Origin: Haloarcula hispanica ATCC 33960
GTDB lineage: Archaea; Halobacteriota; Halobacteria; Halobacteriales; Haloarculaceae
Assembly (NCBI RefSeq): GCF_000223905.1
Contig: NC_015944.1
Coordinates: 1-64,000 of the forward strand
Length of the DNA: 64,000 bases
Direction: 5' to 3'
A model generated the notes under the pieces. The model saw nothing but the letters and a program-made list of their open reading frames with translations, made no database searches and was not told the origin of the DNA. Shown here piece by piece: positions 1-64,000 of this stretch. The translations under genes and the position numbers were made by a program. Each line of letters opens with the position of its first letter. Positions within the stretch are counted from its first letter, which is position 1.

Positions 1-1245
1 ATGGGGATGTTCGAACGCGACACCGAGATCTACTTGGACCGGGATGCCCTCCGGGAAGACTATCAGCCTGAGAACCTCGTCGGGCGTGACACTGAACTAA
101 ACCGGTATCGAGCGGCTCTCCAACCCGTAATCAACGGTGAACAGCCCAACAACATCTTCTTGTACGGTAAAACGGGGGTCGGCAAGACTGCTGGTACGCG
201 GTATCTAATTGACCATCTCGAAGAAGACGCAGCGAAATACGAGGATATCGATCTCACGGTAAAGATGCTAAACTGTGATGGCCTCTCCAGTAGTTATCAA
301 ATCGCGACCCGACTCGTCAACGAATTCAGGGACGAAACGAGCCAGATCAGTACGACAGGGTATCCTCGTGCAACGGTGTATGACATGCTGTGGACCGAAC
401 TCGACTCCTGTGGCGGGACGATCTACATCGTGCTCGACGAAGTCGACCACATCGAAGACGATAGCATTCTTTACCAACTCCCGCGTGCGCGAGCGAACGA
501 CAACCTAAGTTCAGCGAAGATCGGTATCATCGGTATCTCGAACGATTTCTCTTTTCGCGATGACCTCTCCCCGAAAGTCAAGAGTTCACTCTGTGAAGAG
601 GAGATCCAGTTCCCCGCATACGACGCGAAGGAGCTGATCCAGATCCTGCAACAGCGCGCTGATGTAGCGTTTCACGACGGCGTCCTCGAAGACGGCGTCA
701 TCGAGCTGTGCGCTGCGTACGGAGCGAAAGACGCCGGTGACGCGCGGCAGTCCCTCGACTTGCTCATGAAAACGGGCGACCTGGCCCGCGACAAGGATAC
801 GGATACGATTTCGGAAGATCTTGTTAGAGAGGCCCGCGACGTTCTGGAACGTGGCCGGATTCAGGAAGGTATTTCGGGACTGACCCAACACGGTCATCTG
901 GTCGTGTACGCAATGGTTACGCTCGACCAGGAAGGGAAGACGCCGGCCCGGACACGGGATATCAGACCTCGATACACGAACTTCGCCGAAAAGGCAGGGA
1001 TCGATCCGCTTGTCCCACGCCGGATGCGTGATCACCTCGGCGAGCTGTCGATGTTAGGTATCATCTCGGCAATCGAGCGGAACGAGGGACGACGTGGGGG
1101 AACCTATCGCGAGTACTCTCTCGAAATGGACCCGGAGATGATTCTCGCAGCGCTTGAGAAGACTGTCGACGATGTTGGAATCCACAAATCCGTCACTAAC
1201 CTCGTTGATAGCGAAGCGACGCTTTCGGACTTCCAGTCCACTTAG
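1..1245 (+). CDS. orc: Orc1/Cdc6-family replication initiator
   Basis: AAA+ ATPase that would bind origin repeats and start replication of this replicon. The 414-residue protein has a Walker A motif GKTGVGKT near residue 56-63, Walker B IVLDEVD near 142-148, a sensor-like GISND stretch and a C-terminal winged-helix region (about 300-400), the usual order and length for haloarchaeal Orc proteins. The ATG at position 1 and another at 7 are both possible starts; upstream DNA is outside the window, so a further extension cannot be excluded. Three direct repeats follow the stop codon, which suggests that this initiator and its origin travel together. Confidence 0.95.
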   Translation: MGMFERDTEIYLDRDALREDYQPENLVGRDTELNRYRAALQPVINGEQPNNIFLYGKTGVGKTAGTRYLIDHLEEDAAKYEDIDLTVKMLNCDGLSSSYQIATRLVNEFRDETSQISTTGYPRATVYDMLWTELDSCGGTIYIVLDEVDHIEDDSILYQLPRARANDNLSSAKIGIIGISNDFSFRDDLSPKVKSSLCEEEIQFPAYDAKELIQILQQRADVAFHDGVLEDGVIELCAAYGAKDAGDARQSLDLLMKTGDLARDKDTDTISEDLVREARDVLERGRIQEGISGLTQHGHLVVYAMVTLDQEGKTPARTRDIRPRYTNFAEKAGIDPLVPRRMRDHLGELSMLGIISAIERNEGRRGGTYREYSLEMDPEMILAALEKTVDDVGIHKSVTNLVDSEATLSDFQST

Positions 1246-1250
1246 GAACG

Positions 1251-1390
1251 GCGGACATGGTGGTGTCGAAACCGATTGATACGTAGCGGTTTTCAGGAGA
1301 TAGAACAGCGGACATGGTGGTGTTGCCGCCGGTGATTGGAAGCTTCTATCTTCACTTCAAGAGCGTGTAGAACTACGGACACGGTGGTGT
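1251..1390 (+). repeat. Three direct repeats after orc, candidate origin
   Basis: The 16-mer GCGGACATGGTGGTGT occurs at 1251-1266 and exactly again at 1308-1323; a third copy at 1376-1390 differs by one base in the core (CGGACACGGTGGTGT). All three have the same orientation, 57 and 67 bases apart, starting 6 bases after the orc stop. AT-rich DNA follows at about 1440-1485. Short initiator-binding repeats next to an orc gene plus AT-rich DNA is the usual archaeal origin layout. The motif does not look like the common haloarchaeal chromosomal origin box, so it may be specific to this initiator. Origin function is inferred. Confidence 0.6.
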
Positions 1391-1782
1391 CTAATGGTAC
1401 CGACGCTACCTTTGATGCCATAATCACTACCGCGGAAGCTACCGATATATCTTTTGAGAATCAAATTTGTAGAATATGTTTGCAGCTACCCCCCTCTTTC
1501 AGGAGAGCCATACTGGATACTAGTTTTCCGGGTCAAACGATAGCTTGTTCGAAAATCGGGGACTCTCTCGTCCATCACTGGGAACGAATCTCTCATTTAA
1601 CCTATCTCGTAATCCCCTCCCGGCACAGCCCAATCGGACCGATTATTGTAGACTGTCGTGGTCTGGGCCTCCGGTGGTAAGAAGTATGCAATTCAGGCGG
1701 TGGACCTTTTGGGATATATCGGCAGTGGAGTGCATATGCAAGGAGGCTACCAACCCAGACGAGATGTCCTGTACCCTCGCGA
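1391..1782. other. Gene-free stretch after the origin repeats
   Basis: I see no convincing gene. Open frames here lack haloarchaeal acidic composition and any recognisable domain. The first part (about 1440-1485) is AT-rich and could be an unwinding element for the adjacent repeats. Confidence 0.4.
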
Positions 1783-2139
1783 TTAGTTCTTTCTTGCACG
1801 GCTGGCGTCAGCGGCCGACAGCTGGATCACACCGTCAGCGCGAACTGTGACGATAATGTTGCGGTATCGAAAGGTGATGTTCTGGCTCGCTGAGCCGATT
1901 GACTGGTCTGGCTGTGTACCGAATAGTAGTGTCTCAATGGCATCGACATCGATGTAGTCGTGCAACGGCGACTCACGATATGGTTCTGTTCCCGACTGAT
2001 CGGCAACGGCCTGAACAATGACCGTAGCAAGCTCCTGGTCGCTGGTTGGATCGTACTGAACTTCAGTTAGAGTGCCGTTCGCTCCCACAAATAGTCCCTC
2101 ATCCCCATCAGCCTCGTCGCTCTGGCTGTCGTCAGTCAT
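1783..2139 (-). CDS. HalOD1 output domain protein
   Basis: Small acidic protein of about 118 residues. After a polar N-terminus (about 30 residues rich in D/E/S) it has the compact alpha/beta HalOD1 fold: a helix ATVIVQAVADQSG, the segment YIDVDAIETLLFG, then strands ITFRYRNIIVTVRADGVIQL. HalOD1 is a haloarchaeal output domain found alone or fused to receivers; its molecular activity is not established. The ATG at 2139 is chosen because the longer frame would need a TTG start. It is transcribed toward orc. A parA-type palindromic motif lies about 110 bases upstream, so it may be controlled by the partition proteins. Confidence 0.8.
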   Translation of the reverse strand: MTDDSQSDEADGDEGLFVGANGTLTEVQYDPTSDQELATVIVQAVADQSGTEPYRESPLHDYIDVDAIETLLFGTQPDQSIGSASQNITFRYRNIIVTVRADGVIQLSAADASRARKN

Positions 2140-2230
2140 CCACCTAGTAAACAACTGGAACGTACATATAATACATGTATGAATATTCGGGCATAATAAC
2201 TACTCTCTTCAATCCAATCTTGAATGCGCT

Positions 2231-2266
2231 AATAGCCATTTTGCTGAGCTATACGGTATAGCTATA
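2231..2266. promoter_or_regulatory. Palindromic motif shared with the parA region
   Basis: AATAGCCATT at 2231-2240 is followed by the palindrome GCTATACGGTATAGC at 2248-2262 and then TATA. The same composite occurs in the parA promoter (22367) and downstream of the parA operon (23838, with GATTAGCCAT beside it). It lies between the HalOD1 gene and the lipoprotein gene. Binding by the plasmid partition proteins is inferred from the shared sequence. Confidence 0.5.
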
Positions 2267-2389
2267 TTACACTGCATTTATCAGTCTATACACACTCAAT
2301 GAATCCATTCGTGATCAGAGTGAGATATATGTGATAACAATTGTCATGAACTGGTCGGTAGTATCTGCCCGTTGAGGATATCCGCCCCC

Positions 2390-3106
2390 ATGCATCAACT
2401 ACCCAGACGGAAGTTACTCGGAGCCATGTGTTCGGGATTGATCGTACTCGCCGGTTGCAGCGGCGAGCAAAATAGTGGATCAGATGAAACAGAGAGTGGC
2501 GGCGGAGCCGAACCGTCGCCTGAACCCGGTGAGACAACCGGTACGGATACATCGGCGGTCAGCGGAGCCGACGACAGGTCAGCACAGTTCGGACAGGTCA
2601 CGCGGTTCCCAGAATCGTACGCGATGACAGCTACAATGCAGTCCGGAGGGCAGACCGTCGAGATGACTGGTCGTTTCTATCAAGGGGATATGTACTGGTC
2701 GTTTGACCAGCAGGGACAACAGATGGAAATGTACCGTATCGGGAACAGCACGTACACCGTTACTGGAGGGCAGTGTCTCCGGGGAACGATGCAACAGGGG
2801 ATGGACCGTGACGAGGTTGATCCGGGTCAGTTCTCGGACCAGCCGGAGGAAAACCCAGACATCACGCCGGTCGGCCGGGATACCATCGATGGCGAGGAAG
2901 TGTTGGTGTATGAACTCTCTCAGGACGGCTCTCAGGAGCCGGTCACATACTACATCCTCGCGGACTCCGGGTACCCGCGACGCATCGAAGCCGAGTCAAT
3001 GCGGTGGGACTTCCACTCGTGGGGTTCGGTCGAGCCGATCCGGAAACCCGAAGGAGACTGCCAGTCGATGCCCGGCGGCGGCATGACGGCTGACGGGGGC
3101 AGCTAA
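2390..3106 (+). CDS. Tat-exported lipoprotein, LolA-like fold possible
   Basis: Predicted secreted lipoprotein of 238 residues. The N-terminus has a twin-arginine-like PRRKLLG, a hydrophobic segment and the lipobox LAGC, followed by a low-complexity linker of S/G/E/P/T typical of haloarchaeal lipoproteins. The mature domain (about 75-225) has alternating beta-strand patterns (TATMQSGGQTVEMTGRFY, MYWSFDQQG, EVLVYEL) resembling LolA/LppX-like carriers, but I cannot assign a ligand. The ATG at 2390 is preferred since the upstream start would be TTG. It converges on a TetR gene 28 bases downstream. Confidence 0.8.
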   Translation: MHQLPRRKLLGAMCSGLIVLAGCSGEQNSGSDETESGGGAEPSPEPGETTGTDTSAVSGADDRSAQFGQVTRFPESYAMTATMQSGGQTVEMTGRFYQGDMYWSFDQQGQQMEMYRIGNSTYTVTGGQCLRGTMQQGMDRDEVDPGQFSDQPEENPDITPVGRDTIDGEEVLVYELSQDGSQEPVTYYILADSGYPRRIEAESMRWDFHSWGSVEPIRKPEGDCQSMPGGGMTADGGS

Positions 3107-3134
3107 TCGCTCAGCAGGACCTGACTTTGACCGG

Positions 3135-3734
3135 CTATTCAGAAAGTAAACAGTTCTCGACATACCGCCGAAATTCGGCTCTCACATCGTCGATAGTCTC
3201 CTCGTCACTGGTAATCCGTTCCGCCTGAATGCCGACTAAAACCGTGTGGAACAGCGCGGCTGTCTGAGATGGGTCTTCGACATCAAATGCGCCTGCATCA
3301 ACACCCGCCCGGATGACACGGGCGATTTGTTTTCGAATAAAGTCATCACTTCTGCGAAAGAGGCGATTGTAATCGTCGTCGTGTGCCGCTTGCGCTCGCA
3401 GTTCAATTACAGCCTGCGAAAACTCGACATCACTGTTGCTGCTGGTGCCAAATATTTCGTCAACGATTATCTCGATATACTCTTCAGGGGACTGGTTGGG
3501 CAGCGGGACCTGATTCTCGACCTGTTCCAGCATATAATCTAGGAGGTCTACCAACAACTCGTCCTTATTGTCGTAATGATGGTATATGAGCGATTGGCTC
3601 TTCCCAAACTCGTCACCTATCTTTGAAATAGTAAGATCCGCGTACCCGTGCTGACGTAACGCATAGAATGTAGCTTCAAGTATCTCCTCGCGGGTTCCAT
3701 CCGGGTTCTGGAAAAAGGATATCTCGTTAGTCAT
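3135..3734 (-). CDS. TetR/AcrR-family transcription regulator
   Basis: 199 residues with a classic TetR N-terminal helix-turn-helix (ILEATFYALRQHGYADLTISKIGDEFGKSQSLIYHHYDNKDELL, about residues 17-60) and a helical ligand-binding C-terminal half. It is divergent from the CARDB-protein/RND exporter operon that starts at 4218. A second TetR gene closes that operon at its other end. Divergent TetR-exporter pairs usually mean ligand-relieved repression of the exporter; the ligand is unknown here. Confidence 0.9.
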   Translation of the reverse strand: MTNEISFFQNPDGTREEILEATFYALRQHGYADLTISKIGDEFGKSQSLIYHHYDNKDELLVDLLDYMLEQVENQVPLPNQSPEEYIEIIVDEIFGTSSNSDVEFSQAVIELRAQAAHDDDYNRLFRRSDDFIRKQIARVIRAGVDAGAFDVEDPSQTAALFHTVLVGIQAERITSDEETIDDVRAEFRRYVENCLLSE

Positions 3735-4217
3735 CTTTACGTCGACCGTTTCCTGCTTGTCTACTACGGTTCAAATGGCTCACGGTTTCACCACTCTCTG
3801 TAGAGTACTAGACCAATCTGGGTTGTATTTTCTATCATTGAACTGAGTAACGGGTACGGTTGTAGATAACTATATGATTGACTATATATTCAATAACCTT
3901 AAGCGTATTGTGGTCCGCTGTCTCAACGGAGCGCACTGGACTGTCCTCAAGCTCACTGTACTCGTACATACATTCCTCCGCTGCCTCACCTTCTAACACC
4001 CCATAAGATCTGTAGACCCTGTGTTGACATCGGTGGATGGCGAGGTAATGGTGGCTTTGACTGAACACCAGTTTTCCCTCTGGCCCCGAAAGATACGAAA
4101 GCACTATATGTGATTGAACGTTTAGTCAACACCACCAAATGGCTACTCACAAACGAAGAATTCCGAGACGGAGTGTCGCTAGCAACGAGACACGGTTTGA
4201 ACAAATCCTCAAGTAAC
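3735..4217. promoter_or_regulatory. Divergent promoter region, tetR and exporter operon
   Basis: 483 bases between divergent genes. CACTATATG at about 4102-4110 is a plausible TATA box for the exporter operon. TTGAACGTTTAGTCAA at 4114-4129 just after it is a weak inverted repeat (four matching bases per arm) where a TetR dimer might bind. The open frame on the minus strand (3835-4104) has no recognisable domain and I do not call it. Confidence 0.4.
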
Positions 4218-6152
4218 ATGGCCTCTACAAAGTATAAACTGCTACTTCTGGCTGTAATCGGGATTACCGTCACCAGCGGAACGGCAACCGCTGCGGTCGT
4301 TGGGAGCCCCGATATTGCGGCAACGCTTGAAGATGATACCGTCGCTCCGGGTGAACAAAAGACCATAGAAATTTCACTGGTCAACAGCGGGGAACTCGAT
4401 AGTGGCTCCACTCGAAATCCGGCGTTGAACAACGAGGTAACAACGGCAAAGGGGCTTACTGTGTCACTCGGTTCTGGTGACGCACCCATTTCAGTGAAAA
4501 ATTCGAAACGAAGCCTCGGCACGCTACAGGCGGGGCCGAAGACGACAGTGCCGTTCGAGATCAGCGTGGACGAAGACGCTAGTTCCGGTACGTACGACGC
4601 ACAACTGAGACTAAACTATAAGCATACAAGCTACATTTCCGAGGGAACAGGGGCACGAGACGAAGACAGAAAAACTCGCACCGTTGATATTGAAATCGAC
4701 GTCACCGATGATGCCACCTTCAATGTGACTGATATTGACTCCAATGCACGCGTTGCCTCAACAGGTACGGTGGCAGTTAGCGTCGAAAATACCGGAGATA
4801 GCGCCGCACGGGATGCCGCGGTAACGCTCCAATCACAGAATCAGGACCTCGCTGTCAGTGGCGGCGATGCCACCTCACGATTCGTTGATGAGTGGGAACC
4901 GGGAGAAGTCCGGACGTTCAACTACCGTGTGAGTTCTGCCGAAGCCGCGGAACCGGAGTCGTACGGATTTGAGCTGTCGGTTGCATTTGATAACGAGGAT
5001 GGCCTCCGGACACAATCCGTGGGACAGTCCGTCGCAGTCACACCTGACCCGGAACAGCAGTTCTCGGTCGTCAATTCAAGCAGTTCTGTCGCCGTTAGTA
5101 ACACGGGAACGTACGAGGTTCAACTCCGCAACACAGGCCCGTTGACCGTGAATGACTCCTCTGTTACGTTTGTCTCAGAGAACGCGGATATAACGTTTGG
5201 AAAGAGCTCCTCAACAACCGCCTATGTGGGGGAATGGGAACCCGGAGCAGTTCGGACTGTTCGCGTCGATACAACAGCGAGCCCCGATGCCGAGGACCGA
5301 AGCTACGCGCTGTCGGCTAACGTACAGTATGAGGATCAAGAGGGCGATACCAGTACCTATGACGATGTCCGGCTAAGCCTCAGTCCTGCGCCTGAGCAGA
5401 ACTTCGACGTGTCTAACGTCGAAACGTCACTCCAGGCTGGCGAAGACGGCTCACTCAGTGCAACCCTCACAAACACTGGAACGCGTGACGTCGAGAACGT
5501 CGTCATCGCATGGGAAAGCCAGCAGTCGACACTGTCGCCAAAAGAATCACAGTACGCTGTTGGAGATCTCGATGCAGGCGAAACGGCCAACTTCAACTTC
5601 GGCGTTGACGTGTCCAACAGCGCGGAGGCAGGCGCTCGGCAGTTTGACTTCGGAGTGAGCTACCGCGACGATAACGGCGACAGGGTTGAAGCAGATACAC
5701 TCGAAGTTCGCTCACAAGTGGCTGGCAGTCAGGACGAATTCGACATCGAAGTGGAAAATTCAACGCTCGGTGTGGGCCAGGACCGGTCAATTACGTTTAC
5801 AATAACCAACACAAAGAACAAAACACTGACCAGCATTGAGGGGAAGGCGTTCGTCAATGATCCGCTCAGTAGCAGTGACGATGAAACGTTCATCGCTGAA
5901 CTGGCTCCCGGAGCGTCAGAAACGGTCTCAGTCCAACTCTCGGCGGGCAGCGACGCGCTAGACAAGACCTATCCGCTCAATCTGGACTTCCAGTATGAGA
6001 CGCCTGACGGCGAAAAACGGGTTTCGGATACCTACAGTCTCCCGATAGAAGTCACGGACCAGTCCGGGGACGGTGGGACGCCACTGTGGCTGGTTGGTGG
6101 CATTGGACTCCTTGCCGTTGTTGGCGGCGTCGTCTGGTACAGGCGGCAGTAA
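4218..6152 (+). CDS. Surface-anchored CARDB/COG1361-type repeat protein
   Basis: Exported protein of about 644 residues. From the ATG at 4218 it has a signal peptide (KLLLLAVIGITVTSGTATA), then a series of Ig-like CARDB/NEW3-type modules with recurring VENTG, LRNTG, LTNTG, ITNTK turns and EWEPG(E/A)VRT stretches, and a C-terminal membrane helix (WLVGGIGLLAVVGGVVW) followed by RRQ. Such proteins are often encoded next to archaeal RND exporters, and the RND gene starts 27 bases downstream, so it is probably an extracytoplasmic partner. The longer upstream reading frame lacks a signal peptide at its start and is rejected. Confidence 0.85.
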   Translation: MASTKYKLLLLAVIGITVTSGTATAAVVGSPDIAATLEDDTVAPGEQKTIEISLVNSGELDSGSTRNPALNNEVTTAKGLTVSLGSGDAPISVKNSKRSLGTLQAGPKTTVPFEISVDEDASSGTYDAQLRLNYKHTSYISEGTGARDEDRKTRTVDIEIDVTDDATFNVTDIDSNARVASTGTVAVSVENTGDSAARDAAVTLQSQNQDLAVSGGDATSRFVDEWEPGEVRTFNYRVSSAEAAEPESYGFELSVAFDNEDGLRTQSVGQSVAVTPDPEQQFSVVNSSSSVAVSNTGTYEVQLRNTGPLTVNDSSVTFVSENADITFGKSSSTTAYVGEWEPGAVRTVRVDTTASPDAEDRSYALSANVQYEDQEGDTSTYDDVRLSLSPAPEQNFDVSNVETSLQAGEDGSLSATLTNTGTRDVENVVIAWESQQSTLSPKESQYAVGDLDAGETANFNFGVDVSNSAEAGARQFDFGVSYRDDNGDRVEADTLEVRSQVAGSQDEFDIEVENSTLGVGQDRSITFTITNTKNKTLTSIEGKAFVNDPLSSSDDETFIAELAPGASETVSVQLSAGSDALDKTYPLNLDFQYETPDGEKRVSDTYSLPIEVTDQSGDGGTPLWLVGGIGLLAVVGGVVWYRRQ

Positions 6153-6179
6153 CCGTCTGAAGCTAACATCTATGTCACA

Positions 6180-8672
6180 ATGCTAGAGTATCAGAAATAC
6201 ATCGACGTATTAGACGATTGGATTGTCAACCGTGACAAGACAGTCGTCGCTGTGTTCATCGTCACAACGCTCGTTCTGTCGGCGGGTTTCGGCATGACTG
6301 CGACCGACTCAGGGACATCACAGTTCACTGACGGCGTTCCCGCACAGGAAGCGTTCGACGAGGTCAACGACAACTTCGAGCGCGAACCGTTCGGCGAAGG
6401 TACTGGCTCTACGACGCTTATCCAGAAGGACCAGAACGTCCTGTCGAAGCCGGCTATCCTCAACATGCTGAAAGCACAGCACCGGCTCGAACAGCGTGAA
6501 TCACAGGACGTTGTTGGCACGACGAGTGTCGCACAGGCCGTCGCCCAGACGCTCAACCCGGACGCAGAGACACTGCCCGAACAGATCGATACCGTAGAAG
6601 CGGCCTCACAGACGGAGATTAAGTCCGCCACCCGAACCACACTTGAGCGCCAGCCGGCAGTTGCAGGGCTACTCAGCAACGATCTAAACCGAGAGGAGCC
6701 GTCGGCATCTGCAACACTGACGACTGTCACACACGAGGTTTCAGGTGTCTCAAGCAGTGCTGGGACAGAGGGGTCATCACCACTGACGCCCATTCAGCAG
6801 GAAGCGGAGTTCATTGTCAGCTCGGTTGACGGTGATATCTCTGTCTTCGGCAGTGGACTCATCTCCGCAGAGCTGAACAGTGTTATCTCCGATTCGTTGG
6901 GACTCGTCGTCCCAGCCGCTGTTGTCCTGATTCTGTTCTTCCTTATTATCGCATACAGGGATCCGTTTGATCTGCTGATTGGCCTCGTCTCCCTTGCGAT
7001 GGCGATTATCTGGACATTCGGGTTCATGGGATGGGCCAGTATCCCCTTCACGCAGATGCTGATCACGGTCCCGCCGTTGCTCCTTGCCATCGGGATTGAC
7101 TTCGGGATTCACGCTGTGAACCGATACCGCGAAGAACGGATCGAGGACGTCGAACCAACACCCGCGATGCGGACCGCAACTGACCAGTTGCTCCCAGCGT
7201 TCTTTATTGTGACAGGAACGACAGTGCTGGGATTCGCCGCAAACGGGACTAGCCAGCTCGGCCCGATCCGTGACCTCGGGTTCGTGGCCAGCGTCGGGAT
7301 CATATTCACCTTCCTCATTTTCGGTATCTTCCTCCCGTCGTTCAAGCACTTCATGGACCGGCAGCGTGTGCGATACGACCTCCCCGAATTCAGTATCGCG
7401 CCGATCGGCTCTGAGGACTCCGCAGTCGGCAAGTCGCTAACTGTCGGCGTGACAATCGCCCGCCGAGCCCCGTACATATTCTTTGCCCTCGTACTGGTGT
7501 CTACGGCGGCCATGGGGGCGTATGGAACTGGGATTGATACCCGGTTCACCACTGAAGACTTCCTCCCACCGGAGGAGAACCCCGGATACGTCGAGGTTCT
7601 GCCGGAAGCTGTGGCTCCGAGCGAGTACACAGTCACGAAGCAGATAAATTACCTTGAAGACACGTTCGAGAGCGGTGAGAGTGACACCGTAACGATATAC
7701 GTCGAAGGGTCGTTACAGGACGGAACGGCGCTCGAGGAGATCCACCGGGCGAACCAGGACCCACCCGACTCCTTCGTTACAGCCGGCGGGAGTGCAGATA
7801 CCACAAGCATACTTACGGTGATTAACCGCTACAAGCGTGCTTCACCCGAGTTCCGCCAGCTCGTCGAACAGAACGATCAAAACGGTAACGGTGTCCCCGA
7901 CCAGAATCTCCCGACCATCTACAACGCGCTGTATGATTCGCCGTACGGCGACCGGGCGGAGTCGTACATGACTGATGACTACGCGCGAACGCGCATCGTG
8001 TATTCCGTCGAGTCTGATGCGAGTCAGCAGGAAGTGACAGATGATACGAGAGCCGTTGCGGATGAGTTCCGGATGGAAGCGACCGCAACCGGCAGTGTTG
8101 TGGTATTGAAAGCTGTCTCGGACGTAATCGCTGAATCTGCGTACATAAGTCTGGCTCTCGCAATTCTCGCGTCTGCAGCGTTCCTGTTTTTCGCCTACTG
8201 GCTACTTGAACGGCGTCCCGGGCTGGGCGCTGCGAACCTCGTGCCGATACTGCTCACTATTGCCGCCTTGGCCGCGACAATGCGGTATCTGGATATCCCG
8301 TTCAACGTCCTCACCGGAACGACGTTATCAATCGGAATCGGGCTTGGTATCGATTACTCCGCTCACCTCGTGCATCGGTTCTCGGAGGAGTACCGTGGCG
8401 ATACTGGCTTGCTCGAAGCACTCGACATTAGTGTCCGGGGAACAGGTGGTGCGCTGGCGGGTAGTATGGTCACCACCACATCTGGAACCGGCGTGCTCGT
8501 CCTCGCGGTTGTCCCGATCTTGGGCCAGTTTGGATTGTTAATTGCAGTCAGCGTTCTCTATTCGTTCGTGGCGTCCATACTGGTCCTCCCGACGTCAATC
8601 GTCATCTGGGACCACGGTCGCGGAACGCTTGAGACACTGCTCTCATCGCGCTCGACACGGAGTGTGAACTAA
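6180..8672 (+). CDS. RND superfamily (MMPL/HAE3-type) exporter
   Basis: 830-residue membrane transporter expected to export hydrophobic or amphiphilic molecules using the ion gradient. It is two homologous halves: each has an N-terminal membrane helix, a large extracellular loop (about 45-230 and 450-640) and a bundle of membrane helices. The duplicated motif is visible as GIDFGIHAVNRYREE near residue 304 and GIGLGIDYSAHLVHRFSEEY near 720, with the acidic residue expected for proton coupling. Its stop codon overlaps the start of a 49-residue frame, and the order CARDB protein, RND, small protein, TetR looks like one operon. Confidence 0.92.
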   Translation: MLEYQKYIDVLDDWIVNRDKTVVAVFIVTTLVLSAGFGMTATDSGTSQFTDGVPAQEAFDEVNDNFEREPFGEGTGSTTLIQKDQNVLSKPAILNMLKAQHRLEQRESQDVVGTTSVAQAVAQTLNPDAETLPEQIDTVEAASQTEIKSATRTTLERQPAVAGLLSNDLNREEPSASATLTTVTHEVSGVSSSAGTEGSSPLTPIQQEAEFIVSSVDGDISVFGSGLISAELNSVISDSLGLVVPAAVVLILFFLIIAYRDPFDLLIGLVSLAMAIIWTFGFMGWASIPFTQMLITVPPLLLAIGIDFGIHAVNRYREERIEDVEPTPAMRTATDQLLPAFFIVTGTTVLGFAANGTSQLGPIRDLGFVASVGIIFTFLIFGIFLPSFKHFMDRQRVRYDLPEFSIAPIGSEDSAVGKSLTVGVTIARRAPYIFFALVLVSTAAMGAYGTGIDTRFTTEDFLPPEENPGYVEVLPEAVAPSEYTVTKQINYLEDTFESGESDTVTIYVEGSLQDGTALEEIHRANQDPPDSFVTAGGSADTTSILTVINRYKRASPEFRQLVEQNDQNGNGVPDQNLPTIYNALYDSPYGDRAESYMTDDYARTRIVYSVESDASQQEVTDDTRAVADEFRMEATATGSVVVLKAVSDVIAESAYISLALAILASAAFLFFAYWLLERRPGLGAANLVPILLTIAALAATMRYLDIPFNVLTGTTLSIGIGLGIDYSAHLVHRFSEEYRGDTGLLEALDISVRGTGGALAGSMVTTTSGTGVLVLAVVPILGQFGLLIAVSVLYSFVASILVLPTSIVIWDHGRGTLETLLSSRSTRSVN

Positions 8673-8821
8673 TGCGGCCCGCTCGTTTCGGTTTCCGCCC
8701 ACCTGTGGCACATGATGAGCAAATTGAGCGGCTTGAGAAAGATCGCTCCGAGGCAGAGCCTGAGGAATTGGCACCGTGCTGTCAAGCTATCTACGATCAG
8801 AGCGGAGGACTGTCTGTATGA
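8672..8821 (+). CDS. Small protein coupled to RND and TetR genes
   Basis: A 49-residue frame whose ATG overlaps the stop of the exporter (TAATG) and whose stop overlaps the start of the next TetR gene (ATGA). The peptide begins MRPARFGFRPPVAHDEQ, has an acidic middle (ERLEKDRSEAEPEE) and a vicinal cysteine pair in APCCQAIYDQ. I recognise no family. The exact double overlap suggests translational coupling, so either the peptide is real or the frame serves to pass ribosomes to tetR. Not proven. Confidence 0.55.
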   Translation: MRPARFGFRPPVAHDEQIERLEKDRSEAEPEELAPCCQAIYDQSGGLSV

Positions 8822-9414
8822 CTACAGATGGTGACGCTCTGGGTGCAACTGAAAAAGAGATTATGCACGCAACCCATCGAGCGCTGGTAAACAGTGGATA
8901 CGCTGAACTCTCCATCTCGCTTATTGCAGACGAACTCGACAAGGCCAAATCGACGATATACCACTATTACGACTCGAAAGACGACCTGCTAATCCGGTTT
9001 CTCAGATTCACTGTTGACCGATTCGAGGCGACAATCAACACGACCATCGGTGACCACCCGAAAGAGGACCTCCATCACATCATTACGACACTCCTCCCGT
9101 GCCAGCTAACCGAGGAGAAACGGCAGCTTCACAGCGTTTTAGTTACGCTCTCCCCGCAAGCGCTGGATCAGGAGGTGTTTCGCGAACAGTTCACCGAGAT
9201 TGATATTCGACTTACTGCAATCATCGAGAAAACTGTTCGTCGAGGGATAGAGGCTGATGTGTTTCGCGATGTGGATCCGACACACATGGCCGAGCACATT
9301 CTAGCAATGATTAAAGGAACGATGTATAGCCGCCTCACGACCAATCGCGAAGCCGCAACAGGAGCAGCGAAAGCCTCCCTATTTTCGTATATCGATTCGC
9401 ATTTGATTTCGTAG
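8818..9414 (+). CDS. TetR/AcrR-family regulator, end of exporter operon
   Basis: 198 residues from the ATG at 8818. The N-terminal helix-turn-helix is clear (ALVNSGYAELSISLIADELDKAKSTIYHYYDSKDDLL) and the C-terminal half is helical and variable, as expected for ligand sensing. Similar in design to the TetR at 3135-3734, which stands divergent at the operon's other end. Its start lies inside the stop of the 49-residue frame, so it is likely translated from the exporter message and may report exporter expression back to the promoter near 4100. Confidence 0.9.
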   Translation: MTTDGDALGATEKEIMHATHRALVNSGYAELSISLIADELDKAKSTIYHYYDSKDDLLIRFLRFTVDRFEATINTTIGDHPKEDLHHIITTLLPCQLTEEKRQLHSVLVTLSPQALDQEVFREQFTEIDIRLTAIIEKTVRRGIEADVFRDVDPTHMAEHILAMIKGTMYSRLTTNREAATGAAKASLFSYIDSHLIS

Positions 9415-9523
9415 CGCCTGTCGCCATGGTCGTCGCCGAATTTCCTCTCTCACACGGCTTGGACCAAGCCGGTCAATAGCTCTTTCCGGCGGAGTGCGGA
9501 GCACAGAAACGTACCCCGGGCTG

Positions 9524-9608
9524 CTATAGTACAATTGAAACGAGTTACACACTGATCGGACTGCCGTCGTGCGATCAGGTATGCATTGATTTTCAATGGT
9601 TACTATAG
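9524..9608. repeat. 85-bp palindromic MITE-like repeat, copy 1
   Basis: Begins CTATAGTACAATTGAAA and ends TTTCAATGGTTACTATAG, so the arms are inverted repeats of nearly 39 bases around a 7-base centre. A second copy is at 15465-15548. It sits between two genes and carries no frame. It resembles a non-autonomous terminal-inverted-repeat element; no clear target duplication is visible. Confidence 0.75.
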
Positions 9609-9679
9609 TTCTCCGATACTGTGCTTAGATCGGCAACGCAAGGCGGCGGGACCGATTACCACCCTCTGTTGTACTGCAG

Positions 9680-10336
9680 TCAGTAGCCGAGGTGCTCGCG
9701 GATGAGCACAACGGTAGTGCGATCCTCTTCGAGCTCCTGGCGGAGGATGAGCTGTTTGGCAATCGCGGAGTCGACGCCGTAGGCCTCCTTCGCGCGCTCG
9801 TTTTCGAGTGGGTACGCGACGTTTTCCAGTCGGTCGAGCGCGTCTTCGAGTGTCGGCACGATCTTGTTCACGCCGCTGACGATGACCACGTTACTGGCAG
9901 CGAACGGATACGCACCGATACGGCTCCCCGAGCGGTCTGCCGCGACGAGTTCGCCGGTCTGGGAAATACCGTTGATGCCACCGAGGAAGTAGTCGGCCGT
10001 TTGCGACTTCCGGCGGGCGGCCTGCCGCTCTGCGTCGTCGTCGATACTCCAGATCTCGTCGGGGAGGCTCTCCCACTCGTGGTCCCCGTCACTCAGGTAC
10101 TCGACGAACCCGATCTCTTCGAGCGTCGTCGAGTGGCCGTTCATCACAGACGCCTCTGTAGGGATGAGTGACTGAAGTTCTGCGAGCGCATCATCAGTCG
10201 AGTCAACGACGATGACATCGAACCCGTTTGCCTCGAGGTTCTCGACGGTCTGCTCAATGGTCTCTTCCGAGGCCAGTTCGTCCAGTGATTCGTCAATATC
10301 GGCGTCGTCTGCGTACTCTGATTTCTGTTGAGACAT
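9680..10336 (-). CDS. LUD-domain protein (LutC/YkgG-like)
   Basis: 218-residue acidic cytoplasmic protein with the LUD fold of LutC-type proteins, which take part in lactate utilisation: an N-terminal helical part (EETIEQTVENLEANGFDVIVV), the segment ASVMNGHSTTLEEIGF, a long middle with ADYFLGGINGISQTGELVAADRSGSRIGAYPFA, and VVIVSGVNKIVPTLEDALDRL, which are the conserved blocks of the family. No lutA or lutB partner is adjacent, so its substrate is unknown. The ATG at 10336 is preferred over an upstream start. Confidence 0.85.
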   Translation of the reverse strand: MSQQKSEYADDADIDESLDELASEETIEQTVENLEANGFDVIVVDSTDDALAELQSLIPTEASVMNGHSTTLEEIGFVEYLSDGDHEWESLPDEIWSIDDDAERQAARRKSQTADYFLGGINGISQTGELVAADRSGSRIGAYPFAASNVVIVSGVNKIVPTLEDALDRLENVAYPLENERAKEAYGVDSAIAKQLILRQELEEDRTTVVLIREHLGY

Positions 10337-10579
10337 ATTGTTTCGCGGTAGGTGTATCAGCGTCAACATGAAGGCGTAGCTAGTACAAAAGTGCTCGCGG
10401 ACACCGATGTCTGGTAGTTACATCGGTGATACCCCGATCACCTGACTGGGTGTGACACACGGCTGTACTTTGTCCGGAAACAGCACGAGGTCTCTGATTG
10501 CTGACTGCGATATCAAATGCTGAAAACCGGGGGGTAGCATATATTGCCCTCCATTCATCATGTTATGCTATCAATGCAA

Positions 10580-10762
10580 ATGGCTCGTAAGGAAACTACA
10601 GACACTATCGGGACACCCTCGAAAATGGTACTGTTCTGTCCGGACTGTGATTTTGAGAGTGGTATGATCGGGGGCGACTGGGACGTTTCGAGCACCGGAT
10701 ATGCGACAAGCTATCACTGCCCGCAGTGCCAGCACTCGTTCAGCGTTTCCAATCGCCGGTGA
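10580..10762 (+). CDS. Small zinc-ribbon protein
   Basis: About 60 residues with two Cys pairs, CPDC and CPQC, 28 residues apart, forming a probable zinc ribbon. Such small haloarchaeal zinc-finger proteins (DUF8106-like) have no defined function; nucleic-acid binding or protein contact are both possible. The ATG at 10580 starts MARKETTD; two earlier in-frame ATGs (10565, 10574) give only a slightly longer N-terminus. A TATA-like GCATATATTG lies at about 10537-10546. Confidence 0.75.
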   Translation: MARKETTDTIGTPSKMVLFCPDCDFESGMIGGDWDVSSTGYATSYHCPQCQHSFSVSNRR

Positions 10763-10859
10763 CGCCTGAGCAGTACGGGCGATGCATAGCGGCTCGATAT
10801 TTCACGGTCTGAACATCGTACACACCGTGTTACGTCGAAAGGGAGGAATCACTAATCTG

Positions 10860-10878
10860 TTTTAGGCCCACCTGAAAA
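10860..10878 (+). promoter_or_regulatory. Candidate iron-box operator at binding-protein start
   Basis: TTTTAGGCCCACCTGAAAA lies 3 bases before the ATG of the iron-type binding protein. It is an imperfect inverted repeat (TTTTAGG / CCTGAAAA) and resembles the two TTTTAGCCCAGCCTAAA boxes before the second binding-protein gene at 52683-52736. A DtxR/Idr-type iron repressor would be the natural ligand; this is inferred. Confidence 0.4.
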
Positions 10879-10881
10879 GCG

Positions 10882-12093
10882 ATGACACGTAGACGCGAAG
10901 TACTTGCAGGTAGTGTCGGATTGGTGGCTTCCCTCGCCGGTTGTTCCAGTGGGAGCTCCGATGATGGAGGAACCACCGGGGATGGGGCCGCGAGTGCCCA
11001 AACAGACCAGGCCGAAGCCACGGCAGATACCGAGCAATCGACTCCGGAAAATTCAACGCCGTACACCGTCGAAATTGAGCCCCACGGCGAGTTCACGTTC
11101 GAAGAAGTTCCCGAGTCGTACTCGGTCATTCCCAGTGTCTACCTCGATATCGGGATGGCGCTCGGCATCCAGCCTACCGCCGCGACCGACATGGCACGGG
11201 CGCCACGGAAGTTCTACGACATCCTCCCCGACGTTACGTTCAACGAGGACGACATCATGGCGCTGGCGGCCGGCTCCGAGTCCGGCTACGACAAGGAGAA
11301 CTTCTACGCTGCCGGCCCCGCTGTCAATCTCATCGACCCTCGGGGATTACGACGTTTCACCGACTGGGCGGACTCCGATATTCAGGAGATCGAGGAGGCC
11401 ACCGGTCCGTTCGTCGCCTCCTCGATCCGCTTCGGCCCCGAACATCCCTTTGGGTACGAGCAGGAAACCTACCACGAACTCTACGACGTTTTCGAGAAGA
11501 TGGCGGCGGTCTTCCAGTGCCAGGCCCGGTACCGGGCCTGGGAGTCGCTGCACGACGAGTTCATGGCGAACATCAGGTCTGATCTCCCCCCTGAAGACGA
11601 ACGCCCCTCCGTCATTGCGGTGTGGCGCGGCGTAGACCCGACTTCCGGCCAGTTCTATCTCTCTGATATCCACAAATACCACAATCAGACCAAGCCCCTC
11701 TCACGGCTCGGGCTCAGGGACGGTTACGATGCTGAGATCCCTGGCGGTGGTACCGTCGGTTACGAGGAACTCCTCAACCACGATCCAGATTACATCGCTG
11801 CCGTGGGCCGGCTCACAACCGCAACTCACGACGAGTTCGTGACCAACGTCGTCGAGCCGTTCGAAAACAACCCGAACGGTCAGGACCTCACCGCCGTTCA
11901 GGAAGGTAACATCATCCGCATCGGCGGCCAATACCAGGGTCCTATCGTCGATCTTTTCGCCACGGAGGCCGCCGCCAAGCAAGTCTGGCCCGATCGCTTC
12001 GGCGAGTGGCCAGGTCCTGTCCGCGACGTCCCTGACGAAGAGAAACTGTTCGATCGCCAGGCGGTCAGTGACATCATCAACGGAAACATCTAA
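10882..12093 (+). CDS. Iron-type ABC importer substrate-binding lipoprotein
   Basis: 403-residue Tat lipoprotein: MTRRREVLAG with the arginine pair, lipobox LAGC at about residues 18-21, an S/G/D/T-rich linker, then a periplasmic-binding-protein fold of the iron-siderophore/cobalamin class. Visible conserved parts include PESYSVIPSVYLDIGMALGI and the late VDLFATEAAAKQVWPDRFGEWP. It is the first gene of a compact importer operon (binding protein, permease, ATPase). The substrate class (ferric siderophore, haem or B12) cannot be settled from sequence; the iron-box-like operator favours iron. A paralogue is at 51435-52679. Confidence 0.88.
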   Translation: MTRRREVLAGSVGLVASLAGCSSGSSDDGGTTGDGAASAQTDQAEATADTEQSTPENSTPYTVEIEPHGEFTFEEVPESYSVIPSVYLDIGMALGIQPTAATDMARAPRKFYDILPDVTFNEDDIMALAAGSESGYDKENFYAAGPAVNLIDPRGLRRFTDWADSDIQEIEEATGPFVASSIRFGPEHPFGYEQETYHELYDVFEKMAAVFQCQARYRAWESLHDEFMANIRSDLPPEDERPSVIAVWRGVDPTSGQFYLSDIHKYHNQTKPLSRLGLRDGYDAEIPGGGTVGYEELLNHDPDYIAAVGRLTTATHDEFVTNVVEPFENNPNGQDLTAVQEGNIIRIGGQYQGPIVDLFATEAAAKQVWPDRFGEWPGPVRDVPDEEKLFDRQAVSDIINGNI

Positions 12094-12097
12094 CGCG

Positions 12098-13210
12098 ATG
12101 GCGAAGGTATTCGACCGACTCACGAACCTACGCGCAGGAACTACCGACAGGTACGAGGTCTCAAAGCTCGCCCTCATTATCGCCGGCAGCCTCGCCGTCC
12201 TGCTCGGGTCGACGATACTGCAGGTGAGCTTCGGCGCGTACCCGTTGACGCTGGTCGAGGCGTGGCAGACGGTCTTCGACCCGACGGTACTGTCCAGCCT
12301 CGAAGTCTGGCGGTGGGCGTTTCTCGGTGCAGCGGTCCCGGAGTGGTTGACCCGCCAGCAACTCATCGTCTGGAACCTCAGGCTGCCCCGTATCCTCGTC
12401 GGCGTCCTGGTCGGCGCAAACCTCGCAGTATCGGGAGCGCTTTTTCAGATAATTACGCGCAACGAACTCGCGAGCCCGTACATCCTCGGCGTCAGCGACG
12501 GGGCTGGATTAGTCGTGTTGCTCACGCTAACACTCCTCACCGGACTGGTGCCGTTCCTACCGATATTTGCGGCTGCCGGTGGCGGACTCGCGTTCCTGCT
12601 CGTGTATGCTATCGCGTGGAAGAACGGTACCAGTCCCGTCCGACTGGTGCTTGCAGGTGTTGTGGTAGGCACCGTCTTCGGGTCCGTCCAGCGTGCGCTG
12701 TTTTTCTTCATCGACGATCTCGGCGTTGCGATGTCCGCGCAGGCGTGGCTCTCCGGGACTCTGATGAACGCTGGGTGGGCCGAGGTACGAATCGCGTTGC
12801 CGTTCACCGTCCTTGCGATGGCGCTCGCGTTCGCCGTTACGCAGGAACTGGATGTACTGGCACTCGGCGAGGACCGAGCGGACTCACTGGGGATGCCGGT
12901 CGAGAAAGTCCGGTTCGCTATCGCGGGGATCGGCGTTCTCTCGACGGCGGCTGCCATCGCTGTCGCCGGCCTCATCGGGTTCGTTGGGCTCATTGTTCCC
13001 CATATGGTCCGTAATCTCGTCGGTAGCGATTCGAAGCTGCTGCTTGCGGGGTGTCTGTTCCTCGGACCGGCGCTGCTGGTCAGTGCAGACGTGGGTGCAC
13101 GGCTCGCCTTGAGCCCCGTCCAGTTGCCGGTGGGCGTCATCACCGGCATCGTGGGCGGCCCGTACTTCCTCTACCTGATGCGGAAGAAAACCGACCTGGG
13201 TGAAGTCTGA
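12098..13210 (+). CDS. FecCD-family ABC permease
   Basis: 370-residue integral membrane protein with about ten hydrophobic segments. Family hallmarks are visible: LRLPRILVGVLVGANLAVSGALFQ, NELASPYILGVSDGAGL, LVLAGVVVGTVFGSVQ, and near the end AGLIGFVGLIVPHMVRNLVGSD, the segment that contacts the ATPase. The start at 12098 is 4 bases after the binding-protein stop. It forms the membrane channel of this iron/B12-type importer. An extra 40 or so residues separate the first membrane helix from the LPRILVG motif. Confidence 0.92.
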   Translation: MAKVFDRLTNLRAGTTDRYEVSKLALIIAGSLAVLLGSTILQVSFGAYPLTLVEAWQTVFDPTVLSSLEVWRWAFLGAAVPEWLTRQQLIVWNLRLPRILVGVLVGANLAVSGALFQIITRNELASPYILGVSDGAGLVVLLTLTLLTGLVPFLPIFAAAGGGLAFLLVYAIAWKNGTSPVRLVLAGVVVGTVFGSVQRALFFFIDDLGVAMSAQAWLSGTLMNAGWAEVRIALPFTVLAMALAFAVTQELDVLALGEDRADSLGMPVEKVRFAIAGIGVLSTAAAIAVAGLIGFVGLIVPHMVRNLVGSDSKLLLAGCLFLGPALLVSADVGARLALSPVQLPVGVITGIVGGPYFLYLMRKKTDLGEV

Positions 13211-14169
13211 TGGCTGACGGTCGGCCCTCACAGATGGACGGAGAGACAGTCGAACACAGGTCCGAGGCCGGAACACGAGCCGTCGATAGCGCCGGTGAAA
13301 CGACATCGGAGTCGGCCGCAGAAATCGACGGGACCGATCTCGTTGTCGGGTACTCTGGACGGGACGAGCCTGTCATCGACGGCGAGTCGATCGCCGTCCC
13401 ACCGGACGAAGTGACCGCGCTCATCGGCCCCAACGGGAGCGGGAAGAGCACGCTCCTGAAAGCGATGGCGGACAAGATTTCGCCCGACGACGGAACCGTC
13501 TTTGTCGATGGCCAGACGATCGACGAGTTCGGGTCCAAGGAACTCGCACGCAAACTCGGCTTGCTCTCCCAGGAGAACGTCGTTCCGACCGGTATCTCGG
13601 TGGGTGATCTGGTCGAGCGCGGACGGTACCCACATACTGGGTTCTTCGAGTCGCTGTCCGACGAGGACCGAGCCGCCGTCGACGACGCGATTCAACTTGC
13701 CGGCATTGAGAACCTCCGTGACCGCGATGTCGACAGCCTGAGCGGCGGCCAGAAGCAACTCGTCTGGATTGCGATGGCAATCGCTCAGGACACGGACGTG
13801 TTGCTGTTGGACGAGCCGACGACGTTCCTCGACCCACAGCACCAGCTGGAAGTGATGCAGATAGTCGAAACGCTCCGGGATGAGAGTCAGATAACGGTCG
13901 TCCTCGTACTCCACGATATCGCACAGGCAGCGCGGTACGCCGACAACATCGTCGCACTCAAGGACGGCTCGATGTACGCCCGCGGCCCGCCAGAGGAGGT
14001 GGTCACGAAACAGTTGCTTGCTGACGTCTTCGAGATCGAAGCGGCGGTTCTGGAAACCGAGTATGGGCTTCAGGTGATTCCAATTGACCCGGTCACCGAC
14101 GCGCAGGCGGCACACACCACTGTTGGTCCTGTTCCCGAGGACGTTCCGGATACTGATCGGGAACCGTGA
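13210..14169 (+). CDS. ABC importer ATP-binding protein, FecE/BtuD type
   Basis: 319-residue ATPase that powers the importer. Walker A GPNGSGKST at residues 73-81, Q-loop in LLSQENVVP, signature LSGGQKQ, Walker B VLLLDEPTT and the H-loop VLVLHDIAQAARYAD are all intact. The ATG overlaps the permease stop (TGATG), indicating coupled translation. The first 40 residues form a polar, acidic extension that is longer than usual for this family; since the overlap fixes the start, the extension is probably real. Confidence 0.93.
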   Translation: MADGRPSQMDGETVEHRSEAGTRAVDSAGETTSESAAEIDGTDLVVGYSGRDEPVIDGESIAVPPDEVTALIGPNGSGKSTLLKAMADKISPDDGTVFVDGQTIDEFGSKELARKLGLLSQENVVPTGISVGDLVERGRYPHTGFFESLSDEDRAAVDDAIQLAGIENLRDRDVDSLSGGQKQLVWIAMAIAQDTDVLLLDEPTTFLDPQHQLEVMQIVETLRDESQITVVLVLHDIAQAARYADNIVALKDGSMYARGPPEEVVTKQLLADVFEIEAAVLETEYGLQVIPIDPVTDAQAAHTTVGPVPEDVPDTDREP

Positions 14170-14385
14170 CCGGTGGCAGCACCACTCAGACATCCAGAAT
14201 TCGTCAGAATCGACATCACTGATCTTGTCGTCAGACGGTTCGGGGGGTACGATTACTCTGTTTGTTGAGAGAGCCGAACGGGTCCCCCGCTTTCCGGCTC
14301 CTCCATGTCCGTACGGCCCGGTCGCTCACCACTGGATGAGCGGATTTGATACCACCGAAAATCGGGTTACCGTGGGGAGCGAGCC

Positions 14386-15367
14386 TCAGTCGTCGCTTGG
14401 CACAGCCTCGACGGATTTCTGTCCGTCGTCCTGCCAGCTAAAGAAGCTTGCCAGCGCCGGCCCGGTGATGTTGTGCCAGACACTGAACAGCGCCGGAATG
14501 AGTGCGGCTGCAGGCTCGAACAGCGTTGTCGCCAGCGCGACGGCTAGACCGCTGTTTTGCAGCCACTTCGAACGCACAGGTCCGAACGCGGTCTTTCGGC
14601 ATCCCAGTTGCCCGCCCGACACCGTATCCCGAGCCAAGCCCGATCGCGTTGTGGGCGACGACCGCCACGAGCACAAGCAGACCAGCCGTGAGGATGTTGT
14701 CCACGTTCGCGCCAACGACGCCAGCGACAATCGCAACAATCGCGGCGACACTGATAACTGGGAACACGTCGGTGCCGATTTCAGCGGCTTTGGGCGAATA
14801 GCGGTCCAGCAAATACCGGATTGTGAACCCGAGCAACACCGGAATGATGACGATCTGAATGATGCTCTGAAACATCTCCGCAAAGGTGACGTTGATCTGT
14901 TCGCCGAGGGTAAACACTACCCAGGCCGGCATCACGATCGGCGCTGCAAGGGTGGTAAGCGTCGTGATCGCGACGGACAGCGCCACGTCACCCCGACCGA
15001 GATACGCCATCACGTTCGACGCGGTCCCACCGGGAGCGGCACCGACCAGAATGAGACCGATACCGACAGCGTCCGGAAGATCAAGGAGGACATACAGCCC
15101 GTACGCAGCGGCAGGCATCACCAGCCACTGCGTGACAGCGCCGATACCGATATCGACCGGTTCCTCGATTAGCCGGTGAAAGTCCGCCGGTTGGAGCGTC
15201 AACCCCATCCCGAGCATGATTAGCCCGAGCAGTGGGGACACGTAGTCCAACACTGGGACGAACGGGTCCGGCCTGACGAGAGCGATCCCTGCCAGAAGGA
15301 TTACCCAGACAACGAAGTACTTGCTCGCAGCCCGACTCACCGCTCGAAGCGTCGATGTCGAAGTCAC
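14386..15367 (-). pseudogene. Bile acid:sodium symporter family gene, frameshifted
   Basis: Membrane transporter of the BASS/SBF family interrupted by one frameshift. The first part, from a GTG at 15367, reads through MLGMGLTLQPADFHRLIEEP, GLILVGAAPGGTASNVMAYL and GMPKDRVRTCAFEV. The family's next block, LQNSGLAVALATTLFEP, continues in another frame through ALIPALFSVWHNITGPALASFF to a stop at 14386. The break is at about 14561-14567, where two bases appear missing (or one extra). Joined, the protein would have about 326 residues, normal for the family. It is either a recent pseudogene or a sequencing error in a G-rich run. Confidence 0.8.
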
Positions 15368-15464
15368 ATATCTGGATGATGAACAATGTAGAAAAAGCTT
15401 ACTTTGGATCTCTGTACTGTCGGACGACGAACACACAATGTGGGACGGCCGCTGGTTCTCTGGA

Positions 15465-15548
15465 CTATAGTAACAATTGAAACGAGTTACACACTGATCG
15501 CACTACAATCGTGCGATCAGGTGTGCATTGATTTTCAATGGCTACTAT
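15465..15548. repeat. 85-bp palindromic MITE-like repeat, copy 2
   Basis: Left arm CTATAGTAACAATTGAAAC..., right arm ...ATTTTCAATGGCTACTAT; the arms pair over nearly 39 bases and include the inner GATCGCAC / GTGCGATC. It matches copy 1 at 9524-9608 apart from about ten scattered changes, several of them in the 7-base centre. Intergenic, no coding capacity. Confidence 0.75.
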
Positions 15549-15857
15549 CGCTATTGTTGGGATCGAGATTGATATCGACGCGCAGTGAGTCTGTCCGAGA
15601 GCGAACAGAGCCTCCCGTGGTGAACTGCTCACGGAGTGGTATCCACCTGGCCATTGATAGTATCGTCCAACCCGTCTACACTCAATCTATTCCATGGTCG
15701 CCTGCTCAGACAGCGCTTGGATAGATACGAAGATGTTCCGCACGTTTGACTATATTCTCATCCACGACGAAGCCAAACCAAACTTACTTCGACTTTTGAA
15801 GATATTTAATATAGGGTAGGACTTTACTGTATAGTTCGCCGATATTCTACTGCAGCT
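15549..15857. other. Intergenic stretch before the UbiA gene
   Basis: No gene seen. TGTATAG at about 15829-15835 lies 26 bases before the ATG at 15858, which fits a TATA box of a leaderless transcript. The rest carries no repeat or hairpin I can support. Confidence 0.4.
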
Positions 15858-16799
15858 ATGCCGACTGATGCACAAAACCCAGGCAAGCAGCCTGACATAG
15901 AGTCCGTGAGGAATCGCTCTTTGATTACAAAACTAGCTACGCTGACGAGACCAGTCAGGAATATATTTCTCTACAGTTCCGTGTATCTCGCAGTTATTGC
16001 GATGGCGGAAGCAGTCCTTGTGAGTGAACTACTGGCGCTCCCTCTAACGCCGGCTCCGATTGTGGCAGGACTGCTCACGTTCGCAGTGTATGGCAACGAC
16101 CGGTTGGCAGACTTAGAAACTGATGCGAAAACGTCCCCCGCACGGACTGCCTTCGTGCGCCGATATCAGAACGGCTTCTACGTTCTGGCGGCTATCGCAT
16201 ACGGCCTTGCTGTGGCCCTGTCTGCATTGGGTGGGCCCATCAGCTTTGGTCTATCGCTGTTACCGGGTATGTGCTGGATTCTCTACGCCTGTGACTGGAT
16301 CCCTACCCTTCCGAGCGGTACCCAGCGACTGAAAGAGGTCTTCCTTCTCAATTCAACTCTCGTCGCTGTAGTCTGGGCGCTCGTCATTGTGTGTCTGCCG
16401 CTAACGTACGTTGGTGCGCCCGCTTCTCCGGCGGTCGGTGTCGTGTTCCTGTTTTTCGTATTGGCGACGTTCGTCAATACAGAAATCCCGAATGTGCGCG
16501 ATAAGGAGGGTGACAGCGAAATCGGCGTCCGGACGCTCCCGGTTGTGGTCGGTGTTCGCTGGACTAAGTATATCCTCTACGGAATCACGGGTCTAACAGC
16601 GGTTCTGCTCGGTGTTGCGTTTGTTGCAAACATCATTAATCTCAGGGAAGCGGTCGTTCTCTTAGTTAGTTTGCTCTTCCTGAATGGCGTCATCTTCTGT
16701 CTTAACCGAACCGAAAACGACAGTGCACTTGCGGTCGCAGCAGAGTGTACTCGCTTACCAGCGTTTGTTGTTGTGGTCTTCCCACTGCTCGGCCAGTAG
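15858..16799 (+). CDS. UbiA-family prenyltransferase-like membrane protein
   Basis: 313-residue membrane protein with eight or nine hydrophobic segments. UbiA enzymes transfer a prenyl chain using two Asp-rich loops; here the first is YGNDRLADLETDAKTS (N-D-x-x-D-x-x-x-D, about residues 77-86) and the second is IPNVRDKEGDSEIGVRTLP (about 214-232). Both Mg-binding loops are present, so activity is plausible. Haloarchaeal members act in lipid, quinone and carotenoid (bacterioruberin) pathways; no pathway neighbour is present, so I do not choose among them. Confidence 0.85.
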   Translation: MPTDAQNPGKQPDIESVRNRSLITKLATLTRPVRNIFLYSSVYLAVIAMAEAVLVSELLALPLTPAPIVAGLLTFAVYGNDRLADLETDAKTSPARTAFVRRYQNGFYVLAAIAYGLAVALSALGGPISFGLSLLPGMCWILYACDWIPTLPSGTQRLKEVFLLNSTLVAVVWALVIVCLPLTYVGAPASPAVGVVFLFFVLATFVNTEIPNVRDKEGDSEIGVRTLPVVVGVRWTKYILYGITGLTAVLLGVAFVANIINLREAVVLLVSLLFLNGVIFCLNRTENDSALAVAAECTRLPAFVVVVFPLLGQ

Positions 16800-16960
16800 C
16801 ACTATCATATAAATTACCTTTATTTGTAAAGCAACTCTCTTCCGCAAGTATTCGGCCCTCTGATGGCGATTCTGTCAACCTTAGATACTTTCGAAGGCAA
16901 ATAGGTTATAACGATGGCGCCCGATTAATCTTCAACATAGTTGTGTTCTCACTGACGCTG

Positions 16961-18616
16961 ATGAAGATGGTGTTGGTCGCCACGATTGCGGTCGGCGTTA
17001 CGGGCGGCCTCCTTGCCTGGAAAGAGCGCCCAGAACCCGGCGCTGACCCACTTATTCTGCTCCTGGCAGGCCAGTGCTGGTGGTCGGCCACGTTGATCTT
17101 CCGGATTGATGCAGCGACGCTGAGCTCGAAGGTTTTCTGGGTCGATGTCTCTTGGATCGGTGTTGCAATCATTCCGATAGCGTGGCTGCTTTTTTCGCTC
17201 GAATATGCTGGCTACACCGAGTATACGGCCCGCAAGCACATCCTGCTCTACTCGATCGTCCCTGCAATTACCGTCTTTCTGGGACTCACGAGCCACTCCC
17301 ACCAGTTACTGTACACTAATTCGGTCATCATTCAGGAACATGGAATTGCGACGTTGAACAGAACGCCGGGTGTCTGGTTTTGGATTATAGCCGGCTATAC
17401 GTATCTGCTGGGCCTTCTCGGGGCACTTCCGCTGTTGAAACTCGTTACGAGTCAAGTGGACCCGTTCCGCGGCCAGAGCTTAGCGCTCCTTCTCGGTCTT
17501 CTGGCACCCTGGGTGACGAACGTCCTCTTTTTGATGGGCTCACTCCCATCTGCCGGTGTCGATCCGACACCGATTGCCTTTGCCGTGTCCGGTCTCGCGT
17601 ATCTGGGCGCACTCACCAGGTTCCAGCTCTTCGGTGCAAATCCGACGCCGATACGCCATGCTCGCAATTCGCTGTTTCAGCAGATGCAGCAAGGGGCTCT
17701 CGTGTTGGATACGCACGACCATATCGTCGATATGAATGACCAAGCTACCACTGCCCTGCAGACGAGGCCCAACGAAGCCCTCGGCCGACCACTTGAACAA
17801 ATCAGTCCGGATCTATCGGCGCTCGGTAGCGCAACACAGGCCGGGCAAACGATTTACCGTCCCAATGGGGTGTCCCAGTCGTACGACGTCTCCGAAAGTC
17901 TCGTAACAGATATCCATGATCGGACTATCGGCCGGGTCATTACCTTACACGATGTGAGTAACCTTCTCCGTGACCAGCAACGGCTAGAGGTTCTCCACCG
18001 GGTCTTCCGGCACAACATCCGAACGAACGTACAAGTCATCCTCGGTAACGCTGCGTATCTAGCCACGCACAATAGTGAGTCGAAGGCCGCAACCCTGCAA
18101 GAACACGCCGTCGAAATCAATGAACTCGGGGAAAAAGTCCGTTCGGTTATCGATATCTTTGAACAAAGCCGGGAGGAACGAGATACTCTCAGCCTGAACT
18201 CTATTCTCGACGAGTGTCTCGACTCGACCAGCGAAGCGTATCCCGAGGTCACGTTCGAGTATGCTTCCGGGCAGGCCGATTTCGCGGTGGATTGCCTGTT
18301 TGATGTCGTCTGTCTGAATATCATTCAAAACGCCGCTCAACACAATACCTCTCCCGACCCTGTTGTGTCAATCGAGGTCGAACGGGACGGCGAATACGTT
18401 CAGGTCACTGTCCAGGACAACGGGCCCGGTATTGACTCCAACGAGCTCGCTCTCGTAGAACATGGCTCGGAAACGCCGCTAAAGCACGGGAGCGGATTCG
18501 GGCTTGCACTGGTTGTGTGGGGAACTGATATCGCAGGTGGGACCGTCGATATCGAGTCGAGTGAGACGACGGGAACGACTGTCATCCTACGGATTCCGAT
18601 TCTCTCATCAAAATAA
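16961..18616 (+). CDS. 7TM-PAS sensor histidine kinase
   Basis: About 551 residues from the ATG at 16961. The first 215 residues form seven membrane helices (N-terminal 7TM sensor module of haloarchaeal kinases), then a PAS domain (about 230-340), a HisKA-type helix with the phosphoacceptor in VFRHNIRTNVQVI and an ATPase domain with N-box IIQNAAQHN, G1 DNGPGID and G2 GSGFGLALV. The signal is unknown and no receiver gene is adjacent. The longer upstream frame overlaps the UbiA gene and reads as non-protein-like sequence, so it is not used. Confidence 0.9.
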   Translation: MKMVLVATIAVGVTGGLLAWKERPEPGADPLILLLAGQCWWSATLIFRIDAATLSSKVFWVDVSWIGVAIIPIAWLLFSLEYAGYTEYTARKHILLYSIVPAITVFLGLTSHSHQLLYTNSVIIQEHGIATLNRTPGVWFWIIAGYTYLLGLLGALPLLKLVTSQVDPFRGQSLALLLGLLAPWVTNVLFLMGSLPSAGVDPTPIAFAVSGLAYLGALTRFQLFGANPTPIRHARNSLFQQMQQGALVLDTHDHIVDMNDQATTALQTRPNEALGRPLEQISPDLSALGSATQAGQTIYRPNGVSQSYDVSESLVTDIHDRTIGRVITLHDVSNLLRDQQRLEVLHRVFRHNIRTNVQVILGNAAYLATHNSESKAATLQEHAVEINELGEKVRSVIDIFEQSREERDTLSLNSILDECLDSTSEAYPEVTFEYASGQADFAVDCLFDVVCLNIIQNAAQHNTSPDPVVSIEVERDGEYVQVTVQDNGPGIDSNELALVEHGSETPLKHGSGFGLALVVWGTDIAGGTVDIESSETTGTTVILRIPILSSK

Positions 18617-18842
18617 GTAACCGGGACGTTGAGAAGGTGGACGGTTCTTCCTCTGTGCCTGAGTGAGCACCGCTCTACAGTATTCAGTATCTTTCCATTA
18701 TTGCACAATTCTATCGTTCCAAAACTTCAAAACCTATCCCGCCACCCCCTCCAAGGAAGCTTGTATATTGTATATATCCTTCTGAGACACTACCGTTGTG
18801 TTTTTATATGTGGCTGTAGTATTGGGAGTAAGAAACAATACT

Positions 18843-19133
18843 ATGGCCAACCACGAACCTACTCAGATGCTGGGTGTCACCGGGGAGAACTGTCCGATGC
18901 CGGTCGTCAAGGCGAAACAAACCATTGACGAGCTATCGTCGGGTGAAAAAGCGAGCACGGACGTTCTCAAGCACTACGTCCGCACAACGATGACTACGGG
19001 ACCTCAACAGGCGGCTACGGCAGATATACTACCTGACTATGACTGGAGAAATTCTGACAATAGTGTCGACTCGGCGCTGGCCGCCCAGCACACGACCGAC
19101 TCGAATCTCCAGTCGCTCATCTTCCACTCATGA
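18843..19133 (+). CDS. TusA/SirA-like protein with internal deletion
   Basis: The first 30 residues match sulfurtransferase-like TusA proteins, including the CPxP active site in GENCPMPVVKAKQTIDEL. In family members a further 35-40 residues follow before the terminal KHYVRK; here GE is followed almost at once by KHYVRTT, so the middle strand-helix part is missing. Reading then continues for about 45 residues of unrelated sequence to a stop overlapping the next start (ATGA at 19130). I read this as a deletion-damaged gene that still drives coupled translation. A TATA box TTTTTATATG is at about 18798-18807. Confidence 0.65.
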   Translation: MANHEPTQMLGVTGENCPMPVVKAKQTIDELSSGEKASTDVLKHYVRTTMTTGPQQAATADILPDYDWRNSDNSVDSALAAQHTTDSNLQSLIFHS

Positions 19134-19828
19134 CACGGGTCTCAAACAAGGACGTCGACGCGACCGACTCGACACATCGGGAAGTCGGCGAGGGCCTGCT
19201 AGAGGAGGATATGGGTCCGAGTTCAGCCATGGCCCATCTTTACCGCGGCGAGATCCATCGGATGAAGTTCTGGCGCGAGCGCCTCGACCGGACAACCAAC
19301 TGGGCAGTGTTGGTAATCTCTGCAATCCTTACGTGGGCCTTTTCGCGGCCGGACATTCCGCATTACATCCTCTTGATCGGAACGGCCACGCTTGCAGTGT
19401 TTCTGTTCATTGAGGCCAGGCGATACCGAGGTTACGATATCTGGCGCAGCCGAGTTAGAACACTGCAAGCAAACGTCTTCGCCTACGGGTTAGACCCCGC
19501 TGCAGGCGTGGCCGATCCGGACTGGCGCAAGTCACTGAGTGCCGATTACCGACAGCCGACGATCAAAATCAGCACGGAAGAAGCTATCGCGCACCGACTC
19601 CGACGAGTGTACCTGCCGCTTTTCACTGTCTTACTAACCGCCTGGCTCATACGAATTACCGTGTTCAGTTCCGGTTCGTGGACAGATAGCGCTGCTATCG
19701 GTATGCTTCCCGGCGTCGTCGTCATCGGCACTGTCGGACTACTATACGCCGCTGCAATCGTAGTCGCCGTCCGCCCCAGAACATGGCACGCAAAAGGAGA
19801 GCTTCGGTCCGAAGATCTCCGCCAATAG
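19130..19828 (+). CDS. DUF2270 membrane protein
   Basis: 232 residues with the DUF2270 signature MAHLYRGEIHRMKFWRERLDRTTNWAV near residues 34-60, then paired membrane helices (VISAILTWAFS / YILLIGTATLAVFLFIEARRYR) and a second pair near the C-terminus (LPLFTVLLTAWLIRI / VVVIGTVGLLYAAAIVVA). Function unknown. Its start overlaps the stop of the damaged TusA gene, so both are probably on one message. Confidence 0.85.
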   Translation: MTRVSNKDVDATDSTHREVGEGLLEEDMGPSSAMAHLYRGEIHRMKFWRERLDRTTNWAVLVISAILTWAFSRPDIPHYILLIGTATLAVFLFIEARRYRGYDIWRSRVRTLQANVFAYGLDPAAGVADPDWRKSLSADYRQPTIKISTEEAIAHRLRRVYLPLFTVLLTAWLIRITVFSSGSWTDSAAIGMLPGVVVIGTVGLLYAAAIVVAVRPRTWHAKGELRSEDLRQ

Positions 19829-20108
19829 GTATTGACTGGAATTCACCGAAGTCCCACGGAAATTATGTAGCGATGGTGCATGCTGTGGGTCACATCGATC
19901 ACGGACACGAAATAATCGGTCAGTTCGTCTAGGTTCTACACCAGTGTCGATGCACTATTGGAGATTCATCGCTATCCAAATGTAACCAACTGGGAACTAC
20001 GATTAGTAGCACATACCAATCAGGCTGGGACATGATGACTCAACCTTTACTGCTGCACCGGGAGAGGCGCCAGTACAGTATTCAGGCTACAGCAGAGGAG
20101 GATCACCG

Positions 20109-20546
20109 GTGACCACGCTTGCACGCAATATCAGTTCCTGGCTACTCGTCGCTACTGTGGTGGCCACCAGTGGGACAGTCGGGACAACAGTTGCATTTCA
20201 GGATTCTGCACAGGACATACAAACAGAGAACGAAGCCCTCCACGCTGAAAACGAGGAATTGCGTGAACAACTGAACGAGACCCGGGAAGACCGAAAAGCG
20301 GAAAAATCCCGTGCTGAAAACCTCAACAAACAGTTAGAAACACGCAACGAGGACGTAGACACACTTCTTTCGGAACTAGAAAGGAAAGAAAAGATGTTAA
20401 ATGCCAGCCAAGCCCGGCTCGCGGAATCCCGAGAAAACCAAGCGGGCATGTCACGGTCCGAAATGGAAAAACGGCTCGATTATCTCTGTGCACAGCCAGA
20501 GAACATTGACCGATTTGGTTGCCAGGAGTTCGGTCCCGATGAGTGA
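20109..20546 (+). CDS. Secreted coiled-coil protein
   Basis: 145 residues with a hydrophobic signal sequence (SSWLLVATVVATSGTVGTTVAFQ) and a long charged coiled coil (about residues 35-120: ENEALHAENEELREQLNE and similar heptads), ending in a short tail with two cysteines (LCAQPENIDRFGCQEF). The start is GTG; a strong ribosome-binding site (GAGGAGG at about 20094-20100) supports it. No family recognised; a structural or scaffold role on the cell surface is a guess. Confidence 0.7.
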   Translation: MTTLARNISSWLLVATVVATSGTVGTTVAFQDSAQDIQTENEALHAENEELREQLNETREDRKAEKSRAENLNKQLETRNEDVDTLLSELERKEKMLNASQARLAESRENQAGMSRSEMEKRLDYLCAQPENIDRFGCQEFGPDE

Positions 20547-21093
20547 CAACTGAGAGCTTGGTCCTTGCGTAAGCCACATTTCAGAACCGCTGAGTCTGTC
20601 CTATACTGCTGGTCTGGCCATTACACGATATCCCACCCCGTGTTGTGAAATCCTTCACAAATAGCCGACGGTGACAGTTACGGGAGCTACCGCACGCTCG
20701 GAATACCCTATCCTGTAGTCGGTCTTACCTGCTCATTGGTGCTTTTGGAAGAGCGATGAAGGGGTTGTTCTCAGTACAGACGAGAAACCTGTGCTTGACT
20801 CCGCCACAGAGTATACGGAATTTGAGTGGAGATGAGCCCTAAACCGCATAAAACCGCAGTGGAACACTTCTACCGAGCCTGTACAGCACAGAATTTGATA
20901 TAGCGTTATATAGTTTATGTTCTGCGGTAATGCGACCATCTGTATCTGTCTTGTTATGGGTTTCTGCATGAGAAAACAATACAAGACAAACTATTAGTCG
21001 TACGATGGAAATACGCTACATACGAAAACTCGGTGATTCAGACGAACCAGCTAGAGCAGTTCGTCGGTTACTGCAGTTCACACCCAAAATCCA
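20547..21093. other. Gene-free stretch with a degenerate IS605-like end
   Basis: No gene supported. At about 20627-20685 the sequence GATATCCCACCCCG...GTGAAATCCTTCACAAATAGCCGAC parallels the IS200/IS605-like end at 50160-50212 (same order of CCACCCCG, GAAAT, CTTCACA and AGCCGAC), but the hairpin is broken, so it looks like an old remnant. The remainder (20690-21090) is AT-rich without recognisable elements. Confidence 0.4.
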
Positions 21094-22329
21094 ATGACTG
21101 AAACTCGCTACTCAACGATGGACTTAGCCGACTGCGAGTCTTTCTATCACGAAACCGTCGTACCGACGATGGAAACCGACGGGCTGGACCCGACCGCTGA
21201 AACCCCCACGTACACCTGGCTGAACGGACAGTTCCCGGGATTCGTAAAGCATCTCCAACGGCGATTCGACCTGTCCCCGGGGCAGTTCTACGACGAGATC
21301 GGAGTCCCAGAAGCCACGACGACATCAGGATCATTTGACTTCCTCTCTGTCAACACCCAGCGGGCCATCGAGGGGTACCTCGAGGAACTTTCGACTCGAC
21401 GTGGGCGTGCTGACGCGACAATCGACACACGGCGGTCGATTCTACGACGCTACGCGAAAGTATATACCAATATCCACGATACGAAAGATTTGCTCGCACC
21501 GCTGGAGAATCCCGACGAACGCGTTGCAGAGATGGATCGGGTAGCGGCGACGTTTGATGCGCTGGACCAACTGGACGATGCCCTGACGACGCTTGCGTCA
21601 CGGCGTAAATACGTTCAGGACACGCGGCAGTTCTACAAACACCTGGTGATGTTCGGAAACGCCGCGTACAATCCACTGGCTGACCTCGAAATCCGGTTTG
21701 GATGGGATAGAACCCCGTCCTGGGACAACAAAGCACTCGATAGAACCGCCGTCCAACGCTTGTATGGAGCAGCGAGTGAGCTACGGGATCGATTCATCGT
21801 GGTCGCATGCTGCGGTTGGGGGCTTCGCCCGAGTGAAGTCGCATCGCTACATATTCGACAGCTCAACCTCGATCCGGACGATGACTCGCATCCGTACATA
21901 GAGTTCGGTGACGGCGAGCGGAAAAATGGTCCTGGGACCGTGGCTCTCCTGGCCGGTCTGGAGACGGTAGAACGCCGTATAGAGACGCTTGCCGATCCAG
22001 AGTGGAGTGGCTACCTCTTGCCCTCTCCGTCCGCAGCCACTGGCCATCTAACCGCCGAAACCGTCCGACGACGGTTCAAATCAGTGGCTGAGGCCGCAGA
22101 TGTCACTGTCGACGGCGACACGCCAACGCCAAAAACCGGCCGTCGATTCTGGTACACTACGTACGGCGCTGCTGTCAGGCGGGTTGCGGAACGGTTCGAA
22201 GACGTCGCAGCGGAGCAGGGCTCGGCGTCTGCACAAGTCGTACTCGATAACTACCTCTCGGAGTCTGAAGCCCGGTCTCACCGGCGGGCGGAGATGCGCG
22301 AGACGCTCGCAGGGCTGTTCGTCGAGTAG
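21094..22329 (+). CDS. Tyrosine-recombinase-like protein of the partition module
   Basis: 411-residue XerC/D-like protein: an N-terminal core-binding part (about 85-185) and a catalytic half. The first catalytic Arg is R245 in GWGLRPSEVASLH, and the nucleophile candidate is Y387 in LDNYLSESE. The box II motif, usually HxxR, reads PKTGRRFWYTTYG, with the His replaced. It stands 100 bases before parA on the same strand; recombinases in this position are common on haloarchaeal plasmids and may resolve multimers. Activity is uncertain because of the altered box II. Confidence 0.8.
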   Translation: MTETRYSTMDLADCESFYHETVVPTMETDGLDPTAETPTYTWLNGQFPGFVKHLQRRFDLSPGQFYDEIGVPEATTTSGSFDFLSVNTQRAIEGYLEELSTRRGRADATIDTRRSILRRYAKVYTNIHDTKDLLAPLENPDERVAEMDRVAATFDALDQLDDALTTLASRRKYVQDTRQFYKHLVMFGNAAYNPLADLEIRFGWDRTPSWDNKALDRTAVQRLYGAASELRDRFIVVACCGWGLRPSEVASLHIRQLNLDPDDDSHPYIEFGDGERKNGPGTVALLAGLETVERRIETLADPEWSGYLLPSPSAATGHLTAETVRRRFKSVAEAADVTVDGDTPTPKTGRRFWYTTYGAAVRRVAERFEDVAAEQGSASAQVVLDNYLSESEARSHRRAEMRETLAGLFVE

Positions 22330-22366
22330 CCCGCGTTTTGCGAGACCGCTGTAGAGATGCCAGCTG

Positions 22367-22406
22367 GCTATATCGTATAGCTATACCGTCTGACTAATCT
22401 TTATAT
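22367..22406 (+). promoter_or_regulatory. parA promoter with overlapping palindromes
   Basis: GCTATATCGTATAGC (22367-22381) is a palindrome and overlaps a second, GTATAGCTATAC (22375-22386). TTTATATC at about 22400-22407 is a TATA box about 27 bases before the parA ATG at 22430, giving a leaderless message. The palindromes lie just upstream of the TATA box, where a repressor or the partition complex could control the operon. Related motifs occur at 2247-2266 and 23838-23858. Confidence 0.6.
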
Positions 22407-22429
22407 CTGTGCGGTGAATCCGATACGGT

Positions 22430-23275
22430 ATGCTGACCTACACCGTGTACAGCGAGGCCGGCGGTGTCGGCAAGACAACGATGGCGGCGAACCTCGCCGT
22501 CGCCGACGCCCGGGCTGGTCACGACGTACTGGCAATCGATATGGATCCACAGGAGGGGAGCCTCTCGTTCCTGTTCGACGTCGCGGACCGCCGAACGGAC
22601 TCGGAGGCCGACAGTTTAGTACGACACCTCGTCGAACGGCCACGCGGGCCGTTCGCTGACCTCATTGAGACCTCAGAGGGTGTCGATGTCCTTCCCGCAC
22701 ACAACTCTCTGGAAGTGCTCTCGAAACACCTTCGGCGTCGCGAGGAGGAAGCGGCGGACTTCGGTGAGAACTGGAACCCGAACGTCCAGCTCCTTCGTGT
22801 GCTAAAGGACGCGGGCGTTCCGTCTGAGTACGACACTGTCATCATCGACCCGCCTGCGACCGCGGACGTAAAACTGTACAACGCATTGCACGCGACGCGG
22901 AACCTCGTTATCCCGTTTGAACCCAGCGGGAAAGGCCAACAGTCCGTCGAGGGCCTCGCAGACCTCGTGACCGGGCTTGAAGACACGCTAGATATCAACG
23001 TGGGCGTGTTAGCTGCTGTACCGAATCGGTTCAAAGGGACCAACGATCAAGAGGAGATGCTCAAACGGCTCCGTGCGGAGTCGTACGATATACCTGTCGT
23101 GTTCCGGGAGCGGACGTCCTTGCTTGAAGGCTGTTGGCGCAAACAGTGTTCAGCGTTCAAATACATTGAAGAACACCGGAGTCGGGAACGTGACTACGAA
23201 ATCGAAACGCTGGAGCAGTTCGAAGAGCTAGCTGCGCATCTCCGACAGACTCGCGAACAGGAGGCAACAGCATGA
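22430..23275 (+). CDS. parA: ParA-family partition ATPase
   Basis: 281-residue P-loop ATPase for segregating this replicon. The Walker A region reads SEAGGVGKTTMAANLA (residues 8-23): the core GGVGKT is intact but the signature lysine of ParA/MinD proteins (K-G-G) is replaced by alanine. Other blocks are present: DMDPQEGSLSFLF, VIIDPPATADVKLYNAL. A short partner gene overlaps its stop (ATGA), and a recombinase gene lies upstream, forming a plasmid maintenance module. Confidence 0.93.
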   Translation: MLTYTVYSEAGGVGKTTMAANLAVADARAGHDVLAIDMDPQEGSLSFLFDVADRRTDSEADSLVRHLVERPRGPFADLIETSEGVDVLPAHNSLEVLSKHLRRREEEAADFGENWNPNVQLLRVLKDAGVPSEYDTVIIDPPATADVKLYNALHATRNLVIPFEPSGKGQQSVEGLADLVTGLEDTLDINVGVLAAVPNRFKGTNDQEEMLKRLRAESYDIPVVFRERTSLLEGCWRKQCSAFKYIEEHRSRERDYEIETLEQFEELAAHLRQTREQEATA

Positions 23276-23655
23276 AATCCGGCTCCGGCGACGATCCGTT
23301 TGCGGAGACCGATTCGGATCCAGGGCCAGAATCGGACGAGCAGCAGGATGAGGTGATGGATGTTGAAACTGAACCCGCCGACGTAGAAACGGCGACCCAA
23401 CCAGATATCCCATACAAATTCCGGCGTGACTCAGTCAAGCAAGACCGCAAGCAACGGCCGATCTTCATTCGCCCCGAGGTCGAGGAGCGCGAATCCACTT
23501 TCCTCCGTAATCTAGAAGACGCAGTCGGTGAGGATGTGTACAAGACCGACGCGCTGGAAGCGGCTCTCGTCGTTGCCATGGACAATCCGGACCTTGTCGC
23601 TGAAAAGCTCCGTGAGTGGGGGTACGACTGGGAGCAGTCGGCCGCGTCTCGCTAA
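23272..23655 (+). CDS. Partner protein of ParA, likely DNA-binding
   Basis: 127 acidic residues. The first 45 are disordered and rich in D/E/P; the rest has a basic stretch (KFRRDSVKQDRKQRPIFIRPEVEE) followed by helices (ESTFLRNLEDAVGEDVYKTDALEAALVVAMDNPDLV). The strand-then-two-helices pattern around residues 60-105 is compatible with a ribbon-helix-helix centromere binder, as in small ParB-like partners. No firm family match. Its ATG overlaps the parA stop. Palindromic repeats 130-300 bases downstream are candidate binding sites. Confidence 0.8.
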   Translation: MKSGSGDDPFAETDSDPGPESDEQQDEVMDVETEPADVETATQPDIPYKFRRDSVKQDRKQRPIFIRPEVEERESTFLRNLEDAVGEDVYKTDALEAALVVAMDNPDLVAEKLREWGYDWEQSAASR

Positions 23656-23787
23656 GTCCACAATAGCTATTGAGCGCACACCATCGCGTTCTGTCCCGGC
23701 TTTGTCTTTTGCTTTTGCAGTCCTCTCTCGATAGCTACCCGAGCGAACCTAAACTGCTAACTGTGTCAACTGCCTACCTTCACCCGC

Positions 23788-23960
23788 TAGCTTATATAGC
23801 TATCTCAACTAACTATCTCTTTTGAATATGCGGAAGGGCTATACCGTATAACTATACCGATTAGCCATATTATGTGAGTATACAGTATGGCCAATTCGAT
23901 TAGCCATGGGGAATGGCTATGGGGTGTCGATAGGTCGAATAGCTGACGAGCTCGATTAGT
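23788..23960. repeat. Centromere-like repeat cluster after parA operon
   Basis: Contains the near-palindrome GCTATACCGTATAAC (23838-23852), two copies of CGATTAGCCAT (23858-23868 and 23897-23907), an inverted GAATGGCTAT (23911-23920), and weaker versions CGAATAGCT (23936-23944) and CGATTAGTCGC (23952-23962). The palindrome also occurs in the parA promoter and near 2.25 kb. Clustered sites behind a parA operon are the usual arrangement for a plasmid centromere; binding is inferred. Confidence 0.5.
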
Positions 23961-25643
23961 CGCTGTACGTGCTGAGACGAGCTAATACGTATAGTTCTCT
24001 CTTCGAGATATCTCGACTGTTCCTACGACAACAATCGCTGTGGCCGATACCTGTCGGACGGTTCGCCCCTTCTCCCAAAGACAATTATAGATCTGCCGGT
24101 GGCGGGCGTCGAGTGCTTTCGAGAGTTACCACCGATAGGTCAAACCGGCACTAGCGGTTTCCGAATCGAACAGGTGTGTCCACCCAGATGCGTCTATACC
24201 TAGCTCAGTGCGCTAGATAATGCCCGAACATCGCTTACAATATCCCCGGGCTGCTGCGGTTCGAAGCTCTCCTGATACTCGATGTCCACCTTCGATAGAC
24301 TAGCTATTCCCTCCAGTCCGATGTGTCATGAATGGGTGAGGCCACACCAGTGTCAGCTTTCGTCCAGAAGTTCTGGCACAACAACCTGCGTCTATACGAC
24401 TCCTGCTGTACGAAGGCGTTACGGCCGCTCGGCCGGACCGCGCCGCGTGTCCCATTCCGAAGCCAGTCAGGGGGTTCGCCAGTCCGATGGCATCACCGGC
24501 GATGTGGACCGGCCGTGACTCCAGATTGGTGATTCAGCGTCGTCTTTCCGATTACTCTAAGTAGATTAAACAGATATTGTTCAAGAAGCGACGTTCTATC
24601 TATAGAAAAGGGCTTATATAGCCACTAAAGTCAATTATCTCCATCAAATTTGAAAAAGTCATTGTACACTCTCCAAACGATTTGTATAATTGCACATTTT
24701 GACTTTCAATTTGTCAATCCACACTTGGATTGGTGTTCGGCTATCTAAGATATAGTTAATAGTGTTAATTAATAACAAGAGGGTCGAACCCCGTTAATCA
24801 AATTCCGCGTGTCGTGTGAGAATATATAACGATTGTACCCGTGTTATTGTGCTCAGGAACGGGTACCTCTGACCGTTCCGAATGCTTAGCCACGCATCAC
24901 GTCACTCTATCAATTTGACCGCATACATCGGCTCCCCTGAGTCAGGGTGTAGCATTTGATGAGTAGGATCGGGACTGCTGACAAACAATGACGATCTCGG
25001 CGTGTGAGTCTCGGCTGACCGATCAGGTCATGACCGTCTGACCCGCTGGCTGGGAATGGAAGTGAATATACAGCCCATGCAGCAGATCTGGTTGCCTCCT
25101 GAGCCCTGGCGATACTTTGACTATACCGAATGGAATCTCAGTTGCCTTACTCTCCCGCTGCACTGGTTGATGCGCGACCGAAGCGCACACACAGAGGAGA
25201 CAAAGTTTGCCGACGGCGATGTAGCGCCTCTGGCGTCAGCAAGCAGACTTAGTTCGGAATAAACAAATAAGACTGGAATTCGAGCCGACTAAAACGCTCC
25301 AAGACGGTACAACAGCGATTGAAACTGGGCGTATGGTTCACAAGCGGAGAAGGACCGCTGATCGAAGGGGCCTCAAACCGATGCATTAGCCACTCTAATA
25401 ACGGAATCTGATAGGCGAACTCGACACGAGCGTCAAGCTATCCAGCCATTCAGATTGCTACAGAAGGGAGCGTATCACAGGGTGTCCCTGAGAAGGACTG
25501 GATGCCCGTCACCGCTCGAGTATTCAGATAGAGCGCATCTGAACTACAGTTCCGGATTAATGCCTTCTTGTGCCATTTCTGGACTCAACTATATCTTCAC
25601 GACGTAGTGCAGTAGCGATGGTAGCCTTCGATATATGTGAACA
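23961..25643. other. Gene-poor, decayed stretch
   Basis: About 1.7 kb without an intact gene. It holds the geranylgeranyl-reductase remnant at 24353-24540, and just below it on the minus strand a 40-residue fragment (about 24211-24330; ...VDIEYQESFEPQQPGDIVSDVR...) that loosely recalls the end of an NAD-dependent epimerase. 24590-24880 is strongly AT-rich. The frames at 25056-25262 and 25570-25932 are not supported as genes (the latter is antisense to the IclR gene). Confidence 0.45.
24353..24540 (-). pseudogene. Remnant of geranylgeranyl-reductase-type flavoprotein
   Basis: On the minus strand the peptide ...PVHIAGDAIGLANPLTGFGMGHAARSGRAA is the FAD-binding GD motif region of geranylgeranyl-reductase-like oxidoreductases. 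A shift of frame then gives QVVVPELLDES and a stop at 24353. The 350 or so residues expected before it are absent, replaced by AT-rich DNA. This is therefore a truncated and frameshifted gene end, left over from a deletion or insertion. Confidence 0.7.
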
Positions 25644-26444
25644 CTATTTACTCCGGGCGGCCGCAGACTCTAAATTGACCTCGATGATGTTTGCTGCCTC
25701 CATCACTAGCTCCGGAAGGTCACTATTGAGGTATTCACCGGACAGTCGCATTTTCGGTGCGGTTACACTGATCGCACCACAAACTGCTCCGTCCACGTCC
25801 TGTATCGGAGCGCCCACGGAGCGCATACCCCGGATTTCCTCCTCATCGTTTATGGCGTACCCCTTCCTTCGAATTTCTGCGAGTCTCTCGCGCAGTTCGT
25901 CTGGATCAGTAATCGTTTTTTCTGTCTGCTGAACGAGTTCTTCACTGGCCAGTATATCAGTGACTTGGGCTTCATCGAAATGTGCCAGCAGCGCTTTTCC
26001 CGTCGCAGTACAGTGGAGATATTGTGGGGACTCCCTGGTACGCCGTTGATAATCCATGGCTACTGTTTCTCCTCCATTATGCTCGTACAGTGTTACCTCC
26101 CTGTTCCGGTACGCAACTGTGAGGTGAACCCATTCACTGGTCTCTTCGGCTAACCGTTCTACTTCCTCCTTTCCGATTTGATAGAGGTCGACCCGATTCC
26201 GGACGCTTTCACCGAGTGGGACGAACCGCAGCCCCAACCGATATACGCCGTCTGATTTGTCAATAAAACCCTCTGCAACAAGTGTCTGTAGATACGTATG
26301 CAATGTACTTTTGGCAACGTCTACGTCATCACAGAGGTCCGCAAGTGTCACTTCAGACTGTGACTGAATCTCGCGCAGGATATCGCTCGCAGTCTGAATC
26401 GACTTGATCTGTCGAGTTGCAGTCGGCGGTTCGCGTTCAGTCAT
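25644..26444 (-). CDS. IclR-family transcription regulator
   Basis: 266 residues from the ATG at 26444. N-terminal winged helix-turn-helix (IQTASDILREIQSQSEVTLADLCDDVDVAKSTLHTYLQTLVAEGFI, about residues 12-58) and the IclR effector domain, including LHCTATGKALLAHF and GYAINDEEEIRGMRSVGAPI, with the family's late GAISVTAP. It is divergent from the NhaC antiporter gene, its most likely target. IclR effectors are usually small organic acids; none can be named here. Confidence 0.92.
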   Translation of the reverse strand: MTEREPPTATRQIKSIQTASDILREIQSQSEVTLADLCDDVDVAKSTLHTYLQTLVAEGFIDKSDGVYRLGLRFVPLGESVRNRVDLYQIGKEEVERLAEETSEWVHLTVAYRNREVTLYEHNGGETVAMDYQRRTRESPQYLHCTATGKALLAHFDEAQVTDILASEELVQQTEKTITDPDELRERLAEIRRKGYAINDEEEIRGMRSVGAPIQDVDGAVCGAISVTAPKMRLSGEYLNSDLPELVMEAANIIEVNLESAAARSK

Positions 26445-26805
26445 ATGTTGAGTCTCGTTTATCAGGTTATATGATTTTGGTATATCGAACGTACAGTTTG
26501 TCGGTGCGACCGCTTTCGACAGCACATACTGATCCGACCGGTATGATCGCTCAGTAAGGTGGACTCCGCAGTCCAGCACAATCTGACCCAGAAACAGTTT
26601 CGCGACCGCTCTCTACATGAACTTTTATTAATGACGCTGTCAATGGAGCAAACGATATGCGCTGTTGGACAAGTCGGCTTAGTCGCCAAGCTAGCCGTAT
26701 AGCGACTGAGAAGTCGCTTCAAAGCATACACGTCGGAAAACTGAATGCACACGCACACTGCTGGGAAGAAAACGATACAGACAATAAGTAATCGACTCAA
26801 TAAGA
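26445..26805. promoter_or_regulatory. Divergent intergenic region, iclR and nhaC
   Basis: 361 bases without a gene between divergent iclR and nhaC. The iclR side is AT-rich (GTTTATCAGGTTATATGATT at about 26457-26476). I see no strong inverted repeat that I would call the IclR operator. Confidence 0.35.
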
Positions 26806-28272
26806 ATGAGCTCCGAATTCGACATCAAGTTGTACGACGATATTGATCCCGAAGACCGACCCTCTCTGGGAGAAGCGCTGATCCCTATTATCGGGATGCT
26901 AACCGCGCTGGGCATTGGTATCGGCATCTATGGACTTGACCCGCAGTTCCCACTCCTCTGGGGCATTGCATTCACTGGGCTGTTCAGTTACTACCGGTTC
27001 GATATATCCTGGGACGAGATGTACTCCGGGATTACACATACGCTGCTAATGGGCATTCAGGTCGTGTTTATCCTGTTTATCGTCTACGCTCTCATCTCGA
27101 CCTGGATACAGGCCGGAACGATTCCGACGCTCATGTACTACGGGCTTGACCTGCTGCACCCGATAGTGTTCCTGCCGCTCACGGCGATCATTACTGCAGC
27201 GATAACGTTTGCCATCGGCTCATCATGGACCGCAGCGGGGACGCTCGGTGTTGCCTTCATAGGCATCGGATCGGGACTCGGACTCCCTGAACCGATGACC
27301 GCGGGCGCAATCCTCACAGGTGCATACACGGGAGACAAACAGTCACCACTCTCGGACACGACAAACCTCGCTTCGGCGGTGACAAACACTGACCTGTACG
27401 ACCACATTAACGCAATGCGGGCAGGCACTTTCCTTGCCTTCTCCATTGCTGTTGTCCTGTACGCCGGTCTCGGCATCCGCGCGTCAGGAGCGATTCCCGT
27501 GGACCGCATCGCCGAGATACAGACGGCGCTCACGGGCTCGTTCACGATCTCTCCGCTCGCTTTCTTCCCGCTTCTCGTTACATTTGGGCTGGCGATATAC
27601 GGTATCTCCGCTATTCCAGCTCTTGGTGCTGGTGTCTTTGCCGGTGCGATAACATCGGCCGTGCTTCAGGGGAACTCGTTCACATCGGTCTGGACCGTCG
27701 CACAGAGCGGAACAAGCCCGGAAACGGGGATGGAGCTCGTGAACGGCCTCCTCGCAAGCGGTGGGATGGTCGGCGGTGCATGGGCCGTAACAATTGCCAT
27801 CGCCGCACTCGCACTGGGTGGTCTGTTCGAATGCACTGGGATTATCGCTGTCCTGGCACATCACCTCGGCCAGCTCAGTGACAGCGTCGGTAGCCTCACT
27901 GGAATCACGGTCCTGTCATCAGTCTCGATGAATGTCCTTGCGGCAGAACAGTATATCAGTATCGTTGTTCCCGGCGTGACGCTCGGGAGCCTCTACGAAG
28001 AGAAGGGCCTCAAGACCGAAAACCTCTCCCGGGCAATTGAGTCCTCTGGCACCGTCACGAGCGCGCTCATTCCGTGGAATAGCGGCGCGGTGTTCATGGC
28101 CGGAACGCTTGGCGTCAGTACGTTCCAGTACGCCCCCTACTACTTCTTGGGCTTCCTTTCGCCGCTTATCCTCATTCTCATGGGAGTTACCGGCTGGCAA
28201 ATCACGTATACCGAGACCGAGACTGACAGCCAGACTCCGAGTAATGTGGCTGCGCCGGCAGATAGTGACTGA
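26806..28272 (+). CDS. nhaC: NhaC-family Na+/H+ antiporter
   Basis: 488-residue membrane protein with about eleven or twelve helices. The family blocks are visible: FAIGSSWTAAGTLGVAFIGIG (about 131-151), LTGAYTGDKQSPLSDTTNLASAV (about 168-190), which carries the conserved DKQSPLSDT charge cluster, and SVSMNVLAAEQYISIVVPG. It would expel Na+ in exchange for H+, though NhaC relatives include malate-lactate antiporters, which an IclR regulator next door would also suit. The C-terminus is short and acidic. Confidence 0.92.
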   Translation: MSSEFDIKLYDDIDPEDRPSLGEALIPIIGMLTALGIGIGIYGLDPQFPLLWGIAFTGLFSYYRFDISWDEMYSGITHTLLMGIQVVFILFIVYALISTWIQAGTIPTLMYYGLDLLHPIVFLPLTAIITAAITFAIGSSWTAAGTLGVAFIGIGSGLGLPEPMTAGAILTGAYTGDKQSPLSDTTNLASAVTNTDLYDHINAMRAGTFLAFSIAVVLYAGLGIRASGAIPVDRIAEIQTALTGSFTISPLAFFPLLVTFGLAIYGISAIPALGAGVFAGAITSAVLQGNSFTSVWTVAQSGTSPETGMELVNGLLASGGMVGGAWAVTIAIAALALGGLFECTGIIAVLAHHLGQLSDSVGSLTGITVLSSVSMNVLAAEQYISIVVPGVTLGSLYEEKGLKTENLSRAIESSGTVTSALIPWNSGAVFMAGTLGVSTFQYAPYYFLGFLSPLILILMGVTGWQITYTETETDSQTPSNVAAPADSD

Positions 28273-28690
28273 GCGCACTGCCCGGCGATAGCGGGTAAGT
28301 ACCCCGGACCTCACTGCGATTCGGAATCACAGGCACCATTCGAGTCCACCGAACCGGATATACTCACTTATTGGTGACAAATATCGACGTCTTCGAATAT
28401 CCCAACCGAAATAGGCGGTAAATACCTTTGAAAATCTGAACTCAAATATAAGGGTATCTGTTTATATACATATACTACAAGAATATAGAAATAACTATCA
28501 ATACAAGGCCACTCAGCCCAATCCTGGGTGCATACTCTTGTCGACGCTGGGGGGAATGGATGTGAAAATCCCTGCATGGGGGCGTACGACTGTCACATCG
28601 AAACGGCTGAACACCCGGAACTGGGAGCGATTAACCACTGAAGCGCAGTTCACGATGTTCTGTAACGCTAGGGCCTCTCGTTAGGGAAGT
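28273..28690. other. Gene-free AT-rich stretch after nhaC
   Basis: 418 bases with no supported gene. 28370-28500 is AT-rich with TATA-like runs. No repeat or stable hairpin recognised. Confidence 0.35.
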
Positions 28691-29095
28691 TCAGACCACT
28701 ACCACACGGTCGGTCTGCCAGCAGCCTCGGAATTCGCCGACGGACTGCACTGATAGACCGAACTCGTACGTGGTCGTTCGTCCGTCCGGCCCTGTGATCG
28801 TTATCCGCTGTTCAGCGTAGTTCTCGTTTCGCTCGACAGGGCCTCGCACGGCCTCTCCGAAGTCGATCATCGGGCGGTACTGCGGTGACTCGACCATGGC
28901 TATAAATCGGTCCAGTGGCCCAGTCGAGCGGCGGTTGGCTGGGGAGGCGAAATTGTACGCCGTCATGATACCCGCGTTTTCAAACGGGTCGTCGTTCGTT
29001 TCTAGCGCATTGAGCTGGAGGGCAACAGCATCACCAGGGCTGTATGTCTCGCTGGGCGTCGGAAGGCCGGTCACCGGGTACTCGTGTTCTGGCAT
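28691..29095 (-). CDS. DUF4864-type protein
   Basis: 134 residues. The conserved stretch AYNFASPANRRSTGPLDRFIAMVESPQYRPMI (about 46-77) matches DUF4864 proteins, which have a cystatin/NTF2-like fold and unknown function. The C-terminal half is alternating strands (QRITITGPDGRTTTYEFGLSV) ending in WQTDRVVVV. It has no signal peptide, so cytoplasmic. Divergent from the LOV-like gene. Confidence 0.8.
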   Translation of the reverse strand: MPEHEYPVTGLPTPSETYSPGDAVALQLNALETNDDPFENAGIMTAYNFASPANRRSTGPLDRFIAMVESPQYRPMIDFGEAVRGPVERNENYAEQRITITGPDGRTTTYEFGLSVQSVGEFRGCWQTDRVVVV

Positions 29096-29224
29096 TGATA
29101 TCGTAGGTGCCGTGTGTCTCTGAAACAGGGGCTATACCAGCATGAATGGCACGGCTGATCGGCTATAAACCCGGATATCGACGGGCGTTTGTGTTCCCGG
29201 CAGCTAGAACTGGCGACTGCGAAC

Positions 29225-29784
29225 ATGGCCGCACTCAGGGACGCACTTATCGAGACCATGTTGCTCGACGAGGAGCGGTTTCGCCGGCGGCTTCCGGACC
29301 TTGTCGAAACACACAAGCTCCGGAGTGTCGACCCGGATCCTACCGGCGAGTCGCCGGCAGACATTCTCCAGAACATCGATGCGCTCAATCCCGACTCTGT
29401 GACTCCCTTCGAGCGAAAGATTATCGCGAAAATAGTGCGACTTGGTACGGCACCGCTGGGCCTGACACTCACCGGGCCTGCATACCAAGATAATCCGCTC
29501 AGATATGCGACACAGACGTTCAGAGAGATGACTGGCTATTCGTTGGCTGCACTCCGTGGGGAGAACCTTCGACTTCTGCAAGGGCCGGCAACGGACCCAG
29601 AGTCGGTCGCGTCGCTTCAGGGGGGATCGACATCTGGGAACAGCGAACCGTCGAACTGTGGAACTACCGGGCAGACGGCACACGGTTCAGAAACCGAGTG
29701 ACGATAGTTCCACTCACCGGCCCCAACGGGTCCATCACGAACTGGCTCGGCGTGCAGAAGGCCATCGACACAGCAGACAGCTAA
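29225..29784 (+). pseudogene. LOV-like PAS protein, frameshifted at a G tract
   Basis: From the ATG at 29225 a helical N-terminus leads into a PAS/LOV domain (GLTLTGPAYQDNPLRYATQTFREMTGYSLAALRGENLRLLQGPATDPES). At 29630-29635, a run of six G, the frame is lost; the rest (IDIWEQRTVELWNYRADGTRFRNRVTI...NWLGVQKAI) continues in the plus-one frame to a stop at 29782-29784. One missing G explains it. The LOV photoactive Cys (usually in GxNCRFLQ) is Leu here (GENLRLLQ), so even the intact protein would not form the flavin adduct. A TATA-like GGCTATAAAC is at 29161-29170. Confidence 0.78.
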
Positions 29785-29830
29785 CTATCGGTGGCACGAC
29801 TCAGCGATACGTCCGACTCCGGGTGCCCGG

Positions 29831-30823
29831 TCAGCCCGCAGTGTAGAGGAGATACGCCAGTGCTCCCGTCATCCCGACGGCAATCATCCACGCCCATCCG
29901 GTTAGCCGGACACGCTGTCCGTACTCGCTCAAATCACCGTCGTCGGTTCCGAGTATTGTGACGACCCGACTCGGATGCCTGAACGGACTCGGCGGTTTTG
30001 GCGCAGACAGCCGCTGCCGGAGCTGCCGGTACTTGGTGAACGACCAGACGCCGTACAGACACACTGAGAGAATCATCCCGACCCAGAAGCTGAACCCCGC
30101 GAGCATCGGGAGCCCAACCGGTCCTAAAAAGGCTGCCTGAATATCCTGTGGCGGGCCTTCGAACCCACCAGTGGTGTTCAACAGGCCGAAAACTAACGCG
30201 ACCAGCGAGAGCCAGAACCCGACGAAACAGACACTGAGTCCCTGTTTCGAGAGCCGGTGGATTGTCTCACCGTGGCTGTCAACCCACGTCTCGCGTGGCG
30301 CTGGCTGCACCTCGCTTGCCGGACGGAGCTCCTGCTGGCCCGGGTTCTTCGCCCCCAGCCCGGAAAGCACCCCGATGACGGAGAGGAAACCGCCGACGGC
30401 GATGGCTTGCAGCGGCCACGGCGTCCGCTCTCGAATCAGGAACGCGTCGTCCGGGTCGGCTGGTGAGACGTATGCGCGGGCCGTCGTACCCGGCTCGTAG
30501 GACTCGACTACCGACTCCGCCCTCGATCGGTCGGAGTACGTCCGTACGCCCGTACTCGGGAACACCTGCTCGCTGGTGTACGTCTCCCCCTGATACTGGT
30601 ACGTATAGCGGATCTCCGGTTCGTAGTCGATTCCTCGTCCGCCGTCCATTCGATCGACACTGGAATCGGTGATGGTTGCCTGCACGGGAACGGCGTTGTC
30701 GACCGCCTGTGACTGCTGGACGTAGTCGTACCCTCCGAATCCGAGAAGCCCAACGGCGAGGAGCAACAGAAGCGCATTCCTCTGTGAGAGGTGGAGGGTC
30801 GTGATTCCGAGCGGGACCTTCAT
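29831..30823 (-). CDS. DUF3592 membrane protein
   Basis: 330 residues. An N-terminal membrane helix (ALLLLLAVGLLGFGGYDYV), an extracytoplasmic beta domain (about 45-120: YEPEIRYTYQYQGETYTSEQVFPS ... YEPGTTARAYVSPADPDDAFL), which is the DUF3592 module, then four further membrane helices. DUF3592 proteins are of unknown function. The N-terminal domain is complete and the extra C-terminal helices are typical of haloarchaeal versions. Confidence 0.85.
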   Translation of the reverse strand: MKVPLGITTLHLSQRNALLLLLAVGLLGFGGYDYVQQSQAVDNAVPVQATITDSSVDRMDGGRGIDYEPEIRYTYQYQGETYTSEQVFPSTGVRTYSDRSRAESVVESYEPGTTARAYVSPADPDDAFLIRERTPWPLQAIAVGGFLSVIGVLSGLGAKNPGQQELRPASEVQPAPRETWVDSHGETIHRLSKQGLSVCFVGFWLSLVALVFGLLNTTGGFEGPPQDIQAAFLGPVGLPMLAGFSFWVGMILSVCLYGVWSFTKYRQLRQRLSAPKPPSPFRHPSRVVTILGTDDGDLSEYGQRVRLTGWAWMIAVGMTGALAYLLYTAG

Positions 30824-30920
30824 TTCAGTACACAGTATCGTATTCCCCTCGTATGAGAGTCACGCCCCAAACAGGCTTCACAGCTCGGTCGCGTTCTGGT
30901 AGGGAGCGACCGAACCAGCG

Positions 30921-32549
30921 TCACTCGTCGTCTACCTTTCCGTCGCGTCGGTCACGTTCCCTCGCTGCCGGGTCCCGCTCTGCTGGGTCACCGTGCCCGC
31001 CGCCACCGGGCGTTCGGACCGAGACGGTCGTCCCGGCCTCGACGTCAACGGAGGCCTTCGCGGGGACCGGTTCGCCGTCGACCAGATTCTCCCCTGTCGC
31101 GCCGTCTTCGCCGCCGTCGATTCCAGCGGGGGCCGTCCGCCGGCGCTCCGTCAGTAGGGACACGGTGGCGTCTGTCTCGACGGTGACGGTTCGTTCGAGG
31201 CCCAGGCCGCCACGGTATCGGCCGTCGCCGCCGCTCGACGGACGCAGCGCGTACCGCTCGACCCGGAGCGGATACTCGGTCTCCATCGCTTCGACGGGCG
31301 TGTTGAGCGTGTTTGTCATTCCGACCTGGACGCCGTCCATCCCGTCCTTCTCGGGCCTGGCACCGAACCCGCCGCCGATTGTCTCGTAATACGTGAAATC
31401 GCCGGTTCGGTCGCCGATGATGAGGTTGTTCATCGTTCCCTGTCCACCGGCAGGAACCTTGTCGGGGACTGCTTCGGCAAGCGCCGCCAGCGTGACGTCC
31501 ATGACGCGCTGGCTGGTCTCGACGTTGCCACCGACGACCGCTGCTGGCGGCTTCGGGTCGAGTATCGACCCTTCAGGTACGGACACGGATACCGGCTCGT
31601 AACAGCCGTGGTTCGGCGGAATCTCCGGGTCGGTTATCGCTCGGACGACGAAGTAGACCGCGCTCTTCGCGACTGAAAGCGGCGCGTTCAGGTTGCCCGC
31701 CACTTGGTCGGCGGTCCCATCGAAGTCGACAGCTATCGAGGCCCCATCGATGGTGACGGCCACCTCAATCGGGATGTCGGTATCGGTCACGCCGTCGCCT
31801 TCGAGGATATCCTGCGCTCGATACGTCCCGTCCGGGAGCCCGTCGAGTTCAGCTTCGACCCGCTCGCGGGAGTACTCGATGACAGCATCGAACGCGTCGA
31901 GCAGGGTCGCCCCGTGTTCTTCGAGGAGTTCACCGATGCGTTCCTCGGCCCGGACGTTCGCGGCGCGCTGGGCTCGCAGATCCGCCTCGCGCTCGTCCGG
32001 TGTCCGGACGTTGGCACGGATGAGGTCGTGGACCGCCTCGTTGGGCTCGCCGCCGTCGACGAGTCGAACCGCGGGCAGTCGAAGCCCTTCCTCGTAAATC
32101 TCCTGTGCACCCGGTGGCATACTTCCCGGCGAACTCCCGCCTACGTCGGCATGATGGGCTCGCGAGACGGCGTACCCGACTATCTCGTCGTTGGGCGCGA
32201 TCGTCGAGACGAGCGTGATGTCCGGGAGGTGTGTCCCGCCGGCGAACGGGTCGTTGACGATGAAGACGTCGCCCGGTTTCGGGTCCTTCTGGAGGACAAT
32301 ATCCACCGCGTCGGGCATCGCGCCGAGGTGGACCGGAATATGCTCCGCCTGTGCGACCATCCGACCCGACGCGTCGAAGAGCGCCGTCGAACAGTCCTGT
32401 CGCTCCTTGATGTTCGGGGAGTACGCCCCCCGGATGAGCACATGTCCCATCTCGGTTGCAACGCTTTCTAGCTGGTTCCTGAGTATTTCCAGCGTTACGG
32501 GGTCGATTGCCTCCTGTTCGTCACTCGATGTGGTGGCTTCGTCATTCAT
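30921..32549 (-). CDS. hyuB: Hydantoinase B/oxoprolinase subunit
   Basis: 542-residue B subunit of an ATP-dependent hydantoinase/5-oxoprolinase/acetone-carboxylase-type enzyme. Hallmarks: VTLEILRNQLESVATEMGHVLIRGAYSPNIKERQDCSTALFD, HIPVHLGAMPDAV, DVFIVNDPFAGGTHLPDITL and, late, RVERYALRPSSGGDGRYRGGLGLER. It overlaps the end of hyuA (ATGA), so both are translated together. The substrate (hydantoin, 5-oxoproline or a related lactam) cannot be told from sequence. Confidence 0.93.
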   Translation of the reverse strand: MNDEATTSSDEQEAIDPVTLEILRNQLESVATEMGHVLIRGAYSPNIKERQDCSTALFDASGRMVAQAEHIPVHLGAMPDAVDIVLQKDPKPGDVFIVNDPFAGGTHLPDITLVSTIAPNDEIVGYAVSRAHHADVGGSSPGSMPPGAQEIYEEGLRLPAVRLVDGGEPNEAVHDLIRANVRTPDEREADLRAQRAANVRAEERIGELLEEHGATLLDAFDAVIEYSRERVEAELDGLPDGTYRAQDILEGDGVTDTDIPIEVAVTIDGASIAVDFDGTADQVAGNLNAPLSVAKSAVYFVVRAITDPEIPPNHGCYEPVSVSVPEGSILDPKPPAAVVGGNVETSQRVMDVTLAALAEAVPDKVPAGGQGTMNNLIIGDRTGDFTYYETIGGGFGARPEKDGMDGVQVGMTNTLNTPVEAMETEYPLRVERYALRPSSGGDGRYRGGLGLERTVTVETDATVSLLTERRRTAPAGIDGGEDGATGENLVDGEPVPAKASVDVEAGTTVSVRTPGGGGHGDPAERDPAARERDRRDGKVDDE

Positions 32550-34540
32550 TCGTCGCTCACCTCTGCTGTCAGCGTCCCGTCATCGCGAACCCGGACATTC
32601 CAGGCCGGTGGGATGACGATTGTGCTCTCATCGCCCTCGACAATCGCGGGGCCGTCGATTTCGTCCCGTGGTGGCAACTTCGGCCGCTCGTAAACCGGGG
32701 TTTCGCGGACCTCATCGGCGAACACCGCCTCGCGAGAGCCCTTCTGTGGGTCGCCATCGGCATCGTACTCGACCGGCGGTGCGCTCCGCTCGACGGTCGT
32801 CGTCACGCGACAGTTCACCAGTTCGACGGATTCGTCTGCCCGATACCCGTACGCGGACTCGTGGGCTGCTCCGAACCGCTCGCGGGCGTCTGCGGTGTCG
32901 AACGGCCGGTCGACGTCCACGGTGAGTTCGAAGCTCTGGCCGGCATACCGGAGGTCGGCTGAGTGTCGCACTGTCGCCGCCTCGCGGTCGCTGACTTCAG
33001 CCAGTAGCTCTTCGGACAACTCCTCGTAGACTGCGTCGACATCGTCGGGGTCGACCGCGCCGAGCGAGCGCTGATACGTCCGTACTGCGTCGCGCTTCTC
33101 GTCGGCTGCGAGCAGGCCATATGCCGACAACACGCCTGAGGCGCGCGGAATCACGACCCGGTCGATATCGAGGCTGTCCGCGATGGACGCCGCGTGCATC
33201 GGCCCGGCACCCCCGAATGCGGCGAGGCCGAACTTCCGCGGGTCGTACCCACGCTCGACGGTCACAGAACGGATGGCCCTGGTCATGTTCGCGTTCGCGA
33301 CGCGATAGACGCCCCGGGCGGCTTCCAGTGGACCGCCGAGTCCTGCCTCGTCGGCAAGGTCCGCGAGTGCATCGTATGCCGCGTCCTCGTCGAGCGATAG
33401 TTCCCCACCCAGGCTGGTGCTTGCACCGATGTAGCCCAGCACGAGGTTGGCGTCGGTGACGGTCGGCTCAGTCCCGCCCTTCCCGTAGCAGGCGGGGCCG
33501 GGGTCGGCCCCGGCGGAACGTGGTCCGATCCGGAGTGCCCCCCCGGCGTCGACCCAGGCGATGGACCCGCCGCCGGCTCCGACTGTTTCGACATCGACCA
33601 TCGGCGTCTTGATCGGCCGCTCGTTGATGACGCCCTCCGTGGTCCGTTCGGCCTCGCCGTCGCGGACGAGACTCACGTCGCTAGAGGTCCCGCCCATGTC
33701 GAACGTGACCAGCCCGTCCTGTTCGTCGGCCGCCATCGACCCTGCCCCCACGACGCCGGCGGCAGGGCCCGAGAGAACCGTCGTCACAGCGTTCCGCCTG
33801 ACGGTATCGGCGTCGGTGATGCCGCCGTTGGCCTGCATGATCCGTGGCTGTGGAACCCCGAGGTCCCGAGCACGGTCGGTGAGGTGACTGACGTAGTGGT
33901 CAATCGCCGGCCGTACGTACGCGTCGACGGCCGTCGTCGAGGTTCGTTCGTACTCGCGGAACTCGGCGAGGACTTCGTGGGAAGCCGAGACGGGAACGTC
34001 GAGTTCGTCCCGCAGGATGTCTGCGACGTGCTGTTCGTTTTCAGGGTGCGCGTACGCGTGCAAGAGCGAGACGGCGACGGATTCGACATCCAGATCGCGT
34101 AACTGCGCGGCGATTGCCCGGACTTCGGCCTCGTCGACGGGCTCTTCGATACCGTCGGTGGTCGTCCGTTCGGACACTTCGAAGCGTCGGCGTCTGGGAA
34201 CCAGCGGTGTCGGCTTTTCCGCGGACAGGTCATACAGCGACGGGCGATCCTGGCGGCCGATTTCCAGCACGTCCCGGAACCCGTCGGTCGTGACGAGCGC
34301 GGTCTTTGCGCCGTCCTCTTCGAGGAGTGCGTTGACCGAGACGGTCATCGCGTGAGAGAACTCGGTCACGCTCTCCGGGTCGATGTCGGCCGCTTCGCAG
34401 GCCTTCTCGATCCCGGCGATTACGCCCTCGCTCTGGTCTTCGGTGCTCGGGACTTTCGCAGTTACGAGCGTGCCGTCGAGCGACAGCGTCACGTCGGTGA
34501 AGGTTCCACCGACGTCGACACCGATCCGCCGGTCTCCCAT
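32546..34540 (-). CDS. hyuA: Hydantoinase A/oxoprolinase subunit
   Basis: 664-residue ATP-binding A subunit. The actin/Hsp70-like nucleotide fold begins with IGVDVGGTFTDVTL (about residues 5-18). Other blocks are FSHAMTVSVNALLEE, LVTTDGFRDVLEIGRQDRPSLY, QANGGITDADTVRRNAVTTVLSGPAAGVVGA, VTFDMGGTSSDVSL and AAFGGAGPMHA. It starts directly after the Nramp-like gene (no gap) and overlaps hyuB, so the three form one operon. It phosphorylates the substrate, and the B subunit completes ring opening, in characterised relatives. Confidence 0.93.
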   Translation of the reverse strand: MGDRRIGVDVGGTFTDVTLSLDGTLVTAKVPSTEDQSEGVIAGIEKACEAADIDPESVTEFSHAMTVSVNALLEEDGAKTALVTTDGFRDVLEIGRQDRPSLYDLSAEKPTPLVPRRRRFEVSERTTTDGIEEPVDEAEVRAIAAQLRDLDVESVAVSLLHAYAHPENEQHVADILRDELDVPVSASHEVLAEFREYERTSTTAVDAYVRPAIDHYVSHLTDRARDLGVPQPRIMQANGGITDADTVRRNAVTTVLSGPAAGVVGAGSMAADEQDGLVTFDMGGTSSDVSLVRDGEAERTTEGVINERPIKTPMVDVETVGAGGGSIAWVDAGGALRIGPRSAGADPGPACYGKGGTEPTVTDANLVLGYIGASTSLGGELSLDEDAAYDALADLADEAGLGGPLEAARGVYRVANANMTRAIRSVTVERGYDPRKFGLAAFGGAGPMHAASIADSLDIDRVVIPRASGVLSAYGLLAADEKRDAVRTYQRSLGAVDPDDVDAVYEELSEELLAEVSDREAATVRHSADLRYAGQSFELTVDVDRPFDTADARERFGAAHESAYGYRADESVELVNCRVTTTVERSAPPVEYDADGDPQKGSREAVFADEVRETPVYERPKLPPRDEIDGPAIVEGDESTIVIPPAWNVRVRDDGTLTAEVSDE

Positions 34541-35749
34541 CTACAGCACCCCCGCGACGCTGAGCAGCGTCCGAACGCCGAGCCACACGACGATGAGCGT
34601 CACAATCGCGCCGAGGGCGTTCGCTATCGACCCGTTCGTGTACTCGCCGAGGAGGTCCAGCTGGTTCATCGCGTATATCAGGAATACCGCGACGATCGGC
34701 AATAAAATCCCGTTGACCACCTGTGCAAACACGATGATCTGGACGGGGCTGCCGCCCAGCAACACCGAAAGAACCCCGACACTGAGGATCGTCCCCCAGA
34801 CCGCACGGAACTGTGTGCTCTGCATATCCGAATCCCAGCCGAGTGCACCTGTGGTCGCCCACGCGCCCGCAAGCGGTGCTGTCGTCGCGCTCGTGAACCC
34901 GGCGGCAAAGATGCCGATGCTGAAGAACAGTTCGGCGTACGGACCCGCGATGGGTCGCAGCTGTTCGGCCATCCGGCCGATATCGCTGATCTGGGTTCCT
35001 GGCTCGAACGCTGCAGCCGCGGTGACCATAATCGTAATCGTGATCACGCCGCCTGCGACGATCGAGAGCACCGTGTCGATGCGGGAGTGGCCGATATCGT
35101 CGGGACCGCTCCACCGCTCCTGGACGTTACTCGCATGCAGGAACAGGTTGTACCCGACGATGGTCGTTCCGATGAGGCCGGTGATGAGGTACAGCGACCC
35201 CGAGGGGATACCGGGGACGAACCCCATCGCAATCGAACCGGGATCGGGACCGATGAGGATCGCCGACGCCACGAATGAAAACGCCATCACGGCGACCAGC
35301 CCAATGAGCGCTTTCTCGATCAGCTTGTAGCGCCCAGTGTAGAGCAGGAGTCCGGCGACGAGCCCCATCACGACGCCCCACACCGTCGAGTCGATACCCG
35401 TGATCGTTGCGAGCCCTGCGGCACCGCCGAGGATGTTCCCGGCCTCGTAGGCGGCAGTCCCGATGCCGATCGCGCCGACAACGAGGAATATACTCACGTA
35501 TTCGACGATCTGATTGTCGAACCGCTCTCGAAGTGCTTCACCAAGTCCTTCGCCCGAGACGAGGCCCAGTCGCGCGCTCATCTCTTGGAGAACGATCGTT
35601 GCCCCAATCGAGAAGACCATTGTCCACAGAAGCGCATAGCCGAACTCCGCCCCGGTGACGCTCGCAGTCGTGACCGTGCCTGGGCCGATGAACGCGGCCG
35701 CGACCATCGCTCCTGGACCGACGGCTTTGAGTCGTTTTGTAATGCTCAT
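34541..35749 (-). CDS. Nramp-fold transporter lacking metal-site residues
   Basis: 402 residues, eleven or so membrane helices, first gene of the operon with hyuA and hyuB. In Nramp metal transporters helix 1 has DPGN and helix 6 has MPH. Here the corresponding segments are AAFIGPGTVTTAS (residues 18-30) and TTIVGYNLFLHASNVQ: the Asp, Asn, Met and His are all changed while the backbone motif is kept. Such outgroup members are unlikely to carry Mn or Fe. The operon suggests that it imports the organic substrate of HyuAB; this is inference. Confidence 0.85.
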   Translation of the reverse strand: MSITKRLKAVGPGAMVAAAFIGPGTVTTASVTGAEFGYALLWTMVFSIGATIVLQEMSARLGLVSGEGLGEALRERFDNQIVEYVSIFLVVGAIGIGTAAYEAGNILGGAAGLATITGIDSTVWGVVMGLVAGLLLYTGRYKLIEKALIGLVAVMAFSFVASAILIGPDPGSIAMGFVPGIPSGSLYLITGLIGTTIVGYNLFLHASNVQERWSGPDDIGHSRIDTVLSIVAGGVITITIMVTAAAAFEPGTQISDIGRMAEQLRPIAGPYAELFFSIGIFAAGFTSATTAPLAGAWATTGALGWDSDMQSTQFRAVWGTILSVGVLSVLLGGSPVQIIVFAQVVNGILLPIVAVFLIYAMNQLDLLGEYTNGSIANALGAIVTLIVVWLGVRTLLSVAGVL

Positions 35750-35935
35750 GATTGTTAGTTTTGATAGCCACTGTCACGGTCCCAGCAGGTAATAAAAAAC
35801 ATTGTTAAGACCTGTGTGTAGTCGGCACATCGGTCGTATGAACACTGTGTACGTGTCACCAGATGTGTGAACGAGTACGAAATACCCTATCTCCGGATTC
35901 GAGTCGGTTTGCGTCCCGGGCGGGGGTATTCACTG

Positions 35936-36475
35936 CTAGCGTTCTCGCAACAGCACCTTCGAAACGCTCTCTTCGATCTCGATTTCGAACGGGAGGTCGG
36001 TGATGCTACCGCGGATGAACCGGATCATCAACCATCGCACCGACTCGGATGGGAAAACAACGTGGAAACTCCCTTTTTCGTCCCGTCGAACGGTCAGGAA
36101 CCCACACAGCGAGAGCCATTCGAGAACGTCTTCGAGTGAATCGAACCGCTCGGCGTACTCCTGTGCGTGGTATTGGGCTACCTGATCGATCATTTCGAGA
36201 ACCCCCTCGTCACGTTGTGCTGGATCACTAAACTGGCTCAGGAGTGCGTGCAGCAAGTCGATATCCAGAAGCACATGTTCGCCCGTCGAGAGCATCTCGT
36301 AGTACGTCTGGAGGTGGTCGCTGTCGCTCGCGTGCGCCGAGTCGAAGTTCGCCGCGTAGAACGCGATTGCCTCGCGGATCAGTTGGCTTTGACTTTCCCC
36401 AGTTCGGTCGGTCAGATCCTCTAACGTCTCCTTGGTCTCCTCGTCGAGAGAGACGGTGACGCGGTCGGTTGGCAT
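35936..36475 (-). CDS. Ribbon-helix-helix regulator with long C-terminal domain
   Basis: 179 residues. The N-terminal 45 (DRVTVSLDEETKETLEDLTDRTGESQSQLIREAIAFYAANF) are a CopG/MetJ-type ribbon-helix-helix DNA-binding unit. The C-terminal part is helical and acidic (SDSDHLQTYYEMLSTGEHVLLDIDLLHALLSQF...) and ends in strands; I do not recognise it, but its size suggests a sensor or oligomerisation domain. It stands upstream of the Nramp-hyuAB operon, in the same direction, and could regulate it. Confidence 0.82.
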   Translation of the reverse strand: MPTDRVTVSLDEETKETLEDLTDRTGESQSQLIREAIAFYAANFDSAHASDSDHLQTYYEMLSTGEHVLLDIDLLHALLSQFSDPAQRDEGVLEMIDQVAQYHAQEYAERFDSLEDVLEWLSLCGFLTVRRDEKGSFHVVFPSESVRWLMIRFIRGSITDLPFEIEIEESVSKVLLRER

Positions 36476-36576
36476 AGTGCCCCTCGTCGCTGGACGGCCT
36501 TAATATCGTGTCGTTTGGTGACAGAGGACTCTCAAACATGGCAGCGACGCGCGACTGGCCGTGGTCTGGGACTCGC

Positions 36577-37830
36577 CTATGGCCAGGTGCCGCGCTGCTC
36601 GCCAGCGTTCATGACCCGCTGGAGTGCGACGACGTACGCGGCGGTTCGGAGCGACGGGAGGTTCCGCTCCTCGTAGGCGTCGACGAGGTTCCCGAACTGG
36701 TCGACGATAATCGAGTCCAGTTCCTCGTTCACGCGCTCTTCGGACCAGTAGAAGCGCTGTCGGTTCTGGACCCACTCGAAGTACGACACGATGACGCCGC
36801 CTGCGTTCGCGAGGATATCCGGAATGACCAGCGTCTCGCGGTCGCTGAGAACGTCGTCCGCTGCGGGGGTAATCGGGCCGTTTGCGGCCTCAGAGATGAC
36901 GTCGGCGGAGATGTCATGTGCCAGGGGCTCGTCGATGGCGTTCTCGAGTGCGGCCGGGATCAACAGGTCGACATCAAGCGTGAGCAGTTCCTCGTTCGTG
37001 AGTTCCTCCGCTGCGTCCGGATATCCGACGACGCTCCCGGTTTCGCGTTTGTAGTCCTTGACTGCGACGGGGTCGAACGACGCTTCGCTGTAGATAGCCC
37101 CGCTCGAATCGGACACGGCGACGACGTTGGCACCCATCTGGTGAATGAGTTTCGCCGCGATCCAGCCGGCGTTTCCGTAGCCCTGGACTGCGACCGTTGC
37201 GCCTTCGAGGTCCTTGTCGAGATACTCGAAGGCTTCACGCGCTGCGACGACCGTCGAACGCCCGGTCGCTTCGACGCGGCCTTCGCTGCCACCGCTTGCG
37301 AGGTCCTTCCCGGTGATGACGCCGGGTTCGGTCGTGTTTTCGAGTGTCTCGTAGGTGTCCTTGATCCAGTTCATCTCGCGCTGGCCCGTGTTGACATCTG
37401 GTGCGGGCACGTCGCGGTCAGCCCCAATCAGCGGCGTCAGTTCCTTCGCGAACGAGCGCGTGACCCGTTCGAGTTCGCTCTCGGAATAATTACTCGGGTC
37501 GATGACGATGCCGCCTTTCCCGCCGCCGAGCGGGATATCGCCCGTCGCCGTCTTGTAGACCATCCAGCCGGAGAGCGCCTTGACCTCGTCCCGGTCTACC
37601 TGCGGGTGATAGCGGATTCCGCCCTTGTATGGGCCGCGGTCACCGTTGAACTGTGACCGGTACGCACGGAACACCTCGACCGACCCGTCGTCCATCTCGA
37701 CAGACAGGTTCGTCTCCAGTATCCGCTCGGGAGTTTTCAGCCGTTCCAGCTGTCCCTCTGAAATGTCTAAATATTGTGCTGCTGCATCTATCTGTGTCCG
37801 TAGACTCTGGTACGGATTTACATCAGACAT
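36577..37830 (-). CDS. gdhA: Glu/Leu/Phe/Val dehydrogenase
   Basis: 417-residue glutamate dehydrogenase type enzyme: interconverts glutamate with 2-oxoglutarate and ammonia. Substrate-binding motif [13 protein letters not shown], catalytic lysine in [14 protein letters not shown], a Rossmann dinucleotide motif [17 protein letters not shown] and the terminal [21 protein letters not shown] are all intact. A second, clearly different copy is at 41728-43023, with a BAT regulator between them. The paralogue letter is a guess; cofactor preference is not certain from sequence. Confidence 0.93.
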
Positions 37831-37950
37831 ATATCCACGGGATTCATCGAGATACCAAAAGCTATCTATTTCTACCAGGAAAATTACTATATCACTCGAT
37901 ATAGTAAGTACTAAAAGAGGGGCTTACAACCGCGCTTGGATCCGAATCTC

Positions 37951-38256
37951 TTATCCTACCTTCACATTCTTATCAAATTCTGACACAACTACGTTTCCTG
38001 TATTGTCCGTCACCCGAACAGCGGTGTTCGTATCGAGTGCCACAGCGTCCGCAACCTGTTCCGTTCCACGTACTGGAACGTTGACCCGGTCGACATCAGG
38101 GATCAGACAGTCACGACGTTCGGCACGTTCGAGCAGGACGTCTCCGCTTGGGAAGTGCCAGACCCGCGTCACGGAACGGAACACTGGCATCGACGTCGGC
38201 GCTTCGACGCGCCTGATAGCTCTCTTCTCCGTCAAGCGACGTTGTACGTCCATCAT
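37951..38256 (-). CDS. Small haloarchaeal protein of unknown function
   Basis: 101 residues, mixed strands, ending SEFDKNVKVG. The block RVWHFPSGDVLLERAERRDCLIPDVDRVNVPVRGTEQVADAVALDTNTAVRVTDNTGNVVV looks like a beta-rich single domain with haloarchaeal codon use. No family recognised and no signal peptide. It lies upstream of gdhA on the same strand with a 120-base gap. Confidence 0.55.
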   Translation of the reverse strand: MMDVQRRLTEKRAIRRVEAPTSMPVFRSVTRVWHFPSGDVLLERAERRDCLIPDVDRVNVPVRGTEQVADAVALDTNTAVRVTDNTGNVVVSEFDKNVKVG

Positions 38257-38587
38257 AGCTGAGCTGAATCGGCGGGAGCTATTGGCTCGCGACTGCCCGG
38301 ACGACGGGCAGGGACCGACCGTGTCGGCGTCTGTGTGATGTCCGTCATGTGTCTCCCCGAGTACCGGCCGTCGACCGATGGCACTCTATCGGAACGACCG
38401 CGGGAATGAGCAAATACTAAATTGTTTAGCAACGAAGTCCTCCAGACACCAGGTGTTTACTATTGAACCCTCCATACAGAACACGGCAACCGAAACACCC
38501 CGTTCCCGACGGGTGGCGACAACTCGAACGAGCGTCTACGCATAGCGCCAGTGGTCTCAGTGATAGCTCTGTGCCTGGGAGAATCAG
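38257..38587. promoter_or_regulatory. Promoter region of the BAT-family gene
   Basis: 331 bases without a gene. It contains the perfect short palindrome ACACCAGGTGT (38446-38456) and the AT-rich CTAAATTGTTTAG (38418-38430) upstream of the BAT-family gene; a regulator-binding role is possible but not shown. Confidence 0.35.
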
Positions 38588-41455
38588 ATGAGCGACGTCG
38601 GGAGTCCACTCCACACGGCCCAGGTTCTCGTCGTCGGTTCGGCGAATTGGACCGAGCCGTTCTCAGACGCTCTCAGCGCGAGCACCGAGGCCACTATTCT
38701 CACCGCTGGGACGCCATCGGACGCTCTGGATACGGTTCGGCAGCGCTCGGTCGACTGTCTCGTCACGGGCGAGACACTCGACGACGGGAGTGGCACTGAT
38801 CTGGTCCGACAGCTCCGGGATTCGGCTCCGGATCTCCCGGTCGTCCTCGGAACCACGGACGGCAGTGAGGCCCTGGCGAGCGAGGCAATCCAGGCCGGCG
38901 TTTCCGACTACGTTCCCCTCACAGGGCCGGAGGGCCTGCGGATAGACGAGTTGATCCAGCGAACCGGGAACGCGCTCCAGTCCGCTCGGCGAGCGATCAC
39001 ACAGCGCGAACGGGCGCGGCAGTTCGACGCCGTCTTTCACGACACACAGACGGCCACCTGGGTCCTCGACCCGGATGGCTCGCTCGCCCGTGTGAATCAG
39101 ACGGGACGGGCGATGATCGACGAGGACGTGGACGCGGTCATTGGTGACCTGTTCTGGACGCTGCCGTGGTGGGCACAGTCCGCGGCGACCGAACGCGATA
39201 TCCGGCAGCTCGTGGAGGCCGCACGCGACGGGCAGTTCGGGAACGCGGTCGTTCACCGGCCGACCACGGCCACGGACCGCGTTATCGAGCTTTCGGTTCG
39301 GCCGGTCGAGAACGACTTCGGCGACGTCACCTCGATCGTGATCGAAGGGATAGACATCACGGAGCAGGTCACTCTCGACCGTGACCTCCGCCAGTCCGAG
39401 GAACTCCACCGGGTCACGCTCAGCAACATGACCGACACCGTCCTCATGACGAACGAGGACGGTGAGTACACCTACGTCTGCCCGAACGTCCACTTCATCT
39501 TCGGCTACACCGACGACGAGATCCGCGAGCAGGAACCGATCGACACGCTCCTCGGTGAGGACCTGTTCGACCGTGCTGAACTCGCCGAGAAGGGCGTTCT
39601 CAAGAACATCGAGTGTACCGTCACCGACAAAGCGGGCCACGAGCACACGCTGCTGGTCAACGTCCGCGAAGTCGAGATTCAGGGCGGGACACTGCTGTAC
39701 AGCTGTCGGGACATCACGAAACGGAAACAGCGCGAGGAAGCGCTGGCGACGCTGCAGGAAACCGCACGGAAGTTCCTCTACACGGAGACCGATCAGGAGA
39801 TTGCCCACCACATCGTCGATGACGTGCTCAGTGTGTTCGACGTCTCCGCGAGTGCCATCTACCTGCACGACGTCGAGACGAACGAACTCCAGCCTGTCAC
39901 ACAGTCACAGGCGATGACCGAACACCACGGGCCGCTGCCGGCCGTCCGCACGAACGACGACACGCTTCCGAGCCACAGCTTCGTCAACGACGAGACACTC
40001 GTGTTCGACGACGTCCACACGTCGGACCGACTGGAAAACCGGGCGACCGACCTCCGGAGCGTCATGTTCATTCCGCTGGGCAACCACGGCGTGTTCGTCA
40101 GCGGCTCGACAGCCGTCGGGGTGTTCGACGACGTCACACAGGAACTCACCGACCTGCTCGCGGCGACCGCCGAGGCTGCCCTTGATCGAGTGGTAAGGGA
40201 ATCCCAGCTCCGGGAACAGGATCGCGAACTCCAGCGGCAAAACGAGCAACTGACCGCCCTGAATCACATCAACAACACGATTCGGGAGATCGATCAGACG
40301 ATCGTCAGCGCCGAAACACAGGAAGAGATCAACCACACCGTCTGCGAACGGCTGACTGACACGGACCGATTCAAGTTCGCGTGGATCGGCAGCGTCGATC
40401 CGGGCGGTAATACCGTCGAAACGCGAGCGTGGGCAGGCAACGAACAGGGGTATCTCGACAGTCAGCCAATCACCGTCGCGGACTCCGAGACCGAGCCCGC
40501 CGGCCGGACGGCTGCGACCGGCGAGGTGACGATGATCCCCAACGTCGCCGCTGACCTCCGGAACGCGCCGTGGCGGTCGGACGCGCTCACGCGTGACTTC
40601 CTCTCGGTGCTGAGCATCCCGCTGGTGTACAACGATCTCAGGCACGGCATCCTCACCATCTACGCGGACACGAAAGACGCGTTCGACGAGACAACGCGCA
40701 CAGTGTTGCGCGAACTCGGCGAGACAATCGCCTCGGCGCTCAGTGCTATCGAACGGAAACACGCGCTGCTCACGACGTCAGTGACCCGCGTCGAGTTCGA
40801 CATCGATGACGAGCGATTCCTCCTGTCGAGACTCGCCCGGTCGGCGGGGTGTACCCTCTCCTACGAGGGCGGCATCCAGCACGCGCCGGCTGGTAACAGC
40901 GTGTTCGTCACGGTCGAAGACGCTGACGTGCAAACGGTCGCGGCGGCTGCGGCGGACATGACGTCGATTGACGACGTGACACAGATCAGTGACGACGACA
41001 CCGAGAGCGGCGTCCTGCGGCTGGAGTTGTCACAGCCGTTCCTCGCCTTAGAACTGGCCGACCACGGCGCTATCTTCCGGGAAGCGACCGCAGACCCGGA
41101 CGGGACGACACTCGTCGTCGATGTGCCACAGAGCGTCGACGTTCGAAACATCGCACAGTTGGTCGACAGCACGTTCTCCGGCGTCGAACTCAAGCGCAAG
41201 GAGACGCTCGAACGGGGTATCGAGCAGGACCGGAGTTCGGAGTTCCTCACGGACCTCACGGAGCGCCAGCTCGAAGTGATTCAGACCGCCTACTACAGTG
41301 GCTATTTCGAGTCACCGCGCACGAAGTCCGGCGAGGACATCGCGACGATGCTCGAAATCTCTCCGCCGGCGTTCTACCAGCACGTCCGGACTGTCCAGCG
41401 GAAGCTGTTCACCACACTGTTCGAAGACCGGAGTGTCTCGGGTCTGGAGTCGTGA
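38588..41455 (+). CDS. BAT-family regulator, receiver-PAS-PAS-GAF-GAF-HTH
   Basis: 955-residue cytoplasmic regulator built like bacterioopsin activators: a receiver-like domain (about 10-125), PAS (about 145-260), PAS (about 265-380, ending in CRDITKRK), two GAF domains (about 390-530 and 560-715), the BAT domain (about 725-890) and a C-terminal HTH_10 DNA-binding unit (LTERQLEVIQTAYYSGYFESPRTKSGEDIATMLEISPPAFYQHVR). The receiver lacks the phosphoacceptor Asp: the usual SDY is VTGETLDDG, so it is not phosphorylated in the normal way. It stands between two glutamate dehydrogenase genes and runs toward the second. Confidence 0.9.
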   Translation: MSDVGSPLHTAQVLVVGSANWTEPFSDALSASTEATILTAGTPSDALDTVRQRSVDCLVTGETLDDGSGTDLVRQLRDSAPDLPVVLGTTDGSEALASEAIQAGVSDYVPLTGPEGLRIDELIQRTGNALQSARRAITQRERARQFDAVFHDTQTATWVLDPDGSLARVNQTGRAMIDEDVDAVIGDLFWTLPWWAQSAATERDIRQLVEAARDGQFGNAVVHRPTTATDRVIELSVRPVENDFGDVTSIVIEGIDITEQVTLDRDLRQSEELHRVTLSNMTDTVLMTNEDGEYTYVCPNVHFIFGYTDDEIREQEPIDTLLGEDLFDRAELAEKGVLKNIECTVTDKAGHEHTLLVNVREVEIQGGTLLYSCRDITKRKQREEALATLQETARKFLYTETDQEIAHHIVDDVLSVFDVSASAIYLHDVETNELQPVTQSQAMTEHHGPLPAVRTNDDTLPSHSFVNDETLVFDDVHTSDRLENRATDLRSVMFIPLGNHGVFVSGSTAVGVFDDVTQELTDLLAATAEAALDRVVRESQLREQDRELQRQNEQLTALNHINNTIREIDQTIVSAETQEEINHTVCERLTDTDRFKFAWIGSVDPGGNTVETRAWAGNEQGYLDSQPITVADSETEPAGRTAATGEVTMIPNVAADLRNAPWRSDALTRDFLSVLSIPLVYNDLRHGILTIYADTKDAFDETTRTVLRELGETIASALSAIERKHALLTTSVTRVEFDIDDERFLLSRLARSAGCTLSYEGGIQHAPAGNSVFVTVEDADVQTVAAAAADMTSIDDVTQISDDDTESGVLRLELSQPFLALELADHGAIFREATADPDGTTLVVDVPQSVDVRNIAQLVDSTFSGVELKRKETLERGIEQDRSSEFLTDLTERQLEVIQTAYYSGYFESPRTKSGEDIATMLEISPPAFYQHVRTVQRKLFTTLFEDRSVSGLES

Positions 41456-41581
41456 ACGGGGTTCAATAATAAACAACCTAATCAACTCCTGCTTCTTTGT
41501 TTAACCTCTGAATATTCCTTTGATGTCCTTCTATTCCTTAATCGAGTACTGGCGGTCGGACACCGTCACTCGTGAATACAC

Positions 41582-41725
41582 ATGAGAGATGTAGAGCAAG
41601 ACCACGACGAGGCGACACCGTACGAGTGCTTTGCGTGTGGCAAAGTCATCACTGCAGAGAGCCAACCGGAGAATTGTCAGGACTGTGGCGGTGAAATGCG
41701 CAACCGACTGACACCGTTGGAATAA
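41582..41725 (+). CDS. Rubrerythrin-like small zinc-ribbon protein
   Basis: 47 residues: [23 protein letters not shown]..., with CFAC and CQDC cysteine pairs forming a rubredoxin/zinc-ribbon knuckle, then [12 protein letters not shown]. This short rubrerythrin-like protein is common in haloarchaea; it may bind iron or zinc. It ends 2 bases before the gdhB start, so the two are likely co-transcribed. Confidence 0.85.
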
Positions 41726-41727
41726 CG

Positions 41728-43023
41728 ATGGGATCGGAACTGAGCCCCGCTTCTCCTTCGGAAGACTCGTCGACGCCGTCCGAGCCCGAATCAGCGCTGG
41801 AAACAGCCCGTCTACAACTCCACCGAGCCGCGGACCACCTCGATATCGACCCGAACATCGTCGAGCGACTGAACCACCCGCGAAACGTCCACGAAGTCAC
41901 CGTTCCGATTGAGCGGGACGATGGCACAGTCGAAGTGTTCACCGGGTATCGAGCCCAGCACGATAGCGTCAGGGGGCCGTACAAGGGCGGGCTTCGCTAT
42001 CACCCTGACGTGACGAGGGACGAATGCGTCGGACTCGGGATCTGGATGACCTGGAAATGCGCGGTGATGGACCTCCCATTCGGCGGCGCCAAAGGGGGTA
42101 TCGCCGTCAACCCGAAAACGTTGAGCCGAGACGAGAAAGAACGGCTCACCCGTAGGTTCGCACAGGAACTCCGCAAAGTCATCGGCCCGAACCTGGACAT
42201 TCCCGCCCCGGACATGGGAACGGACCCACAGACGATGGCCTGGCTGATGGACGCCTACTCCATGCAAGAAGGCGAGACGATTCCGGGTGTCGTCACCGGA
42301 AAGCCGCCGATTGTCGGTGGGAGCAAGGGACGCGAGGACGCGCCCGGTCGGAGCGTGGCGATTATCACACAGTTGGTCTGTGAGTACTACGACCAGCCGC
42401 TGTCAGAGACCACGGTCGCAGTACAGGGCTACGGCAGTGTCGGTGCGAATGCCGCACGGTTGCTCGACGAACAGGGCGCGACTGTCGTCGCGATCAGCGA
42501 CGTGAACGGGGCAATGTACGACCCCGCCGGTATCGATACGGCGACAGTGCCATCACACGACGAGGAACCGGAGGCGGTCACCGAGTACGCCGACACCGTG
42601 ATTTCGAACGACGAGCTGCTGACGCTGGACGTCGACGTCCTCATCCCGGCTGCACTCGGGAACGTCATCACTGAGGCCAACGCGGACGACATCGCCGCGG
42701 ATTTCGTCGTGGAAGGGGCAAACGGCCCGACCACGTCCACCGCTGACTCCATCCTCGCTGACCGAGATGTCATGGTGATTCCGGATATCCTGGCGAACGC
42801 CGGTGGCGTCACGGTGAGCTACTTCGAGTGGCTACAGGACATCAACCGTCGGTCGTGGTCACTTGAGCGCGTGAACGACGAACTCGACGAAGAGATGCGG
42901 GCGGCCTGGGACGCCGTCCGGACGGAGTTCGAAAACCGCGACATTACGTGGCGCGATGCGGCGTACATCGTTGCCCTGTCCCGTATCGCGGAGGCCCACG
43001 AAGCGCGTGGGCTCTGGCCGTAG
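41728..43023 (+). CDS. gdhB: Glu/Leu/Phe/Val dehydrogenase, second copy
   Basis: 431-residue glutamate dehydrogenase type enzyme with [13 protein letters not shown], catalytic lysine in [14 protein letters not shown], the specific [20 protein letters not shown] block and Rossmann motif [17 protein letters not shown]. It has an N-terminal Ser/Pro-rich extension of about 25 residues. It differs from the copy at 36577-37830 in the loop after the catalytic lysine and in the VNTGQREM / MGTDPQTM block, so the two may differ in cofactor or direction. Follows the zinc-ribbon gene with a 2-base gap. Confidence 0.93.
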
Positions 43024-43093
43024 CACTGGTTCTGTCGGTTCCATTACGGGTTCCACCACTGTCGATGCCGAGAAACCGCGACCACCGCTTCCC

Positions 43094-46000
43094 TCAGTAG
43101 CGGAACTCGAACTGTGCCCCGCCAGCAGTGCTCTCCGTCACACGGACGGTCCAGCCGTGCGCTTTGGCGATGTCCGCCACGATTGAAAGTCCGAAGCCAG
43201 TCCCTCCTTTGGTAGACGTCACGCCGTGTTCCAGTACTTCCTCACGCTTTGCCGGCGGAATCCCGTCGCCGTCGTCCGCGACGTAGAACCCGTCAGGGCT
43301 GTCTAGCTGCCCGACGGTTACGGTGACGGCGTCCCCACCATGCTCGATAGCGTTCCTGAAGAGGTTCTCGAACAGTTGCGTCAACCGGCCGGCGTCACCA
43401 GCCACTGTCGGGACCGCCTCAGCAACTGTCAGCGTTGCGTCAGCGGTGTCGACGTACCCCCACGCCTCCGTCGTCACGGTCTTGAGATCGATTTGTTTCG
43501 TATCCGTGATTGTGGTCTCACCGCGTGCCAGCGTCAGGAGGTCGTCGATCAACTGCTCCATGCGGTCGTGTGCCGCCTCGATCCGCTCTAGGTAACTGAG
43601 GTCGCCCGTCTCCTCGACGATGTCGAGAAACCCGATGGCGATGGACAGCGGGTTCCGGAGGTCGTGGGCGACGACACTGGCAAATTCGTCGAGCCGCTCG
43701 TTTTGCCGCTGCAGTTCGGTTTCCCGGCTTGCGCGTGTGAATGCCGCCTCGACAGTCGCACCCAGTATCTGGAACAGGTCCACGTCTGTATCAGAGAACG
43801 TCTGTTCCTGTGTCGTTCCGACGCCGATAAGCCCAAACTCGCCCAGAGGAACGAACAGGCCGCTCCTGAGTTGTGCGTCGGCCTTGCCGAGTGTTACTTC
43901 GGACTGGAGATCGTCGTATTTACGCAACTCCGACGCCTCGAACGCCTCCCACGCAAGCGCCTCTCCGGACTCCAGCCGCGGGAGCTCACCGAGCAGTTCT
44001 CTCGTGGCCGCACTCGCCGTCAGCGGGACGAGCTCGTCGGCTTGGTTGGCAGACTCCCAGATCCCGGTGAGCTCGAACCCGAGAATATCGACGGCAGCCT
44101 CGACAGCGATGTCGCCGATTTCGGCACTCGACTGTGCGCCGCTGAGCCGCTGCGCAGTCGCCTGCAGTGATCGGAGCTTCGACTCTAACTGCTTCTGGTC
44201 AGTGATATCCTCCAGAACGGCCAGTATGCTCGTTATTTCCCCATCCGGTGCAGTGATTGGGGCAACCGACAGAAGTAGATCCAGTACCTCACCATCTTTC
44301 GTTTCCCGCCGTATCTCCTTGCCGCGAATCGGCTCGCCGCTCAGTGCGCGCTGTCGGTGGGATTCGAATTCAGCCTGCTGCTCGTCCGGGACCATCGGAT
44401 TGAACTCGCCGAGCACCTCCTCCCGAGACCAGCCGAACATGTTCTCGGCCCCGTCGTTCCAGCGGATGACGGTTCCGTCCGTGTCGATTTCCATGACGGT
44501 GAGTGGCGTCGCCTCGATGAGTGATTCGAGTCGCTGGTTCGTCGTTTCGAGTTCGCGTTCCCGCTTGACCTGTTCAGTTACGTTGCGGGCGATGCCGACG
44601 ATCCGGACGATTTCGTCACCCAACATAACTGGCGCGAGGCTAGTGTCCCAGAACCGTGCGTCGGGAGCGATGTCCAACTCTTCCTGATACGAGATTGGCG
44701 CACGCTGTTCGACACAGCGAGTGTAGTTCGCTGCGAGCTCAGCACCACGCTCGGCACCGAATACTTCCCGTGGCGTCTGGCCACGAACTTCGTCGGTAGT
44801 GAGTCCGGTCTGTGACTCGTAGCCGGGACTGAGTCGAGCAAACTCGAACGCTCGCTCGTCACCGGCTGTATCGACATCGAGCATGAAGATGGCGTCACCG
44901 GAGGTGTCGAGCAGTGCCTCGTACTCCTCGGCGAGCTCTCGGTGTGCGCGCTCCTCGGCTTTTCGCTCGGTGATATCCTGAAATACGCCCCGAATCACTG
45001 GCTCGTCATCCTGCGGCTCGTCGACGCGTTCCCCCCACGCCCGAACATCGCGCACGTCACCGCCAGTCCGGACGATTCGGAGATCGAGATCGTACGGTTC
45101 TCGGTCCGCAATTGCCCGCTCGACGGCAGTCGTAATCGTCTCCCTGTCGTCAGGATGGTAGAACTCGATCGCGTCGTCGAGCACCGGGTCGTAATCGTCG
45201 TCAACACCGTGAATCCGGCGGACCCCGTCAGACCAGTCGAGGGCCCCGGTCGACGGGAAGTACTCCCAGACGCCGATGTCTGCGATGTCCTGCACGCGTT
45301 CGAACAGGAACTCCTGGCGCTGGAGGTCGGCGTGGTCCCGCCCCCGCGATATCTCGGCACTCACGAGCTCTGAGAGTAGTTTCACGAACGTTCGCTCTAG
45401 CGCTCCAAAGGAATCGACTCGCGTCGTCGGACTCGAAAAATTGACCGTCCCGTACCGGGTCCCGTCGACAACGAGTGGCACGCCGATGTACGACTCTAAC
45501 TCGAACTCACGATATGCCGGGTGGGTTTCTCTCCCATCGGCAACTGCGTCTGCGAACGAACAGACCGAGTCTGTCCCGATAACTGCCTCGCAGTACGTCG
45601 ATTCGAGATCGAACTGATCACCGGATTCGATTTCGGACTCCGGTGCGTGCACCGCCTTGACCGTGTAATCGTCGCCCTGCACGCGTGAGACGATTCCGAT
45701 CTCGAGATCGAGCATTCGACACCCCAGCTCAAGCAGTTCCTGAAGCCGTGTCTCGGCCGAGACATCACTCTTTGCCATGACAGTCTGGAGTTCCCGGAGC
45801 GCGTCACGCTCGCGCTCCAACTGTCGCTTGACGTCGCTTTGTTCCGTGATGTCCCGAGCAACGACGAGCGCTTGATTGCTCTTGTTGCTCTGAAACGGTG
45901 TCACTCGAACATCAAACGTCCGTTTATCGCCCTCGGCCGTGATATCGAGTTGCAGGTCCGCGTCGTACAATCCCGTGACGCCTCCGTCGCCTTCTATGTC

Positions 46001-46993
46001 ATTGAGCGTCGAACGGACCGCAGATGTAAACTGCTCTGTATCAGACGTAGAAATACGGTTGCCCACAACTGTCTCCAACTGCTGCCCTGCGATCTGCGTT
46101 GACTGGTCCCCGGCGATCAGCCGTTTCGAAGCCGCATTCGCGAATTCGATCGTCCCTTCATCGTCGAGGACGAACACGGCGTCGTGGATGTTTTCGAGGA
46201 TCGTCTCACTGCGCTCCAGTTCCAGCTCTCGCTCCCGCTCGGCTGTAGTTTCGCGTGAAAAAATGGTGAGACCGTCATCGTCCGGGAACACTCGCACTTC
46301 GACCCAATAATCGAACGGCTCGCCAAGGTACTGTTCGAACGACACCGGTTCCCCGGTCTCCATCGCGGTTCGGTATTTGTCTTCGAGTTCCGTCCCAACT
46401 ATCGAGGGGAATTCTTCCCAGATACTGGCACCGATGATATCGTCGGGATTGCGGTCGACACGTCTGGCCATCTTCTCGTTTATGTATTCGATACGCCACT
46501 CGTCGTTGACGGCGTAGATCCCGTCAGTTGCCCGTTCCAGCGTTCGCTGGAAGCGGTCGGACAGTCGTTCGGCGACCGCTTGTTTGCGAGCGGCCTCGAC
46601 GAGCGTCTGTATGCGGCGCCCGAGCAACTCGAAACTGTTCTCGCCCGCATGGATCGGAATGTAATCGGAGACGCCCGCCTGCGTTGCCTCGCTCGCGATT
46701 CGCTCGCTTCCCCGGCCAGTGAATAGTATTGTCGGTATTTCGTATTGTTCAGCTTGGAGCCGATCTAAGAGATCAATTCCCGTCCCGTCCGGCAGCGAGT
46801 ACGACGTGACTACACAATCGACAGTCGAAGTTACAAGCAAGTCGAGCGCAGCCTCCACAGCCCCGACAGCTGTGACTTCAAAGCCCGATGAGATATTCAC
46901 GAGTTTCGTCTCCGCCAACTCAGCAAAGTCACTATCGTCGTTTACATACAGAACGTGAATACAATCGGACGTCTCACCACCTGTATAAGTCAT
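43094..46993 (-). CDS. Giant multi-PAS/GAF sensor histidine kinase
   Basis: 1299 residues, cytoplasmic. Order: receiver-like domain (about 12-125), two PAS domains (about 145-370), GAF (about 390-550), three PAS domains (about 555-930, each with a closing VxxDITE-type motif), GAF (about 945-1085), HisKA with the phosphoacceptor in VVAHDLRNPLSIAIGF, and the ATPase domain (N-box LFRNAIEHG, DDGDGIPP, GGTGFGLSIV). The receiver has VTSYSLPDGTG where the phosphoacceptor Asp should be Ser, so it is degenerate. No cognate DNA-binding gene is adjacent except the BAT regulator 1.6 kb away. Confidence 0.92.
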   Translation of the reverse strand: MTYTGGETSDCIHVLYVNDDSDFAELAETKLVNISSGFEVTAVGAVEAALDLLVTSTVDCVVTSYSLPDGTGIDLLDRLQAEQYEIPTILFTGRGSERIASEATQAGVSDYIPIHAGENSFELLGRRIQTLVEAARKQAVAERLSDRFQRTLERATDGIYAVNDEWRIEYINEKMARRVDRNPDDIIGASIWEEFPSIVGTELEDKYRTAMETGEPVSFEQYLGEPFDYWVEVRVFPDDDGLTIFSRETTAERERELELERSETILENIHDAVFVLDDEGTIEFANAASKRLIAGDQSTQIAGQQLETVVGNRISTSDTEQFTSAVRSTLNDIEGDGGVTGLYDADLQLDITAEGDKRTFDVRVTPFQSNKSNQALVVARDITEQSDVKRQLERERDALRELQTVMAKSDVSAETRLQELLELGCRMLDLEIGIVSRVQGDDYTVKAVHAPESEIESGDQFDLESTYCEAVIGTDSVCSFADAVADGRETHPAYREFELESYIGVPLVVDGTRYGTVNFSSPTTRVDSFGALERTFVKLLSELVSAEISRGRDHADLQRQEFLFERVQDIADIGVWEYFPSTGALDWSDGVRRIHGVDDDYDPVLDDAIEFYHPDDRETITTAVERAIADREPYDLDLRIVRTGGDVRDVRAWGERVDEPQDDEPVIRGVFQDITERKAEERAHRELAEEYEALLDTSGDAIFMLDVDTAGDERAFEFARLSPGYESQTGLTTDEVRGQTPREVFGAERGAELAANYTRCVEQRAPISYQEELDIAPDARFWDTSLAPVMLGDEIVRIVGIARNVTEQVKRERELETTNQRLESLIEATPLTVMEIDTDGTVIRWNDGAENMFGWSREEVLGEFNPMVPDEQQAEFESHRQRALSGEPIRGKEIRRETKDGEVLDLLLSVAPITAPDGEITSILAVLEDITDQKQLESKLRSLQATAQRLSGAQSSAEIGDIAVEAAVDILGFELTGIWESANQADELVPLTASAATRELLGELPRLESGEALAWEAFEASELRKYDDLQSEVTLGKADAQLRSGLFVPLGEFGLIGVGTTQEQTFSDTDVDLFQILGATVEAAFTRASRETELQRQNERLDEFASVVAHDLRNPLSIAIGFLDIVEETGDLSYLERIEAAHDRMEQLIDDLLTLARGETTITDTKQIDLKTVTTEAWGYVDTADATLTVAEAVPTVAGDAGRLTQLFENLFRNAIEHGGDAVTVTVGQLDSPDGFYVADDGDGIPPAKREEVLEHGVTSTKGGTGFGLSIVADIAKAHGWTVRVTESTAGGAQFEFRY

Positions 46994-47234
46994 TATTACA
47001 CCTACGCAGCGTGCTTTTAAGAATCGAGCGCACCAGTTCTTATCTGTGATATCCCGAGTACGATACAGCCGGCTTTCTGATGCAGATCCAATCAGATTTT
47101 AGATGGCACAGATGCCACCTATTCGTTCATCGGGTACCACAAATCAGGCACCGCCGGTATCGGAGTATATATTCTGAGATTTGGGTCCGCAACTTTATGA
47201 ACCGAAATTAGGTAGATCCGATATTGTGCCAGAG

Positions 47235-49181
47235 ATGTCGAGTATTGCTGTGCTGCATGTCGATGACGAACCGGATTTTCTAGATGTAGCAACCGAAATA
47301 CTCGAACAGCAATCCAGTAAACTCAATGTTATAACTGCAGCAAGTGCTACTGAAGCGCTCGACTGCCTTGCTACAACTCGCGTTGACTGTCTTATCAGCG
47401 ACTACCGAATGCCCGGGAAAGACGGTATTGAACTCCTCAAAACCGTCCGTGAGGAGTACCCTGATCTCCCGTTTATTCTTTTTACCGGTGAGGGGAGCGA
47501 AGCGGTCGCTAGCGACGCCATCGCCGCCGGTGCAACCGATTATCTGCGGAAAGGGCACGGCATGGAACGATACGAACTCCTCGCAAACCGTGTCGAAAAC
47601 GCCGTCGAACAGTACCGCACCAATCAGCGCGCTGCTGAACTTGAACGGGTTCGCGACCTCGTAAGCAGTATCGACCAGGCGCTCATCCGGGCGAGTTCGC
47701 TCTCGGAGATCAAAACTCGTGTCTGTGAGATCATTAGCGACTCTGAGCCCTACCTGTTCGCATGGATCGGCGAGCAGGAGCCTGACACAGACCGAATCGA
47801 GCCACAGGCCTGGGCCGGCGTCGAGGACGAGTACCTCGATACTATCGTTGTCACTGCGGACGACTCCCCGACCGGACGAGGTCCCGCGGGCACGGCCGTT
47901 CGAGAACGACGTATTGCGACGTCACAGAATATTCAAGATGACCCGGCGTTCGAGGTCTGGCGAGAGGAGGCACTCGACCGCGGCTATCGAAGCACCGCTG
48001 CGGTCCCGCTGGAATACAATAGCACTCTGTACGGTCTCCTGTGCGTCTATTCGTCCCGTTCGTTTGCCTTTAGTGAGGACGAACAGGAGTTACTCGACGA
48101 ACTCGGGGATAGCATCTCACACGCCATGCACTCGCTGAAGATCCGAGACGAACTGCGTGCAGAGCGGACATTTATCGATCAGGCGCTCGATTCGCTTGCC
48201 GACATATTCTACGTGCTCGATTCCGAAGGCAACGTCCAGCGCTGTAACGAACAATTCGAAAGGCTGGCCGGGTACGCCGACGAGGAGATCTCTGAGTTCG
48301 ACGCACTCAGTCTTTTTCCGGAAGAAGAACGAGAGGGAGTCTCCGAGGCGATTGAGGAGGCGCTCACAACGGGCCACTCGACCATCGAAGCGGAGTTCCT
48401 TACCGGAGCGGGGAAGCGTATTCCCCACGAGTTCACCGGTGACCGCTTGACTGATCAGGACGGTAACCTGATAGGGCTTGTCGGCACCGGTCGCAATATA
48501 TCCGAACGGACAAAGCGTGAACGGGAACTGCAGGATCAAAAAGAACAGCTAGAGCAGTTTGCCGCTACTGTCAGCCACGACCTTCGGAACCCGCTAAACG
48601 TCATCCGAGGTCGGCTGGATCTCGTTCAGGAAACGCATTCGAGCGATCACCTTGCTGTGATCGAGACAGCGACTGAACGGATGGAACGCATTGTGGAGGA
48701 CCTCCTCTGGCTAGCGCGGGAGCAACGGGAAATCGGGTCACTGGAACCTGTTGCGATCGAAGTCGCTGCCGAGGCGGCGTGGAAACTTGTATCTGATCCT
48801 GCAGATGAAGCCGAACTGCACTGCGATTGCGAGGCCGATACCCAGCCACTGATAAAAGCGGATACCGACCAATTCCGGCATCTGCTGGAAAACCTGTTCA
48901 GGAACACGATCGATCACGCTGGGCTGGATGTCACTGTCGTTGTCGGCGGTATCTTCGATGACACCAACGGATTCTACATCGAAGACGACGGCCCTGGAAT
49001 CCCCGTCGAGGACCGCGAAAAGGTGTTTGAGGCTGGCTACTCGACTTCCGAATCGGGGACTGGTCTGGGCCTCAATATCGTCAAACGAGTCGCTGACGCA
49101 CATGGCTGGGATATTCGCGTAACCGAGAGCTCGATGGGTGGGACACGATTTGAGATTACTGGCCTCGAAATCATCGAATGA
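47235..49181 (+). CDS. Receiver-GAF-PAS sensor histidine kinase
   Basis: 648 residues from the ATG at 47235. Receiver domain with an intact phosphoacceptor Asp (ISDYRMPGKDG), GAF (about 150-310: IRASSLSEIKTRVCEIISD ... YGLLCVYSSRSFAFSEDEQELL), PAS (about 325-430), HisKA with TVSHDLRNPLNVIRGR, and ATPase (N-box LFRNTIDHA, DDGPGIPVEDR, SGTGLGLNIV). Divergent from the giant kinase at 43094-46993, with a 241-base gap. The pair likely senses related cytoplasmic cues; the output partners are not in this window. Confidence 0.92.
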   Translation: MSSIAVLHVDDEPDFLDVATEILEQQSSKLNVITAASATEALDCLATTRVDCLISDYRMPGKDGIELLKTVREEYPDLPFILFTGEGSEAVASDAIAAGATDYLRKGHGMERYELLANRVENAVEQYRTNQRAAELERVRDLVSSIDQALIRASSLSEIKTRVCEIISDSEPYLFAWIGEQEPDTDRIEPQAWAGVEDEYLDTIVVTADDSPTGRGPAGTAVRERRIATSQNIQDDPAFEVWREEALDRGYRSTAAVPLEYNSTLYGLLCVYSSRSFAFSEDEQELLDELGDSISHAMHSLKIRDELRAERTFIDQALDSLADIFYVLDSEGNVQRCNEQFERLAGYADEEISEFDALSLFPEEEREGVSEAIEEALTTGHSTIEAEFLTGAGKRIPHEFTGDRLTDQDGNLIGLVGTGRNISERTKRERELQDQKEQLEQFAATVSHDLRNPLNVIRGRLDLVQETHSSDHLAVIETATERMERIVEDLLWLAREQREIGSLEPVAIEVAAEAAWKLVSDPADEAELHCDCEADTQPLIKADTDQFRHLLENLFRNTIDHAGLDVTVVVGGIFDDTNGFYIEDDGPGIPVEDREKVFEAGYSTSESGTGLGLNIVKRVADAHGWDIRVTESSMGGTRFEITGLEIIE

Positions 49182-49348
49182 CTCACTGTTTCGCATCGGC
49201 ACCGGTCTCCTTGCAGTTTGGAGTACCCGCCTCGACGAGATTTCTTGGCTCGGCCAGGGTGGGTACGATTCCTCATTTCTTTGCCATGCGATGCTGATAC
49301 GAATCTACCCTTACCTTACACAGGAACATATGTGGGCCTCTTTGCTCG

Positions 49349-50065
49349 CTAATGAACCTCAAGAAGCTGATGAGACAGTTGCTGGGGTATCGACACCATC
49401 GGCCAATGACCCGTGTCCAGTTCACCGAGTTGCCACTCCCGTTGCTCACACAACTGCCGAATCATATCGAGGGTGGAGCCGTCCATCCCGCTCTGGGTAC
49501 AAAGTATATAGCTGGTGGGTAACGATACGTCGGGGGTACCGACGTTCACTTGCTGTCTGAACGTATCCAGTGGATGCGGGACGGCTTTTTCTCGCATCCA
49601 CTCTGTGTCCTCGTCCGAGATACCCACCCAGCCCGAATGGTCATCTGGGAGAGGCCAGCCGCCAGCATGATCTTCGGCCGCTGCCTCCATCGTTTTCCAC
49701 TCGTCCAGTGGATAGAATTCAGCTGCTGAAACCGGATCGTCGTTCATTGGAATCAGCGCATCCAAGTAGACCATGTGTTTGAGCCGCTCGGGAACTCGCT
49801 CTGCCACTCCCGTCACAACAAGGCCCGCATAGCTATGCCCGAGGAGGACAACATCTGTGAGGTCGTTGTATTCGAGGACATTTACAATGTCCGTAATATG
49901 TGTTTCTAAGTCGACCTCACAGTGTGAAAGGTGTTCTCGCTCACCAAGGCCAGTGAGTGTCGGTGTATATACTTCGTGTCCCTCCTCACGGAGCAGTGGG
50001 TGAAGGTACTTCCAGCACCATCCACCGAGCCATGCTCCGGGGACGAGAACGAACTGTTGTTCCAT
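49349..50065 (-). CDS. Alpha/beta hydrolase
   Basis: 238 residues of the esterase/hydroxynitrile-lyase-like alpha/beta hydrolase group. The oxyanion region FVLVPGAWLGGWCWKYL is at the N-terminus, the nucleophile Ser is in LLGHSYAGLV, and the catalytic His is in LDTGHWPMVS near the C-terminus. A triad Asp is not certain. There is no signal peptide, so it is cytoplasmic. The substrate is unknown; relatives hydrolyse small methyl or acyl esters. Confidence 0.88.
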   Translation of the reverse strand: MEQQFVLVPGAWLGGWCWKYLHPLLREEGHEVYTPTLTGLGEREHLSHCEVDLETHITDIVNVLEYNDLTDVVLLGHSYAGLVVTGVAERVPERLKHMVYLDALIPMNDDPVSAAEFYPLDEWKTMEAAAEDHAGGWPLPDDHSGWVGISDEDTEWMREKAVPHPLDTFRQQVNVGTPDVSLPTSYILCTQSGMDGSTLDMIRQLCEQREWQLGELDTGHWPMVSIPQQLSHQLLEVH

Positions 50066-50136
50066 GTCTCTCGGTAGGATTGCAGAGGTGATATAGTCCG
50101 TTGTAGCAAAGCGGAATGATCCGGAGCTTAGCTGAT

Positions 50137-50212
50137 ACTGTCGATTGTAACTATTTCAAGATATTCGCCACCCCGAGGTGGCGAAATGCTTCACAGACTT
50201 ACAGCCGACAGT
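50137..50212. mobile_element. Solo IS200/IS605-like terminal hairpin
   Basis: Outer inverted repeat ACTGTCG (50137-50143) / CGACAGT (50206-50212) encloses a perfect hairpin TTCGCCACC-CCGA-GGTGGCGAA (50164-50185), followed by ATGCTTCACAGACTTACAGC. From memory, this resembles the end found after TnpB genes of haloarchaeal IS200/IS605 (IS1341-type) elements. No transposase or tnpB is present, so it is a solo end or a MITE derived from one. Confidence 0.6.
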
Positions 50213-50480
50213 ACGAATGCCAGCCCGACTAGCAGTGGGTTACCTGTCGGGTCCGATCTGTACTTGACCCCACGACACATGGGCAGTGGGTAGTTTCCGT
50301 CGTGTGATCTCCGCTAACACGGCCAGTGCCGTGGTCCTCCGCAACGCTACAGCCAACAACCGGCGGTCGCTTCGGTGATTGTAACGGCTCCTCCCTGGCT
50401 GTGTGGGAGTATCGTCCACCTCTCGATGCCGCGATTGCGGAAGCTCAGTCATCGCAGAGCTAATGAAATGGGATAAAACG
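50213..50480. other. Gene-free stretch before the RNA array
   Basis: GC-rich, no supported gene. Part of it (GGGTTACCTGTCGGGTCCGATC, about 50235-50256) vaguely recalls the unit start of the array but does not fold the same way, so I do not count it as a copy. Confidence 0.35.
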
Positions 50481-50498
50481 TCACAACGATTTTTCATA
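50481..50498 (+). promoter_or_regulatory. Promoter of structured RNA unit 1
   Basis: TCACAACG (50481-50488) is directly followed by ATTTTTCATA, a TATA-like run about 26 bases before GGGTTCTGG at 50520. The same box-then-TATA order precedes unit 2. Confidence 0.45.
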
Positions 50499-50519
50499 CC
50501 AAGTCCGTTCCATTCGATA

Positions 50520-50660
50520 GGGTTCTGGTCCCCGCATCCGCTCCCCCATTGAATCCGATCACGTTCGTCAAACGGTCCGGGTCCAGAACCCGTCGTCGTG
50601 GTTGACGACTCCAAATGGTGCCGTTGCACGCCACTCCCCCCGGCTGCCCACCATTCCTTT
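50520..50660 (+). ncRNA. Tandem structured RNA, unit 1
   Basis: Unrecognised RNA of about 141 bases. Stem P1: GGGTTCTGG (50520-50528) with CCAGAACCC (50583-50591). Stem P2: GTCGTCG (50592-50598) with TGACGAC (50603-50609), the inner G-T pair being a wobble. Stem P3: ATGGTG (50615-50620) with CACCAT (50649-50654), C-rich loop, followed by the pyrimidine run TTCCTTT, like a terminator. Units 2 and 3 share the design. No frame on either strand gives a credible protein. Confidence 0.6.
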
Positions 50661-50752
50661 GCTGCTGGAACGCAGATGTGTCTCGCGCGTGGTTGAATAA
50701 GTTAGTGAAAATGAGTGGATTGCGATAAAAACCAACAGACGGCGTGGGGATT

Positions 50753-50770
50753 TCACAAACGTTTTATATA
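50753..50770 (+). promoter_or_regulatory. Promoter of structured RNA unit 2
   Basis: TCACAAACG (50753-50761) followed by the strong TATA box TTTTATATA (50762-50770), whose centre is about 26 bases before GGGTTCTGGG at 50791. This spacing predicts that the transcript starts at the first G of stem P1. Confidence 0.65.
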
Positions 50771-50790
50771 CACTCGTATCGGTGCTAGGT

Positions 50791-50928
50791 GGGTTCTGGG
50801 CCCTGTCCAATCGCGTTGGATTCGCCCACACGATTGCTTCGGGCTGGAATCCGTCGTCGAAATCGACGACTTCCGATGGTACGTTGCACCCCATTTCTCC
50901 CACCCCCATAGCAACGTACCATTCTTTC
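50791..50928 (+). ncRNA. Tandem structured RNA, unit 2
   Basis: Best preserved copy, about 138 bases. P1: GGGTTCTGG (50791-50799) with CTGGAATCC (50844-50852); relative to unit 1 three bases changed, and every change gives a G-U pair, so the stem is kept only in plus-strand RNA. P2: GTCGTCGA (50853-50860) with TCGACGAC (50863-50870), perfect. P3: ATGGTACGTTGC (50876-50887) with GCAACGTACCAT (50911-50922), perfect 12 bp with a C-rich loop, then TTCTTTC. Strong TATA box upstream. Confidence 0.68.
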
Positions 50929-51009
50929 GTGTGATTGACTGAGTTGTGCGTCCCGTTGACGACTGTATTCCGTGGAATTTTCACTATGTTAGGAGTTACC
51001 ACAAAAATA

Positions 51010-51018
51010 TCACAAACG
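51010..51018 (+). promoter_or_regulatory. Upstream box of structured RNA unit 3
   Basis: TCACAAACG (51010-51018) as before unit 2, but the 17 bases from here to GGGTTCTG at 51036 are 12 fewer than in unit 2 and hold no good TATA box; AAAAATAT at 51003-51010 might serve. This promoter may be decayed. Confidence 0.4.
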
Positions 51019-51035
51019 GCGCATTACACCGACAT

Positions 51036-51173
51036 GGGTTCTGATCCCCGTTTTGGGCCCCTTCCTCCTTTGAGCCACTTCCTCCAACCCATACCTCGGG
51101 TCCAGAACCCACCGTGCCTCTGACTGCAGTGGGTGGCACACAAGGTGCCCATTGCCACCCGCCGTCCGCTTTC
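51036..51173 (+). ncRNA. Tandem structured RNA, unit 3 (diverged)
   Basis: About 138 bases. P1: GGGTTCTG (51036-51043) with CAGAACCC (51103-51110). The P2 position is not recognisable. P3: GGGTGGCA (51131-51138) with TGCCACCC (51153-51160). The stem sequence of P3 differs completely from unit 2 while pairing is retained, which supports a selected structure. The tail is less T-rich (GTCCGCTTTCC). Possibly a diverged or decaying member of the family. Confidence 0.5.
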
Positions 51174-51434
51174 CCGCAGGAGCCCAAAACCTGTTTGGCC
51201 GTACTTGCTTACGAAAGCGTGAAACTGCTGTCTCTGTCGTGGCCGCTACCGATGGTAAGTAACTTCTCGCAGAAGCGTGTGCCGCGTCAGTCAGCGCACC
51301 GTTTCAGCACCGCTGAGCAGGTGGTGACAGCTTCAACAGGAACGTCCCGCTCGTCAGTTGCGTACCTCGATCACTGTTTTTGAGCACCGACGGCAACGGT
51401 ACAACACGTTACTCCGTCACTGTGAGTCGGCACC
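51174..51434. other. Gene-free stretch after the RNA array
   Basis: No gene or repeat supported in these 261 bases; the binding-protein gene ends here from the other side. Confidence 0.35.
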
Positions 51435-52679
51435 TCAGCTCGATTCGGCGAGGATGTCGGCGAGTTCATCGCGGTCAAACAGCTGTTCGTCCTCGGGAAT
51501 GGCCGGGAGCTCGCCAGCGGTGATCTCGCCCGGCCACTCCCCGAACTCGTCGGGATAGAGCTGTTTTCCAAGCATCTCCGTCTGGAAGAGATTGATGATC
51601 GGGCCCTGATAGGCTGACCCGCCGACGTACAGTTCGTCCTCCTGAACGGCGGTGAGTTCCTGCCCCAGCGAGCTATCACGCATCCCCTCGACCGTCTTTC
51701 TCAGCGCATCCTCGCCGTTCCAGTCGCGGTAATTGACGCCGAAGTGGAACACCAGCACGTCGGGATCGATGTCGAGTAGCGCCTCGTAGTCGACCTGAAT
51801 CCCGGACTGGCCACCGTACTCGCCCTCGAACGCGTCGACAACGCCGAGATCTCTGTACTGTTTTTTCCCGTACGCCTTGTCGATCTCGGTTCTGGGGTTG
51901 TAGGCACGGAAGAACCCCTCGTTGTCGGGGTTTATCTGTGCGTTGAGCAATCCGACGCTCGGACGGTCGGACTCCGGTGGAACCCGGGACCGCATTTCCT
52001 GTAGCGCCTGCTCGTAGAGAGTGTTGATAGCAGCGGCTGTCTCGGGCTTTCCGAGCAGTGCCCCGTACCTGCTGACGAATTCGGGGATATCGTAGTAGGG
52101 ATAGGACTCACCACTGGGCCATGTGGGCCAGTCGTCGCCGCGCTTGCGGCGGCTGGCGTTCCCAAAGAACGGCCCAATCGAATCGGTAATTTCGGAGATA
52201 TCGCCCTCGTCAGCACCGTAGTACGAAATGAACCGGTTCGGGTCAGTAGCGAACAGGTCCGGGTCGAGTTCGTAGAGCATCTCCGTTCGGAGCGACCAGT
52301 CGTCTGTCCGGACCAACTCCAGTGACTCGGGGTCGGGCACGTCTACGCCGGGAAGCTGGTCGTAAAACCCGGTAAACCAGAACTGGTTGCCTTCGGCGGC
52401 GATGAGTTTGTCGGCCTCCCCCAGTGCAGTCAGGATGTCCTCCTCGAATCCCCACCCGCCGACGATAGTCTCCGGGTTCGACTCGAGTCTGAGTTCGCCG
52501 ACCGGTGCCATCGTCCCTGAAAAAGACCGGTCGGGTCCTGCCTTGGTTTCCCCTGACTCGGTGGCCTCACTCGAAGCCCCAGAACAACCCGCGAGCGAGC
52601 CAGCGGTCAGCAGCGTGGTCCCGTACTTTACGCACTCCCTCCGTGTCGACCACGTTTCGTCCGGATCTGTCTTCGCCAT
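51435..52679 (-). CDS. Iron-type ABC substrate-binding lipoprotein, paralogue
   Basis: 414-residue Tat lipoprotein (STRRECVKYG, hydrophobic stretch, lipobox LAGC) with the iron-siderophore binding-protein fold: ETIVGGWGFEEDILTALGEADKLIAAEG, PFFGNASRRKRGDDWPTW, PSVGLLNAQINPDNEGFFRAYNP and the end block GPIINLFQTEMLGKQLYPDEFGEWPGE, which parallels the paralogue at 10882. No permease or ATPase gene is adjacent, so it may use the importer at 12098-14169. Two strong iron-box-like operators overlap its promoter. Confidence 0.88.
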   Translation of the reverse strand: MAKTDPDETWSTRRECVKYGTTLLTAGSLAGCSGASSEATESGETKAGPDRSFSGTMAPVGELRLESNPETIVGGWGFEEDILTALGEADKLIAAEGNQFWFTGFYDQLPGVDVPDPESLELVRTDDWSLRTEMLYELDPDLFATDPNRFISYYGADEGDISEITDSIGPFFGNASRRKRGDDWPTWPSGESYPYYDIPEFVSRYGALLGKPETAAAINTLYEQALQEMRSRVPPESDRPSVGLLNAQINPDNEGFFRAYNPRTEIDKAYGKKQYRDLGVVDAFEGEYGGQSGIQVDYEALLDIDPDVLVFHFGVNYRDWNGEDALRKTVEGMRDSSLGQELTAVQEDELYVGGSAYQGPIINLFQTEMLGKQLYPDEFGEWPGEITAGELPAIPEDEQLFDRDELADILAESS

Positions 52680-52682
52680 AGA

Positions 52683-52736
52683 TTTTAGCCCAGCCTAAAG
52701 TAACAAATAACCTTCGATTTTTAGCCCAGCCTAAAA
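52683..52736 (-). promoter_or_regulatory. Two iron-box-like operators flanking a TATA box
   Basis: TTTTAGCCCAGCCTAAA at 52683-52699 and TTTTAGCCCAGCCTAAAA at 52719-52736, identical over 17 bases, 36 bases apart. Each has TTTAG/CTAAA arms. Between them on the minus strand is GTTATTTG, a TATA-like element about 28 bases before the ATG at 52679. One box lies on the start site, the other just upstream of the TATA box, ideal for repression by a DtxR/Idr-type iron regulator. Confidence 0.65.
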
Positions 52737-52838
52737 ATAATGGCAACCCAGCCACGCGGAACGAGTCGTGGCCGCGCACGTGCAGGGCATCTACAATCCG
52801 AGATGCTTTTGTGCTAGGAGGGGCTCCGTTAGCGGGGT

Positions 52839-53948
52839 ATGAACGACTTACGTACTGGGTTGAGTTACGGCGACGTTCTTCTCGTCCCGAAACGATCACC
52901 GGTCGACAGTCGGAGTGACATCGACCTTTCGACGCCGCTTACTCCCGCTGTTGAGCTAGACACGCCGCTCGTCTCCGCCGCGATGGATACCGTCACGGAG
53001 GCAGACCTGGCAACCGAGCTTGCGCGCTCAGGTGGGTTCGGGGTGCTGCACCGGTTCCTTACGCCCGAAGAACAGGCCGAGCAAGTAAAGCAGGTGAAAG
53101 CAGCGGACGAACAGGTCGGTGCGGCCGTCGGCATCAACGAAGATTACGTCGCACGGAGCGCTTCCGTGATTGCGGCCGGTGTCGATGCGCTCGTCGTCGA
53201 CGTGGCCCACGGACACCTGGACCGGACGCTCAATGCCGTCGAAACCCTCGCCGACGAATTCCCCGACACCAACATCATCGCCGGCAACGTCGCGACGCCC
53301 GCAGGTGTCGAAGACCTCGCCGCCGCCGGGGCCGACTGTGTCAAAGTCGGTATCGGGCCGGGGTCGCACTGCACCACCCGGAAGGTCGCGGGTGCCGGCG
53401 TCCCCCAGCTGACCGCTGTCGATGACTGTGCTACAGCCGCCGAGGATCTGGACGTCACTATCTGCGCGGATGGCGGCATTCGCACGTCCGGTGATGCGGT
53501 GAAAGCCCTGATGGCTGGGGCGGATACTGTGATGCTCGGGAGCCTCTTTGCCGGTACGGAGGAGGCCCCCGGTGCAGTCGTCGAAGTCGATGGCACGCGG
53601 TACAAGCGATCCCGAGGGATGGCGACCACCGCCGCGGCCGAGGACCGTGATGACAAACAGAACAACGTCAGCGCCGACGAAGGAGTCGAAGCATTGACCC
53701 CGTACAAAGGCTCTGTGGCTGTCGTGGCCGAGGAGTTCTGTGCCGGCATTCGCTCCGGACTCTCTTACTGTGGCGGGCACACCATCGCTGCGGCCCGCGA
53801 CAAGGCGGAGTTCATTCGTGTCGCCCAGAGCGCGAAAGAACGCGAGGGGTTCCACACGGACCACGACTGGGAAGGCGTCAACGTGGAGAGTGAAGCCACA
53901 CAGGTGCGCGACGCCGGCACCGAGGCGGCTGCCGACAGCGACGACTGA
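52839..53948 (+). CDS. guaB: IMP dehydrogenase/GMP reductase family, no CBS domains
   Basis: 369-residue TIM-barrel purine nucleotide oxidoreductase. [13 protein letters not shown] at the start, [12 protein letters not shown], the catalytic Cys loop in [52 protein letters not shown] and [11 protein letters not shown] are family blocks. The CBS pair found in canonical IMP dehydrogenase is absent and the protein is short, so GMP reductase (GuaC/GuaB1-like) activity is at least as likely; the symbol follows the usual annotation. Confidence 0.85.
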
Positions 53949-54068
53949 GCCGGTTTCAGAGTGTTCGAGAACGGTGCCCGCGTGATGCACTTCAACCCCA
54001 CCGGTCCGCGTCACTCTCGCTGATGAAGGAGTTGGGAGACTGGAGTTCCGGCGATGTTGTTGCCTTCG

Positions 54069-54347
54069 CTACTCGTCGTCCCCGTCAGCCGCGGGCAGGT
54101 CGTCGTCTGTCTCTCCAGCGCTCTGCAACAGGAGATCCGTACCGGCTGCGGCAACCATACCAACGCCAACCGCGCGCAACTGCCGGCGATACGCTGGCTT
54201 CACCTGCAACTCGGACGCATTGTCGAAGTTCTTCCCGATCATGGCTTTGATAAATTTGACACTTATCTGCGGGAAGAGCGCAGTCACGACGCCTTGGAGA
54301 AGTACGACTGCTGCACTGAGTTTGCGGCTGTTTCGACTATCTAACAT
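54069..54347 (-). CDS. Small haloarchaeal membrane-associated protein
   Basis: 92 residues: two moderately hydrophobic helices (LSAAVVLLQGVVTALFPQISVKFIKAMIG and QLRAVGVGMVAAAGTDLLLQ) joined by a polar stretch, with an acidic tail (ETDDDLPAADGDDE). No domain name comes to mind; similar short proteins are widespread in haloarchaea. Lies downstream of fdhA on the same strand, 150 bases away. Confidence 0.65.
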   Translation of the reverse strand: MLDSRNSRKLSAAVVLLQGVVTALFPQISVKFIKAMIGKNFDNASELQVKPAYRRQLRAVGVGMVAAAGTDLLLQSAGETDDDLPAADGDDE

Positions 54348-54501
54348 ACGTTTACCTACGCGTCGGACAGGAATTACTATTGCGACTAATCCACTGCATT
54401 GAGAAACGTAGAAACTGTTTTATTGGTGACTAGAGCGCGTCGACTACGCTCCGCAAGCCGCTTGAATTGGCCACCTGTACGAGCAGTCTCTCACCGGTGC
54501 A

Positions 54502-56553
54502 CTACCCTGCCTTCCGCACCGTCACCGCCGAGTGCTTGTACTCGGGAATCTCGGCGACCGGGTCGAGGGCATCGCCGGTCAGGGCGTTTGCGAGCGGGTC
54601 CAGATAGTGGAAGGTGCAGAACACGACCCCGGGCCGAATAGCCGCCGTTACGGCCGCCGACACCGTCACTCTGCCGCGCTCGCTTTCGACGACGACAGTA
54701 TCGCCGTCCTCGATATTCCGAGCGGCGGCATCGTCCGGGTGGATTTCGAGGACGTCCTCCCCGCGCATTCGCATGAGCGTCTCAGACCGGCGAGTGAGTG
54801 CGCCGCTGTTGAAGTGCTGGAGCGCGCGGCCCGTCGTGAGAACGAGTTGTTCCTCGGCGACGGCATCGGCCGGTGGCGACGGCGAGACCGGAAGCAGCGG
54901 TGCCGTCTGCTCGCCAGAGGCGAACGTCTCCGCATGGAGAACGTCGGTGCCGGAATCGGCGTCCGCCGGGAACGGCCACCGCTGGTAGCTGTCTCCGATG
55001 CCGTCGTAACTCATGCCGGCGTACAGCGGATTGACCCGCGTTAGCTCCTCGAACACCGCTTCCGGGCCGTCGTAGTCGAACGCATCCGACTGGCCGACCA
55101 GCCGCCGGCCGAGGTCCGTGAGGATATCGAGGTCACGGCGGGCGTTCCCGGGCAGGTCAGCGTTCGGTCGCATCCGCATCACTCGCCGGTCCGTGTTAGT
55201 CACGGTCCCCGCTTTCTCCGCCCAACTGCTCCCCGGAAGCACGACATCGGCGTGTTCGACGGTCGCCGTTTCGAAGAGGTCTATGACAACGCAGAAATCG
55301 AGTTCACCGAAGCCGGCCCTGACAGAACTGGCGTTCGGTTCCGTGACGGCTGGGTTCTCGCCGAACACGACCGCAGCCTTGACGGCGTCACCGAACTGGT
55401 GTGTCGCAGTGGTCTCCGTCAGGCCGGGTTCGTTCGGCGGCTCGACGCCCCATTCGTCGGCGAGCCGCTGTCGTGCATCCGCATCAGTAACGGGCTCGTA
55501 TCCGGGGAGCACGTTGGGAAGCGCGCCGACGTCGCCGGCTCCCTGGACGTTGTTCTGGCCGCGGAGCGGGTTCACGCCGGTGCCCGGACGTCCGACGTTG
55601 CCGGTCAGCAGCGCGAGATTCAACAGCGCGTGAACGTTGTCAGTCCCGGACGTGTGCTGGCTCATCCCCATCCCGGTGACAATCGCCGCCCTGTCGGCTT
55701 CGGCGTACGCTCTGGCGGCTTCCCGGACGGTTTCCGGGGCAACACCGGCTGCGTCGGCACCCGATTCGATGTCGGCGTCGTCGAGATGTGCTGTCAGATC
55801 TGTATAGCTGGTCGTTCGATCCTCGATGAACGACTCGTCGACGAGTCCCTCCTCAACGACGACTTTCGCCATCGAATTGAGGAGCTGGATGTCGTATCCG
55901 GGACGGACATCGAGGTGGATGTCGGCGGCATCGGTCGTGTCCGTTTCGCGCGGGTCGATATGGATGAGCGTGGCCCCGTTTCGAATTGCCGGCAGAAAGT
56001 ACGAACGGAAAATGACAGGGTGCTGTTCGGCCGGATTCGCCCCGGTGACGAGCAGGCAGTCGGTTTCGGCGAGGTCATCGAGCGTGTTCGTCATCGCCCC
56101 GGCACCGAGGCGCTCGCTCATCGCGGCGACCGTCGACGAATGACAGAGGCGAGCACAGTTGTCGACGTTGTTGGTTCCGAGCATCCGCGCAATCTTTTGA
56201 AAGACGTAGTTCTCCTCGTTCGTGCAGTTCGACGAGGCGAAGAATTCGACTGCGTCTGGCCCGTGCTGGTCGATGATTTCCCCGAGTCGGTTGGCCACGC
56301 GAGATAGGGCGGTTTCCCAGGGAGCAGTGACGAAGTGACCGCTCTCACGGACCAGTGGCTCGGTCAGTCGGTCCTCGTGTTCGACTACGTCGAACGCGGC
56401 TCCGCCCTTGGGACAGATCTCTCCTTTCGTGTTCACTGGCCCCGCTGTGCCGGTCGCCTTCCCGTTGCCCGCGTATTCTATCGTACAGCCGACGCCACAG
56501 TACGGACAGACTGTCTGCTCGGCCCGGGGGTTTTGATCCTGACTGTCACTCAT
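54502..56553 (-). CDS. fdhA: Formate-dehydrogenase-like molybdopterin oxidoreductase
   Basis: 683 residues from the ATG at 56553. The N-terminal cluster CPYCGVGCTIEY...GEICPKGG binds a 4Fe-4S centre; the Mo-pterin domains include FASSNCTNEENYVFQKIAR, NCARLCHSSTVAAM (the cysteine of RLCHS is the Mo ligand position in formate dehydrogenases), TGANPAEQHPVIFR and the C-terminal dinucleotide-binding domain (LTTGRALQHFNSGALTRRSE). No signal peptide, so cytoplasmic. No electron-transfer subunit is adjacent, so its redox partner is unknown; a nitrate-reductase-like role cannot be fully excluded. Confidence 0.88.
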   Translation of the reverse strand: MSDSQDQNPRAEQTVCPYCGVGCTIEYAGNGKATGTAGPVNTKGEICPKGGAAFDVVEHEDRLTEPLVRESGHFVTAPWETALSRVANRLGEIIDQHGPDAVEFFASSNCTNEENYVFQKIARMLGTNNVDNCARLCHSSTVAAMSERLGAGAMTNTLDDLAETDCLLVTGANPAEQHPVIFRSYFLPAIRNGATLIHIDPRETDTTDAADIHLDVRPGYDIQLLNSMAKVVVEEGLVDESFIEDRTTSYTDLTAHLDDADIESGADAAGVAPETVREAARAYAEADRAAIVTGMGMSQHTSGTDNVHALLNLALLTGNVGRPGTGVNPLRGQNNVQGAGDVGALPNVLPGYEPVTDADARQRLADEWGVEPPNEPGLTETTATHQFGDAVKAAVVFGENPAVTEPNASSVRAGFGELDFCVVIDLFETATVEHADVVLPGSSWAEKAGTVTNTDRRVMRMRPNADLPGNARRDLDILTDLGRRLVGQSDAFDYDGPEAVFEELTRVNPLYAGMSYDGIGDSYQRWPFPADADSGTDVLHAETFASGEQTAPLLPVSPSPPADAVAEEQLVLTTGRALQHFNSGALTRRSETLMRMRGEDVLEIHPDDAAARNIEDGDTVVVESERGRVTVSAAVTAAIRPGVVFCTFHYLDPLANALTGDALDPVAEIPEYKHSAVTVRKAG

Positions 56554-56757
56554 TACTCTTTCGAACAAACGGAACGCAGATACAAGTAGCCGACCGGTAA
56601 AACCTGTGCGAGTTTATTAGTGTGTCAATAACTTCACTTTTGGAACAGTGCCAGACCTGTTTTCGGGCTGTCGCGGCTGACCGTGCTTGCGGGTGCGCCG
56701 CCAGTTTCGAGAGCCACACCACATACTGTAATGGGGTGTCGATCGTAGTGTCAGTAG

Positions 56758-58671
56758 ATGCGACCAGCCCTGACGACTGTGCAAGTCTTCGCGCTACTCG
56801 CGGTAGTTCTCAGTACACTGGTTTTCGCTGCGTCGTTTGCCGTCGACACCACCAGCGCCCGCCCCGAACCGGTGGCGTTCGACAACACCGTGCAACGCGG
56901 TGTTACGGCGGCCGACGAACAGATTGCCCGGAATCGGAGTATCAGCGTTCCGCGCGCGCAAGTCTTCTACTCGCAGTACCGCTACGTCGTCGGCTACGTC
57001 GGCCTCAGTCAGGCTGTGACAGCGCTCACGGAGCCGGGACACGAGCAGCAGTTCGGGTATCCACTCGTGGTGTACGTTTCCGACTACAGTGACCGGCCGG
57101 TCAGGTGTGGCGATGACGGCTCTCTCCGGACCGCCACACCGCCGGACTGGGTCGAGGCCAATCAGGCCCACTACGTCGTCGACGGGCCAGCGAGGGTGCC
57201 GTCCGGTCCGGCGGTGGTTCCCTTCGCCGACCGGGACGACGCTGCGGCGTTCGCGGAGACGTGCGGCGGACGAATTATCGACTGGGAGACGCTCAAGACT
57301 CGTTCGTTCGACCTCAAGCAAGCGGCGGCGGTCCGAAAGCAGGTCGGCCCGCGCCGAAGCAATGCCGATGCCACTGTGCAGGCGGCGCGAGAACGCCGAA
57401 ACCGGCCTGTCTCGGTCGAAGTTGGAACTGACGCTCCGACGGTTCAGGCGGCCGTCGATGCGGCCCCGCCGAACACGACGGTCGTCGTCCCGGCAGGGAC
57501 CTACGACGAGCAGGTGACGATAGACAAGCCACTCACCCTCAGCGGCCCCGGAGCGACGCTCGACGGGGGTGGGAGCGGCACCGTCGTGACCGTGACTGCC
57601 GACCGGGTCGGTGTCACTGGGTTCGAAATCACTGGCATCGGCAACACGACGGTCGGCGACCCGACACAGAGCAACGACAGCGCCTGGGACGCCACCGTCA
57701 CGACCGCCTACGGCAACAGCGATGCCGCCGTGACCGGCCGGAACGCGTCCGGGCTCTACGTTGCGAACATCACTGTCGAGACACCCGCCAGCGGCGTCGT
57801 GCTGCGGCGGACACCCGGCGCGGTCGTCGAGAATGTCACGGTCAACGGGACGGCAGACTGGCAAGACGGGTTCATGGGCGTTATCGGGATGCACGGCCCG
57901 ATTGTCGTGCAGGACTCGGTGTTCAACGGCGGGCGTGACGGCGTCTACCTCCACCGGGCCGACGGGACCGCTGTCCGGAACAACACGTTCAGGGACAATC
58001 GCTTCGGCGTCCACCTGATGTACACCTCCCGGTCGCTCGTTGCGGACAACGTCGCCCGGGGACAGGAGTACGCTGGCGTCGTCGTCATGACGAACCCTGT
58101 GGCCAACGCCATCGTCGGCAACGACGTGCGCCACTCCGGCAGTGGCGTCATGTTAGCTGGGTCCCGGAGCTATATCGCGCACAACGTGGTAGTCGACACC
58201 GACCAGGCGATGTCGACAAACGCCGACCGGTCCCTGTACGAGCACAACGTGCTCTACGGGAACGACATCGGCGTGCGAGCATCGACGGTCGTCCCGTCGA
58301 ACATCGTCACCGAGAACGATTTCATCGCCAACGACCGCCACGCCGTCTCGGGACCGGGGCCGCTGCGCGTGTACACGCACGACGGCAGGGGGAACTACTG
58401 GAGCGGCGCGTACGATCTCACTGGCGGGACTGGCCCGGTGTTGGCCCAGTCCTACTCGCCCACCGATTCTGTCGACCGCCGTCTCCACCAGACCGACGCT
58501 GCGGTCGTCCTCAGGGCGGCACCGAGTGTCCGGGGGCTCCGGGCGCTCCGCGGCACCACGCCCGGCTTTCGCCGGGGAAGCATCGTCGACAGGGCACCCC
58601 TGACAGACCCTGCTAACCCCGGGGCCGTCAGGCATCTTCGAAACGAGACCTCGATGGAGGAGGCAGCATGA
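56758..58671 (+). CDS. nosD: NosD copper-maturation protein with NosL-like N-domain
   Basis: 637-residue exported protein. N-terminal membrane anchor (VFALLAVVLSTLVFAASFAV), then a domain about 40-185 that ends like NosL (AHYVVDGPARVPSGPAVVPFADRDDAAAFAETCGGRIIDWETL) but lacks the CGM copper motif, then the right-handed beta-helix NosD repeats (about 215-560: DAPTVQAAVDAAPPNTTVVVPAGTYDEQVTI, RDGVYLHRADGTAVRNNTF). NosD works with NosF and NosY to supply nitrous oxide reductase copper/sulfur. Overlaps nosF (ATGA). nosZ is not adjacent. Confidence 0.9.
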   Translation: MRPALTTVQVFALLAVVLSTLVFAASFAVDTTSARPEPVAFDNTVQRGVTAADEQIARNRSISVPRAQVFYSQYRYVVGYVGLSQAVTALTEPGHEQQFGYPLVVYVSDYSDRPVRCGDDGSLRTATPPDWVEANQAHYVVDGPARVPSGPAVVPFADRDDAAAFAETCGGRIIDWETLKTRSFDLKQAAAVRKQVGPRRSNADATVQAARERRNRPVSVEVGTDAPTVQAAVDAAPPNTTVVVPAGTYDEQVTIDKPLTLSGPGATLDGGGSGTVVTVTADRVGVTGFEITGIGNTTVGDPTQSNDSAWDATVTTAYGNSDAAVTGRNASGLYVANITVETPASGVVLRRTPGAVVENVTVNGTADWQDGFMGVIGMHGPIVVQDSVFNGGRDGVYLHRADGTAVRNNTFRDNRFGVHLMYTSRSLVADNVARGQEYAGVVVMTNPVANAIVGNDVRHSGSGVMLAGSRSYIAHNVVVDTDQAMSTNADRSLYEHNVLYGNDIGVRASTVVPSNIVTENDFIANDRHAVSGPGPLRVYTHDGRGNYWSGAYDLTGGTGPVLAQSYSPTDSVDRRLHQTDAAVVLRAAPSVRGLRALRGTTPGFRRGSIVDRAPLTDPANPGAVRHLRNETSMEEAA

Positions 58672-59393
58672 CCGGGGAGACGTACCTCACGGCGGACGAG
58701 GTCACGAAGAAGTACGGCGATGTCACAGCCGTCTCGGAGGTGTCACTCGACGTGCCGTCCGACGCCGTGACTGGGTTCATCGGCCCGAACGGGTCCGGGA
58801 AATCGACGCTCCTGCGCGTGCTTCTGGGCGTCGAGCGACCGACCAGCGGCACCGTCTCGTACAGCGGGCCGGAGGCCGAACGACAGTTGGGCTACCTGCC
58901 CCAGCGGCCGACCTTCCGCCCGGGCTTTAGCGTCCGGGAGACCGCCGCGTTCTACGCGGACCTCGTCGACGACGACCCGGACCGGCTCCTGGAACGTGTC
59001 GGCCTCGAAGAAGTGGCCGGCCGTCCCGTGTCCGGGCTCTCCGGGGGGATGACGCGCCTCCTGGGAATCGCACAGGCACTGGCCGGTGACCCACCCATCG
59101 TGATGCTCGACGAACCGGCAAGCGGTCTCGACCCGGCGATGAGTCGGCTGATATTCGACATCGTCGAGTCGATTGCCGACGCCGGTCGCGCCGTGGTTCT
59201 TTGCTCACACGAACTGCCGCTCGTCGAGGAGACAGCTGATCGACTGGTAGTGCTCGAATCCGGCCGCCTCGTGCGGACCGGGTCGGTTGACTCTCTGCGA
59301 GAACAGACCGGCGGGCCGCTCCACGAGACGTTCACAGCGCTTCTGGAACAGGACAGAGCCACTATCGCTGCACCAGAGGGGACACAGCCATGA
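58668..59393 (+). CDS. nosF: NosF ABC ATPase
   Basis: 241-residue ABC ATPase. Walker A IGPNGSGKST (about residues 38-47), signature LSGGMTR, Walker B IVMLDEPASGLDP and H-loop VLCSHELP are intact. Its start overlaps nosD and its stop overlaps nosY (both ATGA), so the three are translated together. It energises the NosDFY complex that matures nitrous oxide reductase. Confidence 0.93.
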   Translation: MTGETYLTADEVTKKYGDVTAVSEVSLDVPSDAVTGFIGPNGSGKSTLLRVLLGVERPTSGTVSYSGPEAERQLGYLPQRPTFRPGFSVRETAAFYADLVDDDPDRLLERVGLEEVAGRPVSGLSGGMTRLLGIAQALAGDPPIVMLDEPASGLDPAMSRLIFDIVESIADAGRAVVLCSHELPLVEETADRLVVLESGRLVRTGSVDSLREQTGGPLHETFTALLEQDRATIAAPEGTQP

Positions 59394-60202
59394 TCGACGG
59401 TAACCGCTTCTGGACCGTTTTCGTGCGAGAGGTCCGGAGCGCGGTCAGGACACGGACCTATCTCGCGCTCGGGCTAGTCACGGGGATTGTCCTGTTCGGC
59501 CTCGCCTATGCCGGGGGCGGCCCCGCCGGCGGCTACGTTCCCACCGTCGTCGATACGCTCGTCGCCGTCGAAGTACTCGTGCCGACGCTTGCCTTCGCGG
59601 TCGGCTATCGCGCGATAGCCGACCCCGCCGTCCGGGGTGAACTCGATATCCTCGACACCTACCCACTCTCGACGTGGTCGTACGTCGGTGGGGTGTACGC
59701 GGGGCGTGCCCTCCTGCTGCTCACCATTGTCGTCGTCCCGCTGCTGGCGCTGGGCGTCAACGTGGCGACGACCGCGGGACCGGAGACAACGGTGTTTGCG
59801 AGCCATCGCGGCGTCGACTCGCCGTTCCTGTTCATCCGGTTCGTGGCGTTGACGGTCCTGTACGCGCTCACGTCCCTGACTATCGCGTTCCTGCTGTCGG
59901 CGCTCGCCCGAAGCCGGGGCCGAGCACTCGTGCTCGCACTCGCCGGGCTGCTTGTCCTCACCGTCGGCAGTGACCTCGCGGTGTTTGCAGCGCTCGACAC
60001 CGGCGTCACGACGGGCACACTCGGTGGCGCGCTCGCCATGACTCCGGCGGGCGCGTATCGCGGACTCGTGTTCGATCAGGTCCTGTACGTCGCTGTTCCG
60101 GGCCGGTCAGCGTTCGTCCCGACGTGGGTCGCCGCCCTCTCGCTCCTATTCTGGTGGGGACTCACGTTCGTGGGGGCGATGCTTGCGACGGATGCGGCCT
60201 GA
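59390..60202 (+). CDS. nosY: NosY ABC permease
   Basis: 270-residue membrane protein with six helices: YLALGLVTGIVLFGLAYAG, LVPTLAFAVGYRAIADPAVRGELDILDTYPLSTWSYVGGVYAGRALLL (the coupling region), LTVLYALTSLTIAFLLSAL, LVLALAGLLVLTVGSDLAVF and LSLLFWWGLTFVGAML. It forms the membrane part of NosDFY. The reverse-strand regulator ends 2 bases after it. Confidence 0.92.
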   Translation: MIDGNRFWTVFVREVRSAVRTRTYLALGLVTGIVLFGLAYAGGGPAGGYVPTVVDTLVAVEVLVPTLAFAVGYRAIADPAVRGELDILDTYPLSTWSYVGGVYAGRALLLLTIVVVPLLALGVNVATTAGPETTVFASHRGVDSPFLFIRFVALTVLYALTSLTIAFLLSALARSRGRALVLALAGLLVLTVGSDLAVFAALDTGVTTGTLGGALAMTPAGAYRGLVFDQVLYVAVPGRSAFVPTWVAALSLLFWWGLTFVGAMLATDAA

Positions 60203-60204
60203 TT

Positions 60205-60732
60205 TCAGCCGTCGTCCGTTGCGGCCGCGAGTCCGCCGTCGACCAGCCGCGTGAACCGGTCGATGAGACGGTCCGTGAGCGATGGACGGACTGCAGCGAG
60301 CAGCCGCCGCGTCTCGTCCGGGTCGGCCAGGGCCACGACGACACGCCCCCGTTCGCCGTACGACTTTTCGAGTATCCCCGCGTCGGCCAGTGCCGAAACG
60401 TGCCAGGAGACCGTACTCCGGGCGACTCCCAGCCGGTCGGTCAGTTCGTCTGCCGACAGGGACTCCGCTTCAAGCAGATGCAGGAGAATCGTGCGCGCAG
60501 TCTCGCGCCGGGCAAACGCGAGCACACGTCGCTCCCAGGGGTCGTACTCCCGGCTGTAATAGTGCGTCTTGCCCTGGATTTCCTCGGCAACCACGTCGCC
60601 GGCACGACGCAGTTTCCGCAGGTGATACTGTGCCTGCCCAGTCGCGATATCGAGATCTGCCGCAAGCGCGTTGAAATGGACCCCCGGTTTGGACTCGACG
60701 TGGGAACGCACTTGCTCAGTAACCGTGGACAT
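60205..60732 (-). CDS. Tandem winged-helix regulator of the nos region
   Basis: 175 residues with two helix-turn-helix modules: ESKPGVHFNALAADLDIATGQAQYHLRKLRRAGDVV (about 13-48) and LSADELTDRLGVARSTVSWHVSALADAGIL (about 92-121), with a C-terminal tail. This two-module design is common in haloarchaeal ArsR-type regulators. It lies between nosY and nosL, transcribed with nosL, so it probably controls nos genes in response to oxygen or N-oxides; the signal is not visible (no Cys sensor cluster). Confidence 0.85.
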   Translation of the reverse strand: MSTVTEQVRSHVESKPGVHFNALAADLDIATGQAQYHLRKLRRAGDVVAEEIQGKTHYYSREYDPWERRVLAFARRETARTILLHLLEAESLSADELTDRLGVARSTVSWHVSALADAGILEKSYGERGRVVVALADPDETRRLLAAVRPSLTDRLIDRFTRLVDGGLAAATDDG

Positions 60733-60802
60733 AGTCTTCAGTACGGCTTTCCAGCCTCCGGGACAACAGGGTATCGGACGTTCTCACTGCGCGGGAACTC
60801 GC

Positions 60803-61363
60803 CTACATTCCGCCCACCAGTTCTCGGGTTATGTCCTCGGCAGGGAGGGTCTGGCCGCCGTACTCCTCGGCGAACGACTCGGCGTCCGCACTGTCGCTGA
60901 ACGGGACGATAGCAGTCCCCATCGACCCCTCTATCTCCGAATTCGCGACGACTGTGAGCTCTTCAGTCGAAGCGAACGCCTCTGACTCCAAGTGCCGGGA
61001 GATGATGGTCTTGCCCCCATCAGTCCGGACATCGTAGTCGGTTGCACTGTAGTCGGTCAGGAACGTCTCCGCAGGCGTCCACCCCGACTGTTCTTTGGCG
61101 AACCGATGCCGATACGTGCAGGTCGTACTGCAGAACCGTGCTGGCGGGTCGTGCCCCTCGGGCGTGTTGTCCTGATAGTACGTTTGGCCGACTGGCCCCG
61201 GGTGCTGGTCGATGACCATCCCACACTGGTCACAGTTCTGTCCGCTCTCGATGGCGACCGGTTCCACCTCTTCACTGGTCCCCAGACACCCCGAGAGCGA
61301 CGCGACTGTCGCGGTCCCGACGATGAAGTGCCGGCGTGTCAGGGCTGGTGCATAGTCAGACAT
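60803..61363 (-). CDS. nosL: NosL copper chaperone, Tat lipoprotein
   Basis: 186 residues from the ATG at 61363. LTRRHFIVGTATVASLSGCLG gives a twin-arginine signal and lipobox (SGC), so it is anchored outside the membrane. Copper-binding motif CDQCGMVI follows, then HDPPARFCSTTCTYRHRF and VPFSDSADAESFAEEYGGQTL, typical of NosL. It delivers Cu(I) for nitrous oxide reductase. Same strand as the regulator below it (70-base gap), opposite to nosDFY. Confidence 0.92.
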   Translation of the reverse strand: MSDYAPALTRRHFIVGTATVASLSGCLGTSEEVEPVAIESGQNCDQCGMVIDQHPGPVGQTYYQDNTPEGHDPPARFCSTTCTYRHRFAKEQSGWTPAETFLTDYSATDYDVRTDGGKTIISRHLESEAFASTEELTVVANSEIEGSMGTAIVPFSDSADAESFAEEYGGQTLPAEDITRELVGGM

Positions 61364-61421
61364 ACTAGATAGTACACTAGACGACACCAAATGGTTCGTG
61401 GTGCGACCGTCGAAACGCCGG

Positions 61422-61742
61422 TCAGTCGGGGACGCTCGGCGGCGCGACCGAATAGATCGCACTCAGCACCAGCAGCGCGATGAGGAAGTCGAACCCGTGT
61501 TCGGTGAGGTGATGTACTACCATCGGGACAGCACCGAGGACAGTCCCAATACCGACCACGGACCGAAGGACCAGTAGCCCGATAGCGACAGTCAACAGAA
61601 CGTACGGCCGTGACCGGCGTCGGTGTGTACTGGCCGCCGCGACAAAAAACAGCGCTAGCGTTCCGAGCGTAGCGAGTCCCAGCACGGCGATTAACATTGC
61701 GGATTGACCGGGACTAATCCAGTCAGCCGTCGGTTGGAGCAT
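61422..61742 (-). CDS. Haloarchaeal nos-linked membrane protein
   Basis: 106 residues, three or four membrane helices: AMLIAVLGLATLGTLALFFVAAAS, a basic loop HRRRSRP, VLLTVAIGLLVLRSVVGIGTVLG and HGFDFLIALLVLSAIYSV. No cofactor motif. The DUF7471-like pattern is known in haloarchaea. It is 58 bases before nosL on the same strand, so it may be part of the nos operon; function unknown. Confidence 0.75.
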   Translation of the reverse strand: MLQPTADWISPGQSAMLIAVLGLATLGTLALFFVAAASTHRRRSRPYVLLTVAIGLLVLRSVVGIGTVLGAVPMVVHHLTEHGFDFLIALLVLSAIYSVAPPSVPD

Positions 61743-61884
61743 CGCTCAGATCATAGATCAGACGGTGACACTGGAATCGGTTTCGGTCGCAGTCGTAGCT
61801 GTGCCCGACTCTTACGCCGAGGTGAGTGCTCTGAGACAGCTCCGCCGGTGTATGCCTGTTTGAAATGGTCTCTGTGTAACTCTC

Positions 61885-62307
61885 TCAGGTAGCCACCAGT
61901 ACCGGTCGTCCCGCGTTCTGGACGACTCGGTCGGTCACACTGCCGATTTGGTCAGTTTTCGTGTGGGAATGGCCGTGGTATCCGAGCACGATCAGGTCGG
62001 CGTCGACCTCGTCGGCATAGCTGATGACCTCCACGTACGGTTTCCCGTGACAGCAGCGAGTGGTGACCTCGACGCCGAGCGCGTCACCCCTCTCGGCGAC
62101 CTCTGCGAGTTCATCGTTCCCCCATTCCTCGATTTCGATGGTCTCCAGTTCCATACTACTGAGGGCTGGCTCGGCGTGTCGGTCCGTATCGACAACAAAG
62201 ACGGCGTGAAGCTCGGCACCGTGTTGCTCGGCCTGTTCGAGCGCGTGTGTCGCTGCGCGGTTCGCGTCAGCACTGCCGTCGGTCGCGACCACAATCGTGT
62301 CGTACAT
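61885..62307 (-). CDS. Universal stress protein (UspA family)
   Basis: 140 residues from the ATG at 62307. VVATDGSADANRAATHALEQA at the start and the nucleotide-binding motif LGYHGHSHTKTDQIGSVTDRVV (G-x2-G-x9-G-S) near the end are intact, so it should bind ATP. Alone in its transcription unit. A second family member begins at 63883 at the window end. Confidence 0.9.
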   Translation of the reverse strand: MYDTIVVATDGSADANRAATHALEQAEQHGAELHAVFVVDTDRHAEPALSSMELETIEIEEWGNDELAEVAERGDALGVEVTTRCCHGKPYVEVISYADEVDADLIVLGYHGHSHTKTDQIGSVTDRVVQNAGRPVLVAT

Positions 62308-62477
62308 ACTAAAAGAATGCACCGCTTCCTATTTCAATCCGCTGACCATTATCAAAAGCTAATAATCTATTGTTGTATTGGGTACCCGTCCACATATCGA
62401 TCCGTTCGATTTTTGGAGGTGTCGCGTATCGTATTTACAACGGCTAAAACGTCATTCCCGTCCAAAGTCGGTGGCAA

Positions 62478-62957
62478 TCACGGTTCGATGTTCTCCCGGA
62501 AGTCGGGTGCCAGTCCGGTCTGTCGGATCCCGGCAAGATCCGTTATCTCGAACTCGTAGAGTGCGACTCCGCCGGAGGTGGTGGCAGTCTGGAGCGTGTT
62601 GGGTCGCCAGGCGTTCTGTGTCATCGCCGTGATATCCGACCAGTCGTCCTCAGGCACACTGCTGATATCGCCGGCGAGCATCACGCTCTGCCACTCGAAC
62701 GCGGTGTCGATGTCGTAGACGAGAAACCGGCCACGGCCGGCTCGCTCAGTCAGTTCCGCTTTCCGGCTCGATTCGCCGAGGAGGTAGGTGAAATAGAGGC
62801 AGGCTCCGTCGTCAAAGCCGTACGATAGTGGTAGCAGGTACGGGACGTCTGTCGTCGGCAGCCCCAAGACTCCGGTCGAGTGTGTGGCGAGGAATTCCCG
62901 AATCGCTTCGTCGTCCATCTGTTCGAGTCCGTACTCTTCTAATTGGTCGAGTGTCAT
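62478..62957 (-). CDS. Pyridoxamine-phosphate-oxidase-like flavin protein
   Basis: 159 residues of the split-barrel FMN-binding family: LATHSTGVLGLPTTDVPYLLPLSYGFDDGACLYFTYLLGESSRKAEL is the N-terminal half of the barrel, and VMLAGDISSVPEDDW the late strand. Haloarchaea have many such proteins; their substrates are mostly unknown and true PNPO activity is unlikely. Stands next to stress proteins. Confidence 0.85.
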   Translation of the reverse strand: MTLDQLEEYGLEQMDDEAIREFLATHSTGVLGLPTTDVPYLLPLSYGFDDGACLYFTYLLGESSRKAELTERAGRGRFLVYDIDTAFEWQSVMLAGDISSVPEDDWSDITAMTQNAWRPNTLQTATTSGGVALYEFEITDLAGIRQTGLAPDFRENIEP

Positions 62958-63180
62958 AGGTCGCGTCTGATCATCCAGTTACGTATCACGAATGCAACCC
63001 CACGCTAAAAAAAGTAGAGCGGACTTCTCAGAGGGTGTGGCTGTTCACAATACGGCACAGATACTGTTATATCTATGAAATCTGCCGATACTCGTCGGAC
63101 GGTAGTACGTATGCCTGCTGGTTTTCAGCCAGTGAGAAGTCCCACCGGACGCTATATTGTTGCACTGCCAACAAGAGTAC

Positions 63181-63663
63181 ATGGACTTCGATGAGTTCAC
63201 CGGCGAGATACAGCACAGGCTTGAACTACCCGGTACTGGTGAGGCCGTTCGGGCGACCCGCGCGACACTGCTACCCCTGGGACAGCGCATACCCGCGGAG
63301 AACGCCGCGGACTTCGCTGCCTCCCTCCCGATGGAAATCAAGTGGTATATGACCGGCGCCGTCCGCGACCACGGGCAGCGGTTTGACTGGACGGAGTTCG
63401 TCGACCGTGTCGCCGAAATAGAAGGCGTTGAACCGTCGGACGCAGCGTACCACGCACGCGTCGTTGTTGACCTGATGCATACGGCGGTCCCGGCCGCCGA
63501 TTTTCAGGACCTCCGCGGCCAACTCCCCGAAAGTGCGGACGAAGAAAACTGGCGCGAACTCTTCAGCATAGTCGATGCCGGTGGCTGGGGCGAGGCGGAA
63601 GAGGCGCAAACCGGCGGTGGTCCACAAAAGTCTGCTGAAGCCCCTCAGTGGGACAATCAGTAG
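63181..63663 (+). CDS. DUF2267 protein
   Basis: 160 residues from the ATG at 63181. Two helical repeats: FTGEIQHRLELPGTGEAVRATRATLLPLGQRIPAENAADFAASLPMEIKWYMTG and FVDRVAEIEGVEPSDAAYHARVVVDLMHTAVPAADFQDLRGQLPESADEENWRELF, each matching DUF2267. The C-terminal 25 residues are low-complexity. Function unknown; often near stress genes. GCTATATTG at 63151-63159 is a TATA box about 26 bases before the ATG (leaderless). Confidence 0.88.
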   Translation: MDFDEFTGEIQHRLELPGTGEAVRATRATLLPLGQRIPAENAADFAASLPMEIKWYMTGAVRDHGQRFDWTEFVDRVAEIEGVEPSDAAYHARVVVDLMHTAVPAADFQDLRGQLPESADEENWRELFSIVDAGGWGEAEEAQTGGGPQKSAEAPQWDNQ

Positions 63664-63882
63664 CAGCTCTCATGTCGTTTTCAAACGAATATGCCTTGAC
63701 ATAATATGGTAATAACTGTACGATTGTTACGCTCTCCCCTCATACTTTGGGGGTGTCCGGCGAGGACTGCTGGCAACGCAGTCTAACTATTCGAGACGCC
63801 GATCTCAGCCGCCGGATTTCTAATAGTGTGAGAATCGCGACTACAGTTTATTTACTGACAGCAACAATTCGTAAACACAGCA

Positions 63883-64000
63883 ATGTTCGATTCAATACTG
63901 GTCCCGACTGACGGCAGCGAACACGCGACCCGGGCCGCCGAGCACGGGGCAGCGCTGGCCCGTGCATTCGGCGCGAGCCTGCACGTCATCGCTGTCATCG
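63883..64000 (+). CDS. Universal stress protein, 5' part only
   Basis: Begins MFDSILVPTDGSEHATRAAEHGAALARAFGASLHVIAVI and runs off the window end. The start VPTDGS is the UspA family opening. TATA-like TTTATTTA is at about 63847-63854, about 32 bases upstream of the ATG at 63883. Confidence 0.88.
   Translation, partial: MFDSILVPTDGSEHATRAAEHGAALARAFGASLHVIAVI

Follow-up and report, generated by a model that had tools for sequence, protein, structure and literature searches.

A tandem array of three structured RNA genes in Haloarcula hispanica belongs to a previously unlisted family and may include an antisense regulator of rosR

Three structured RNA genes lie in tandem on the plus strand of the window, by which is meant the whole stretch of 64,000 nucleotides of Haloarcula hispanica ATCC 33960 DNA that was analysed (contig NC_015944.1, positions 1 to 64,000). 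Computation shows them to be genes of one real small RNA (sRNA) family, which is new to Rfam and previously unlisted; that they are transcribed is inferred, there being no expression data. The reading judged more likely than not, again without expression data, is that these are trans-acting sRNAs, of which the third would mask the start codon of rosR.

All three units were found where a first-pass annotation, made from the sequence alone, had placed them on the plus strand (Table 1). The array is intergenic, between genes for an alpha/beta hydrolase (49349-50065, minus strand) and an ABC substrate-binding protein (51435-52679, minus strand), and no annotated feature overlies it. H. hispanica N601 has an identical array (100%) at the same coordinates, and its position relative to neighbouring genes is conserved in several species. 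The hydrolase gene itself looks inserted in H. hispanica; the orthologous loci compared are without most of the gene beside the array. The IS605-like hairpin remarked by the annotation 0.3 kb upstream is not conserved with the array: alignment with its orthologous loci L012 and L013 begins only near position 50215.

Table 1. Features of the array, in window positions (CM, covariance model)
Feature	Position	Strand	Description
Unit 1 promoter-like region	50481-50519	+	TCACAACG at 50481-50488, plus TTTTTCATACC; alignment of 31 upstream regions
Unit 1, type 1 RNA	50520-50660	+	CM R1, 140 bits
Unit 1 helices	P1 50520-50528/50583-50591; P2 about 50592-50598/50603-50609; P3 50614-50620/50649-50655		C-rich loops
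Unit 2 promoter-like region	50753-50790	+	TCACAAACG at 50753-50761, plus TTTTATATA; upstream alignment
Unit 2, type 2 RNA	50791-50928	+	CM R1, 60 bits
Unit 2 helices	P1 50791-50798/50845-50852; P2 50853-50859/50864-50870; P3 50875-50887/50911-50923		P1 with G-U pairs; P3 with C-rich loop
Unit 3 promoter-like region	51000-51035	+	AT-rich AAAATATCA about 30 bases before start; upstream alignment
Unit 3, type 3 RNA	51036-51173	+	CM R2, 133 bits
Unit 3 helices	P1 51036-51044/51102-51110; P3 51131-51137/51154-51160		Linker box between P1 and P3
Box GTGCCTCTGAC	51114-51124	+	Antisense to nucleotides 3-13 of the rosR reading frame (ATGTCAGAGGCAC)

Units 1 and 2 each fold better than all 200 of their dinucleotide shuffles (z -3.3 and -5.2); unit 3 folded alone is weak by the same measure (z -1.4), and its helices are backed by its relatives. 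P1 is formed by GGGTTCTGG/CCAGAACCC and P2, in units 1 and 2, by GTCGTC/GACGAC. Alignments of 30 type-1, 15 type-2 and 17 type-3 relatives support helices P1, P1b, P2 and P3 with compensatory changes: paired cells amount to 93%, 93% and 95%, respectively, against 24-60% in slid controls, and double-change cells number 31, 6 and 10, covariation support being weakest in type 2. In type-2 P1 there are 42 G-U cells versus 2 A-C, and in all helices together 127 versus 35. Because G-U variants are far commoner than A-C, it was concluded that selection acts on plus-strand RNA, rather than on DNA cruciforms. The P1 sequence and the unpaired C-rich loops are also conserved in themselves. In type 3, the sequence of P3 differs among relatives while its pairing is retained, and unit 3 represents a separate subfamily, composed of P1, the linker CGTGCCTCTGAC and an unrelated P3, whose 3' half is no variant of that of units 1 and 2.

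On these points the first-pass annotation held: the GTCGTC/GACGAC hairpin of units 1 and 2 is P2, the G-U changes in P1 of unit 2 are an instance of a preference general across the family, and P3 of unit 3 pairs despite a wholly different sequence. The check it had proposed, whether homologues keep the P1-P3 pairing, came out in its favour, as homologues exist and the pairing is kept. Its account of the promoters held in part. A TATA-like element lies about 25-30 bases ahead of the first G of P1 and is common within each type, and such elements at fixed distances support the claim that the units have their own promoters, transcription again being inferred, without RNA-seq. A TCACAA(A)CG box, claimed to precede all three units, has a common register only in units 1 and 2 (-39/-38) and stands at -26 in unit 3, most of whose orthologues are without it, so that it is common to types 1 and 2 only; near unit 3, TCACAAACG is in a different register and not conserved.

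The family appears confined to Haloarcula. BLAST with the array found seven places in its own genome, among them the array of the window, two others on the 489-kb contig and a type-1 copy standing alone, and gave matches in 14 of 32 Haloarcula genomes. When 146 genomes of the host's taxonomic family were run, the covariance models for types 1 and 3 matched 15 and 16 genomes, all Haloarcula, with 1-19 matches in each positive genome and none in the family's other 21 genera; named records with array matches are likewise Haloarcula only. In keeping with the first-pass annotation, which knew of no Rfam family, Rfam 15 gave no match to the units, whether at the gathering cut-off or with E values relaxed to 1. 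A tRNA/tmRNA search found none, and phage records gave no DNA match to the array; an exact-pattern scan of IMG/VR returned 7 stretches. Beside the Haloarcula matches, scattered single bacterial ones in a GTDB pattern scan look like chance. A protein-coding reading was set aside, there being many overlapping frames on both strands and, among the relatives, indels not divisible by three.

Some copies have settings of their own. The solo type-1 RNA (G000:C1:401163-401298, minus strand) lies between phosphonate-transport (phn) genes and a large helicase gene and has close type-1 relatives in many Haloarcula genomes. In another genome, array units stand in opposite orientation at the two ends of one segment (G023:C14 4481-4923, plus, and 11320-11442, minus) with equal model scores, and the same segment is inverted in a second species (G007:C21); possibly it is a recently exchanged element.

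The functional argument turns on a short box in unit 3. The linker between P1 and P3 is invariant as GUGCCUCUGAC(A), and CGTGCC(T/A)CTGAC occupies this place in 17 of 17 type-3 RNAs. In unit 3 the match to rosR is 11 bases, the twelfth letter being T, and other copies of the box mostly read GTGCCTCTGACA, matching rosR nucleotides 2-13. Enrichment of this 12-mer is shown by its 170 sites in the 32 Haloarcula genomes, against 15 for the reversed control, and by its presence, often in several copies, in 111 of the 146 family genomes (reversed control 0-3). When 110 distinct sites were classified, 23 were rosR starts, and the other 87 were mostly hairpins of many unrelated sequences, mostly intergenic. 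The flanks of these 87 give better folds than their shuffled versions (p 7e-5), and the box within them is 0.56 unpaired as against 0.42 with shuffled flanks (p 2e-12); in one orthologous chromosomal hairpin, present in many species, the stem has changed on both sides and the box has not. In several type-3 RNAs, pairing between the box and the 5' strand of P3 is possible (unpaired 0.12-0.28). The box has sharp limits, spanning exactly 12 bases, and it frequently follows a C unable to pair with rosR. Types 1 and 2 have no box, and for the 20-base conserved type-1 loop no complementary genome site was found besides the RNA genes at up to 3 mismatches.

Box RNAs also occur on the chromosome of the same genome, where three carry the box in a hairpin (G000:C3:22896, minus; 492958, minus; 1475999, plus; loci L259, L260 and L262). 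They have orthologues in other Haloarcula, and L260 and L262 have a second hairpin downstream. The largest numbers of 12-mer copies in the taxonomic family, 14 and 20, were seen in G055 and G056, both of genus g6.

The gene at which the box points is an orthologue of RosR (hsRosR, PDB 6ez1, E 3.5e-44), a PadR-family protein, which in Halobacterium regulates the oxidative stress response (PMC3443676, PMC4287449). Exact complementarity is shown: the 12-mer is the precise reverse complement of rosR nucleotides 2-13 in 30 of 30 genomes checked, and among the recognised protein genes of the array's own genome only rosR contains this complement, exact over 12 bases, in sense. In the rosR promoter, TTAAATA stands at -29 relative to the ATG, and the mRNA should therefore be leaderless, with the box covering its first bases, although this mRNA start is inferred. 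Shared loss is likewise shown, in that 28 of 30 genomes with the exact rosR start have at least one extra box, as against 0 of 15 in which the start has drifted. These counts are clustered by genus and represent about five independent events, and genomes with the exact start were partly found via the 12-mer itself.

Several observations limit what the correspondence can bear. Boxes altered in step with the drifted rosR starts of other genera were sought directly and showed no enrichment, and the evidence is therefore of joint retention and loss, not of compensation. Codons 2-3 of rosR (TCA GAG) are conserved also in genomes without boxes, which implies that they are under some further constraint. 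In single genomes, a few more reading frames starting MSEA matched the 12-mer as well. Since full-length duplex energies of the units with rosR are not distinct from those with control genes, the case for rosR rests on the box and not on overall duplex energy.

In the proposed mechanism, the three genes, non-coding and members of a single Haloarcula sRNA family, would each be transcribed from a promoter of their own into an RNA in which P1, P2 and P3 serve as scaffold and 3' end. The unit 3 linker GUGCCUCUGAC, exposed between P1 and P3, would base-pair with the very first nucleotides of a leaderless rosR message (AUGUCAGAGGCAC) and hide the start codon; initiation would be blocked, and translation of RosR or stability of its mRNA lowered. 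Several further RNAs, encoded by chromosome or plasmid, share the box but not the scaffold and would converge on rosR too, as redundant sRNAs do on their targets in bacteria. Duplex formation in vivo and the direction of the effect are inferred, as is the leaderless state of the mRNA. Two marks of a trans-acting sRNA bear on this: all units are independent and intergenic with structure conserved on one strand, the transcript not having been observed, whereas a conserved seed complementary to a distant mRNA is met by unit 3 only and was not found for units 1 and 2. The conserved C-rich loops of the latter suggest other partners, of which none has been found.

Many arrays stand in a conserved plasmid context, in the order a327-sm71-sm100-[RNA array]-PadR-HTH227, with a327, sm71 and sm100 on one side and a PadR-family regulator on the other, there often followed by a second HTH protein and then sm99 and sm84. 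The module has ParA/MCM to one side and orc1/cdc6 to the other on pHsi139, and on the CBA1115 plasmid it is near ParA. The first-pass suggestion, that the RNAs could be either small regulators or products of a mobile or defence element, is supported in both halves, the regulatory one by the unit 3 box antisense to the rosR start, the mobile-element one by the many arrays within this plasmid replication and maintenance module. Neither the array of the window nor the solo phn copy has the module, which argues that the RNAs do not depend on it in cis, and one genome (G029) has array RNAs and no sm100 homologue. Within the module a winged-helix gene diverges from HTH227-PadR, a layout the same as that of the phiH immunity region and of the SNJ2 regulator and accessory genes (loci compared: L252 7622-9111, L263 and L265). 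The PadR-sm100 intergenic regions at L253 9493-9997, L251 9577-10000, L230 and L231 hold two further structured box RNAs, one on each strand.

These features favour a rival, and unlikely, explanation, in which the RNAs are plasmid-borne control elements regulating the plasmid's own PadR-sm100-sm71-a327 genes in copy number, incompatibility or immunity, copies elsewhere, that of the window included, being remnants or domesticated relatives. It can claim the conserved gene order at many arrays, the nearness of ParA, MCM and orc1/cdc6, the additional box RNAs on both strands of the same intergenic region and the divergent HTH/PadR layout shared with phiH and SNJ2. Against it stand the retention of the pHH400 array and the solo phn copy across many species without the module, the absence of sm100 from G029, and chromosomal hairpins carrying the box in genomes and genera that lack the module.

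It is very unlikely that the RNAs serve, by means of the box and C-rich loops, to sequester an RNA-binding protein or to bring one in, the match to rosR being coincidental. The conserved C-rich unpaired loops and P1 sequence, the lack of a box in types 1 and 2, and a box of exactly 12 bases, often after a C that does not pair with rosR, could all be so understood, but the rosR site has the opposite sense, and a protein reading GUGCCUCUGACA in the RNAs would not meet it in the rosR mRNA; moreover, the probability that a chance site would fall exactly at a gene start is about 0.05%. Least likely of all is the view that these are inverted repeats acting as DNA (operators, or centromere or origin repeats) and not RNA genes. 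Arrays are indeed common on plasmids and minichromosomes, and the arms of P1 are nearly invariant, but the tolerance of G-U far above A-C, the promoter-like elements at fixed distances and the P3 of type 3, where sequence changes and pairing is kept, all speak against it.

Masking of the rosR start by trans-acting sRNAs has partial parallels elsewhere. Qrr-type sRNAs of Vibrio are redundant and trans-acting, and other sRNAs pair over the start codon of a regulator. As with the Qrr-type, several RNAs here have in common an antisense stretch complementary to the point where translation of a single master transcription factor begins; unlike them, the array and box RNAs differ in scaffold and are archaeal, without sequence relation or known dependence on Hfq, the target mRNA is apparently leaderless, and the arrays are carried on plasmids. 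Methanosarcina mazei sRNA162 (PMC3510493) is likewise archaeal and trans-acting, and its proposed target mRNA encodes a transcription factor, but archaeal group, sequence and target all differ. Haloferax sRNA132 (PMC6560208) and the oxidative-stress sRNAs (PMC5892119) are also haloarchaeal sRNAs with regulatory roles, and the passages on them that bear on the question do not name rosR as an sRNA target. The 'cuckoo' sRNAs of alphaproteobacteria are tandem and homologous with exposed C-rich loops, and the array resembles them in these respects; it differs in that its shared box is not C-rich and that no target has been identified for the loops that are, those of types 1 and 2.

Two other known classes were tried and rejected. 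The D-box motif CUGA lies inside the box, but by reading the C-box motif RUGAUGA is absent from unit 3, and Rfam gives no C/D match, so a box C/D sRNA was dismissed. An IS200/IS605 omega RNA or other mobile-element RNA was set aside, no TnpB or transposase gene being common to the arrays; TnpB lies near arrays on pNG500 and pHsi204 only, among annotated ones, and none is at the window array. As to CreTA RNA toxin-antitoxin systems, which have degenerate CRISPR repeats and an RNA toxin next to cas genes, no cas gene was seen beside the window array, and the cas genes of pNG400 lie about 5 kb from its array.

A bolder reading, about as likely as not, is of a haloarchaeal network spanning the taxonomic family, in which many chromosomal and plasmid RNAs of unrelated scaffolds would direct one 12-base box against the leaderless rosR 5' end, and resident plasmids would set the host's stress response. 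The open-access literature searched described neither the array family nor sRNAs against rosR, nor any case in which unrelated scaffolds, some of them on plasmids, bear a common box directed at a single regulator of an archaeon. Clear targets are available for only a few archaeal sRNAs, and most haloarchaeal mRNAs are leaderless, a kind of message on which the mode of sRNA action is unresolved. The box and rosR offer a concrete, testable case, with a short conserved box, a conserved site over the start codon and genomes in which both have naturally been lost, and RosR itself has a solved structure and known phenotypes. The rosR reading, if true, would link plasmid backbones to the control of a host stress regulator.
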